47,181 nucleotides of DNA from Pirellulaceae bacterium (lineage in GTDB: Bacteria > Planctomycetota > Planctomycetia > Pirellulales > Pirellulaceae), in assembly GCA_028289675.1 (NCBI GenBank), contig JANQOL010000353.1, forward strand, positions 1-47,181, written 5' to 3'. Positions 1 to 47,181 of this stretch are shown here, piece after piece. The translations under genes were made by a program, and so were the position numbers. Within the stretch, counting starts at the first letter, position 1. Every line of letters begins with the position of its first letter. A model generated the notes under the pieces. That model saw only the letters and a list, made by a program, of their open reading frames with translations, did not search any database and was not told the DNA's origin.

Positions 1-844
1 AGTCGCCGCAGACGCACACGGGTCCGGATTGATCTTGCGCCCACTCTGCCAACGCTTGCAGCTGGCGATCACGGATGGCAGCACGGTGGAGTGGCAACGG
101 AGAAAGAGTATGGAGTGCAACCACCTGAACCTGTCGTCCATCGCGGCCGGTCACTTCGGCGATGATTGCTGGCTGGTCAGCGTATTCAAAGTTCTCAAAC
201 TTTAAGTTGGTTCCCGGTATCCGGCTGAAGACCGCGATGCCCTCCCCTCCCCAACTCTCTTTACCCAACTGGATCGGATACAGTTTATTCAGCGACGCAA
301 GTTGCTCTAGCATGCCCGGTCGGATCTCAATCAGCACCAGTAAGTCGGGATCCACGTCGCGTATCACTTGGAGAATGCCGGCATGCGAACGATTAACGGA
401 CAGAAGATTCCAAGACAGCACTTGCAACGAGTTGGCCGTGGTTGGTTGATTGCCGGGCTGACGGGGCAGCAAATTCCAGGGTTGAACGACGAACAGCAGA
501 TAGGCCAATGCCAACGCTGTGCCCCAACCTCGCCAAACGCGTTTCATCCACCACAGGCAGGGGCACACGACGCCGGCAACGATCAGTGCGTGGATGCAAA
601 AGTGATTGGCCAACTCCAACACCGGATGCAGAGAAGAAAAGAGCACCGTCAACGCGTGTAGACAAACGCCCGTTCCTGCGGCGGCCACGAGAAAGCCTGT
701 CAACGACCTACATCGCGACCAAAAATCGCCGAGAACCGATCTGGGCTCAGGTTTGGGATCGGGTTCAGCCGAGCTGGGCACAGAGGGGACTTTGATTGGG
801 ATGGTTGGGATCAGGCGACTTGGAAAGCTTGCCTGGCCGGGCAT
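1..844 (-). CDS. Endonuclease/exonuclease/phosphatase family protein with N-terminal hydrophobic segments (partial, runs off left edge)
   Basis: Manual translation of the minus strand from ATG at 844: MPGQASFPSRLIPTIPIKVPSVPSS...TTANSLQVLSWNLLSVNRSHAGILQVIRDVDPDLLVLIEIRPGMLEQL...GGEGIAVFSR...VQVVALHTLSPLPLHRAAIRDRQLQALAEWAQDQSGPVCVCGD. EEP motifs are present (WNL, lVLiEi, H-x-SP, terminal GD). Absent from the ORF track because it is truncated by the window edge. Confidence 0.85.
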   Translation of the reverse strand, partial: MPGQASFPSRLIPTIPIKVPSVPSSAEPDPKPEPRSVLGDFWSRCRSLTGFLVAAAGTGVCLHALTVLFSSLHPVLELANHFCIHALIVAGVVCPCLWWMKRVWRGWGTALALAYLLFVVQPWNLLPRQPGNQPTTANSLQVLSWNLLSVNRSHAGILQVIRDVDPDLLVLIEIRPGMLEQLASLNKLYPIQLGKESWGGEGIAVFSRIPGTNLKFENFEYADQPAIIAEVTGRDGRQVQVVALHTLSPLPLHRAAIRDRQLQALAEWAQDQSGPVCVCGD

Positions 845-1000
845 ATTTCCCGTGCGCGTTCGCAGGTTTGCGGCCACTGTAGGTGAACAGGCTACACCAA
901 GAATGAAAATGTGCCAGCTGGTTTCATTGAAAGTGCAAGTGGATAAACTACGATCTCACTCAGATCAAAAAATCTAACGCAGCCTAATCGGGAGAGCCAA

Positions 1001-1711
1001 ATGAAATTCAAAGCCTGGAAAAACCGGACGACGCTTGTTGCCTTGACGATGTTGATGAGTGCGGCCCAAACCGGTTGGTCTCAAGAGGAATTCAAATCGA
1101 TCTTCAATGGCCAGGATCTGCAAGGCTGGAAAGGTAATCCAGACCTGTGGTCGGTGGAAGATGGTGCCATCACTGGCCGTACGACGGCCGAAGCACCCCT
1201 CAAGTTCAATACGTTCCTGATCTGGGATGGTGGCAAAGTTGCCGACTTTGAACTGGAACTCGACTACAAGATTTCCGGAGGAAGCGCCAACTCGGGCATC
1301 CAGTATCGTAGTCGAATTATTAAGGAAGCCGACTTCATCGTGGGCGGTTATCAAGCCGACATCGATGCGACGCTGAAATACGCTGGCATCAACTATGAAG
1401 AAAAGGGACGAGGGATTTTGGTCCAACGAGGTGAACGCGTCACCATTGATCAGGACGGCAACAAGCAGGCCGAACGTTTCGCCGAATCCAGCGAACTAGG
1501 CAAGCACATCAAGGAAGGGCAATGGAATCATTACCGTGTGGTCGCCAAAGGACCCAGGCTGCGTCACTACATCAATGACCAATTGATGTCTGAGGTGACT
1601 GACGAGCAGAAAGATAAGTCCGCCAGCGAGGGCGTACTAGCGCTGCAGATTCACCAAGGGCCGCCAATGGTGATTCAGTACAAGAATGTGAAAATCAAGG
1701 TCATCCAGTAG
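1001..1711 (+). CDS. DUF1080 (3-keto-disaccharide hydrolase-like) secreted protein
   Basis: Signal peptide, then FKSIFNGQDLQGWKGNPDLWSVEDGAITGRT...FELELDYKISGGSANSGIQYRS, typical of DUF1080. Confidence 0.9.
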   Translation: MKFKAWKNRTTLVALTMLMSAAQTGWSQEEFKSIFNGQDLQGWKGNPDLWSVEDGAITGRTTAEAPLKFNTFLIWDGGKVADFELELDYKISGGSANSGIQYRSRIIKEADFIVGGYQADIDATLKYAGINYEEKGRGILVQRGERVTIDQDGNKQAERFAESSELGKHIKEGQWNHYRVVAKGPRLRHYINDQLMSEVTDEQKDKSASEGVLALQIHQGPPMVIQYKNVKIKVIQ

Positions 1712-1857
1712 CCGGTGATTGGCCGGCTTGAGATCGCATGCTTCGAGACAATCAACCATGGTCTGGAGCGTGCCGGTAGTGCTATCAATAGATCAGCGCG
1801 CACAGGTCTCGAAGACCATTTTATCCGAGCAGGTAAGTGTTCTTGCGGGGGGTCTGT

Positions 1858-2079
1858 TTAGGCAGCGTCTGGGTGATGCTGCTTCCAATGCCGGATGGCC
1901 GGTTTGATTTCTCGCATGGCAACCCAGTGTCCGTGAGTCTTGCTGGTGCTGGACAGCAGCGTTTCTGGCTTGACTTCGCCATGCTCAATCTTTGCGAGCA
2001 ATTCCCGCTCACAGACGGGACCGACACGTTTTTGGCGGTGAAAGAAACCGTTCTTCATGTAGAACCAATCAGCTGACAT
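1858..2079 (-). CDS. Small GYF_2/DUF4339-like domain protein
   Basis: 73 aa: WFYMKNGFFHRQKRVGPVCERELLAKIEHGEVKPETLLSSTSKTHGHWVAMREI, resembling the GYF_2 pattern (W-Y...GPv...L...G.i...tlv...W). Confidence 0.6.
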   Translation of the reverse strand: MSADWFYMKNGFFHRQKRVGPVCERELLAKIEHGEVKPETLLSSTSKTHGHWVAMREIKPAIRHWKQHHPDAA

Positions 2080-2792
2080 TTTTGCTCTCCCCAGAGTAAA
2101 TGAAGGCAGGTGATCAGGTGGGAAGGGAGTTCAACCCAACTGCGAATGCGGCGTGCAATACGTAACGTGTTAAGATTTTGTTGTCCTCTTTTGGAGATGC
2201 GGAATCAAGTAGGATTCGTCGTTTTTTCGAAGAACCCCCACACTGAGCAATGAACAGTTTTCCTGGCCATTAAGGTCGCTTTAGGGCGCCCAGTCCCTCG
2301 TTGCGCTGTGTTTCGCTTAGTCTACCAACGTTCAAGCCGACCCAGCCGACCGTAAGCCACTGCCTGCGCATGTGCCATCCTTCACAAGGTTTTCGGAGCC
2401 GCGGCGCCGAAAATGCTTCAGAATCCAGCACGAGGCGCATTTCGCCTGTGGGCAGGTGGTCACGCACTTCTAAGGAGCTCCGCCAATACGCTGCAAGTGA
2501 TCTCTGAGAGGAATTGTGCGGGCTGCGCGAACTTATCGCGCTCTACTTTGGCACGATCGAAGATTTGGCTGCCAGAACTGACGTGCTAGCCCGGTCAAGA
2601 AACCTTGGAAGTCCTTATTTTCGCTTCGTGAAGAATGGAAAAAGCCGAGCTAAGTGTTGTCTCCAAACTCGGCCAAATCGAGCGTTTCAAGTTCTACCGA
2701 GAAGGCTGAACTAGGCGATTGATCGATGCAGGACGACGAAGGCAGGGCTCAACTCAAACGAGCCGATGGCAGCCCGAGCAGTCGGGCTGAAG

Positions 2793-3746
2793 TCAGTCGT
2801 TGTCGCCCATCAACATACCGCCAAGCCCGCCAAAGGTGTCCAGCACTGAGCCCTGCTCTTTGGAACTGGATGCACCGGCAGAGAATCTTCTGGCCAACCG
2901 CGCAAAGGGCAAGCTTTGTAGCCAGATGGGGCCGGGACCGGTCAGGGTAGCAAACACCAAGCCCTCGCCACCAAACATGGCGCTCTTAATGCTGTTATTG
3001 AACTGGATGTCATAATTGACGGTAGGCCCCAAGGCCACGATGCAGCCGGTGTCAACACGTAGCGTCTCGCCGGGTTGCAATTCGCGGTGCATCATGGTGC
3101 CACAAGCGTGGATTAGCGCGATGCCGTCGCCACGGAGCTTCTGCATGATGAAGCCTTCGCCGCCTAGCAGACCCACGCCAATCTTCTTTTGAAAGGCGAT
3201 TGAGATCTCAATGCCTTTGGCTCCACACAGGAACGAATCTCGTTGGGCGACAATTTCACCACCCAGTTTGTCCAGGTGTAGAGCTTCGATGCGGCCGGGA
3301 TAGGGGGCGCCAAAAGCGACCGTTTGACGATCCTGAGCGATGTTGGAAAACACGGTCATGAATAGCGACTCGCCGGTCAGCACCCGCTTGCCGGCGGACA
3401 TCATCTTGTTCCAAAAATTGTCGCCTTTCTTACTGGGGTCACCAAACACGGTTTCCATATTGATGCCGGCGGACATGTACATCATCGCTCCCGCTTCAGC
3501 GATGACGGCCTCCCGTGGATCGAGGATGATCTCAGCGTACTGCATGTCGTCGCCGAAAATCTGATAGTCAATTTCATCCGCGATGCGGGTCGACGAGGAA
3601 ACATCCATGAGCATGGGTGGTTCCGTATCGGCTTCGGATTTGGCCACGAAGACGTCGCCGCATTTTTGGCAGCGTACTTGTTTACCCATGTGGGCGGCCG
3701 GAATGCGGTACTGGGCATTGCAGTAAGGACAAGCGATGGTTTCCAT
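2793..3746 (-). CDS. AIM24/TIGR00266 family protein with N-terminal MJ0042-type zinc ribbon
   Basis: METIACPYCNAQYRIPAAHMGKQVRCQKCGDVF (CxxC...CxxC), then YQIFGDDMQYAEIILDPREAVIAEAGAMMYMSAGINMET and the TIGR00266 body. Confidence 0.88.
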   Translation of the reverse strand: METIACPYCNAQYRIPAAHMGKQVRCQKCGDVFVAKSEADTEPPMLMDVSSSTRIADEIDYQIFGDDMQYAEIILDPREAVIAEAGAMMYMSAGINMETVFGDPSKKGDNFWNKMMSAGKRVLTGESLFMTVFSNIAQDRQTVAFGAPYPGRIEALHLDKLGGEIVAQRDSFLCGAKGIEISIAFQKKIGVGLLGGEGFIMQKLRGDGIALIHACGTMMHRELQPGETLRVDTGCIVALGPTVNYDIQFNNSIKSAMFGGEGLVFATLTGPGPIWLQSLPFARLARRFSAGASSSKEQGSVLDTFGGLGGMLMGDND

Positions 3747-3749
3747 GAT

Positions 3750-5195
3750 CTATTCCTTCATTCCGTCCGGTGGTGGAGTGGATTCAATGACGCGCTTCGA
3801 TTCCCAGCTGCCGCTAAAGTAGCGTGCCGCGAACACCAGGCCCATGGTGGCTACCCATCCCGCGATGACGTACCACCATAGCAATAGGCTAGGGCCGAAA
3901 TAAGCTTGGCAGCGAATTCCGGCGAATATGGCGCTGAAAGCAACCAGAATGGTGGCGATTAGTACAAACCAGGTGTCGCCAGCTCCTTTGATGGCCCCGA
4001 CGTAGACGACTTGGAATCCGTCCAGGACGCAGTACAAGGCGATGATTTGCAGCAGGGGCACCAAGATCGGCCGCATTTCGGCAAACCTTTCCGGTGGTGT
4101 GCCGATGGCGTATACGCCCAGCATCCAATCGGGAAACAGTCCCAACAGCAGCGCAAAACCGCTGGTGTAGAGCACCGTGATCACGATGGCGCAGCTGACG
4201 GATCGACGAGCCAAATCGACTCGGCCCTCAGTCAGCCGTTGACCCACCAGCACGCCCACCCCGACTCCGAGTCCCATCAGCGGGACGAACGCCAGTACGT
4301 TGAGACCCAAAGCCAGTGTCGTGGCCGCCATTTCAATCTCGCCGAGACGCCCGACTTGCAGCATGATGACCGAGAAACAACCAGCCTCGGCCAGTTGTTG
4401 CAGTCCTGCCGGCGCTCCGTAGATGGCAATGCGCTTCAGCAAACTCCACCGAAGTGGATAGCGCTTACCAATCCCGTAGATTGCGGCGGAGCTCCTGTCT
4501 TTGGAGATCAACCAATGGGCTAGTGGTATCTTCAGCCAGAACGAGCTGGCAGTGGCGACCGCCGCTCCATAGATGCCGCAGGCAGGTATCGGTCCCCAGC
4601 CGAAGATCAGCACAGCATCCAAGATCAGATTGACGACGCTGGCTGTGCCATCCATCAGCAGCACGGTTCGAGTGCGTCCCTGGCCGGTCAGGACGCCGCT
4701 TTGCACGCTGTAGAACAAAACACCTATGCCGCCCAGCAATAGAATTCGAAGGTAGCCCGATTCGAGCTGCACCAGTTCGCGCGAGTGCCCCGCCCACTCA
4801 AAGAAACTCCATGCCTGCCAGATACCCAGCAACAGTACTGGCACAAACAGCCAAGCCATCATCAGGCCATGTTGGTACACTTGGCCAACTTGCCGCGGCT
4901 GTCCTGCGCCGCGGTACTGCGACACAAACGTACTGACGTACCCCAGCATGCCCATCGGTAGGCAGAGCAAACTCCAGTACAGCGTGCCCGCGCCCATAGC
5001 GGCAGCCGCCGAGGATTCGGCTTGCCAGTACAGCAACGTGCGGTCGGTAAAGAGCGTGACGGAGAACAATCCAGACGAGATCATCAACGGCAGCGCAACT
5101 TGGATCAGTGGCCCTGGACCCCATGGAGAACGCCACCACGAGGCGATCGATGATTCAGTGGTCCGTTCCATGTCCGTTGAAGCTTGCAATGTCAT
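3750..5195 (-). CDS. MATE family efflux transporter
   Basis: 481 aa polytopic protein; LPLMISSGLFSVTLFTDRTLLYW, GAPAGLQQLAEAGCFSVIMLQVGRLGEIEMAATTLALGLNVLAFVPLMGLGVGVGVLVGQ. Confidence 0.88.
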   Translation of the reverse strand: MTLQASTDMERTTESSIASWWRSPWGPGPLIQVALPLMISSGLFSVTLFTDRTLLYWQAESSAAAAMGAGTLYWSLLCLPMGMLGYVSTFVSQYRGAGQPRQVGQVYQHGLMMAWLFVPVLLLGIWQAWSFFEWAGHSRELVQLESGYLRILLLGGIGVLFYSVQSGVLTGQGRTRTVLLMDGTASVVNLILDAVLIFGWGPIPACGIYGAAVATASSFWLKIPLAHWLISKDRSSAAIYGIGKRYPLRWSLLKRIAIYGAPAGLQQLAEAGCFSVIMLQVGRLGEIEMAATTLALGLNVLAFVPLMGLGVGVGVLVGQRLTEGRVDLARRSVSCAIVITVLYTSGFALLLGLFPDWMLGVYAIGTPPERFAEMRPILVPLLQIIALYCVLDGFQVVYVGAIKGAGDTWFVLIATILVAFSAIFAGIRCQAYFGPSLLLWWYVIAGWVATMGLVFAARYFSGSWESKRVIESTPPPDGMKE

Positions 5196-5417
5196 CTCGA
5201 AGTCCAGCAGGAAGAAGGGTTGCTGGCCAGAGACCAGTGGATGGCCGACATAGTGTGCTCAAGACGTTGAGCTCGGCCAAGCGTAACCACGAGACGAGAA
5301 TCAAACAGCCCAGCAACACAGGTTTTACGGTTCGCGTCTGCTCAGAATTGGCAGGCTGCCGGAGCGGAGAGTCCGTGGCCTGACTGCCAGAGCAACGCCG
5401 GAACGAAAAGGTTCACG

Positions 5418-5444
5418 GGCAAACTGAATTTGGTTCAGTTTGCC
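5418..5444 (-). terminator. Candidate hairpin terminator downstream of the globin gene
   Basis: Perfect 11-bp stem GGCAAACTGAA / TTCAGTTTGCC with 5-nt loop, in the gap between the globin stop (5480) and the MATE start (5195). No U tract. Confidence 0.35.
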
Positions 5445-5479
5445 GGAGACGCCCGGCGCAAGACAGCGTTGCACGGCCG

Positions 5480-5881
5480 CTACTGCTGTCCATCGCGATC
5501 CTGTCGATTGATCAAGAAGGTCGCCATGTTCGCGAAGAACCCATCCAACACCTGAGCCGCATCGGTATCGATGTTGGCGGAATCGACGGCGCGCCGCATG
5601 AGGGTCAACCAGCGGTCGCGCGCGGCCGAGTCGATAGCGAACGGTGCGTGTCGCATTCGTAATCGCGGGTGACCACGCTGCTCGATATAACGTGGCGGGC
5701 CGCCAAAGCGATAAATCAGAAACTCGCGCAGCCGAGTTTCCGCGCCAACCATATCGTCTGCTGGATACATCGGCCCGAGCAGGTCGTCACGAGCCACTTC
5801 CGCGTAAAACGCCGCACAAATGTCGGCAAAGCCAGCTTCACCAATGCGGGCAAAAACCTCATGTTCTTCAATGGCGGCCAT
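5480..5881 (-). CDS. Truncated hemoglobin (group II-like globin)
   Basis: FARIGEAGFADICAAFYAEVARDDLLGPMYPADDMVGAETRLREFLIYRFGGPPRYIEQRGHPRLRMRHAPFAIDSAARDRWLTLM; globin pattern (rFGGP.yY...GHprLrmRH..f.I....rd.Wl..M). Confidence 0.9.
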   Translation of the reverse strand: MAAIEEHEVFARIGEAGFADICAAFYAEVARDDLLGPMYPADDMVGAETRLREFLIYRFGGPPRYIEQRGHPRLRMRHAPFAIDSAARDRWLTLMRRAVDSANIDTDAAQVLDGFFANMATFLINRQDRDGQQ

Positions 5882-5914
5882 CTTGGTTCCTCAGTTTCCA
5901 ACGATCTAGTTTCA

Positions 5915-7069
5915 CTATGTGTCTCCCAACAATTCCGGCCACAGACTATCACTGACCAGTAGCCCTTGGCGAGACAGCCGAAGCGTGTTCTGGGCGTCTA
6001 AGGTCAGTAGTCCCATGTCCAGGTATTGTTGCAAGTAGGGTTCAAACAGCGGGCGGACCGAACTTCCGTAAACGTCGTTCAATTCTGTCAGGCTGAGACC
6101 GGCTAAACGCCGCAACCCAAATACCAGACGCTCCCGCACATACTGCTCCAGTCCAATTTCGTCTCGTTCGGCAACCGCACAGCGCCCCTCCAGTTGCCGC
6201 CGAATGTAGGTCGTGGGACTCCGATGATTGACCTGCCGCAGATAAGTGTGGTCCCGATCGCTTGGCAGGAAGCTGGCCGCGCCGGGTCCGAATCCCCACC
6301 AGGTGTGACCTAGCCAATAAGCTTCATTGTGCCGGCAGCGATATCCGGTCCGTGCAAAGTTGGACACCTCGTAGTGCTCCCAACCTGTCTGCGACAATGT
6401 CTTCAAAGTGTGTTCGTACATGGCCAACTGGACATCCTCGTCCAGCTCTTCGATTTCCTTGCGCAAGCGACGACCGTAAAACGCGGAACCACGTTCGATC
6501 GTCAGGCCGTAGGTCGAAAGATGCCGTAGTGGAAACTGAAGCGCAACTTCTATATCACGCTGCCAATCGCTCAGGCTTTCGTTGGGAGCGGCAAAGATGA
6601 GATCCAGCGAAACATTGTCAAACACTTGGCAACAAAGATTGATAGAGTCGCGAAGCTGCCGTCCGTGGTGATCGCGTTCCAAGACAGCCAACTTAGCATC
6701 GTTGAACGATTGTCCTCCCAAGCTGATGCGATTGACGCCATATTGTGACAGCAGCCCCAGGCGTTGCGCATCGCAATCCATCGGATTGACCTCGCAACTG
6801 AACTCCGCGGAAGCTGTGGGTGCGAACCACTCTGTCACCAGCGTTAGCAGTTGGCGCAGGTCGACGGGTGAAAGATGACTCGGTGTGCCGCCACCCAAGA
6901 AAATCGTGTCGACGTTTGCGGGTTGAACCAGCGTGGTGGCCAACTCGTGCTGAAGCGCTTGAAGGTAACCAGCCACGAGATCGTCACGTCCGGCAACCAA
7001 CGCAAAATTGCAGTAGCCACAGCGCCTGCCGCAGAAGGGCACATGAATGTAGACGCTGCGTGGAGTCAT
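5915..7069 (-). CDS. hemW: Radical SAM heme chaperone HemW (coproporphyrinogen III oxidase-like)
   Basis: MTPRSVYIHVPFCGRRCGYCNFA (CxxxCxYC), TIFLGGGTPSHL, SCEVNPMDCD, GVNRISLGGQSFND, SLDLIFAAPNES. The ORF extends to 7093; the internal ATG at 7069 is the likelier start. Confidence 0.92.
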   Translation of the reverse strand: MTPRSVYIHVPFCGRRCGYCNFALVAGRDDLVAGYLQALQHELATTLVQPANVDTIFLGGGTPSHLSPVDLRQLLTLVTEWFAPTASAEFSCEVNPMDCDAQRLGLLSQYGVNRISLGGQSFNDAKLAVLERDHHGRQLRDSINLCCQVFDNVSLDLIFAAPNESLSDWQRDIEVALQFPLRHLSTYGLTIERGSAFYGRRLRKEIEELDEDVQLAMYEHTLKTLSQTGWEHYEVSNFARTGYRCRHNEAYWLGHTWWGFGPGAASFLPSDRDHTYLRQVNHRSPTTYIRRQLEGRCAVAERDEIGLEQYVRERLVFGLRRLAGLSLTELNDVYGSSVRPLFEPYLQQYLDMGLLTLDAQNTLRLSRQGLLVSDSLWPELLGDT

Positions 7070-7243
7070 GGAGCCGAAGTTCGAGGCCAACAAGCAAATT
7101 GAAGTGCAGCCAGCTCCGCACAGGAGTGGGCAGGTGCCAGCTCAGCGGTCATAATTGGAGCCGCTCCAATCCAGTGATTCCTAATCCAGCCCACTCGATC
7201 CGGGCCGATTCCAAGCCCGATAGGTACTGAAGAAGTCTAGTTG

Positions 7244-8308
7244 ATGAGTCCAATTACTTACAAGGATAGCGGCGTCGACTTGGAAGTTTATGAGCAGGCC
7301 ATGCAGCGTCTGCCGAGGTTGATGCACCGGACATTTAGCCCGCGCGTCGTACGCAACGACGGAGGTTTCGCTGGGCTATTCCAATTGGATTTCAACTGTG
7401 CCTTGTTCTCGCGCAAATACGAACAACCCATCTTGGTATCTGGTACCGATGGCGTGGGGACCAAATTGAAAGTCGCTCAGCTGATGAATCGGCACGACAC
7501 GGTGGGCATCGATCTGGTCGGCATGTGTGTCAATGACGTATTGTGCTGCGGCGCGGAGCCACTGTTCTTTTTGGACTATGTGGCCATGAGCCGCGACAAT
7601 CCTCCGCTGCTCGAGCAGATCGTCGAGGGCATTAGCCAGGGGTGCGTCCAGGCGGATTGCTCGTTGCTGGCCGGCGAAACGGCGATTATGCCCGATCTGT
7701 ATCAGTCGGATGACTACGATGTGGCCGGCTTCTGCGTGGGCGTGGTCGAGAAAAAGAACTTGATTTCGGGCGCGCAAATTTCCGCGGGCGATACCGTCAT
7801 CGGCGTTCAGTCGTCCGGGTTTCACTCGAATGGCTATAGCTTGATTCGCAAAGTAGTATTCGACCAGGCTGGGTTGCAAGCCGACCAGAACATCGATCAA
7901 CTCGGCGAAACTGTGGGTGAGGCGCTATTGCGTCCCACGACCATCTACACGCGGCTAACGCGGCAAGTTTTAGAGCACTACAAGATCAAGAGTGTGGTAC
8001 ACGGCATTGCGCACATTACCGGCGGAGGCCTCTTGGAAAACACCCAAAGAATCCTGCCGACCGACGTAGATCTGCTGTTGGAACGCGGCTCTTGGGAAGT
8101 TCCAGCGGTGTTTCCCTGGGTACAGAGTTTAGGAGACATCGATCCGACGGAAATGGACCGCGTCTTCAACATGGGGTTGGGCCTGGTGCTTATTGTCAGT
8201 CCATTCTACGCCAAGACTGTTATGGATATTGCTGCCTCGCTCGGCCTCAAATCCTGGACGATTGGCCAGGCAGTTGCCGGAGAAGGTTGCAGCCGCTGGA
8301 AAGAATAA
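7244..8308 (+). CDS. purM: Phosphoribosylformylglycinamidine cyclo-ligase
   Basis: [20 protein letters not shown]...[15 protein letters not shown]...[30 protein letters not shown]...[12 protein letters not shown]...[10 protein letters not shown]; canonical PurM. Confidence 0.97.
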
Positions 8309-8357
8309 GCCGGTCCAACGACTAGCGCCGACTCGATTGCACCAAGGAGTTCCACTG

Positions 8358-9992
8358 ATGTCTCAATGTGTTCGCTGGGCTTGTTGCGTCGTCTTGTGTT
8401 TTTGGCTGATCAACCGCGCCGCTCTAGCGGCTGATCCGGAGTCTGTTTCGTCAGCCGCGCAACGACCAAATATTGTGTTCGCGTTTGCCGATGACTGGGG
8501 ACGCTATGCGAGCGCATACGCGAGGCTCGAATCAGGCGGACCCAGCGATATTGTTACTACACCGAACTTTGATCGCGTTGCTCAACAGGGCGTGTTGTTT
8601 ACTCAGGCTTACGTCAATGCACCTTCGTGCACGCCCTGCCGGAGTTCACTGTTAAGTGGACAGTATTTTTGGCGAACCGGGTTGGGAGCCATTTTGCAAG
8701 GAGCAATCTGGGACGATGACATTCCCACCTATCCACTGTTGCTTGAACAATCCGGCTATCACATCGGTCACACTTATAAAGTTTGGAGTCCGGGGACACC
8801 CAAAGATCAACCGCATGGTGGGAAACGCACCAGCTATAACTCGGCGGGACGGCGCTTCAACGCGTTCTCGCAGTTTGTTGAAAAACAAATCGTCGGCCAA
8901 CAGTCCGATCCCCAGTCCGCCCGGCAGCAGCTGTTGAACGAGGTACGCGACAACTTCCGGTCGTTTCTCGAACAGTGTGATGATCAACAACCGTTTTGCT
9001 ACTGGTTCGGACCGACGAATTGTCACCGCAAGTGGATTCGCGGATCCGGCAAGTCGCATTGGGGCCTCGAGCCCGATCAATTGCGTGGCAAGCTACCGGG
9101 CTACTTGCCTGACGTACCCGAAGTCCGTCAAGATTTCTGCGATTACTTGGGAGAAGTTCAGGCCTTTGACGCTGGCCTCGGAGTTTTGCTGAACGAGTTG
9201 GACGAGCGGGGGTTGGCGGACAACACGATCGTGGTGGTCAGCGGCGATCATGGCATCCCCGGCATTCCCCGGGGCAAGTGCAATCTCTACGATCTTGGAA
9301 CGCGCGTGCCGTTGGCGATTTGCTGGCCCAGTGGCGCGGGCGCAGGTTTGGTCGTCGACGATTTTGTAAGTTTACCTGACTTGGCCCCGACTTTCTTGCA
9401 AGCCGGCGGGGTGGTCGTCCCCAATGTCATGACCGGTCGCAGTTTGGTACCCGTGCTGCAATCTCGACGTTCGGGTGTGATTGATGATCAGCGAGATCAT
9501 GTGGTGGTCGGCCGTGAACGGCACGTCGCCAAAGCTCGCCATGGACAGCTGCCATATCCTCAGCGAGCGATTCGCACTGCTCAGTTCCTGTACATCCGCA
9601 ACTTCAAACCCGATCGCTATCCCATGGGTTTGGCACCTGGCTTTGGTTTGGCCGAGGACGCTGCTTGGCCCAGTTTCGACCAGTTGCGCGAGAACACGTT
9701 TTCCGCATTTGGCGACTTGGATGCCAGTCCCACCAAAGCTTGGATGCTGACGCACCTGGAAGCTCAAGCAACTCGCCAACAAGTGGAACTGACCATGGGC
9801 TTGCGGCCCGCAGAAGAGTTGTTTGATGTGAGGCAAGACCCGGATCACATGACCAACCTTGCGGCAGATCCCGAGTACCGCGAAATCAAGCAGCGTCTTT
9901 CCGATCGCCTGATGAAGATTCTTCGTGACAGTGGCGATCCACGCGTCATCGGTGATCAATATGATCGACCACCCTTCGCCGGTACGCCTTAA
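8358..9992 (+). CDS. Sulfatase (formylglycine-dependent), secreted
   Basis: [14 protein letters not shown]..., C-x-P-x-R maturation motif in [44 protein letters not shown] at 8358 with signal peptide; the listed ORF (8193) is over-extended. Confidence 0.93.
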
Positions 9993-10133
9993 CGTCCAGC
10001 TTAGGAGCATTGAAATTGCCCGACTCGACAGCGCCACTTTCGAGTCGGTATTTGTTGGCTTTCAGCTAAAAGTGGTACTGTCCAGCTTGTAGTGGCGAAT
10101 CTTGGATGTGTAACGAGCAAAGCGGGTGTTGAT

Positions 10134-10625
10134 TCAACCATCCCAGATTCCCAAGCAACGTCGCAACAGCACCAGTTGCCCGAGGTGGTACGCATTGTGA
10201 TCCGCAATGAGCAACGCTTCGCGCAGAATTGTTTGACCGTCGCCGTGGGGAATGGGAGCGAACAAATCTGTCGTCGGGCTGGAGACCAAGTCAATCATCT
10301 CGTTTAAGTCGTTTCGGAATGCGTTCACGCTTTTGTCCCAGGATTCTGGTTCGGGCGGAGCGTCATGTTCCGGCCAGTATCCATCTGGGAATTTGGGCGA
10401 CACATGATCTGCGTCGCGAGAGAACTCAAGAATATCCCATTGGCAAATGCGTAGGTGTTCCAGCAATTGCCAGACTGAATGCTCAGTGCCTCGGACCTTC
10501 GCTCCGCGCATCGCCTCAGGAACATCGGCAATTGCCTGCTCAAAATCTAGGTGCGCGCCACCGCCTTTGAGTAGATACACCACGTGTTCACGGAGAGACA
10601 GATCAGTGCTGGACATGTGAACCAT
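10134..10625 (-). CDS. DinB family protein
   Basis: H...L...A.AH.DFE.A...[43 protein letters not shown] (DinB metal-binding His pattern). Confidence 0.85.
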
Positions 10626-10940
10626 TCCTTGCCAATCGAGTAATCTTGATCTCGATTTTACCGGCAGCGGGCCGTTGCTAGAACACGGTCACCGTCGGTG
10701 AGCTCGACGTCGAGCCCGTGTTTACCGGGTAAACTGGGAACGTAGAATGAGTTGTTCGTCCACTTTGTCTACGTGGCAAAGAAGAAACACATCGACGTGC
10801 GTTCCAAGTGATGCGCGGTTTGCCAACGGTTGGCGAATCGCATGTCGCCACACGCATTCTTGGCAAACAAAGTTTGCACGCGAACGAACCGTGGAGGTCG
10901 TGGCAATGACGTATCAAGAGCAGCAACTCAGGAATTCAAT

Positions 10941-13058
10941 ATGAAGTTCTCACTCCTAGCCGCGTTCATCTTCGCTGCTGTAGCCAACTTTGTGCGGGCT
11001 GAAGAAGGCATGTTTCCAATCAGTGAGATAGGTGGGCTGAGTCTGGCCGACAAGGGTCTGAGGCTGACTGCGGAGGAGGTCTTCAACGCCGATCAGACTT
11101 GTCTTGTCGATGGCATTTGCAAAGTAAATGGTTGCACCGGTTCATTTGTGTCACCACGCGGCTTGATCATTACCAACCACCACTGTGCCTATCGCGCGAT
11201 CCAAAGTTCGAGTTCCACGACCGACGACTACTTGCGAGACGGTTTCCAAGCGAAGAGCCTCGGCGACGAGATTCCAGCCAAGGGATACACCGTTCGCATC
11301 ACCGAGTCGTTTCAAGATATTTCCAATCAAGTTCTGTCGGTCATCACGCCTGAAATGAGCTACATGGAGCGGACCAAAGCGATCGAGCAATGCCAGAAAG
11401 AGCTGGAGAAGGCTGCTGAGGAGAAACACGTCGGACAGCGCGCGGAAGTTGCCGAGATGTTTGCCGGCAAGACTTACGTTCTCTTTCTGTACACGTACAT
11501 CAAGGACGTGCGTCTGGTTTTTGCACCGCCCGCGTCCGTTGGCAACTTTGGTGGTGAAGTTGATAACTGGGAATGGCCGCGTCATACCGGTGACTTTTCG
11601 TTTATGCGGGCCTACGTGGCTCCCGACGGTTCGACCGCCGAATACTCCAAAGACAACGTGCCTTATCAGCCAAAGAGGTTCATTCGGGTCGAACCCAAGG
11701 GCGTAGATGAAGGTGATTTTGTGATGCTCATTGGCTACCCTGGCCGTACGGCCAGGCACAAGACAGCCAGCTTTCTAAAGTATGAACAAAATGTGCGACT
11801 GCCTTACGTGGTCGACCTCTATCAGTGGCAAATCGAACAAATGCAACAGGCCGGCAAGGAAGATCGAGCCATAGCGCTCAAGCATTCATCCCGCATGAAG
11901 AGTTTGGCGAATGTCGAAAAGCGATCGCGCGGTCAGCTCAAAGGACTGGTACGAAAGAATATTGTGGCCACCAGGGCCGAGGCCGAGGCCGAATTGCAGT
12001 CGTTCATCAATTCAGATGACGATCGCCGCGAGAAGTACGGAGCTTTGCTAAAAGACATCGCTGGCGTTTACGCAGAGATGGAGGCCAACCGCCACGAGTT
12101 AGACATCGAGAATATTCGCTCAGCCAGCCGCCTGATGTACTTTGCGTTCACGATTTACGATGCGGCGGTCGAGCGGCAAAAGGCCGATGTAGAACGAGAA
12201 ACGCCGTACATGGATCGAAATTTCGATCTGACACGCCGTCGCCTTGCGTTGGCAGTAGAGGACTACCATCCGCCGACCGATCGGATCATCCTGCAGGAAA
12301 TGCTGCGGCGCGTCCGGGCCTCCGGTGGCAAGACGCAAGATATTGCCGATCAGTTGCCTGCCGAGGATTCGCTCGCCGAATTGTATGCTGCGACGTCGTT
12401 GGGCAGTGCGGAAGTCGTCCAGGCTTGCCATGATAAGACTCCTGAGCAACTTGCGGCCATGGACGATCCAGCCATCTCGGCCATCATTCGTCTGTATCCA
12501 AAGTACCTGGAGTTACGCGAGCAATCCAAGTCGCGCGAAGGAAAGCTCGACCAGCTCTACGGCGAACTGGTCACCGTCAAGCAAGAGTTCTTGAAACAGA
12601 ATTTTGTGCCGGACGCGAATTCGACGCTCCGTTTGACGTACGGTCACGTGAAGGGATACTCCCCCGAGGATGCGGTTTACAAATCGCCCATTACAACTTT
12701 AGGTGGTGCCGTCGCGAAAGCTACTGGGGTGGCTCCTTTTGTTCTACCACCATCGATCGTTGAAAAGCACGCTCAACGCGACTTTGGGTCATTCGTGCAC
12801 CCTAAACTGAAAGATGTTCCGACGGGGATCTTGTACGACACAGACACCACCGGCGGCAATTCGGGTAGCCCGATTTTGAATCATGAAGGGCGATTGGTCG
12901 GCGTCAATTTTGACCGCGCGTTTGAGGCCACCATCAACGATTTCGCTTGGAACGAAGCTTACAGCCGGTCGATTGGAGTCGATATTCGTTACGCCCTGTG
13001 GATCACCGGTAACGTCTTCGGTGCCAACCATTTGCTGAAAGAAATGGGAGTCGAATGA
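10941..13058 (+). CDS. S46 family peptidase (dipeptidyl-peptidase 7/11-like)
   Basis: Signal peptide; GFVSPRGLIITNHHCAY-like segment (SFVSPRGLIITNHHCAYRAIQ) and DTTGGNSGSPILNHEGRLVGVNFDRAFE near the C-terminus. Confidence 0.94.
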   Translation: MKFSLLAAFIFAAVANFVRAEEGMFPISEIGGLSLADKGLRLTAEEVFNADQTCLVDGICKVNGCTGSFVSPRGLIITNHHCAYRAIQSSSSTTDDYLRDGFQAKSLGDEIPAKGYTVRITESFQDISNQVLSVITPEMSYMERTKAIEQCQKELEKAAEEKHVGQRAEVAEMFAGKTYVLFLYTYIKDVRLVFAPPASVGNFGGEVDNWEWPRHTGDFSFMRAYVAPDGSTAEYSKDNVPYQPKRFIRVEPKGVDEGDFVMLIGYPGRTARHKTASFLKYEQNVRLPYVVDLYQWQIEQMQQAGKEDRAIALKHSSRMKSLANVEKRSRGQLKGLVRKNIVATRAEAEAELQSFINSDDDRREKYGALLKDIAGVYAEMEANRHELDIENIRSASRLMYFAFTIYDAAVERQKADVERETPYMDRNFDLTRRRLALAVEDYHPPTDRIILQEMLRRVRASGGKTQDIADQLPAEDSLAELYAATSLGSAEVVQACHDKTPEQLAAMDDPAISAIIRLYPKYLELREQSKSREGKLDQLYGELVTVKQEFLKQNFVPDANSTLRLTYGHVKGYSPEDAVYKSPITTLGGAVAKATGVAPFVLPPSIVEKHAQRDFGSFVHPKLKDVPTGILYDTDTTGGNSGSPILNHEGRLVGVNFDRAFEATINDFAWNEAYSRSIGVDIRYALWITGNVFGANHLLKEMGVE

Positions 13059-13066
13059 ACTCCCAT
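13044..13066 (+). terminator. Hairpin overlapping the S46 peptidase stop codon
   Basis: ATGGGAGT ... ACTCCCAT 8-bp stem spanning the stop codon; no clear U tract. Confidence 0.25.
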
Positions 13067-13154
13067 GCTGCGAAAGCACGTACGTCAGTAGATTGGCGAC
13101 AGTCCTCGGCGTGCAGTGTCGCTTCTAAATCTGATTGCCTTAAGGATTTTCATC

Positions 13155-14075
13155 ATGAAACGTCGCACATTTCTTACCACTAGCGCTGCCGTCGGTGCGG
13201 CTGCTGTTGCCGTCGATCCAAGACCTGCCAAGGCCGTTACCCAAAAGCACAAGTTCAAGTTGAAGTATGCTCCTCATTTCAACATGTTTAAGAACTTGGC
13301 CGGCGAGGATCCGATCGACCAGCTCAAATTCGCGGCCGACCAGGGCTTCACGGCCTGGGAAGACAACCGCATGAAGGCGCGTCCGGTCGAGCTGCAAGAG
13401 AAGATCGGGCAAACCATGGAGCGACTCGGGATGCAGATGGGTGTTTTCGTGGCCCATGGGTCGATCGGAAAACTCACTTTCGCCCGCAAAGACGAAGCCG
13501 TTTGGGATTCCGTTCTGAAAGACATCCGAGATTCCATTGAAGTGGCCAAAAGAGTCAATGCAAAATGGATGACCGTCGTTCCAGGCAACCTCGATGAAAC
13601 GGGACGTGATCGACTCGCTATGGGCTATCAGACGGCCAACGTCATCGAGTTGCTAAGGCGATGTTCGGACATTCTTGAGCCGCACGAATTGGTGATGGTG
13701 CTGGAACCGCTCAATTGGTACGCCAACCATGGCGGCGTGTTTCTTCAAGGTTCTCCACAGGCGTATTCGATCTGCAAGGCGGTGGACAGTCCATCCTGCA
13801 AGATCCTGTTCGACATCTATCATCAGCAGATCACGGAGGGCAACCTGCTCCCGAATATCGAGAAGTGCTGGGACGAGATTGGCTACTTCCAATGCGGCGA
13901 CAATCCAGGACGCAAAGAACCGGGCACGGGCGAGATCAACTATCGCAATGTGTTCAGATACATCCATTCACGCGAGTTCGATGGCGTGCTTGGCATGGAA
14001 CACGGCAACTCGCGCAAAGGTGCTGAAGGCGAACAAGTCGTCATTGACGCCTACGTCGACGCCGACAGTTTCTAG
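13155..14075 (+). CDS. Hydroxypyruvate isomerase-like / xylose isomerase-like TIM-barrel protein with TAT-type leader
   Basis: MKRRTFLTTSAAVGAAAVAVDPRPAKA leader; EPLNWYANHGGVFL, KILFDIYHQQITEGNLL, IGYFQCGDNPGRKEPGTGEINYRNVFRYI (Hyi-type). Confidence 0.9.
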   Translation: MKRRTFLTTSAAVGAAAVAVDPRPAKAVTQKHKFKLKYAPHFNMFKNLAGEDPIDQLKFAADQGFTAWEDNRMKARPVELQEKIGQTMERLGMQMGVFVAHGSIGKLTFARKDEAVWDSVLKDIRDSIEVAKRVNAKWMTVVPGNLDETGRDRLAMGYQTANVIELLRRCSDILEPHELVMVLEPLNWYANHGGVFLQGSPQAYSICKAVDSPSCKILFDIYHQQITEGNLLPNIEKCWDEIGYFQCGDNPGRKEPGTGEINYRNVFRYIHSREFDGVLGMEHGNSRKGAEGEQVVIDAYVDADSF

Positions 14076-14101
14076 TGCATGTGAGTCGACATGCAAGCTA
14101 G
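14072..14101 (+). terminator. Hairpin at the stop codon of the TIM-barrel gene
   Basis: CTAG-TGCATGT-GAGTCG-ACATGCA-AG-CTAG; perfect 7-bp inner stem plus outer CTAG arms. Confidence 0.4.
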
Positions 14102-14154
14102 AGCATTCACGCGACTCAAGTTTCATACGTAATGCTACTGAATGCGTTTACTGA

Positions 14155-14697
14155 ATGACGCCCGAAGACGCAAATCGAATCGAAGACGCACTTGGCATAT
14201 CGCTTCCGCACGACTATCGCCAGTTGCTACTCAACTACCCCGTCGTCTACGATCGCGGCACGAAACACGGTGACCTCTGGGACGACGCTGATGCGATTAT
14301 CAAACGCAACGAAGAACTGCGCTCCAAACGCAAGAGCTTCGGGACGGAATACGAAGCACTTCCTAACCAATACTTGTTTGTCGGTGACGATGGTGGTGGA
14401 TGGCAGCACCTGATCGACCTGCAGACCGACCCGCCGATTGTCCACGTCATGGAATTTGAGGCGATCGGCACTATCTCTCCCGCAACCGATGGTGATGGTG
14501 ATCCGCAATCGCTCCGTGACTGGTTTCATGATCGATTGATCGACATGCGTGATGGCGGGATAGATATTTCGTCCACCGAACATCCCGCAGGCAAAATCAC
14601 CTTCGGCTGCGTAGCAGCTGTGCTGGTATTTTGCTTGATCGTCGCAATTGTGCTCGTTCTAATGATCGCCGGAGTTCAATACGTTCTCGGTGGATAG
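14155..14697 (+). CDS. SMI1/KNR4 family protein with C-terminal TM helix
   Basis: RIEDALGISLPHDYRQLLLNYPVV...YLFVGDDGGGWQHLIDLQTDPPIVHVMEFE, then a hydrophobic C-terminal segment. Confidence 0.8.
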   Translation: MTPEDANRIEDALGISLPHDYRQLLLNYPVVYDRGTKHGDLWDDADAIIKRNEELRSKRKSFGTEYEALPNQYLFVGDDGGGWQHLIDLQTDPPIVHVMEFEAIGTISPATDGDGDPQSLRDWFHDRLIDMRDGGIDISSTEHPAGKITFGCVAAVLVFCLIVAIVLVLMIAGVQYVLGG

Positions 14698-14785
14698 TTT
14701 GATAGCCAATAGTTGCATACGAGTTCGTTGGCGTGCTTACATAGGCTATCTCTCGTCGCCGCCGTGTGGTTGTCAAAAGGGACTA

Positions 14786-15049
14786 ATGAGCATGCCCAGT
14801 AGCAACAAAGCGAACCTCAAGCGTCAAGTTCACAGGATTCCGAAGTTTGTATTGGACGCCCTCGAACGTGAGGCGTTGATGGCGGCTTACCGCGAACGTC
14901 CGGCCTATCAGCAGAATGACTACATCGGGTGGATCAACGCCGCCAAGCGTGATCAGACGAAGCAGAAACGCCTCAATCAAATGCTTGCTGAGCTTGAGCA
15001 GGGAGGTGTGTACATGAAAATGAACCATTCTCCAAGCAGAAAACAGTAA
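14786..15049 (+). CDS. YdeI/OmdA-like (bacteriocin-protection) small protein
   Basis: VHRIPKFVLDALEREALMAAYRERPAYQQNDYIGWINAAKRDQTKQKRLNQMLAELEQGGVYMKM; matches the OmdA C-terminal pattern (Y..WI..AKR..TR..R......L). Confidence 0.65.
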   Translation: MSMPSSNKANLKRQVHRIPKFVLDALEREALMAAYRERPAYQQNDYIGWINAAKRDQTKQKRLNQMLAELEQGGVYMKMNHSPSRKQ

Positions 15050-15172
15050 ACATGTTCGTAAGCCCAACCGCCAATGCATTCGACCGCGTGACAATGTCAC
15101 TGAGAGCCGAAAGTCAACCCTCCAAAGCGAGTGATTGGCCGCGTTCGACGCACTGAAGAGCAGCAACTGGAC

Positions 15173-15634
15173 ATGCCACCACCGCAGACGATCCAGTTCA
15201 CACGCCGACGGTGGGATCGCCTTTTTGCGATCGCGACAATCTTCGCGTGCATTGTGTCAGGAGTTTGCGGTTACCTGACTGGCCACTTTCGATACTGTCT
15301 AGTACCACTTTCATTTGTAGTGATGTGGGTTTACTTTCGACGACAAACCCCAGCGACCTGCGCACGAACTCAAACCATAGAAGGCAACCCACAGACGATC
15401 CGCCTTCTTGTTTGGCTTAGCTTTATCTTGGTCTGGACCGCCTGCTTCTTCGCATTCGACACATTTGTTCTGAAGAATCCAATTCGTGGTCCGCTGCATT
15501 GGTATCATTGGCTGTTCTTGGTCCTGACCGTAACAGTGATGATAAGTGGCTGTCACCTCATTGGGGGCACTGTCAAACATACGCGAGCGAACCAGGAAAG
15601 CGACGAGCAACACGCGGATACAGAGAGAAGTTAA
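15173..15634 (+). CDS. Hypothetical membrane protein
   Basis: Four hydrophobic segments: LFAIATIFACIVSGVCGYLTG, LVPLSFVVMWVYF, LVWLSFILVWTACFFAFDTFVL, HWLFLVLTVTVMISG. A GTG start at 15131 is also possible. Confidence 0.5.
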   Translation: MPPPQTIQFTRRRWDRLFAIATIFACIVSGVCGYLTGHFRYCLVPLSFVVMWVYFRRQTPATCARTQTIEGNPQTIRLLVWLSFILVWTACFFAFDTFVLKNPIRGPLHWYHWLFLVLTVTVMISGCHLIGGTVKHTRANQESDEQHADTERS

Positions 15635-15705
15635 TGAACTATTCGGTGCAGCAATATGTTGATGGCGTGCTTCCTGATGGTTAGTGTTACTCCCGCCGCC
15701 TTTCG

Positions 15706-15773
15706 CTGGAGTCCAGGCTTTAGCCGCAGTCGAGATCCTCAGAAACTGAAAACGGCTGAAGCCTGGACTCCAA
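15706..15773. repeat. Imperfect inverted repeat, 21-nt arms, 26-nt loop
   Basis: CTGGAGTCCAGGCTTTAGCCG (15706-15726) vs CGGCTGAAGCCTGGACTCCAA (15753-15773): 19/21 complementary, one mismatch being a possible G:U. Confidence 0.85.
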
Positions 15774-15847
15774 CCTGCTGGGATCTTCGTCTCAATGTAG
15801 AATGCTTAGTTGGGCCCCGATTCACCTACGCAACTGGAGCACAAGTC

Positions 15848-16351
15848 ATGGAGATCACTCGTTTGGTACGCAAAACTTTGTATGTCTGGGTCTGCGTTTT
15901 TGGAGCCGTGCTTTTGGGCGAGAAGGTTGAAGCTGCGGACCATCCAGCGTTTCAGCCGGTCAAAGAACTGTTTGCCGCGATGTCCAAACACGATGGCAAA
16001 GCTATGCAAGACACTGCAACCGAGGACTTTCAATTACTCGAACATGGCGAAGACTGGACGATGCAGAAACTCGTCGATGCGGTCCAACCCAAGGGCAAAC
16101 CGTACGTGCGAAAGAATTTCTTCAAGCAGATTCGAGCTCGACAAAAGGGCGACATGGCTTGGGTGAGCTACTGGAACAAGGCTGAGATTCATCGTGACGG
16201 CGGAATGCGAACCGTCGTTTGGCTTGAGAGTGCGGTCATGGTCAGAGAGCACGACCAGTGGAAAGTTCAACTGCTGCACTCGACTCGTTTGGAACCAGAC
16301 AAGGTTCCGCGAGATATTGAGTGGGTTGAATTTGAGACGACTCCAAAATGA
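15848..16351 (+). CDS. Secreted NTF2-like/DUF4440-type protein
   Basis: Signal peptide (LYVWVCVFGAVLLGEKVEAA), then HPAFQPVKELFAAMSKHDGKAMQDTATEDFQLLEHGEDWTMQKLVDAV...WLESAVMVREHDQWKVQLLHSTRL. Confidence 0.65.
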   Translation: MEITRLVRKTLYVWVCVFGAVLLGEKVEAADHPAFQPVKELFAAMSKHDGKAMQDTATEDFQLLEHGEDWTMQKLVDAVQPKGKPYVRKNFFKQIRARQKGDMAWVSYWNKAEIHRDGGMRTVVWLESAVMVREHDQWKVQLLHSTRLEPDKVPRDIEWVEFETTPK

Positions 16352-16517
16352 TAGGCTATCTGAAGAGTTGACCGTAAGACGGGCACTCCTACCCGCTGTC
16401 AGGTTTCGGATAGGTTCTAAATCGGCGACTGTCGCGCCCGAGCATTTCACCCGGTCGGGTGAAGTGAACTGATAAGCATTCATTGCCACGGGCTGGCTTG
16501 CGCCCGATACTAAGTCG

Positions 16518-17129
16518 ATGACCGAAACGTCACTCAGTCTACTGAATCGCCTCCGTCGCTCGCCCGAGTCCGAATCATGGACTCGACTTGTCGAACTGTA
16601 TGCACCGCTAATCAGAATATGGTTGCATAAGTACGAAGTCCAAGACAGCGATGCCGAAGACCTTGTGCAAGAGGTGCTGCTGGCCGTAACCAAGGATCTC
16701 ACCAAGTTCGAACATCGAGGGCAGCCGGGAGCTTTTCGGGCGTGGCTGAAGGAGATTTTGGTCAACCGACTGCGAAATTTCTGGAGGGCACGAGATCGTC
16801 GGCGCGAGGCAGGTGGTGATTCCAATATCGACCGAAGGCTGGCGGAACTGGAGAACCCAGCCAGCGATTTGAGCCGCCTCTGGGACGAAGAGCACGATCG
16901 GTACGTGTTGCGACAACTACTCGAAATGGTCGAGCCGCATTTTGCTCCTAAGACATGGAAGGCGTTCTATCGGGTTGCCTTGAAGGGAGAAAGACCGCGA
17001 GATGTGGCATCAGAAATGCAAATTTCTTTGAACGCTGTTGTAACCGCTAAGTCCAGAGTGCTGAGAAGGTTACGTCAAGAGACCCAAGGGTTGGTGGATG
17101 CTTCCTCGGGTTTTTTGGTCGAAGGCTAA
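16518..17129 (+). CDS. ECF-type RNA polymerase sigma-70 factor
   Basis: SLLNRLRRSPESESWTRLVELYAPLIRIWLHKYEVQDSDAEDLVQEVLLAVTKDLTKFEHRGQPGAFRAWLKEILVNRLRNFWRAR, followed by sigma region 4. Confidence 0.93.
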   Translation: MTETSLSLLNRLRRSPESESWTRLVELYAPLIRIWLHKYEVQDSDAEDLVQEVLLAVTKDLTKFEHRGQPGAFRAWLKEILVNRLRNFWRARDRRREAGGDSNIDRRLAELENPASDLSRLWDEEHDRYVLRQLLEMVEPHFAPKTWKAFYRVALKGERPRDVASEMQISLNAVVTAKSRVLRRLRQETQGLVDASSGFLVEG

Positions 17130-17234
17130 CATACTTCGGCAGGTTCGGCTCTTTCTAGATAGCGGCACGTCGCGGACCGATGGGTCTGTGGCCGGGCCGG
17201 CGAACGCTGAAGATTCAACGGCGGAGAATGAACT

Positions 17235-19955
17235 GTGTCTGAGCAAACGATCCACCCCAGCCGCGCCGAATTGCACGCCTTCGGACTCGGTCAACTGTCT
17301 CCCGATAAAGCGACCGTGATCGAGAGGCACATTAGCGAGTGCGAGCCGTGCTGTGAGACCATAGCCGACTTGTCAGCTGATGACAGGTTCGTCGAACTGC
17401 TGCAGGCAGCGGAACAACTGCCAAGCGAAAAAATCGTTGATCACGACAGCGAGCTACCCAACTCGTCCTCGTCTTCGCTGGACATTCCTGCTCCGCTCGC
17501 GGAACACCCTCGCTACGAGATTGTCAGGCTGATTGGCAGAGGTGGCATGGGTAGTGTCTACGAAGCTCGGCATCGCAAGATGGAACGGACAGTCGCGCTG
17601 AAGGTTATCAACCGCGAGTTCGTACGCAAACCTGAAGCGATGGATCGATTCCATCGAGAAGTCAAGACGGCCGCGAAGCTATCGCATCCCAACATTGTCA
17701 CGGCTCACGACGCGGACAATGCCGGTGATTACCACTTCATGGTGATGGAGTACGTCGACGGAGTCGATCTTGCCCACATCATCAAGGAGCGCGGCGCGCT
17801 ACCGGTCATTGAAGCGTGCCAGTACATCCATCAGGCAGCGATCGGACTGCACCACGCGCATGAGCAGGGGATGGTTCACCGCGATATCAAGCCTCACAAT
17901 CTGATGCTCACGTTGGACGGTACGGTGAAGATACTGGACTTCGGTCTCGCTTCTCTGGCCCCAGAGGTGGCGGCAGTTGCCAATACCGGCGACGTCCGCA
18001 GCCAGTTAACGACCGCTGGCGCGATCATGGGCACCCCAGACTTCATTTCGCCCGAGCAAGCCGAAGACGCCCGTCAGGCCGATGTCCGCAGCGATATCTA
18101 CAGCCTGGGCGTGACGCTATACCATCTGCTTTCCGGTCGTCCGCCGTTTGACAGTGGAAGCGTCTTGCACAAGCTGAGAAGCCATGCCTGGACAGAGCCG
18201 GAACGCCTCGAAACTCTGCGCGATGACATTCCCGTCGAGCTTGACATCATCGCGGCAAGAATGATGGCCAAGGATCCCGACGAGCGATTCCAGACTCCGG
18301 CCGAAGTCGCCACCGCACTCGAATCTTTGTTGCAGACCATCGAGCCCGCGCGAGAGTCACCTCCGCTTCAACTTCAACCGGCCCGAAAACACAATCGCTT
18401 TTTGCCTACTGCGACAGCCGCGACCATGTTCGTTGCAGCGCTCATTGCCGGCGTTGTGTTTTACCTTCAGACGGGTAACGGGACGATACGCGTGGCACTC
18501 ATGGACGAATCGTTGGAAGCCACGATTGAGGGCGAGCAAATCGAGGTGGAAGACGGCGACAAGGCGTTTGAAATCAGCGCTGGTCGTCAGCAACTAGTGA
18601 TTCGACAAAAGGGCTCGGACACCGAGTTCGTCACCGACAACTTCCGAGTTTGGCGCCACGACGAAATCCAGTTCGAAGTGAGATTGATCGCGGGCGAAGT
18701 GGTGGTGAGCAAGGATGGCAAGCATTTTGACAGCCAGCACGTCGAGTGGTTGCCGCCCTGGATCGGTGCGGCTCCAGGGCAGGATCCGGCTAAACCTGGC
18801 ATGGAAGGGTTTGCGAAGGCTAACGCCGCTTACGTTTGGGGTGCCGGCAAAGTGGTGGCATTCGTCTCGCCAGAACAGCAGAAATCCGTGCGTTCACCGG
18901 TCAATGGAACCGTGCGCCGACTCAGCGATACCTTCGTGGAGGGCAGTGCGGTAAAGCGGGGTGAAGTTCTGGTCGAGATAGAGCGCAATCGTGCCCAACA
19001 GGTTGCCGCATTAGAGGCCAGTGCTAAGGATCTCGAGGCCAAACTTGCAACTGCCAAGGCGATGGTGGACGCGCATGGTGAGAACATTGTCGATCTTGAG
19101 GCGGCGAAAGTCGCCGCTGTAGCGGCAGCGGACGAGTTGATCGATGCTGCCAAAGCGAAGTGGGATGCGAAGCAGCACCTAGTAGCCGGGTTCGAGGCCA
19201 AGGAACTGCAGACTCGTTTGACCTACGAACGGCAGAGAAGTCTGTTTGAAGATGGACTAGTTGCCAAGGCGAAGATTGAAAGTTACCAAAAGGACTGGGA
19301 TGTGGCTGCCTCCGAACTGCAGTCTGCCAAGCTGCAAGTCACTGCGGCCATGGAGGAATGGGAATCCAAGAAGAGTGAACGTATCCAGAAAGAACGGGAA
19401 GCCAAAGCGAAAGTCGATTACGCGCGGGCCATGCAAGAGGATGCATTGGAGCAAGCTGCGACTATTCAACAGGAAATCCAGGGCGTCGATATCCGGCTTT
19501 CAGAGCTTGACCGACTTATGATTCAAGCACCTCGTGATGGAACCTTGTTACTGCCGAACGCGTTCGAACAGGGGCAAGCCCTGAAGGAGGGCGACGAACT
19601 GTTCACGATCGTTCCCGAAACATCGGAACGGGCGGTCAAACTATGGATCTCCGGGGATGATGTGCCGCGTGTGCAGCGAGGTGACCACGTTCGATTGCAG
19701 TTTGAAGGTTGGCCGGCGGTGCAATCCACTGGCTCGTTTGGAGGTCAAGTGACAACCATCGAGCCCACCGCTGACGACGGCAAGTTTCGAATTCTCGTCC
19801 AAGCCGATAGCAACGAATCCTGGCCGGACGAACGCTACTTGCGTCCGGGTGTGCGCGCAAGCGGTTGGATCGTAACCGGGGCTCCGACGAAGACGCATCC
19901 GAATCCCGCTACGGAAAGCCAAGGTCCACGGGCGGTTGATGCAATCAGTCGATGA
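17235..19955 (+). CDS. Ser/Thr protein kinase with N-terminal anti-sigma-like zinc finger, TM helix and C-terminal HlyD/lipoyl-like adaptor domain
   Basis: GTG start at 17235. HISECEPCCETI zinc-finger-like; kinase motifs GRGGMGSVYEA, VALKVI, HRDIKPHNLM, DFGLA, GTPDFISPEQAE; TM FVAALIAGVVFYL; then SPVNGTVRRLSDTFVEGSAVKRGEVLVEIE, long coiled coil, IQAPRDGTLLLPNAFEQGQALKEGDELFTIVP, VRLQFEGWPAVQ...LRPGVRASGWI (HlyD-type). Confidence 0.92.
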   Translation: MSEQTIHPSRAELHAFGLGQLSPDKATVIERHISECEPCCETIADLSADDRFVELLQAAEQLPSEKIVDHDSELPNSSSSSLDIPAPLAEHPRYEIVRLIGRGGMGSVYEARHRKMERTVALKVINREFVRKPEAMDRFHREVKTAAKLSHPNIVTAHDADNAGDYHFMVMEYVDGVDLAHIIKERGALPVIEACQYIHQAAIGLHHAHEQGMVHRDIKPHNLMLTLDGTVKILDFGLASLAPEVAAVANTGDVRSQLTTAGAIMGTPDFISPEQAEDARQADVRSDIYSLGVTLYHLLSGRPPFDSGSVLHKLRSHAWTEPERLETLRDDIPVELDIIAARMMAKDPDERFQTPAEVATALESLLQTIEPARESPPLQLQPARKHNRFLPTATAATMFVAALIAGVVFYLQTGNGTIRVALMDESLEATIEGEQIEVEDGDKAFEISAGRQQLVIRQKGSDTEFVTDNFRVWRHDEIQFEVRLIAGEVVVSKDGKHFDSQHVEWLPPWIGAAPGQDPAKPGMEGFAKANAAYVWGAGKVVAFVSPEQQKSVRSPVNGTVRRLSDTFVEGSAVKRGEVLVEIERNRAQQVAALEASAKDLEAKLATAKAMVDAHGENIVDLEAAKVAAVAAADELIDAAKAKWDAKQHLVAGFEAKELQTRLTYERQRSLFEDGLVAKAKIESYQKDWDVAASELQSAKLQVTAAMEEWESKKSERIQKEREAKAKVDYARAMQEDALEQAATIQQEIQGVDIRLSELDRLMIQAPRDGTLLLPNAFEQGQALKEGDELFTIVPETSERAVKLWISGDDVPRVQRGDHVRLQFEGWPAVQSTGSFGGQVTTIEPTADDGKFRILVQADSNESWPDERYLRPGVRASGWIVTGAPTKTHPNPATESQGPRAVDAISR

Positions 19956-20020
19956 AGCCGAAGGACGATCACAGCCCGAAAGGGAGTTTGAAAATGCGCT
20001 CTAAGTCTGAACTGAGAGGT

Positions 20021-22480
20021 TTAGAAGGGACTGTCGGATTCGGCTTCGTTGGTTTGGACGCCGAAGGGATCCGGAGTTGCAATGGAAGTGGTATCCGCGT
20101 CTTCGACCGGGGCCAGGCTATTTGAGCGATCGGCACTAAATGGACTGGGAGACAGCTGGATACGTTGCTGGTGCAGCCGCTTGTAGGAACCCGACATCAA
20201 CCGGTCTTCCTTACCCTCACCGGCTTCGACAATGATGGCGGACTCACTGAGCACATGGCGTTCTTTGACGTTGATGGCGAAGCATCGCGTCTGGCAGAGT
20301 CCACAGCCCACACACTTGTCCTCCAATACGACAGGAGCAGCGTAGCCGGTGCCTTCGATGGGATGACCTTGCGGATCGACCTGCACGCCAACTTGCGTGT
20401 ATTCAATCGCGTCGTAGCCAGCCGCCGTGCATTCTTGCACACACAGGTCGCAAGCTTCCCGGCCAGCAAAGGGTAGACAGGTCGATTCGTTGACAATCGC
20501 CAGCCCCATGCGTGCGTGCCTTTTTTCGTCGAGTGGCAAAGCGCGAATGGCTCCCGTAGGACAGACCTGTCCGCAAGCGTTGCAACTGGATTCGCAACCC
20601 GCCCAGTCGGCTTCGACCATAGGCGTCCACAGTCCTTCGAATCCCTGCTGAAAGCTCTCGGGATGCAACACATTGTTTGGACAAGCTTTGAAGCATTCGC
20701 CGCAGCGAATGCACATTTCCAAGAACTCCTGTTCCGGCACACTGCCAGGCGGGCGTACCGGCAAAAACGGGTCGTCGCTACCCAAATTGGCCCCGTAGGC
20801 TTTGCCCAGCAGCGTTGCGCCAGCGGCTCCCGCAACGCTAGCTGCCGTGCCGGCGGTCAGAGAGAGAAAACCTCGACGCCCAAGTGCGGTTTCGTTAGTG
20901 GGTGGTTCGTCGTCGACCTTGAGCTGCACCAAATTGGTCCGCTCCACGAACTTGATCGCGTGCGTTGGACAAACACCTGCGCAAGATTGGCAGAGTGTGC
21001 AGTCGGTCGTTCGCGTTGTGAAGTCGGGTTTGATCGCGTCAAAGGGACAGATTTCCACGCATTTGTTGCAATGAATGCAGCTGGATTCGACTTTACGTTC
21101 CGTGGCTCGAAACAGATTGCCAATCGAAAACACGGCTCCGCTCGGACAGACGTACTTGCACCAAAACCGCGGACGCAGGAATCCTAGTCCGAGTACACCG
21201 AAGAACAATCCGAGACTGAGCAAGTGACCGATGTTGAAGCCGGGCACGAGGTGCCATCCCCGGGCAACGCCGCTTTGCAACGGATCCAACAAAAACAGGT
21301 AGCCACGCGTCACGACCGGGATGGCCGAGAAGAACCCTGAAATGAGGATTCCGCCGCAGGCAGACAGCAAGATCGCGGCCAACAAATAGTACTTGATGTG
21401 CACCCACCAACCATCCGCGGGCACTTGAAATCGCTTCGTCCGTCCAGCTAGGGCCCAATCAAACAGATCGATGGTTGTTCCCAGAGGACATAGATAGCCG
21501 CAAAATCCTCGCGGGATAACTACGCAAACCAATAAGATCGCTGCCGCGCAGCCAAGTGACCAGACCCAGCTGCGCGAGGCAATTGCCGTGGAGAGACTGA
21601 CCAAGGGATCAATCATCAGAAAAATTTCCGCCGGAACAAATTCCTTGGCTTCCAGGCTGGTCGCATAGTGATCCGGCCATGCCAACGGACTGCGGTCGGT
21701 CACCTCGAACTGTCGGTTGCTGGAAAGTCCGGTGACCACGTCCAACAGCATCGGGCTCAGTTGGCCGACCGGCTTTAAGGCAAGCTGGTCGCCTGAGTTC
21801 TGGACGACGGTAAACTCACCCAGCAATTCTTCTGTTGAGGTCGGTGGCGTGGTCTTGTCGGTTGGGCGTAGAAAGATGTGCTGGCCGATGCGGACTGTTG
21901 GTTCGTCTGCTGCAATCGTGAAATGGGCGACTCCTGAATCTTGATCGAAAGCGGTAAAGGTAACGCTGCCTATGGTTTGAGTCTGGTTGGGCCGGGCGTG
22001 GTACGGCCAGCAAACATAGAAGAACAACCAACAGAACAGCAGCAGGCAAATCGTCTGAGTGAGTCGGCGCAGCGGGGAGGCGACCCACGACAGCCCAAGC
22101 TGGCGCAGCAGTTTCCGCGCTTTTCCGCGCCTCTTGCGCTGCCAATCCGACTGGACACCGAGGGCCAGTTTTCTCAGCAATCGACCCAAGAGTGAATTAC
22201 CGGGCTGGGTATTCACGGGTAGCCGCCGGATGACTGGCAGGAACCAATCCAATCGCAAAACCGCCGGCGATCGCTGATCGTTCCAGCCGGATTGAACCAA
22301 CATCAATCCAAGGAAGCAGCAGACACCAGTGACGAGCCAGCCCCAAACTCGACTGGCGTCATTCCACTCGGCAACGGAACCCCACCGCATCCCTAGCCCG
22401 CAAGCTAGCAGTACAGCGAGGACCAAGAACGAGATCGCAAGGATGCGACTTGCAAACTTGGTCAGTTGAGGTTGCGTCAT
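20021..22480 (-). CDS. NosR/NapH-like membrane polyferredoxin fused to a NapG-like 4Fe-4S domain
   Basis: Multiple TM helices; FCGYLCPLGTTIDLFDWA, KYVCPSGAVFSIGNL; CIHCNKCVEICP, CTLCQSCAGVCP; internal RRGFLSLTAGTAASVAGAAGATLLG (TAT-like); CIRCGECFKACP, CESSCNACGQVCP, CVGCGLCQTRC. ATG at 22480 overlaps the upstream stop by ATGA. Confidence 0.9.
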   Translation of the reverse strand: MTQPQLTKFASRILAISFLVLAVLLACGLGMRWGSVAEWNDASRVWGWLVTGVCCFLGLMLVQSGWNDQRSPAVLRLDWFLPVIRRLPVNTQPGNSLLGRLLRKLALGVQSDWQRKRRGKARKLLRQLGLSWVASPLRRLTQTICLLLFCWLFFYVCWPYHARPNQTQTIGSVTFTAFDQDSGVAHFTIAADEPTVRIGQHIFLRPTDKTTPPTSTEELLGEFTVVQNSGDQLALKPVGQLSPMLLDVVTGLSSNRQFEVTDRSPLAWPDHYATSLEAKEFVPAEIFLMIDPLVSLSTAIASRSWVWSLGCAAAILLVCVVIPRGFCGYLCPLGTTIDLFDWALAGRTKRFQVPADGWWVHIKYYLLAAILLSACGGILISGFFSAIPVVTRGYLFLLDPLQSGVARGWHLVPGFNIGHLLSLGLFFGVLGLGFLRPRFWCKYVCPSGAVFSIGNLFRATERKVESSCIHCNKCVEICPFDAIKPDFTTRTTDCTLCQSCAGVCPTHAIKFVERTNLVQLKVDDEPPTNETALGRRGFLSLTAGTAASVAGAAGATLLGKAYGANLGSDDPFLPVRPPGSVPEQEFLEMCIRCGECFKACPNNVLHPESFQQGFEGLWTPMVEADWAGCESSCNACGQVCPTGAIRALPLDEKRHARMGLAIVNESTCLPFAGREACDLCVQECTAAGYDAIEYTQVGVQVDPQGHPIEGTGYAAPVVLEDKCVGCGLCQTRCFAINVKERHVLSESAIIVEAGEGKEDRLMSGSYKRLHQQRIQLSPSPFSADRSNSLAPVEDADTTSIATPDPFGVQTNEAESDSPF

Positions 22481-23520
22481 GGCGAAGCCTCCAGGTCCAG
22501 CAAGCCCAACCGCCACGTGATGTCACCATAGCCGCCTCGTTGATATTCTCGGTCACTCGCACCTTGGAACAAAATGCGGGTGGACTGGGGGTCGATTTCA
22601 AGCCGTTGGTTGTAGCCCGTCCGCAAAAATTCACCGTGACTGTAAGAGGTCGCCCATGAGGTGTCCTGGTTGACCACGTTGACGACCGATACGGCAGGTT
22701 GGTTCCTCGAGGCAGCTAGTGGCGACCAGGGTCCAGACAACTGCTTCGCGGTGAACAATTTGAAGTATCGGCGTTTGCCGTTTTGAGCCTCAACCAAGGT
22801 CACATACGCGTCTTCGCCCTTGATCTTGTACGTATGGCTGGCCTCGAAGATGTCGGCTTTCAAGGCAACTTGGGGTCGGGTCCAGCCACGATTGGGAAAG
22901 TCACTAAGACGAGTTTGTGCGTGCCACATGCGTCCGTCCAACGACGTGAACAACAGATGAGCGTAGCTGTCGTCGCAAATGACCCAAAAGTCCAGCCCCG
23001 CCTTTTCACCGTCTGGCACCACGTAAAGTGGTTCGGGCTTTGTCCAACTCTCCGCGTCGTCCAGTGTCTTGGTCGTCGAATAGCACGGGCCGTACTTGAG
23101 GCCGCGGCTGTCATCGGCAGCCTGATAGATCAGGTACCATTGGCGCTGCGGTTCAAAGTAAAACACTTGAGGCGCGCCGTGATAATCCATCGTCAAATCT
23201 AAGACGCTCCAGTCGGCGTGGGCGGCATCTGGCCAGTCTTCAAAGCTGCAATAGCCGATGCGAATTCTACCCTGTCCCTGTTGTTGCTTTCTCAACGTGC
23301 AGAACAGATGCCATCTGTCTTGGTAGCGGACGATGCTGGGGTCTTTCACAGCTATCCACGGGTGTTCGGAGCGCGGCAAGCGCTCTTGGGCGACAGACAG
23401 AATTGGTTGGCTAACCCTCCAACGGAACCGGCCAGTTCGCCAAGGGGATGATTGTGCCGGCAGCGGCGAGCACCAAACGCAGGCGACCACGACAGCAATC
23501 GTTCTGAGCATCCAGTTCAT
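22477..23520 (-). CDS. GH62-like glycoside hydrolase (alpha-L-arabinofuranosidase family)
   Basis: AVKDPSIVRYQDRWHLFCTLRK, YHGAPQVFYFEPQRQWYLIYQ, GLDFWVICDDSYAHLLFTSLDGRMWHAQT, FEASHTYKIKG, LVEAQNGKRRYFKLFTAKQLSGPWSPLAAS, SHGEFLRTGYNQRLEIDP, WRLGLL; recognisable GH62 motifs. Confidence 0.88.
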   Translation of the reverse strand: MNWMLRTIAVVVACVWCSPLPAQSSPWRTGRFRWRVSQPILSVAQERLPRSEHPWIAVKDPSIVRYQDRWHLFCTLRKQQQGQGRIRIGYCSFEDWPDAAHADWSVLDLTMDYHGAPQVFYFEPQRQWYLIYQAADDSRGLKYGPCYSTTKTLDDAESWTKPEPLYVVPDGEKAGLDFWVICDDSYAHLLFTSLDGRMWHAQTRLSDFPNRGWTRPQVALKADIFEASHTYKIKGEDAYVTLVEAQNGKRRYFKLFTAKQLSGPWSPLAASRNQPAVSVVNVVNQDTSWATSYSHGEFLRTGYNQRLEIDPQSTRILFQGASDREYQRGGYGDITWRLGLLDLEASP

Positions 23521-24815
23521 TGATCGGCTCCCTGGGCTAGCGCGCGTGCCGTTGCGTTGACAATGGCTTGCGAAGTAATCGTTGCGCCGCTAGTACCATC
23601 AATGTCGCGGATACCCTGTGTGTCCATGATCTGGCGCGGAGTATCTGTCAGCGCGGCATAGAACTGTTTCTCTTTGTGCTTGATGACTTCGACAGTGGTA
23701 ATCTTGCCGTCAGCCACCGTCACTTGGACGTGCAAATCACCGTTGTAGCCAACGGCCTTATCCGTGTACTGGCCATTTGCGACTTTGGATACATCCGCTT
23801 TATCGAATAGCCGAATGGCATTGATTGAATCGCTGGCTCGGCCACGGTAGCGTGCCAAATACTCGGCATTGCGAGCTTCGTTGCGATCAAGAACCTTCTG
23901 GTAATACTCAATTGCTTCGTCCAGTCGTCCGACCGAGCGGAGCGCGTCTCCCGCGTTAAGAAACGCTTCGTTGAATGCACGGGTGTTGCCGTAGACTCTG
24001 GTGACGTTCAACGCTTCGTCAATCTCACCCATTTCCCCCAGCAACTTGATCGAGTCGAAGTGCAGCGATTGTCCGCGCATCAGTTTCATCGCCATGGATT
24101 TGTTGCCAAGTCGGTAATAGCACTCAGCCAGATGAATACCTGTCGGCTGGTTCATCCGTACACCAGCTTTTTCGAACCAGTAGGCAGCACGCGGGTAGTC
24201 TTGAAATAGCTCAAAGTACTTGGAACCGAGCGCAGAATAATCACGTTTCAGTAGATCCGATTTGCCTTCGTGCAGTCGAACGCACTCGTACAGTAACTTG
24301 ATGCCCGGCCGCCAGCGACTTGGATTCGGGTTGACGCGCCCCCACAAGTATTGGCCGACATTCTTCGACTCGTTCCAAGGCCCATCGGCTTTCAGCGGCC
24401 AGTCCAGTTCCAGGCTCTTGGGGTGATTCATGCGTGTCGTGGCCAGCCAGTCAGGTTCGCTCGCGCCTTCACTGTCGATGATTTGGCGCACCTCGTCCTC
24501 GGTCTTTTCTCCGCGGACCGTCTCCGATTTTGGGTCGTTCCCGCTGTTGGAGGGAAGCTGGTTGATGACAAAACGCTTGCCGTTGTAAGTGACTGCGTGA
24601 ATCGCCGAGTACTGATACGTGCGTGAGACCGATTGTCCGGCAATTGACGTCTCAAAGTCGAATTCCTTGGCGGCCTTGCGAATCTCTAGGATCTTACCGG
24701 TCAGCTTGGTCCCATTTAAGAACTCGACGCTATCTTGTGCGTAGGCACAGGTCCCGCAGACCGCTATGAGCGATGCGCACATCTGCCAGAGTAGTCTGAC
24801 GTTGAGCTTGTTCAT
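23517..24815 (-). CDS. Secreted TPR-like protein with C-terminal FMN-binding domain (putative ApbE flavinylation site)
   Basis: Signal peptide; central TPR-like repeats; C-terminal GYNGDLHVQVTVADGKITTVEVIKHKE...RDIDGTSGATITSQAIVNATARAL (FMN_bind, DGxSGAT-type motif). ATG at 24815 preferred over TTG at 24833. Confidence 0.88.
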   Translation of the reverse strand: MNKLNVRLLWQMCASLIAVCGTCAYAQDSVEFLNGTKLTGKILEIRKAAKEFDFETSIAGQSVSRTYQYSAIHAVTYNGKRFVINQLPSNSGNDPKSETVRGEKTEDEVRQIIDSEGASEPDWLATTRMNHPKSLELDWPLKADGPWNESKNVGQYLWGRVNPNPSRWRPGIKLLYECVRLHEGKSDLLKRDYSALGSKYFELFQDYPRAAYWFEKAGVRMNQPTGIHLAECYYRLGNKSMAMKLMRGQSLHFDSIKLLGEMGEIDEALNVTRVYGNTRAFNEAFLNAGDALRSVGRLDEAIEYYQKVLDRNEARNAEYLARYRGRASDSINAIRLFDKADVSKVANGQYTDKAVGYNGDLHVQVTVADGKITTVEVIKHKEKQFYAALTDTPRQIMDTQGIRDIDGTSGATITSQAIVNATARALAQGADQ

Positions 24816-24874
24816 CGGTAGGTGTCCTTTCAATAGATTACGCCGGATATTCCGCCGGTGGGTATCTCGGTAAA

Positions 24875-27800
24875 TTAGTTTGTTGTAGCCGCGGACCGCG
24901 CGTGTCTCAGGCTGATGATCTTGGAGCTGGGCAATGACAAAGGTGCCACCGACTCCGGCTGCCGAACTCCTAGATCCTCGGGAGAAAGAAACCAGAAGAG
25001 TCCTGGGCGAATGAAGAACTCAGCCAGAGTCGCGGTTACCAGCCCGCCTAGAATCACGGTTGCAACTGGAAACAGAATCTCTTTGCCCGGTTGCTCTCCG
25101 CCGTAGACGAGTGGGATGAGGCCCAGTCCCGTCGTGAGCGCGGTCATCAGTACGGGGGCCAGGCGATCGAGGCTACCTTGCACGATGTCATCTTCAGTGA
25201 TCTGTCCGTCTCTAGCCCGCTTCAGATACGTTGATGTCAGAAGCAGGCCGTTGCGGGTCGCGATGCCGCCAAGGGAGACGAAACCGACCGTTGCCGCGAC
25301 GGAAAACGTCTGGTTGGTCAGGTACAGGCCGGCGATTCCACCAACGAAGGCGGCCGGCAAAGCTACCAAGAGCTGAAAGGCGATGCTGATTGAGTTGTAG
25401 GTTGAATAGAGCACTAAGAAGACGGCCAGCAAAGCGACACAACTGAGCCAGAAGATTCTCGAGTTGGCTTGTTGCTGTGCTTCAAACTGTCCTTCAAACG
25501 TAACGAAGTAGCCTTCGGGTAACTCGACAGACGCGGCAATGCGACGTTTGATTTCATCGACGACGCTACCCACGTCGCGACCAAGGGTATTCACGCGGAC
25601 CACGATGCGTCGTCGCCCATCTTCGCGGTGAATGGTATTCGGCCCCGCGGCTTTGTAGACATCGGCGACAGCCGCCAGCGGGACCCGCTTTCCGTTGGGC
25701 AATTCGAGAGGCATTCGGTGCAGGTTGTCTAGATCACGACGCTGTGATTCATCGAGTCTAAGCAGTATATCGAACGAGCGTTGACCATCGATCATCCGAG
25801 AAACTTCTTGCCCATGAAGAGCCGTCTCAACGAAGTGATTGACGAAACTGCCGGACACACCGTAGTAGGCCAACATATCGTGCTTCAGTTCGACACGGAA
25901 TTGCGGTGTCGGTTGCTGTTGCTCGACCAACGGCGGAGCGATGCCGGGAATATCCTCGATCGCATGTTCAATCCGTTCAGCTTCCTGGCGAAGTGTTTGA
26001 AGATCGTCTCCGTACAGCTTGATCGCGATTTGTGCGGTGACACCAGAAAGCATGTGACTGATGAGGTGAGCGATTGGCTGTTCGACTTCCGTCTCCACAC
26101 CCGGCACGTGCTCGACGGCCTCGTGCAGGGCTTCGATCACTTGGCCGCGGGTCATCCCACAGTCCGGATTCAGCGTGACTACGTATTCGCTGATGTTGAC
26201 TCCCATGACATGCTCGTCCTGTTCGGCTCGGCCGGTGCGGCAAGTAAACCACAGCAATGGAGCTTGCGGGTTGTCCGCGGACTTGACCAACTGGCTCAAG
26301 TTTCGGTCGGCCATGCGGCTTATCTCGCGGCTGACCTCGAGGGATGTTCCTGGCGGGGCAAACAGGTTGACTTGGGCGGCGCCTTCGTCGAACGGAGGCA
26401 AGAAATCTCGACCGATGTTCCAAGCAATCACACCACCAGCTACGCAGGCCATGCCCAGTACCGACAGCGAGCTGGTGAGTCCGACCGGAGTCATGCTGGC
26501 ACGAATAACCGGCCGAGAGATCGCCTTCAGGCCTCGCAGCATGATTCCATCGGACTGACTGGACGAAGCTCTTTCATTGGGTAGCAAGTAATACGCGAGC
26601 ACGGGCGTTAAGGTCAGTGATACCAGTGTCGAAGCGACAATGGACACGATGTACGCGATACCGAGTGGCGTAAACAGACGGCCTTCCATGCCCGAAAGAG
26701 CGAACAACGGCGCGAAGACGATGACCACCAACATCGTACTGATGATAATCGCATTGCGGACCTCGACACTCGCTTCGAAAATCACTTGCAAGACGGGACG
26801 CGGTACAGCTAGGCAAGCGTTCTGCTTGAGTCGTCGGTAGATATTCTCGACATCGACAATTGCATCGTCGACTAGCTCACCCAACGCGACTGCCAAGCCA
26901 CCCAGGGTCATGACGTTGATCGACAATCCCCACCAACGAAACAGCAACGCGGTTACCAGCACGGAAATCGGAATCGCCGTTAGAGTGATGAACGTCGTGC
27001 GAAAGTTAAAAAGGAAGAGAAACAAAATGATGACGACCAAAATAGCGCCGTCACGCAAAGCTTCGATGACATTGGCCACGCTGTGGTCGATGAACTCCCG
27101 CTGTTCATAAGTCGTTCGCAATCGCACTCCGTCAGGCAACGATGGTTTGAGTTCGTTCAGAGCCGCGTGTATTGCGTCAGTGACTTCGCGTGTGTCGGCC
27201 TTGGGTTGCTTTTGGATCGTTAGCACCACAGCTGGCAGACCGTTGACCGACGAATCGCCGCGCTTGGTTTGGGCAACTTCTTTCACAGAGGCAACATGTT
27301 CCAGCAGCAGTGGTCGGTCAGCTCCAGTCCGCAGGACTGTGTTTCGAATTTCTTCGGCGCTGCTAAAGCGCCCCAGGCCTCGAATCAAGAATTCTTGGCC
27401 ATCCCGGCCCATGAAGCCGCCGGTTACGTTCTCATTGCTCGCCCGTAGGGCGGACTCGATTTCTGCGAGGCTCGTTTCATAGCGGTGCATCTCATGAAAG
27501 TCGACGAGCACGTGATATTGCTTGCGGTCACCGCCCATGGTGATCACCTGCGAAACGCCAGGGATCTTGCGTAGTCGCTGACGTACGACCCAGTCCGCCA
27601 TCGTCCGCAGTTCCATAGGTGACGTCGTACCGTCTTCGCTCCACAAGCCGACGAGCGCGATCTGGCCTAGCAGGGATGACCTAGGTCCCATTTGTGGTCG
27701 GACGTCCGGAGGCAGCTGGTCCGTAGTGATGGTCAACCGCTCTTGAACGGTTTGGCGAGCACTTTGTACGTCGGTACCCCAATCAAATTCGACGTTGATC

Positions 27801-28084
27801 ACCGACAAGCCGATGTCAGAGGAACTACGCACGGCGATAACGCCCGCAGCGCCATTCATGGCGGATTCAAGGGGTAGCGTGACGCGCTGTTCGACTTCCT
27901 CGGGAGCGAGCCCTTCGCACTCGGTAACAATGACGACGCGTGGACGAGTCAAACTCGGGAGCACATCGATGGGTAACGAGCGAACCGCCAAACTGCCTAC
28001 GACCAGCACTGCGATGGCAGTACACACAACCACAAGACGGTTGGCCAGGGCAAGTCGGATGACGGCGTTCAGCATGGAAGGCAA
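24875..28084 (-). CDS. CusA/CzcA family heavy-metal efflux RND permease
   Basis: 1069 aa; PIDVLPSLTRPRVVIVTECEGLAPEEVEQRVTLPLE, GGLAVALGELVDDAIVDVENIYRRLKQN, GRDFLPPFDEGAAQVNL, LGGIATRNGLLL. Confidence 0.95.
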   Translation of the reverse strand: MPSMLNAVIRLALANRLVVVCTAIAVLVVGSLAVRSLPIDVLPSLTRPRVVIVTECEGLAPEEVEQRVTLPLESAMNGAAGVIAVRSSSDIGLSVINVEFDWGTDVQSARQTVQERLTITTDQLPPDVRPQMGPRSSLLGQIALVGLWSEDGTTSPMELRTMADWVVRQRLRKIPGVSQVITMGGDRKQYHVLVDFHEMHRYETSLAEIESALRASNENVTGGFMGRDGQEFLIRGLGRFSSAEEIRNTVLRTGADRPLLLEHVASVKEVAQTKRGDSSVNGLPAVVLTIQKQPKADTREVTDAIHAALNELKPSLPDGVRLRTTYEQREFIDHSVANVIEALRDGAILVVIILFLFLFNFRTTFITLTAIPISVLVTALLFRWWGLSINVMTLGGLAVALGELVDDAIVDVENIYRRLKQNACLAVPRPVLQVIFEASVEVRNAIIISTMLVVIVFAPLFALSGMEGRLFTPLGIAYIVSIVASTLVSLTLTPVLAYYLLPNERASSSQSDGIMLRGLKAISRPVIRASMTPVGLTSSLSVLGMACVAGGVIAWNIGRDFLPPFDEGAAQVNLFAPPGTSLEVSREISRMADRNLSQLVKSADNPQAPLLWFTCRTGRAEQDEHVMGVNISEYVVTLNPDCGMTRGQVIEALHEAVEHVPGVETEVEQPIAHLISHMLSGVTAQIAIKLYGDDLQTLRQEAERIEHAIEDIPGIAPPLVEQQQPTPQFRVELKHDMLAYYGVSGSFVNHFVETALHGQEVSRMIDGQRSFDILLRLDESQRRDLDNLHRMPLELPNGKRVPLAAVADVYKAAGPNTIHREDGRRRIVVRVNTLGRDVGSVVDEIKRRIAASVELPEGYFVTFEGQFEAQQQANSRIFWLSCVALLAVFLVLYSTYNSISIAFQLLVALPAAFVGGIAGLYLTNQTFSVAATVGFVSLGGIATRNGLLLTSTYLKRARDGQITEDDIVQGSLDRLAPVLMTALTTGLGLIPLVYGGEQPGKEILFPVATVILGGLVTATLAEFFIRPGLFWFLSPEDLGVRQPESVAPLSLPSSKIISLRHARSAATTN

Positions 28085-28099
28085 CTCGGCGATCTCGAA

Positions 28100-29656
28100 T
28101 CAATGGTCGTGGTGATGGTGGCCGCCGCCCGCGCCAGCCTGCATCTTCATGGCCAGATACAGTTGGTAAGCATTGTTCAGGGCGATGTTGTCGTCCGAAT
28201 GCAGTTGGCCATCGTCAGCAATTACGACTGTCTTGTCGTCGCGATACAACAAACGTACGGGCACGGGTTCGAGTTCGATGAACGCGTGATGTTCGTCATC
28301 ATGGAGAGGTTCGTCAGCCGATGCGGCCTGCGGTTGTTCAGAAGCCAACTGGGTGGTCACAAGACTGAGCGAAGGACTCCCCCCTGAAGATTCTTCTGGT
28401 GCAAGATTGTGTGCGTCGTGATGCTGGGCGAACACGAAGACGTTTGGTCCGTCGACGACCACCGCGTCTGCCGGCAACGTCAATTGATCGCGCCACCGTT
28501 CCACAGGCAGTCTCAAGTGGAGTCGTTGGCCGGGGCGGAAACGCCATTGTTCAAATTTGCGCCCTTCGCGCTCGCGCGCGAATGTCACTTGATTGGGGAG
28601 CTCGAGGAAGAATTGGACCGTTTGGGTTTGTTCGTCCACATGGTTTTCGATTCTCAGTAGTTCCAGCTGAAGGTCCGAGCCATGCTGATGGCCTGGTTCA
28701 TGAGTTTCTACGGTGATCTTCCATCGTTGATCGATGATTCGCTCCAGAACATGCAGGTCATCCTGGAAGGCCGTGCCTTTCAGGTAGAGTGTTGGATGAT
28801 ACGCGACGGTACAAAGTGCATCGCCACGCTGGACGGCGCTGCCGGGCTGAACTGCTAACGATTCGACGGAGTAGCCAAAGCTATCTTGGCCGTCTGCGGC
28901 CGCCAGTGGATCCCGGTTACGTCGTGGCAGGTCGGACGCGAACACGGTGGTTAACTTCATAAGTTGCCGATCATCGATCAGTTGTTCGATGGCGGTTTCC
29001 GACATCCCGCGCGTCGCCAACTCTTGCCGCAAAGCCGCTTCCCGCGCCTGCAATTGCCTGACTTCATACCGCAGACCTCGCGCCTTCGACCCTGACACCG
29101 CACCAGAGGAAACCAACGGTTGTAGACGATCGATCTCCTGTTGAGCGACTTCCTGACGGGACAACAGTTCCAAGAGTTGGGATTGCGCGTTGATCAGCGC
29201 CTCGTCCGTAATTCGAATAGTGAACAGCGGCAATTCGGCTTCGATCGTTTGTCCCGCCAGCAGATCAACCCGATCAACGATGCCCGTAACCGGCGCGGGA
29301 ATCGACAAGCTGCTGTGCCCAGGAATCTCCACCACGCGTCCGGGCACGAGGATGGACTTCCAGTACTCGCCTCGGGACACATGTCCCATGCGAAGCTCCA
29401 AGTTTTCGAAAGCCTGCCGCGTCAGCGCCAGATGATCTTCTTCGTCTTCATGGTCGCTTTCGTGATCGTTTATCGCGTCGTGATCTGCTATTGCCGCCGA
29501 GTTTGCCGAGTGCGAATGATCGGTGTCGCTCGCTTTACTGAAAGTCGGCGGAGCGAGGAACGACTCAACGGCGGATCCGAGGCCGAAGACAGCTGTCAAC
29601 ACCATGGCGGCAAACAGCGCGCGCAGGCCAATACGCTGACGTTGATGGTTGGGCAT
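28100..29656 (-). CDS. Efflux RND periplasmic adaptor (CusB/CzcB-like), His-rich at both ends
   Basis: SIPAPVTGIVDRVDLLAGQTIEAELPLFTI, hairpin domain, ESLAVQPGSAVQRGDALCTVAYHPTLYLKGTAFQDD; N-terminal DHSHSANSAAIADHDAINDHESDHEDEEDH and C-terminal GGGHHHHDH. Confidence 0.92.
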   Translation of the reverse strand: MPNHQRQRIGLRALFAAMVLTAVFGLGSAVESFLAPPTFSKASDTDHSHSANSAAIADHDAINDHESDHEDEEDHLALTRQAFENLELRMGHVSRGEYWKSILVPGRVVEIPGHSSLSIPAPVTGIVDRVDLLAGQTIEAELPLFTIRITDEALINAQSQLLELLSRQEVAQQEIDRLQPLVSSGAVSGSKARGLRYEVRQLQAREAALRQELATRGMSETAIEQLIDDRQLMKLTTVFASDLPRRNRDPLAAADGQDSFGYSVESLAVQPGSAVQRGDALCTVAYHPTLYLKGTAFQDDLHVLERIIDQRWKITVETHEPGHQHGSDLQLELLRIENHVDEQTQTVQFFLELPNQVTFAREREGRKFEQWRFRPGQRLHLRLPVERWRDQLTLPADAVVVDGPNVFVFAQHHDAHNLAPEESSGGSPSLSLVTTQLASEQPQAASADEPLHDDEHHAFIELEPVPVRLLYRDDKTVVIADDGQLHSDDNIALNNAYQLYLAMKMQAGAGGGHHHHDH

Positions 29657-29662
29657 AACTGA

Positions 29663-29714
29663 TTCTCAGAAGACGACTGGCTATCAGAAGACACTGGTTC
29701 CCAGAAGACACTGG
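29663..29714. repeat. Three tandem approximately 17-nt repeats just upstream of the adaptor start codon
   Basis: TTCTCAGAAGACGACTGG / CTATCAGAAGACACTGG / TTCCCAGAAGACACTGG, ending 7 nt from the CDS start at 29656. Confidence 0.8.
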
Positions 29715-29777
29715 CGTTTGAAACACCAACGACTAGCCGCAGGGACTAAACGCTGTGATTCGAGACTGAGAACCAGT

Positions 29778-30194
29778 TCAGAGTCGATAGACCTGGAGCG
29801 CAGAGAGCGCAGGCGCATGCATGATCGCCAAATCATCGCGATTTGGTTGCAAGGCACGTAGATCGGGCGTCGTGGTGTCGCCCAGTTGATTGTCCGGTGC
29901 GCTAGTTTCGAACGCGGAGCGCGACGCGGGATCCCGGTTCAGCAGTCGAGAGTTGTCGACATAAGCGGCCGCAAGTTCACCTGTGCAGTCATCATGGCCT
30001 GCGTCTTGAACGGACGTCACGCCATCAGTGGACGCCAGTCCATGATCGTGGTCGCCGAAACCGAGCATCTGAAACCAGGCGTTGTGTTCCAAACAGCCGC
30101 ATGGACAGGCTCCCAGCTGAAACACGATCATTGCTAGCAGCACGCTGCAAGCGAGCTTCCGCAACTGGATCGTTTTCAATGACACTGGATACAT
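29778..30194 (-). CDS. Small secreted Cys/His-containing protein (possible metal-binding), efflux-operon associated
   Basis: MYPVSLKTIQLRKLACSVLLAMIVFQLGACPCGCLEHNAWFQMLGFGDHDHGLASTDGVTSVQDAGHDDCTG...; lies between the adaptor and the outer-membrane-factor gene. Confidence 0.6.
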   Translation of the reverse strand: MYPVSLKTIQLRKLACSVLLAMIVFQLGACPCGCLEHNAWFQMLGFGDHDHGLASTDGVTSVQDAGHDDCTGELAAAYVDNSRLLNRDPASRSAFETSAPDNQLGDTTTPDLRALQPNRDDLAIMHAPALSALQVYRL

Positions 30195-30291
30195 GGGTAG
30201 GTTCTCCGCAATGCACCCTAGTCTAACTATTTAGCAGGCGCAGAGCAATTTTGCAGCTGAGCGAGACAGCCATCGCCCCGGTGGTGATACT

Positions 30292-31899
30292 CTACAGGCC
30301 GCTGAGAGCTTGGCCGCGAAGCCCGTCGCTACCTTGGTAGTCGATGCTCTGTCCCAAGCCATCTTCCAGGAGATTTCCACGAATGCGAGCTTGGACTTGG
30401 GCCAGTTTGACAAGGGCGGCGACAAACTGAAGGTTGGAGTCAAAGTAGGCCCGGCGGGCGGTCAGGACACGCAGAAAGTCGAACTCGCCGGCCTCTTTGC
30501 CCTGCCCAATCAACTCCAACGCAGCCTCAGCGTTTGGCAGGATCCGGGATTGAAAATTCTGAACAACAGCCGCGGCCGCGAGGTACTCACCTCGGGCCCG
30601 TGCAAGATCCCTACGAATCCGCGCCCGAATTCGCTCGACATTTCGCTGCGCCGCTGTGTTCTCGGCCATCGCAGCTCGTATGTTGCCTTGATTACTGTTG
30701 TGAACTGGAACGGGCAGGCTGACCTGGACATTTGAAAACGCAGTGCCGGTGGCATCGTCGGCCCCAACGCCTAATTGCGTCGTAACATTGGGAATGGCTT
30801 GCAGTTGTTGGCGGTGCAAGTTCGCACAAGCACGGTCGACGCGTGCTTGGGCTACGGCGAGTTCTGGGCTGCTGGCGATGATTTCCATGAACATCGACTC
30901 TTGGTCGAACAGCGGCTGGCTGGCGATGTTTGCCAAGTCATCCCGGTTGCCAGCGACAGTTGTGTCTCCGAAGTCCACCACTCCGCAAACCGCGGCCAGT
31001 TGTTGCAGTGCGGCGGAACGATCTATGTCCGCCTGCTGAATCAACAGATCGACCTCGCTGAGTTGGATCTCCGACTGCAGCAGATCAGGTCGTGTGCCAA
31101 CGTCGGCTTCGAGTTTTTCGCCTGCCAGTTTGACGGCCTGCTCGGCGACGCTGCGAAACTCTTCAGCGAGTTGCCGCCGTACTTGCGCTGACACGGCGTC
31201 GTAGTAAGCGATGCGCAAGTCGGTCCAGATGCGTTGCTGCTGAACGTGAACTTGCCAGTTCAAGGCAGCAATATCTTGGGCGGTCACGCGTCGATTCCAT
31301 CCGAGCTTTTCTCCGCGAACCCAAGTCTGAGAAACGTAACCGCCATGTTGGCCACCGGTACCATCGTTGCCAATCTCTTGGCCAAAGTAGCCAACGGTCG
31401 GGTTCGGTTTTAGGCCAACTTGTTGATGAATGCCTCGCGCCTGGCCGGCACTGGCCGCCGCCTGTTGAATTGCCGGGTTTTGAGCCATCGCCATTTGCTC
31501 GAGCAGTTCGAGCGTCAGCACGGTGTCACCCTCTTTGCTGGACCACAACTCCCCGCCAAGATCGACTTGAGCAGCGACTTCGACGTCGACAGCCGCGGTC
31601 GACGGGTGGGGAGCTTCGTTTGACTGGTCGCGCTCCGACCGATCCGGTGCAGCTTCACCTTCTTGAAGAAGAACTCCGTTGTCATTGCCGCCAGGAGATT
31701 GAAAGCCGGCCTCGACCACCATGTTGGGCTGCGGTGCTGGCAATTCTGCTGGTCCGGCGGCTGCAACTGTAGTACTGGACGAATGATTAGCCAGTGACGT
31801 TTTCGTCTTCCTGACGCGCGCAATCGAACAGCCAGACACACTCGATCCCGCTAATGCTAGCGTAAGAGACAGCTTGAAAAGCAATGAGCGGCGGAGCAT
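30292..31899 (-). CDS. TolC/CusC family outer membrane efflux protein
   Basis: Lipoprotein-like leader MLRRSLLFKLSLTLALAGSSVSGCS; LTLELLEQMAMAQNPAIQQAAASAGQARG, SLPVPVHNSNQGNIRAAMAE, LTARRAYFDSNLQFVAALVKLAQ. ATG at 31899; the listed ORF (32004) is over-extended. Confidence 0.92.
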   Translation of the reverse strand: MLRRSLLFKLSLTLALAGSSVSGCSIARVRKTKTSLANHSSSTTVAAAGPAELPAPQPNMVVEAGFQSPGGNDNGVLLQEGEAAPDRSERDQSNEAPHPSTAAVDVEVAAQVDLGGELWSSKEGDTVLTLELLEQMAMAQNPAIQQAAASAGQARGIHQQVGLKPNPTVGYFGQEIGNDGTGGQHGGYVSQTWVRGEKLGWNRRVTAQDIAALNWQVHVQQQRIWTDLRIAYYDAVSAQVRRQLAEEFRSVAEQAVKLAGEKLEADVGTRPDLLQSEIQLSEVDLLIQQADIDRSAALQQLAAVCGVVDFGDTTVAGNRDDLANIASQPLFDQESMFMEIIASSPELAVAQARVDRACANLHRQQLQAIPNVTTQLGVGADDATGTAFSNVQVSLPVPVHNSNQGNIRAAMAENTAAQRNVERIRARIRRDLARARGEYLAAAAVVQNFQSRILPNAEAALELIGQGKEAGEFDFLRVLTARRAYFDSNLQFVAALVKLAQVQARIRGNLLEDGLGQSIDYQGSDGLRGQALSGL

Positions 31900-32222
31900 T
31901 GCTTGTCCGGTCGAAGCGAGGAAATCACTTGGTGTGGGCGTCAAAACCGACCCAACGAATACATTGCTTATCGGTTGATTGGGGCATCTCAACCCCTTTT
32001 GCACCTATGCTCGTTGAAACCGGAACAAGCCGTACAGTGTACAAGGAAGCGTGGCGTCGCTTCCCAGCACACCCGTTGAAGATCTGCGCGAACCGCACAG
32101 GCTGTAGCGCGAACCCTCTGCCATCTCAAGTCTCGGCTTGGCGAAATACCCTCCCACGTCTCCCATGGGCGCTCCAAGCTGCGGCGAAGTGGAAGCTGTG
32201 GTTAACTGATCGCGGAGCTGCC

Positions 32223-32330
32223 TTAGCTGTTGTGTACGGGATGGGACGCTCGCTCATCGTCTTCGATGACGACGCTCGCTAAGGACTGGAATCCGACGCA
32301 GCTTGAGCGAGATTGCGAGTCTCGAAATCA
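32223..32330 (-). pseudogene. Frameshifted remnant of a BY-kinase C-terminal tail (paralogue of 38538..40961)
   Basis: Reverse strand reads ...LASVVIEDDERASHPVHNS* versus ...STVVIEDERPVSHPVHTS* at the end of the BY-kinase gene. Upstream, in another frame, is NLAQAASDSSP. DNA similarity is also obvious (TGT(G)TACGGGATGGGAC...CTCATCGTCTTCGATGAC). Confidence 0.6.
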
Positions 32331-32370
32331 GCATCGATGTTAAGCCTGAACTTGGCTAATACCAACCCGA

Positions 32371-32413
32371 CTCCCCTCGCCCCGCTTCGGGGAGAGGGGT
32401 TGGGGGTGAGGGG
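32371..32413 (+). repeat. Left arm of a perfect 43-bp inverted repeat flanking the DUF559 gene; itself a hairpin
   Basis: CTCCCCTCGCCCCGCTTCGGGGAGAGGGGTTGGGGGTGAGGGG; exact reverse complement of 32811-32853. Internal hairpin CCCCTCGCCCCG-CTT-CGGGGAGAGGGG (11/12). Confidence 0.97.
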
Positions 32414-32436
32414 TAACGCTGTCTTTGGGTGAGGGG

Positions 32437-32808
32437 CTAAAGCACTTCTTCAGCGCGAAGCGCAACGATCGATTCGATTTGTGTTCGGACTGCTTGGTCA
32501 TCGCGGGCGACGTCGTAGCCGTTGATGCGCATGACGTCGAAACCTTGTCGATGCAAGAGTTGATCTCGTCGTTGGTCACGCTGTTTTCCCGCTTCGGTCA
32601 TATGGTCTTTTCCGTCAACTTCAATAACCAGCTTGAGTTCAAGACAAACAAAATCAACGGTATACGGTCCAATTGGATGTTCGCGACGAAATTTGTATCC
32701 AAGAATTTTTCTAGCGCGGAGCATCTGCCAAACGCCCTGTGCAAACTCGTTTGCTTGCTTGCGTTGTTCTCTGGCGAACGCAACTCTTTCTGGATCTCGC
32801 CTTGCCAT
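32437..32808 (-). CDS. DUF559 domain protein (Vsr-like PD-(D/E)XK endonuclease fold)
   Basis: 123 aa: FAQGVWQMLRARKILGYKFRREHPIGPYTVDFVCLELKLVIEVDGKDHMTEAGKQRDQRRDQLLHRQGFDVMRINGYDV; typical DUF559 (R...GpY.vDF.c...kLviEvDG..H). Confidence 0.93.
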   Translation of the reverse strand: MARRDPERVAFAREQRKQANEFAQGVWQMLRARKILGYKFRREHPIGPYTVDFVCLELKLVIEVDGKDHMTEAGKQRDQRRDQLLHRQGFDVMRINGYDVARDDQAVRTQIESIVALRAEEVL

Positions 32809-32810
32809 TG

Positions 32811-32853
32811 CCCCTCACCCCCAACCCCTCTCCCCGAAGCGGGGCGAGGGGAG
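32811..32853 (-). repeat. Right arm of the 43-bp inverted repeat flanking the DUF559 gene
   Basis: CCCCTCACCCCCAACCCCTCTCCCCGAAGCGGGGCGAGGGGAG; perfect reverse complement of 32371-32413; starts 2 nt upstream of the DUF559 ATG. Confidence 0.97.
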
Positions 32854-33225
32854 AAGAGAATTAGATTGCCAGTCTATCTGCCGAACTCCAGTTAGAAAGA
32901 CGTTCGAAGGGACGGTTCCCTTACAGGTGTCTTCGCTGAAAGAGCCCCAAATACTGGTGCGACTCGGCGGCCGGCCAATCTGCGTCGGCTGGACAACCCA
33001 ACATTACTTTATGTGAGTGGCGGGTCCGCTGAGGTGGCGAGTAACGGCGTAATTCGATGGTTCAACTAAGAAATGCATGTCAATGCAACTTCGGCTTGGA
33101 AGCAAGCCGTGCAACTAGCAGCGGTCTTGCGCAAGCAAACGCCAAATCGCTTCGTTGGGTAGGCTCGTGATTCACTAAGGATACGCACTTCAAGCGGCGC
33201 GCCGAGCGCCCAGTCGGAATCGCTG

Positions 33226-34659
33226 TCAAGGCAGCCTGGTCAGGTACATCAACTTCACGGCTTGATCATCATAGGCGTCCAGCGAAATGCAGTATCCCTG
33301 GGAGCTGTACGACTGAGGAGCTCCTGTTGGTTTCTCAAGCGTATAGTGATGTGCTTGCTGGTAGTGATGAGGCGATTGTTCGTCGGCTACAAAATGCGTG
33401 AATCCCTGGTCGTGATAGACGAATGCCGAACCCGGTGAATCGCACAGGACCGGGAGATAGTCGCCGTTGTAACCAGACTCCGTCAGTTTCACAGGAGCTT
33501 CCAGCTTTTGCACGACCTTACCTTCGCGGACGATATTGAAGATATTGTCTGGTCCCCCTCGAATTCCTCCCAGCCATGTATTGCCGATAGAGTCATTGAG
33601 GAGCGGATAACCTGACATCCGCAGCGTGTTTGAAACCTGCCCGTCTTTATCGATGCGGACGGCCAACTGGCCCGTAAAGATGTCGCACACACCACCGGAC
33701 TTGCCTTCCGGGCTGGCGATCCAGATCGCATCGTTCTGCTCCAGAAGCGCGGGGAATTTTCCCATGCCATCGATTGCATGATGAGTAGGTTCGAACACGA
33801 CATCGCCGTTCTTGATCATAGCGAGGAAGGATACGCCTCCGTCGTGTCTGAGTTGATTGTCGCCGATGTACAGGTAACGGTGATCCGGCCCAGGCACGAT
33901 AAACGCGATCGTGCCATGCCGAGAACCGGCTTGGACGAGGGACTCCCTGCATTCCAGCCAGGAATCGTCCACCAGGACGTGCAGGTGGTTATCGTGCAGA
34001 CACCAAATACGCCCCAGCTTATCAGCAACGATCATCGTGTGACGAAGCCACCGGTCCCGACGAATGGGATAGGGAACGCCGAGACCGAAGGATGTTCGGA
34101 TCACGTCTCGATGCTTCTTGAGAAGTTCCAGCACACTGCCGCTATCGACAATCTTCGTTCCCTGAATGAGCAACGCCCGGTCGTCTCCGACCACCAGCAC
34201 CGTATTGTCAATTCCCGCGACAATCCTCCCGTAAGGGCCGTTGCGATCGTGCCGGGTCAGTCGTTCTGCCCACGGCAGGACATGCCATTTGCCTTGGTCA
34301 AAAAACGCGATGCGATTCTGCGCAGCCGGCTTTATGATTGCCTCCAGGTCGTCGTCATAGCCGAGCACCAGCGGTTTTGTTGCCGGTACGCGCTGGCCTT
34401 TGTGAAAACGTGGTGGCCCGTTTGGAATGAAGGTCCAGACGGCTCCAGTACCCGTCACGGCGAAGGCTCTGCCGCAAACTTCCTGCTCCATGCTTTTTAG
34501 AATGGGACCCTCTGCACTCGTCCTGCCGGCAACGGCGCCTTGCTGATGGCCATCTCCGCTGTCCTGAGAGCTGGTAGTGACGTCATCGTCGCCGACCATG
34601 GTGCAAAACGTACTGATCACAAGCAACGAAACGACTCTTGAGATTTCTGTTCGAAGCAT
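33226..34659 (-). CDS. Hypothetical secreted protein, possibly beta-propeller-like
   Basis: Long ORF with hydrophobic leader (VVSLLVISTFCTMVG) and repeated strand-like units (GRIVAGIDNTVLVVGDDRALLIQG; GRIWCLHDNHLHVLVDDSWLE; NDAIWIASPEGKSG; GNTWLGGIRGGPDN). Confidence 0.6.
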   Translation of the reverse strand: MLRTEISRVVSLLVISTFCTMVGDDDVTTSSQDSGDGHQQGAVAGRTSAEGPILKSMEQEVCGRAFAVTGTGAVWTFIPNGPPRFHKGQRVPATKPLVLGYDDDLEAIIKPAAQNRIAFFDQGKWHVLPWAERLTRHDRNGPYGRIVAGIDNTVLVVGDDRALLIQGTKIVDSGSVLELLKKHRDVIRTSFGLGVPYPIRRDRWLRHTMIVADKLGRIWCLHDNHLHVLVDDSWLECRESLVQAGSRHGTIAFIVPGPDHRYLYIGDNQLRHDGGVSFLAMIKNGDVVFEPTHHAIDGMGKFPALLEQNDAIWIASPEGKSGGVCDIFTGQLAVRIDKDGQVSNTLRMSGYPLLNDSIGNTWLGGIRGGPDNIFNIVREGKVVQKLEAPVKLTESGYNGDYLPVLCDSPGSAFVYHDQGFTHFVADEQSPHHYQQAHHYTLEKPTGAPQSYSSQGYCISLDAYDDQAVKLMYLTRLP

Positions 34660-34721
34660 GTCTGAACTCGAGTTCCTGAACAAAGGTGACCTCCTCCTTC
34701 AATTGTCTCTGATTCAGCCTA

Positions 34722-35078
34722 TCAACTCAATCTTGCACCGTTGGGTACTTCGCTGTCCGGAATGGCAAGAACGACGTGGCCATCGTCGCGGTGAAAGCCG
34801 GTCACCAGGCATTCAGAAATAAAGGGACCAATCTGCCGGGAAGGAACGTTCACCAGCGCGATCACTTGCCTGCCGATCAGCGATTCACGATCGTACAAGT
34901 CGGTAATCTGAGCACTGGATTTTCGTTCTCCGATTTCTGGTCCAAAGTTGATCCACAGCTTCAAAGCAGGCTTGCGCGCCTCGGGGAATTCTTCGACCGC
35001 CGAAACCGTACCCACACGCAGTTCGACGCGAACGAAGTCGTCCCAGCTAATCGTCGTGATGACTTTCTCGGCCGTCAT
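34722..35078 (-). CDS. csaA: tRNA-binding domain protein, CsaA-like
   Basis: MTAEKVITTISWDDFVRVELRVGTVSAVEEFPEARKPALKLWINFGPEIGERKSSAQITDLYDRESLIGRQVIALVNVPSRQIGPFISECLVTGFHRDDGHVVLAIPDSEVPNGARLS; classic CsaA. Confidence 0.9.
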   Translation of the reverse strand: MTAEKVITTISWDDFVRVELRVGTVSAVEEFPEARKPALKLWINFGPEIGERKSSAQITDLYDRESLIGRQVIALVNVPSRQIGPFISECLVTGFHRDDGHVVLAIPDSEVPNGARLS

Positions 35079-35253
35079 GCGGGTTCGTTCCAGTTCTGGT
35101 GAGGTCGCTCGTTCCGATGAAACACGGTGGCGAGCGACAGAAGTGATTTGCTTCGATTTGTTGTTCGTCCATTCCTGGCAGCTCGGTTCGGGCACCCCAG
35201 GCACTTCGGCGGCTGTTCAGCCCTCGATAACGAGAACGTGAGTTGAAAACCCA

Positions 35254-36546
35254 TCAATCGTGCTGGCTAGCCGCAACTCGCACTTCGAATTCGGCGATCT
35301 CCAACCCCACATCGCTGGCAAATGATGTTGCGAACAATGTGGATACGACGCAGCCTGGCTGGAACGGAATCTCCTTCATGGGAATCAATGACCGAATTGG
35401 AACGGTCGCGGTTCGCCAACCGTCGTTGTCCGCGGGGAGCTTGGGCGTCTCAATGTAGACGCGAAAGTTTCCGGAGAACTCCCACGAGGGCAGGTGCGTC
35501 GAGATGAACAATCCCAAGTTGACTGGCTTTTCGAGCCGGTAACGGATTCGCACGACCGAGTTCTCATTCAACGTGACGAGCCCCGGGTAACAGTTTCTCG
35601 TTCCCGCGCGATAGTGAATCTCGTTTGTTCCCGTTACTGCGAGAAACACCGACTCCGGCGTGGCAACGAGATTTTCTTGATCGTTCCATTGGCCCACCAG
35701 TGTTGCATTTCCTTCCGCCTTCGACTTCACATTCCACGTGGCCGACACATTGGGCGTGCTTTCTGCGCGAACGGGTTCGGTATCGTCCTGCCCGACACAT
35801 ACTTGTTCGTTCGCATTTACGGTCAGTGTCTGCGCGTCTGACAAGCGCTGGAAGTTCACTGCACCTTCATTGACTACCAAGCGTGTTTCCTGCTTTGCTG
35901 CAATGAGCGCGAATGAAGTCCCAAAGGCAGTGGCTTGTGCGTTTGAAGTCCGGATGGTCAGAGGACGATCTACAGGCTGAGGTGGCACGTCCGCACGCAG
36001 CATTCCAGCTTGCAGTCGTAGCGTCTTCCCTTGACCCCCGGTCAATGTTAGTTCAGTTCCTCCCGACAGCCAAAGTACGCTCCCGTCCGAGTACGAGAAC
36101 TTGGCCTGTGTTCCGTCACCTTCGACAATCAGAGAGCCGCTGGCGAAGGTCTCACCGGGGTTCAACCGGTGAACAGTCGCACTATCATCTCGAAGGGAAA
36201 CGAGCCCATCGGTTTCGGCAAACGTCAATGAGCCATTGTGTGGTCGAAACATGCCGAACCAAGCAATCACGATCACCAAGCTCGTAGCGACAGTCAACTT
36301 CAGGATCGAATGTTTCCGAAGAGTTCGTTCCTGAGTCTTTGTCTGGACTGCATGGTATCGTTCTGCTGCGGAGAGGCTCTCCGTGGAAGCAACTGCCGCA
36401 CGGAGCTGCTCATCTCTCACCATCGCCGTGGTGAACCTCTTCAGGTTTGCCGGATCGGAGTGCAACCACTGCTGAAGCTCCACAGCCTGCTGGTCGGTCA
36501 GAGAGTCGTCCAGATAACCAGCGATCAGTTCGTCGGTGCGACTCAT
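35254..36546 (-). CDS. FecR domain-containing anti-sigma-like membrane protein
   Basis: N-terminal DELIAGYLDDSLTDQQAVELQQWLHSDPANLKRFTTAMVRDEQL; TM helix; FSYSDGSVLWLSGGTELTLTGGQGKTLRLQAGMLRADVPPQPVDRPLTIRTSNAQATAFGTSF (FecR). Confidence 0.9.
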   Translation of the reverse strand: MSRTDELIAGYLDDSLTDQQAVELQQWLHSDPANLKRFTTAMVRDEQLRAAVASTESLSAAERYHAVQTKTQERTLRKHSILKLTVATSLVIVIAWFGMFRPHNGSLTFAETDGLVSLRDDSATVHRLNPGETFASGSLIVEGDGTQAKFSYSDGSVLWLSGGTELTLTGGQGKTLRLQAGMLRADVPPQPVDRPLTIRTSNAQATAFGTSFALIAAKQETRLVVNEGAVNFQRLSDAQTLTVNANEQVCVGQDDTEPVRAESTPNVSATWNVKSKAEGNATLVGQWNDQENLVATPESVFLAVTGTNEIHYRAGTRNCYPGLVTLNENSVVRIRYRLEKPVNLGLFISTHLPSWEFSGNFRVYIETPKLPADNDGWRTATVPIRSLIPMKEIPFQPGCVVSTLFATSFASDVGLEIAEFEVRVAASQHD

Positions 36547-37073
36547 GCTTCACCTGCGGCTGCTTGAAGCCGACGATTGACACAATCCAGCAGCTGACGA
36601 CGAATCCTCATCAGCGCGATTCGGGCTGCTCCCGCGGAAGAGCCAACCTGCTCAGCGACCTGCTTCATCTTCAACTCCTCAAAGTATCGAAGTCGCACGA
36701 TTTTGCGGGCTTTGGGTGGCAGCGTCTCGAGACAGTCGTGCAATGCAGACTGCTCAAGACTGAGTTCCGATACCGCAGTCGGCCACGATTCAGTAATCGC
36801 TTCCAACAGAGCTTCGTCGAAAAGAAGTCGATTCCGTGCAACATCGCGGCGATGGGCGAGCACTTCAAACTTTGCGAATCCCATTGCCCACGGCAGGAAT
36901 TCGCGCTGAGAATCCCACTCCACAAACTTCCGCAGCAGAACGATGGCCGTATTCTGAACGATATCCTTCGAAACGTGAGAATCACGAACAATGGCACGAA
37001 CATAAGCACTCACGGCGGGCTGAGCCTCCGTCCAAAGCTGAGTGAATCGCACTTGTCTTTCTTCGTCGAGCAT
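36543..37073 (-). CDS. Sigma-70 family (ECF) RNA polymerase sigma factor
   Basis: RFTQLWTEAQPAVSAYVRAIVRDSHVSKDIVQNTAIVLLRKFVEWDSQREFLPWAMGFAKFEVLAHRRD...LPPKARKIVRLRYFEELKMKQVAEQVGSSAGAARIALMRIRRQL; stop overlaps the FecR-gene start (ATGA). Confidence 0.93.
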   Translation of the reverse strand: MLDEERQVRFTQLWTEAQPAVSAYVRAIVRDSHVSKDIVQNTAIVLLRKFVEWDSQREFLPWAMGFAKFEVLAHRRDVARNRLLFDEALLEAITESWPTAVSELSLEQSALHDCLETLPPKARKIVRLRYFEELKMKQVAEQVGSSAGAARIALMRIRRQLLDCVNRRLQAAAGEA

Positions 37074-37290
37074 CTGTCCTCGTCAGTCTCTCCTCCGTTG
37101 GGCTCTCTCCTCTGTGGAGGCAAAGTGTTACAGAAAACTGGTTTTCTCTGCGGATTGGCGAAAAGCCTCGGCAATTGGGCATTCTCGAAGATTCTTGTAA
37201 CATCAGGACTCGCTGGTGGAGAACGATGTGGAGGAAACTCTTCATACTACTGACACCAGGCAGCGCCACGCGTTCACACTTGAGCAACCT

Positions 37291-38475
37291 ATGCCACACC
37301 TGATCACTTCAAATGTTGCCGAATCGATTGAAAGCAGCGTGTTGTGTTGGCTGGCGACCGTTTCGGAAGAGGGAACTCCAAACTTGTCTCCCAAAGAAGC
37401 CTTCCTGCACGATGGACAGGGGCGGATTCTGATCGCGAACATCGCCTCGCCCGTCAGTGTGAAAAACATTGCCGCACATGATCGCGTCTGCGTCAGCTTC
37501 GTCGACGTTTTTGTTCAAAAAGGATACAAGGTGTCAGGCCGAGCGACCGTTCTGAAGCCCGGTGATTCTGGTTTCGAAGCTGCGAACAGCATGTTAACTG
37601 AGTCGATCGGAACAGCGTTCCCGATCCATTCCATCATCTTGGTCGAGCCAGCCGAAGTTGTGGAGATTATCGCTCCGAGCTACTGGCTCTTTCCAGATTC
37701 CGGCCCACTGGATCGCATCAGGGACTCGTTGGACAGCTACAAAGTGGCCGATTACCGAAGGCGAGTTCTATCGCAAGAAGTGCCTGCAGCGGCGCTTCAA
37801 ATACTCGTGTATGGCGATTCTCTCAGTTGGGGTGTCATTCCCAACACGCGGCAGCGATTCGAATTTGGAAAACGTTGGCCTGGTGTGATGCAGCGCGCAC
37901 TTAGTGAGCTAGGAGTACCCGTCCGCGTCATTGAAGACTGCCTGAATGGACGGCGTACCGCGTGGGAAGATCCATTCAAACCCGGCCGCAACGGCCTCGT
38001 TGGTCTCGAGCAGACCATCGAGATCAATTCGCCTTTATCACTCGTCATCGTGGCTCTTGGCACCAACGATTTTCAGTCGGTCCACCAACTGGACGCTTGG
38101 CAGTCCGCCCAAGGCATGGGTGCCATCATCTCGTCGATTCGTCGAGCTCCGATCGAGCCGGGGATGAAAACACCGGAAATCCTGGTTGTTGCTCCGCCGA
38201 AAATCCAGACAGCGAAGGGGGCGATCGCCCCGAAGTTTGTCGGCGCAGAGAACAAGGCGGCTGGACTAAACGCGGCCATCCAGGACGTTGCGCGCGAAGC
38301 CGGATGTCGCTTCTTCGACGCCGGTTCGGTCACAGAGACCAGCGAGATCGATGGCGTCCACCTAGACGAGGATCAACATGTTCGCTTAGGGCTCGCACTT
38401 GCCGCCGAGGTGAAACGGATCATCCAACTGAGTTCGTCCGATGGGGTGCGCGTCCCTGCTGAGCACCTGGAGTGA
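37291..38475 (+). CDS. Fusion: PNPOx-like (pyridoxamine 5'-phosphate oxidase-like) domain + SGNH/GDSL hydrolase
   Basis: N-terminal SSVLCWLATVSEEGTPNLSPKEAFL...ILIANIASPVSVKNIAAHDRVCVSFVDVFVQKGYKVSGRA; C-terminal ILVYGDSLSWGVIPN...RWPGVMQRAL...NGRRTAWED...SLVIVALGTND...DGVHLDEDQHVRLGLAL. Confidence 0.9.
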   Translation: MPHLITSNVAESIESSVLCWLATVSEEGTPNLSPKEAFLHDGQGRILIANIASPVSVKNIAAHDRVCVSFVDVFVQKGYKVSGRATVLKPGDSGFEAANSMLTESIGTAFPIHSIILVEPAEVVEIIAPSYWLFPDSGPLDRIRDSLDSYKVADYRRRVLSQEVPAAALQILVYGDSLSWGVIPNTRQRFEFGKRWPGVMQRALSELGVPVRVIEDCLNGRRTAWEDPFKPGRNGLVGLEQTIEINSPLSLVIVALGTNDFQSVHQLDAWQSAQGMGAIISSIRRAPIEPGMKTPEILVVAPPKIQTAKGAIAPKFVGAENKAAGLNAAIQDVAREAGCRFFDAGSVTETSEIDGVHLDEDQHVRLGLALAAEVKRIIQLSSSDGVRVPAEHLE

Positions 38476-38537
38476 AGCAGAACCATTTCAAAGCACTAAG
38501 CTTCGATGATGCAAGCCGTATGCCCGTGCGGCTGGCA

Positions 38538-40961
38538 CTAGCTGGTGTGCACGGGATGGGACACCGGCCGCTCGTCTTCGATGACAACGGTTGAGTCATC
38601 GGGGTCGACGACCGGCTTTGGCAGCAGATTGGCCTGGGCAGAGTTGGATTCCGACCCGTAGCCGTAGTTGTGATAGCCGTACTGATAACCTTCGCGACCG
38701 GTGACACCATTGACGACCACGCCCAGTACACGGGCGCCGACGGACTGCAACAGACTGGAAGCTTCCGTCGAGGTGACTTTGGTATCGCGGCGTAAACGGA
38801 ACGTCAGCAACACGCCGTCCACACGCGCTGCGACGGCACAGGCGTCGGCGACGGCTAGCACGGGTGGCGTATCGATGATCACATAGTCAAACAGTTGACG
38901 TGCCTCGTCCAAAATGTCCTGAAAACGCTGGTGGCTAACCACTTCGGACGGATTGCTCATTGGCATCGAAGTGGCCAGCACAGACAGGCCTTCGACAGAC
39001 GTTCGGCGAATCGCAGCTTGGAGACCAATGCTGCCCAAGATGACGTCAGGGATACCGTTGGTTTGCGTCATCCCGAACAACTTGGCGACGCGCGGTCTGC
39101 GAAGATCTGCGTCAATCAACAGAACCGATCGGCCGGACTGGGCGATCGAGACGGACAGATTGGCTGCTAGCGTCGATTTGCCATCTCCGGGCGCTGGGCT
39201 AGTGACTTGGATGATTCTGGTTTGGTCGGCAGTGTCGCTGAAGTACAGTCCGGTGCGAATGGAGCGATACGATTCGTTGGCGTCTCGATAATCGCCGGTG
39301 ACCGTACACAGGACTTGATCGGCGGCGCTATTCGCCTTGCGCCGTCCGTTCAGGTTCATTTGAGGAACGTGGCCCAGGATAGGTAGACCGAGCGTCGAGC
39401 TAATCTCATTGGGCCCGCGGAAACTCTGGTCCAACCAGTCGATCAACAGAGCGACGACTGCGATGCACAAGAATCCCGCCAGGCTGCCACCCAAGCAGTA
39501 GGGAGCCAGCGATGGTCCATAGAAACTGCCTTCGTCGGCAGGTGTCAATGTTTCTAAAGTCCGGCGGCTGCTTTCGGGCAGGATTTGAATTCGATTGAGC
39601 GTGTTGGTGAAGCCATCCAAGATTTGTTGAACGGATGCCAGCTCGCTATTCAGCAAGCGGTTTTGCGTCAGGTATTCCTGAAGTTCTTTGGAGCGACTTT
39701 CGTTTTCGTTGGCCAACTCTCGGAGCAAGCCCTCTTGCTTGCGGAGTGCCACTAAACGCTCACCCAGCGAATTGCGCCACAACGTCAGTTTTTCGTCGGG
39801 CGTCATATCGACGACTTCTACTTTACTGGCCTGAGCAGCCGCGTTGGCGGCTTCCAGACGCCGTTCGGAGTCCGCGATGGCGGCGATTTGGCGCTCTAGC
39901 AATTCGATGCGCCGTTTGACGGAGGCCACGCTTGGGTGTTCTTCGCCGACAGAGTCCAGCAGCTCCTGCTCTTTTATCTGCAGCTCCATCAATTCCGCGC
40001 GGCGCTCAGCGCTCGAGAATGGCAGAGCCTCACTGGCCTTGGCCAGCTCGTCGTCGACGGCGGTTGGTTCTAGCGTTTCTTGATCGCCGACCATCAGCAA
40101 CTCTCGCAACGTGGCGTCGCTGGACAGCATCATCAAGATGGCGTCCGCAGAGCGGCCCTGACTACGAACCTCAGCAATATGGTCGATGGTGGCCCGCAGC
40201 TTGCGGATTTCGATCTCGATTTGGTTGATCGATGCATTGATTTCTACCGTGTTTTCCGCGAACTGGTTCCGAGCTTCGTCGCCCAGCCAGATCATGGGAG
40301 CGTCTTTACGGAAGGCGGCGTGTTTGTTGGACAGGCTTTCATACGACTCGCGTAGTTTGTCCTGAGCTTGCGTGACGACCCGCACCACTTCGTTGCCCAA
40401 GTTGCGATATTCCTGCTCCAGGTAGTTGTCGTAGCCGGCGATGATCGAATCCACCAAAACGTGGCTCAGTTTCGCGTCATTGCACACGAAACTGACTTCG
40501 ATCAGTGCCGTGCTGCTGTCGCGACCGGCGGGTTCCACGGTCAGCCGCTTGCCGTGCAAAATCCACTCGCGAATCGCCGCCGGCGACATGCCCGCAAATT
40601 GCTCTTCGGTCGCCAGATTTCCAATCTCGATGGCCGTGTCGATCACGCGAGCGCTCATGATGATCCGCGATTCGTCCAAGCGCGATGGACGCGTACCATC
40701 CGGGCCTTCGAGAGTCTCAATGCCCGCCGCTTCTGTACTGGGATAGACGACCTGTACCAAAGCTCGAGACTCGTAGGTCGGTTCTTGTCGCGTGAACAAC
40801 AGATAGCCCACGATCAGACCCAGCACGGCGCCCAGCATGGCCAGCCATTTCCAGCACCACAGGACCTTGAGCACGTCCTGTCCTTCGCCAGCTTGTGCCT
40901 GGCTAAACACGAGCTCGGAGTCGAGAGATTCTGGTTGCTTGTCTGCTTGAAGCATGCTCAT
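38538..40961 (-). CDS. Polysaccharide biosynthesis tyrosine autokinase (Wzz/Wzc-type BY-kinase)
   Basis: Wzz N-terminus (WKWLAMLGAVLGLIVGYLLFTRQEPTYESRALVQV), coiled coil, then RTGLYFSDTADQTRIIQVTSPAPGDGKSTLAANLSVSIAQSGRSVLLIDADLRRPRVAKLFG...DYVIIDTPPVLAVADA and Tyr-containing tail EGYQYGYHNYGYGSES. Confidence 0.95.
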   Translation of the reverse strand: MSMLQADKQPESLDSELVFSQAQAGEGQDVLKVLWCWKWLAMLGAVLGLIVGYLLFTRQEPTYESRALVQVVYPSTEAAGIETLEGPDGTRPSRLDESRIIMSARVIDTAIEIGNLATEEQFAGMSPAAIREWILHGKRLTVEPAGRDSSTALIEVSFVCNDAKLSHVLVDSIIAGYDNYLEQEYRNLGNEVVRVVTQAQDKLRESYESLSNKHAAFRKDAPMIWLGDEARNQFAENTVEINASINQIEIEIRKLRATIDHIAEVRSQGRSADAILMMLSSDATLRELLMVGDQETLEPTAVDDELAKASEALPFSSAERRAELMELQIKEQELLDSVGEEHPSVASVKRRIELLERQIAAIADSERRLEAANAAAQASKVEVVDMTPDEKLTLWRNSLGERLVALRKQEGLLRELANENESRSKELQEYLTQNRLLNSELASVQQILDGFTNTLNRIQILPESSRRTLETLTPADEGSFYGPSLAPYCLGGSLAGFLCIAVVALLIDWLDQSFRGPNEISSTLGLPILGHVPQMNLNGRRKANSAADQVLCTVTGDYRDANESYRSIRTGLYFSDTADQTRIIQVTSPAPGDGKSTLAANLSVSIAQSGRSVLLIDADLRRPRVAKLFGMTQTNGIPDVILGSIGLQAAIRRTSVEGLSVLATSMPMSNPSEVVSHQRFQDILDEARQLFDYVIIDTPPVLAVADACAVAARVDGVLLTFRLRRDTKVTSTEASSLLQSVGARVLGVVVNGVTGREGYQYGYHNYGYGSESNSAQANLLPKPVVDPDDSTVVIEDERPVSHPVHTS

Positions 40962-41186
40962 CAGCCTGGGAATAGATTGTGCATTTTGCCCAAATTATGG
41001 GTATCTGCCAAGTATAGGAGTTATTTCCAGGTTGAGACGAGCATTTAGGGCACTAAGAAACCACCCGCTAGCATGCTTCACATTCTAGCCGACAGAATGC
41101 ATCCAATCGATAAAGCTACGACACCCGATCTGGGGGTGACCTCTAGGATGCGTACCAAATTGCAACGGGAAACCGCAAGTGGCCGA

Positions 41187-42266
41187 CTATTTCGGAAAGT
41201 GCTCGTGCACTACGGCGTGAAACTCGTCGGGCGTGCCCACGAGCGCGACGTGCTTTCGGAACAGCCGCGCTCCAGGCTTGCCTTGCGCGTAGCAGCAGGC
41301 GAATTTGCGCATCAGATGTGTACCTTTTTCGACGCCAAACCGCCGGACCACTAGATCGTAGTGCCGTAACATGCAGTCGCGCTGGGCGCCCAAGTCGGGT
41401 TCGTCGGGAATGGGCTCACCCCGCAAGGCGGCGGCCGCCTGAGCAAACAACCAGGGGCGTCCCAGGGCCGCGCGGGCAATCATGACTCCATCGACGCCAT
41501 AGTTTTGGAAGGCGAACACCACCTTTTCGGCGCTATCCAGATCGCCGTTTCCAATCAGTGGAATTCGGTGGAGGGCGTCTTTGATGCCTGCGATCTGCTC
41601 CCAATCGGCCGAACCGCGAAAATAGTCTTCCGCCGTCCGCCCATGCACCGTCAATGCGGCCGCGCCCGCCTCTTCCACCACTCGGGCAACCTGATGGGGA
41701 TTCGCCGTACGACGCGTGCAACCCAAGCGAATCTTGGCGGTCACCGGAGTTGGGGCGCAGGCCTCGACCAGCTGGCTAATGATGGCGTGCATCCGCGATG
41801 GGTGGTCCAGCAAGTACGACCCGCTATGGGCCCGCTCGGTGACTTGTTTGACTGGGCAGCCAAAATTGATGTCCACGACGCTGACGCCATATTCTTCGAC
41901 CAAACGTCGCCCGACTTTGGCCATGACCTCGGGTTCGTTGTCCCAAATCTGCACCGCCAGCGGTCGCTCTTCGTGCTTGATGCCCCACAGTCGATCCGGG
42001 TGTTCCGCCTGGTGTTCGTCCAGCCACTGGAATCCGCGAGCATTGACCATTTCGGTCGCTTGCAGCCCCACGCCCCCGTATTCGCGGACAATTTGCCGGT
42101 AGGCGTAGTTGGTGAAGCCGGCCATCGGGGCCTGCAAGATCGGTGGATCGACAACGAGATTGCCAATCTTGAGTGGCTCCACGGCCACTTTGTTAGAATG
42201 AGATTCTGCGGATTGCCAAGATTCGGGTCCGGCAGACGAAATACTGAGAGTGGATCGGTTGACCAT
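41187..42266 (-). CDS. dusB: tRNA-dihydrouridine synthase
   Basis: ILQAPMAGFTNYAYRQIVREYGGVGLQATEMVNARG, VVDINFGCPVKQVTERAHSGSYLLDHP, LTVHGRTAEDYFRGSADWEQIAGIKDAL, IPLIGNGDLDSAEKV. Start uncertain (42266 or 42338). Confidence 0.93.
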   Translation of the reverse strand: MVNRSTLSISSAGPESWQSAESHSNKVAVEPLKIGNLVVDPPILQAPMAGFTNYAYRQIVREYGGVGLQATEMVNARGFQWLDEHQAEHPDRLWGIKHEERPLAVQIWDNEPEVMAKVGRRLVEEYGVSVVDINFGCPVKQVTERAHSGSYLLDHPSRMHAIISQLVEACAPTPVTAKIRLGCTRRTANPHQVARVVEEAGAAALTVHGRTAEDYFRGSADWEQIAGIKDALHRIPLIGNGDLDSAEKVVFAFQNYGVDGVMIARAALGRPWLFAQAAAALRGEPIPDEPDLGAQRDCMLRHYDLVVRRFGVEKGTHLMRKFACCYAQGKPGARLFRKHVALVGTPDEFHAVVHEHFPK

Positions 42267-42303
42267 CGCTGGACCAGAGTTCACAGAAAGCAGGAATTCC
42301 TGA

Positions 42304-42522
42304 ATGTCACTATTTGCTTCGCCGTTTGCCATTCCCATTGTGGCTATTGGGAGCGTGTTCCTGTGGATGATTGTCCAATGTATTGTCTCAGGAGTTCAAG
42401 GAATCGTAAAGCATCGCAATGAGGTGGAACTCAAGCAGATGCTGGTAGATCGCGGCATGAGTGCCGATGAAATAGAGCGCGTGGTACAAGCCGCTAGCCC
42501 GGATGCCGAGAAAACGGCTTAG
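42304..42522 (+). CDS. Small single-TM hypothetical protein
   Basis: 72 aa: MSLFASPFAIPIVAIGSVFLWMIVQCIVSGVQGIVKHRNEVELKQMLVDRGMSADEIERVVQAASPDAEKTA; N-terminal TM plus amphipathic helix. Confidence 0.65.
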   Translation: MSLFASPFAIPIVAIGSVFLWMIVQCIVSGVQGIVKHRNEVELKQMLVDRGMSADEIERVVQAASPDAEKTA

Positions 42523-42591
42523 CAGGTCGAATTGGCAAAGCGCCGTGTCTCCGGTGCTGCCAAGCCGTGCTGCTGCCAGGCTGTGTTGCGG

Positions 42592-44787
42592 TCAATATTC
42601 GTGCTGACCGCCGGCCGTCGCCATCGCGGCGGGTTCCTCGTCCGTTTCCTGTTTGGCCACTTGGCGAATCGTTCGATTCCGCACTTCCTCCAACAGCTTG
42701 TTCAGCGCGTCGGAGAACGGCATGGCTCCCAGGTTGCCATCGATGCGGTCGCGCAGGGCAACTGCATGAGCTTCGGCTTCTTTGGGACCGACCACGGCCA
42801 TGTAGGGAATCAGCTCCAGCTGGGCGTCCCGGATTTTGGCCTGCACCTTCGCGCCGCGGGCGTCGGTGGTCACTCGCAGGCCTGCTGCGGTCATTTCCCG
42901 TTCTAGCTGGTACGCGTAGTCGTTGGTCTTTTCGCTGAGCGGCAAAATGCGGACTTGCTCCGGTGCCAGCCACAACGGAAACGCGCCGGCAAAATGCTCG
43001 ATCAGCATTCCGACGAATCTTTCTACCGATCCAAACGGCGCGCGGTGGATCATGACTGGACGATGCATGGCATTGTCCGATCCGACGTACTCCAATTTGA
43101 ACCGTTCCGGCAAGTTGTAATCCAGTTGGACGGTGCCCAGTTGCCACTGCCGGCCGATGCAATCGCGGACCATGAAATCGGCTTTCGGACCGTAGAAGGC
43201 CGCTTCGCCTTCTTCGGCGTGAAAAGACAATCCGCTTTCCTCCAGCACACGACGCAGGGCGGCTTCAGCTTTTCTCCAGTTCTCTTCGCTGCCAACGTAT
43301 TTGTCGCTGGCCGGATCGCGGAGCGACAGCTGCACGCGATAGTCGGACAGACCAACGCTTTCCAGCACAAAGCGAGTCAGCTCGATGGTATTGCGGAACT
43401 CCTCTTCGACCTGTTCGGCGGTACAGAAAATGTGGGCATCATCCTGGGTCAAACCCCGCACGCGCAGCATGCCGTTGAGTTCGCCGGTTTGTTCGTAGCG
43501 ATAGACGGTCCCAAACTCCATCAACCGCAATGGCAGTTGCTTGTAAGAGCGTGGCTGGGCTTTGAAGATCTGAGCGTGATGGGGACAGTTCATGGGTCTG
43601 AGCAGGTAGCGCTCGTGCTGTCGCTGCCAGGCTTGCAACGCGGCCACTCGACTCTCGACGTCGGACTGTGGCTGGTAGTCCGCTATCTCAGCGCCCAAGA
43701 CTTCGGCCGCATCGTTCAACCGCTGTTCCTCCGCAACACTCAATCCCTCTTCGGACTGAAGCCGGTCGATCCAGGCATCGATCAGGCCGCCCGCTTGCTC
43801 CACAAACAGCGGGGGAAACTGGCTGTCGCGATAGTAGGGAAAGTGTCCACTGGTTTCGTACAGCTCGACACGGCCGATGTGTGGGCTGTAAACGGGTTCG
43901 TAGCCGCGATTTAGCAATTCGTTGCGCAGAAAATCTTCCAGCAACACGCGCACTCGAGCTCCCTTAGGCAACCACAGGCACAGGCCTTGGCCGACGTCTG
44001 GGGTAACCTGAAACAATCCCAACTTCTTACCCAGCACGCGGTGGTCACGCTTCTTGGACTCTTCAACTTGATCCAAATAAGCTTGCTGGTCTTTAGCGCT
44101 GAACCAAGCGGTGCCGTATAGTCGCTGCAATTGCTTGCCCTTGGCGTCGCCTTTCCAATACGCGCCCGCCACACTGAGCAGCTTGAAGGCCTTCACCTTG
44201 CCCGCGTGGGGAATGTGGGGACCGCGGCACAGGTCGACGAATTCACCTTGGCGATAAAACCCCAGTTCGGCGTGCTCGGCCAAGCCTGTCTGAATGTGCT
44301 CGACTTTCAACGACTGACTTAGATCCTGGCACAGTTCCACGGCCGCGCCGCGCTCCAGGGAAAACTGCTCGAAGGGCTCCGCTTCTTTGACGATCTTGGC
44401 CATCTCTTTTTCGATGGCCGGAAAATCGTCTTCGCTCAGTTTGTGATCCAAATCAAAATCGTAGTAGAAGCCGTTGTCGATCGTGGGACCGAAGGCCAAG
44501 GACACGCCGGAGAACAGACGCATGACGGCTCGGGCCATGATGTGGCCGCTTGAGTGCCTGAGGACGTCGAGAGCTTCGGTGTCGCGATTGGTCAGCAGTT
44601 GGAGGGGGACGGGCGACATATCCGTCAATTCCTCCAGCGGCCGAGTAGCGTCCACCACTCGTTCCTCGATTTTGGCGGCCACCACGGCTTGCGCTAAACG
44701 TGAGCCGATTTTTTCGGCAACATCCAAGGCGGTGGCGGCGGGCGGGTGTTCGACGAGAGTACCGTCTGGCAATTGAACTTGGAGCAT
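42592..44787 (-). CDS. thrS: Threonyl-tRNA synthetase
   Basis: TGS domain [87 protein letters not shown]; anticodon-binding C-terminus. Confidence 0.97.
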
Positions 44788-44863
44788 CGGTTGCCTCCTG
44801 CTCGGTGAGGCACGAATCACCGGTCGGCCTTAGCGGTCCGGGATTCGAGCGAGGATCTGGGAA

Positions 44864-44978
44864 TCAGTTCCAGACCTCTGGAACTGAACCGCCTGACAAA
44901 CGGCGGCATGCAGTTTTTGTGCCGGAAGTTGTCGGCTCATCCAGTCGAGTTGTCTGGTGAGCCGATGCCATCGACAAC
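44864..44978 (-). promoter_or_regulatory. Structured leader upstream of thrS (dyads)
   Basis: TCAGTTCCAGA-CC-TCTGGAACTGA (44864-44887, perfect 11-bp arms); TCGGCTCA (44932-44939)/TGAGCCGA (44958-44965); overlapping GTTGTCG (44928-44934)/CGACAAC (44972-44978). Confidence 0.4.
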
Positions 44979-45088
44979 TAACAAGATGGCGACTTGCCGG
45001 CGATAGTACAAGACGGGAAGGTTTGGCCAAGGTTCGCGGCGGCGCCAAGATACTCCGCCAAAAGGGCACCGCCAGCAACTGGAGTGGA

Positions 45089-47029
45089 TTAGGCGGCATG
45101 TTGGCGTGGCTGAGGCATCTCGAACAGCTGGCCGTCGCGCACTTCGAAGACCCGGTCGGCCAGCTCAAGCAGTTTTTCGCGGTGCGTGATGATAATCATC
45201 GTGCGCTGGCCGCGATGGTGTGCCAACGACTCACGGATGAGCTGCTCGCTGTCCATGTCGATCTGGCTAGTGGCCTCGTCCAAGATCAAGATCTCAGGAT
45301 CACACAGCAGGGCCCGCGCGAGTGCAATTCTCTGCCGCTGGCCGCCGCTGAGACGTTGGCCATTGTGGCCGACCACGGTGTCCAGCCCCGATTCCAGTGC
45401 ATCGGCGATGAACTGTGAGGCGTGAGCTTGTTCGGCAACCTGCTCGATCTGTTCGCGAGTGGCATCCGGCTGGCCGTAGCTGATGTTGTAGGCGACTGTC
45501 TCATTGAACAGTTCGGTGTGCTGATTGACTAAAGCAATGCGCCGCCGAACGTCGCCAACGTTCATTGCCCGCAAATCCACACCGTCGAGTGTTAACGATC
45601 CGCTACGGGGATCATAAAACCGGCACAGCAGATTGATCAGGGTCGACTTGCCGCAACCGTTGTGACCGACAATGGCAATCGTCGAACCGAACGGAATCTC
45701 CAGTGATACGTTGTCCAGGATCGTTTGGTCCGGCTGATAGCCAAACGTAATCTGGTTGAGTGCCAACGACTTGTGTGGTGAGGCCACCACGGCAGGCTCG
45801 GCTGGATCGCAAATGGCATTGGCGCGATCCAGGACCGTGTACATGGAATCGGCGGCGATGGTTCCCGCATAGATCGAGCCGTATACCGAAGACAGCTTTC
45901 GCAGCGGATCGCTAACGCCAATGAGGAATCCGAAAAACACCAGCAGCGCTTCAACGCTGAGCGGTGCGTCACAAATCTTCATGCCCAGCAAATGCGTTCC
46001 CTTGGTCAGCACCAGGTACGCTCCACCGACAATCGTGGTGCCTAGCATGCCGAGACCAAGAAACTCGATAATCGGTTTCGTGAGGGACGAATAGAAGATG
46101 AACTTCAATCCGAACCATCGCATTTGTTCTGTGGCCGCACCAAAGCGATCCAACTCTCGGGATTCCATGCGATAGGCTTGAACCGTCTGAATGTTCCCCA
46201 AAGACTCGTGCATGACTTCGTGGAAGCCGGCGGCTTGCGTCAATACGCGCTGGGAAATTCCCTTGATACGCCGCGTGACCGTCACTAGTAACCAGCCGAC
46301 GATGGGGGCGACGACCACGCTGAGCAGCAGCAGGCGCCAGCAAATGAATCCGGCACCGATCAGGCAAGTGGCAACCTTTAAGGGCTCTCGAATCGCGGCT
46401 CCCAAAGCGTTCATCAGCCCGCCCGACAACATGTCCGTGGTATGCGTGATTTGTGCAGAGAAGCCGCCCGAGCCGTAGTCGGCATAGTTCGCACGGTCCA
46501 TATGCAGCGCTTTGTCAAAAATCTGCATCCGCAGATTTCGTGAGATACTCAGAGCCACCCGGCCCACCAAGTACTCGTTGGAAATCAGAAACACGTGTTT
46601 GACGGCCGTCGAAAAAATGAGCGCGGCCACAATCCAAGCGATGGTCTGAAATGGATCGTCGGGTACCAACTGACGTACCCAAGGCAGCATTTTTTGCAAA
46701 CCGGTCTGCTTGGCCAATTCCGCGTCGCGTTGGAAGCGTAGTTCTGCCAGCCGCGTCTGCGCGGCCGCGTCACCGGCGTCCGCCGCCAGCGCCCGTTCGT
46801 GGACGCCGATTTGCTCGTTGATGGACTTCAGGTTTTCCTGACTGGCAGCTGTCTCGTCCGCAATGTGCTGGTGCAGAGACTTGTCCTGAATCGTCACCTT
46901 GAGAATCGGAAGAAAGGCTCCGATGTTCGCACTCCACAAGGCCGCCACCAAGAACGAGCAGACCGTGGCCAGCACCAGAGAAGGCCAGAAGCTGGACGCC
47001 TGCTTGAGAGCTCGAAGAAAGTTCTTCAT
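45089..47029 (-). CDS. MsbA-like ABC transporter (fused permease/ATP-binding)
   Basis: TM domain followed by IAIVGHNGCGKSTLINLLCRFYDP (Walker A), LSGGQRQRIALARALLCDPEILILDEATSQID (signature/Walker B), IIITHREK. Confidence 0.95.
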   Translation of the reverse strand: MKNFLRALKQASSFWPSLVLATVCSFLVAALWSANIGAFLPILKVTIQDKSLHQHIADETAASQENLKSINEQIGVHERALAADAGDAAAQTRLAELRFQRDAELAKQTGLQKMLPWVRQLVPDDPFQTIAWIVAALIFSTAVKHVFLISNEYLVGRVALSISRNLRMQIFDKALHMDRANYADYGSGGFSAQITHTTDMLSGGLMNALGAAIREPLKVATCLIGAGFICWRLLLLSVVVAPIVGWLLVTVTRRIKGISQRVLTQAAGFHEVMHESLGNIQTVQAYRMESRELDRFGAATEQMRWFGLKFIFYSSLTKPIIEFLGLGMLGTTIVGGAYLVLTKGTHLLGMKICDAPLSVEALLVFFGFLIGVSDPLRKLSSVYGSIYAGTIAADSMYTVLDRANAICDPAEPAVVASPHKSLALNQITFGYQPDQTILDNVSLEIPFGSTIAIVGHNGCGKSTLINLLCRFYDPRSGSLTLDGVDLRAMNVGDVRRRIALVNQHTELFNETVAYNISYGQPDATREQIEQVAEQAHASQFIADALESGLDTVVGHNGQRLSGGQRQRIALARALLCDPEILILDEATSQIDMDSEQLIRESLAHHRGQRTMIIITHREKLLELADRVFEVRDGQLFEMPQPRQHAA

Positions 47030-47181
47030 GTCAACTGATCAGACGGTGAGGGAGTCTCAATGTAGTCCTAAGCTTTGGTTACCCAAGGCGCGAGCCTCAT
47101 TGGCCGCAGCAGCTTAGCCAGCCGCTTCGGCCAGGCCTAAAGTTGCTACCGTGTGGTGCAGCGCATACCCCGCTGGCTCAA

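Follow-up and report, generated by a model that had tools for sequence, protein, structure and literature searches.

The stretch of DNA analysed here (the window, 47,181 nucleotides of a contig from a Pirellulaceae bacterium) contains a compact unit at positions 32371–32853, in which a single gene for a small DUF559-family protein is bracketed by two inverted, hairpin-forming arms. At the level of genome comparison, the gene and its arms were shown to recur and diversify together in many phyla, either between genes or in frame inside them. Their distribution lends good support to a pattern of mobility, in which the block of gene and arms is gained or lost as a whole, has spread among phyla and decays to single hairpins and scars. 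Because the package recurs across phyla and sits even inside working genes, it looks like a selfish DNA unit, and on balance we think it probable that DUF559 units are minimal selfish elements that spread by nuclease-provoked copying. The preliminary description of this DNA had proposed a minimal mobile unit with a layout like that of REP/RAYT systems and a different enzyme, a proposal that is now well supported by the enrichment of the repeat beside DUF559 genes and by the occupied, solo-arm, scar and empty states of orthologous sites.

The two 43-bp arms are exact reverse complements of each other (43/43 bases between 32371–32413 and 32811–32853), as was first described, and the pairing can be extended to 46 nt at 98% identity. 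When the complete window was searched for exact inverted 20-mers no more than 3 kb apart, 24 overlapping 20-mers were found, all belonging to this pair, and no second close exact inverted repeat appeared in that search. In both arms a 27-nt hairpin is followed by a G-rich tail of ∼14 nt that is directed at the gene, in agreement with the folding and the tail originally attributed to them; the G-rich tail pattern has two matches in the window, compared with 0.07 expected from shuffles. Among ORFs of ≥80 aa, the one at 32437–32808 (minus strand, 123 aa) is the only one contained entirely in the space between the arms. The statement that this is the sole ORF there holds in that sense, but it is overlapped by two antisense ORFs (156 and 127 aa). 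No Rfam family matched in the window or in the four loci tested. The genes beside the unit, at 24875–32004 of the window, resemble a CusA/CusB/TolC-type metal efflux set.

The genome to which the window belongs (G000, window contig C655) has just one other DUF559 locus, on contig C645, which is 5′-truncated and has a stop codon. When up to two mismatches were allowed, the arm motif was found in three places in this genome, namely the two window arms and one place beside the C645 locus. All three arms adjoin a DUF559 gene, and no gene-less arm copies were found in the host genome. The expectation that the hairpin exists elsewhere as non-autonomous copies was thus borne out in other DUF559 genomes, where many such copies are present, but not in the host genome. 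The features of the window unit and its surroundings are listed in Table 1.

Table 1. Positions of the DUF559 unit, its arms and adjacent features in the window
Feature	Position	Strand	Details
Candidate outer terminal repeat CCGACGCAGCTTG	32293..32305	+	At the endpoint of C645 homology
Stretch outside the 3′-side arm	32293..32370	.	83% shared with the C645 locus; homology ends at 32293
3′-side arm	32371..32413	+	Hairpin 32373–32399 and G-rich tail 32400–32413; TM/PIT-type repeat, form as in published TM repeats
Second tail copy GGGTGAGGGG adjoining the stop codon	32427..32436	+	Local duplication; absent from the genome's second DUF559 locus
DUF559 gene, 123 aa, Vsr/EDxHD-type nuclease fold (predicted)	32437..32808	-	Pfam, AlphaFold2, Foldseek
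5′-side arm	32811..32853	-	Exact inverted copy of the 3′-side arm, tail inward
Candidate inverted partner CAATCTGCGTCGG	32976..32988	-	12/13 match to 32293..32305

The assignment of the encoded protein to DUF559 was confirmed by a match to the Pfam family (E 1.3e-28). Its AlphaFold2 model has a mean pLDDT of 93 and a pTM of 0.84, and Foldseek matches of the predicted fold include 3hrl, an uncharacterised DUF559 protein, 3r3p (E 5.6e-5), the catalytic domain of the homing endonuclease I-Bth0305I, and 1vsr (Vsr). I-Bth0305I is reported to form a dimer on a target of nearly 60 bp (PMC3943268). Six residues (R15, W26, D51, E62, H68, D77) are the same in all of 51 sequences, and E22 and D64 in nearly all; E22, D51, H68 and D77 would supply the E, D, H and D of an EDxHD-type active site.

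The linkage of DUF559 genes with inverted arms was measured by a motif-free flank test, in which the 200 bp upstream of the gene were compared, by best local alignment, with the reverse-complemented 200 bp downstream of it (cut-off score ≥14). This score was reached at 43/79 DUF559 loci from many phyla vs 4/1508 control windows taken from those loci; the score of L049 came from a stretch of N, and without this locus the proportion is 42/78. In a second set, selected with the Pfam model alone, the corresponding figures were 36/54 DUF559 loci vs 10/508 control windows (2%). A repeat without enrichment near DUF559 genes, as would be expected of a common intergenic element, is therefore not what we found; it is strongly enriched beside them. 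Arm sequences vary by clade, and most retain the hairpin and the G-rich inward part. Between phyla, the similarity of arms follows that of the nucleases (Spearman rho 0.47; 0/1000 permutations were as high, with a maximum of 0.28), some of the phylum labels in this correlation being record titles and not ranks. Close DUF559 relatives occur in different phyla, with at least 41 group-label changes among the loci of the correlation analysis, and this mixing is consistent with horizontal transfer.

In the window's genus, near-identical arms are found on units of several species (L304/L309, L307, L310), a second DUF559 clade (L301, L302) has different arms, and 4/15 genomes have no DUF559 match. 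One single-contig genome of the genus carries two near-identical complete DUF559 units in tandem (G459:C1:798920-799876, L304/L309). Some DUF559 genes are flanked by inverted arms of another kind, which are very long (43–88 bp; L157, L163, L024); the arms of L157 comprise CTTCTCCCGTTACGGGAGAAGGTGG and then a second hairpin.

DUF559 genes with arm-type flanks were found in frame in bioF (L196), priA (L098), hsdR (L205), hsdM (L201, L204), hsdS (L194, L199) and a DUF1156 gene (L202). No intein domain was found in the eight interrupted host ORFs, and little sequence is present beyond the arms in the bioF, hsdM, hsdS and priA units. The match of BioF to solved structures is unbroken across the insert (residues 178 to 182 of 5jay). 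One bioF site could be compared in five genomes of one family (L290–L294; G334 and its relatives), in which it is empty (G450), carries a scar of ∼14 codons (G411), carries a single hairpin (G232) or carries a DUF559 unit (G449, G334). Presence/absence variation at orthologous loci, the lack of which had been named as an argument against mobility, is therefore evident at this site in occupied, solo-arm, scar and empty states. Arm-only insertions were also found at the same HsdM site as gene-bearing ones. Type I restriction genes (HsdR, HsdM, HsdS) are the hosts of most in-frame units, and the insertion sites often recur, for example in HsdM before RKGE.LFIDAR.

The arms match a known repeat, the intrastrand triplex motif (TM, earlier PIT), which has the form CCCTCNCCC-loop-GGGNGAGGG-loop-GGGNGAGGG, i.e. 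a pyrimidine-purine hairpin and then a matching purine tail. Relative to the E. coli TM consensus, the window arms have one stem mismatch and slightly longer loops. TM/PIT repeats were reported in >260 bacterial genomes, with 23 copies in E. coli K-12, and the intrastrand triplex was shown in vitro for the E. coli motif (Holder et al. 2015, PMC4666352). According to the same study, two loop types are always combined in the inverted TM pairs of K-12, variability at TM loci is unusually high, with a link to genome instability, and mobility functions adjoining TMs were never found (PMC4666352). A fixed arm rule for DUF559 units (upstream = type B, downstream = type A) was considered and rejected, as the side varies.

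TMs and DUF559 also occur together at the level of whole genomes. Among Planctomycetota, a TM was present in 20/26 genomes with a strong DUF559 match vs 12/124 without one (Fisher p 8e-12), and among Gammaproteobacteria at least two TMs were present in 35/62 genomes with DUF559 vs 23/219 without (p 3e-13), both values being uncorrected for phylogeny and genome size. Counts for a reversed-pattern control were near zero throughout. No DUF559 match was found in several genomes rich in TMs (G301 with 66 copies, G206, G386, G205, G428 and G004), which indicates that TMs can persist or spread without DUF559; gene loss or another driver could account for these genomes.

In two genomes (G258 and G353), TM doublets have spread as part of an unrelated MITE and not on their own; this MITE has terminal repeats AACYCAAGTTGCTACC and 4–5 bp target duplications (L213–L235, L260–L289), with ∼240 matches to the terminal repeat per strand in G353. 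The DUF559 unit of G258 lacks the terminal ends of this MITE, and the short stretch between its tail and gene is unlike the spacer of gene-less doublets. The 91-bp MITEs of the two genomes were considered as empty sites and rejected, since they carry one hairpin and correspond to internal deletions (between hairpins) of the 168-bp form.

We infer that the DUF559 nuclease may act on the arms. It would recognise the arms or DNA resembling them, perhaps as folded single strands, and would cut at such DNA or at an empty target. Double-strand-break repair, or replication copying, would then install the unit in the manner of homing, and the arms would serve either as ends or as regions of homology. 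TM doublets, the gene-less arm pairs, would be by-products, and deletion between arms would yield single hairpins. We counted against this selfish-unit reading the TM-rich genomes without DUF559, the MITE-borne TM doublets of G258 and G353, the E. coli TM alleles without a clean target duplication and the host genome without gene-less copies. A wider proposal, which we put forward tentatively and rate somewhat below an even chance, is that DUF559 units form an autonomous class of single-gene mobile elements, with the Vsr-fold nuclease as the sole mobility enzyme and the hairpin/triplex arms as ends, and that the TM/PIT repeats in E. coli, cyanobacteria, Neisseria and hundreds of further genomes derive from them.

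The main rival explanation, which we regard as rather unlikely, is that TM/PIT doublets owe their spread to other processes (MITEs, recombination) and that DUF559 is a free-standing homing endonuclease gene which invades doublets, cutting the gene-less ones and using the arms as repair homology, so that the repeats would not be mobilised by DUF559. It agrees with the fold match to I-Bth0305I and with the tail-inward layout that gene-less doublets and gene-bearing units have in common, but the tail-to-gene stretch in G258 differs from the spacer of the gene-less doublets that would have been invaded. Although TM doublets exist inside the MITE of G258/G353 and also without DUF559, and one HsdM site is common to arm-only and gene-bearing insertions, the host genome has DUF559 units and no gene-less doublets, and each DUF559 clade with other arms would need its own pre-existing repeat.

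The extent of the window unit is relevant to another alternative. Homology to C645 runs ∼80 bp past the 3′-side arm, to position 32293, so the unit may exceed the 483 bases of the preliminary description. With the candidate outer inverted pair (12/13; as good in 7/20000 shuffles), the window element may be ∼696 bp long, and a target-duplication check returned a possible TCCAG repeat. The 485-aa neighbour gene (33226–34683) was matched in 0/39 relatives, and no empty window site was found. The arms could be the ends of a conventional MITE or IS of larger size (with outer terminal repeats 32293–32305/32976–32988 here), moved by an unrelated transposase with DUF559 as cargo. We consider this improbable: the C645 homology does stop exactly at the 12/13 inverted pair, and the TM doublets of G258/G353 do have outer terminal repeats and 4–5 bp target duplications, but outer ends vary by genome while arms and gene stay together across phyla, the in-frame units (bioF, hsdM, hsdS, priA) have little sequence beyond the arms, and there is no second gene wholly between the arms.

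Hairpins close to gene ends can act as terminators and DUF559 is related to the repair nuclease Vsr, so the arms might be a regulatory or terminator feature, or DUF559 a repair enzyme that resolves such structures, with the linkage reflecting function and not mobility. This is very improbable in view of the in-frame insertions through the arms in coding genes, the presence/absence at one bioF site, the mixed phyla among close relatives and earlier work in which PIT motifs had no promoter or terminator activity (reported in PMC4666352).

When DUF559 units are compared with known systems, the closest parallel in layout is with REP/RAYT (REPtrons, REPINs; IS200/IS605-derived Y1 transposase), in which a small single enzyme gene also lies between inverted hairpin repeats, with gene-less doublets elsewhere, co-occurrence of enzyme and repeat, and repeats also inside genes (PMC3733652). 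However, the DUF559 unit has a nuclease with a predicted Vsr/EDxHD-type fold instead of a HUH/Y1 tyrosine transposase, the window arms have a G-rich tail and no GTAG or CGTC tag, and DUF559 units are often in frame in type I restriction genes. Because the defining enzyme and tag features fail, the unit was not filed under REP/RAYT. TM/PIT repeats share the arm sequence and architecture, the inverted doublets and a K-12 example near ycjD, but they were described as gene-less intergenic repeats without a mobility gene (PMC4666352), whereas a nuclease gene lies between them in the units studied here. The DUF559 protein resembles EDxHD homing endonucleases (I-Bth0305I) and the products of free-standing homing genes in predicted fold and, judged by conservation, in catalytic residues and probable chemistry, and selfish insertion at conserved sites is a further common feature; in contrast to them, the DUF559 unit has no self-splicing intron or intein, its gene is bracketed by inverted hairpins, it is found in multiple unrelated host genes, and its cleavage is putative. 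Rickettsia palindromic elements (RPEs) are likewise palindromic repeats in frame in protein-coding genes (PMC3733652), but they lack a nuclease gene and fall among the CGTC-tagged repeats. MITEs and insertion sequences share terminal inverted repeats and dispersal, whereas the DUF559 unit has no DDE transposase and the in-frame units have no long outer terminal repeats. In open-access text, we found no paper that joined DUF559 to inverted repeats, and there is a real chance that the DUF559 unit is a class of its own.

For the TM/PIT repeats, the selfish-unit reading supplies a candidate enzyme, whose gene is found in physical linkage with arms of this type in many phyla. The reading would place a further mobile unit beside REP/RAYT, similar in its working but with an unrelated enzyme. 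It would also account for the insertion of repeats together with a nuclease, in frame, in restriction-modification and housekeeping genes, and would give a biological role to DUF559, a common family without a known function. It could also explain the puzzling repeats of E. coli and many other bacteria, and ycjD provides a K-12 gene for a direct test of the idea.

In E. coli K-12, ycjD is the DUF559 gene, and a TM lies 165 bp past its 3′ end (L118, 1351205–1351760). The chance that any of the 23 TMs falls within 200 bp of one given gene of this size is ∼0.4%, as estimated from counts. Most of the ycjD region was matched in 3338/5426 E. coli genomes; in sampled genomes without ycjD, fabI alone was matched there, and one of them has an efflux operon beside fabI. 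The ycjD locus was considered as an insertion/empty-site case and rejected, because the neighbourhood also differs in strains without ycjD (another operon beside fabI). Clean target duplications were not seen at E. coli TM alleles. The TM pairs in the hrpB/mrcB and fepB/entC intergenic regions are present or absent by strain, and internal deletions leave one hairpin. A small number of E. coli plasmids also carry short TM matches (10 places in all), though TMs are said to be absent from mobile replicons.
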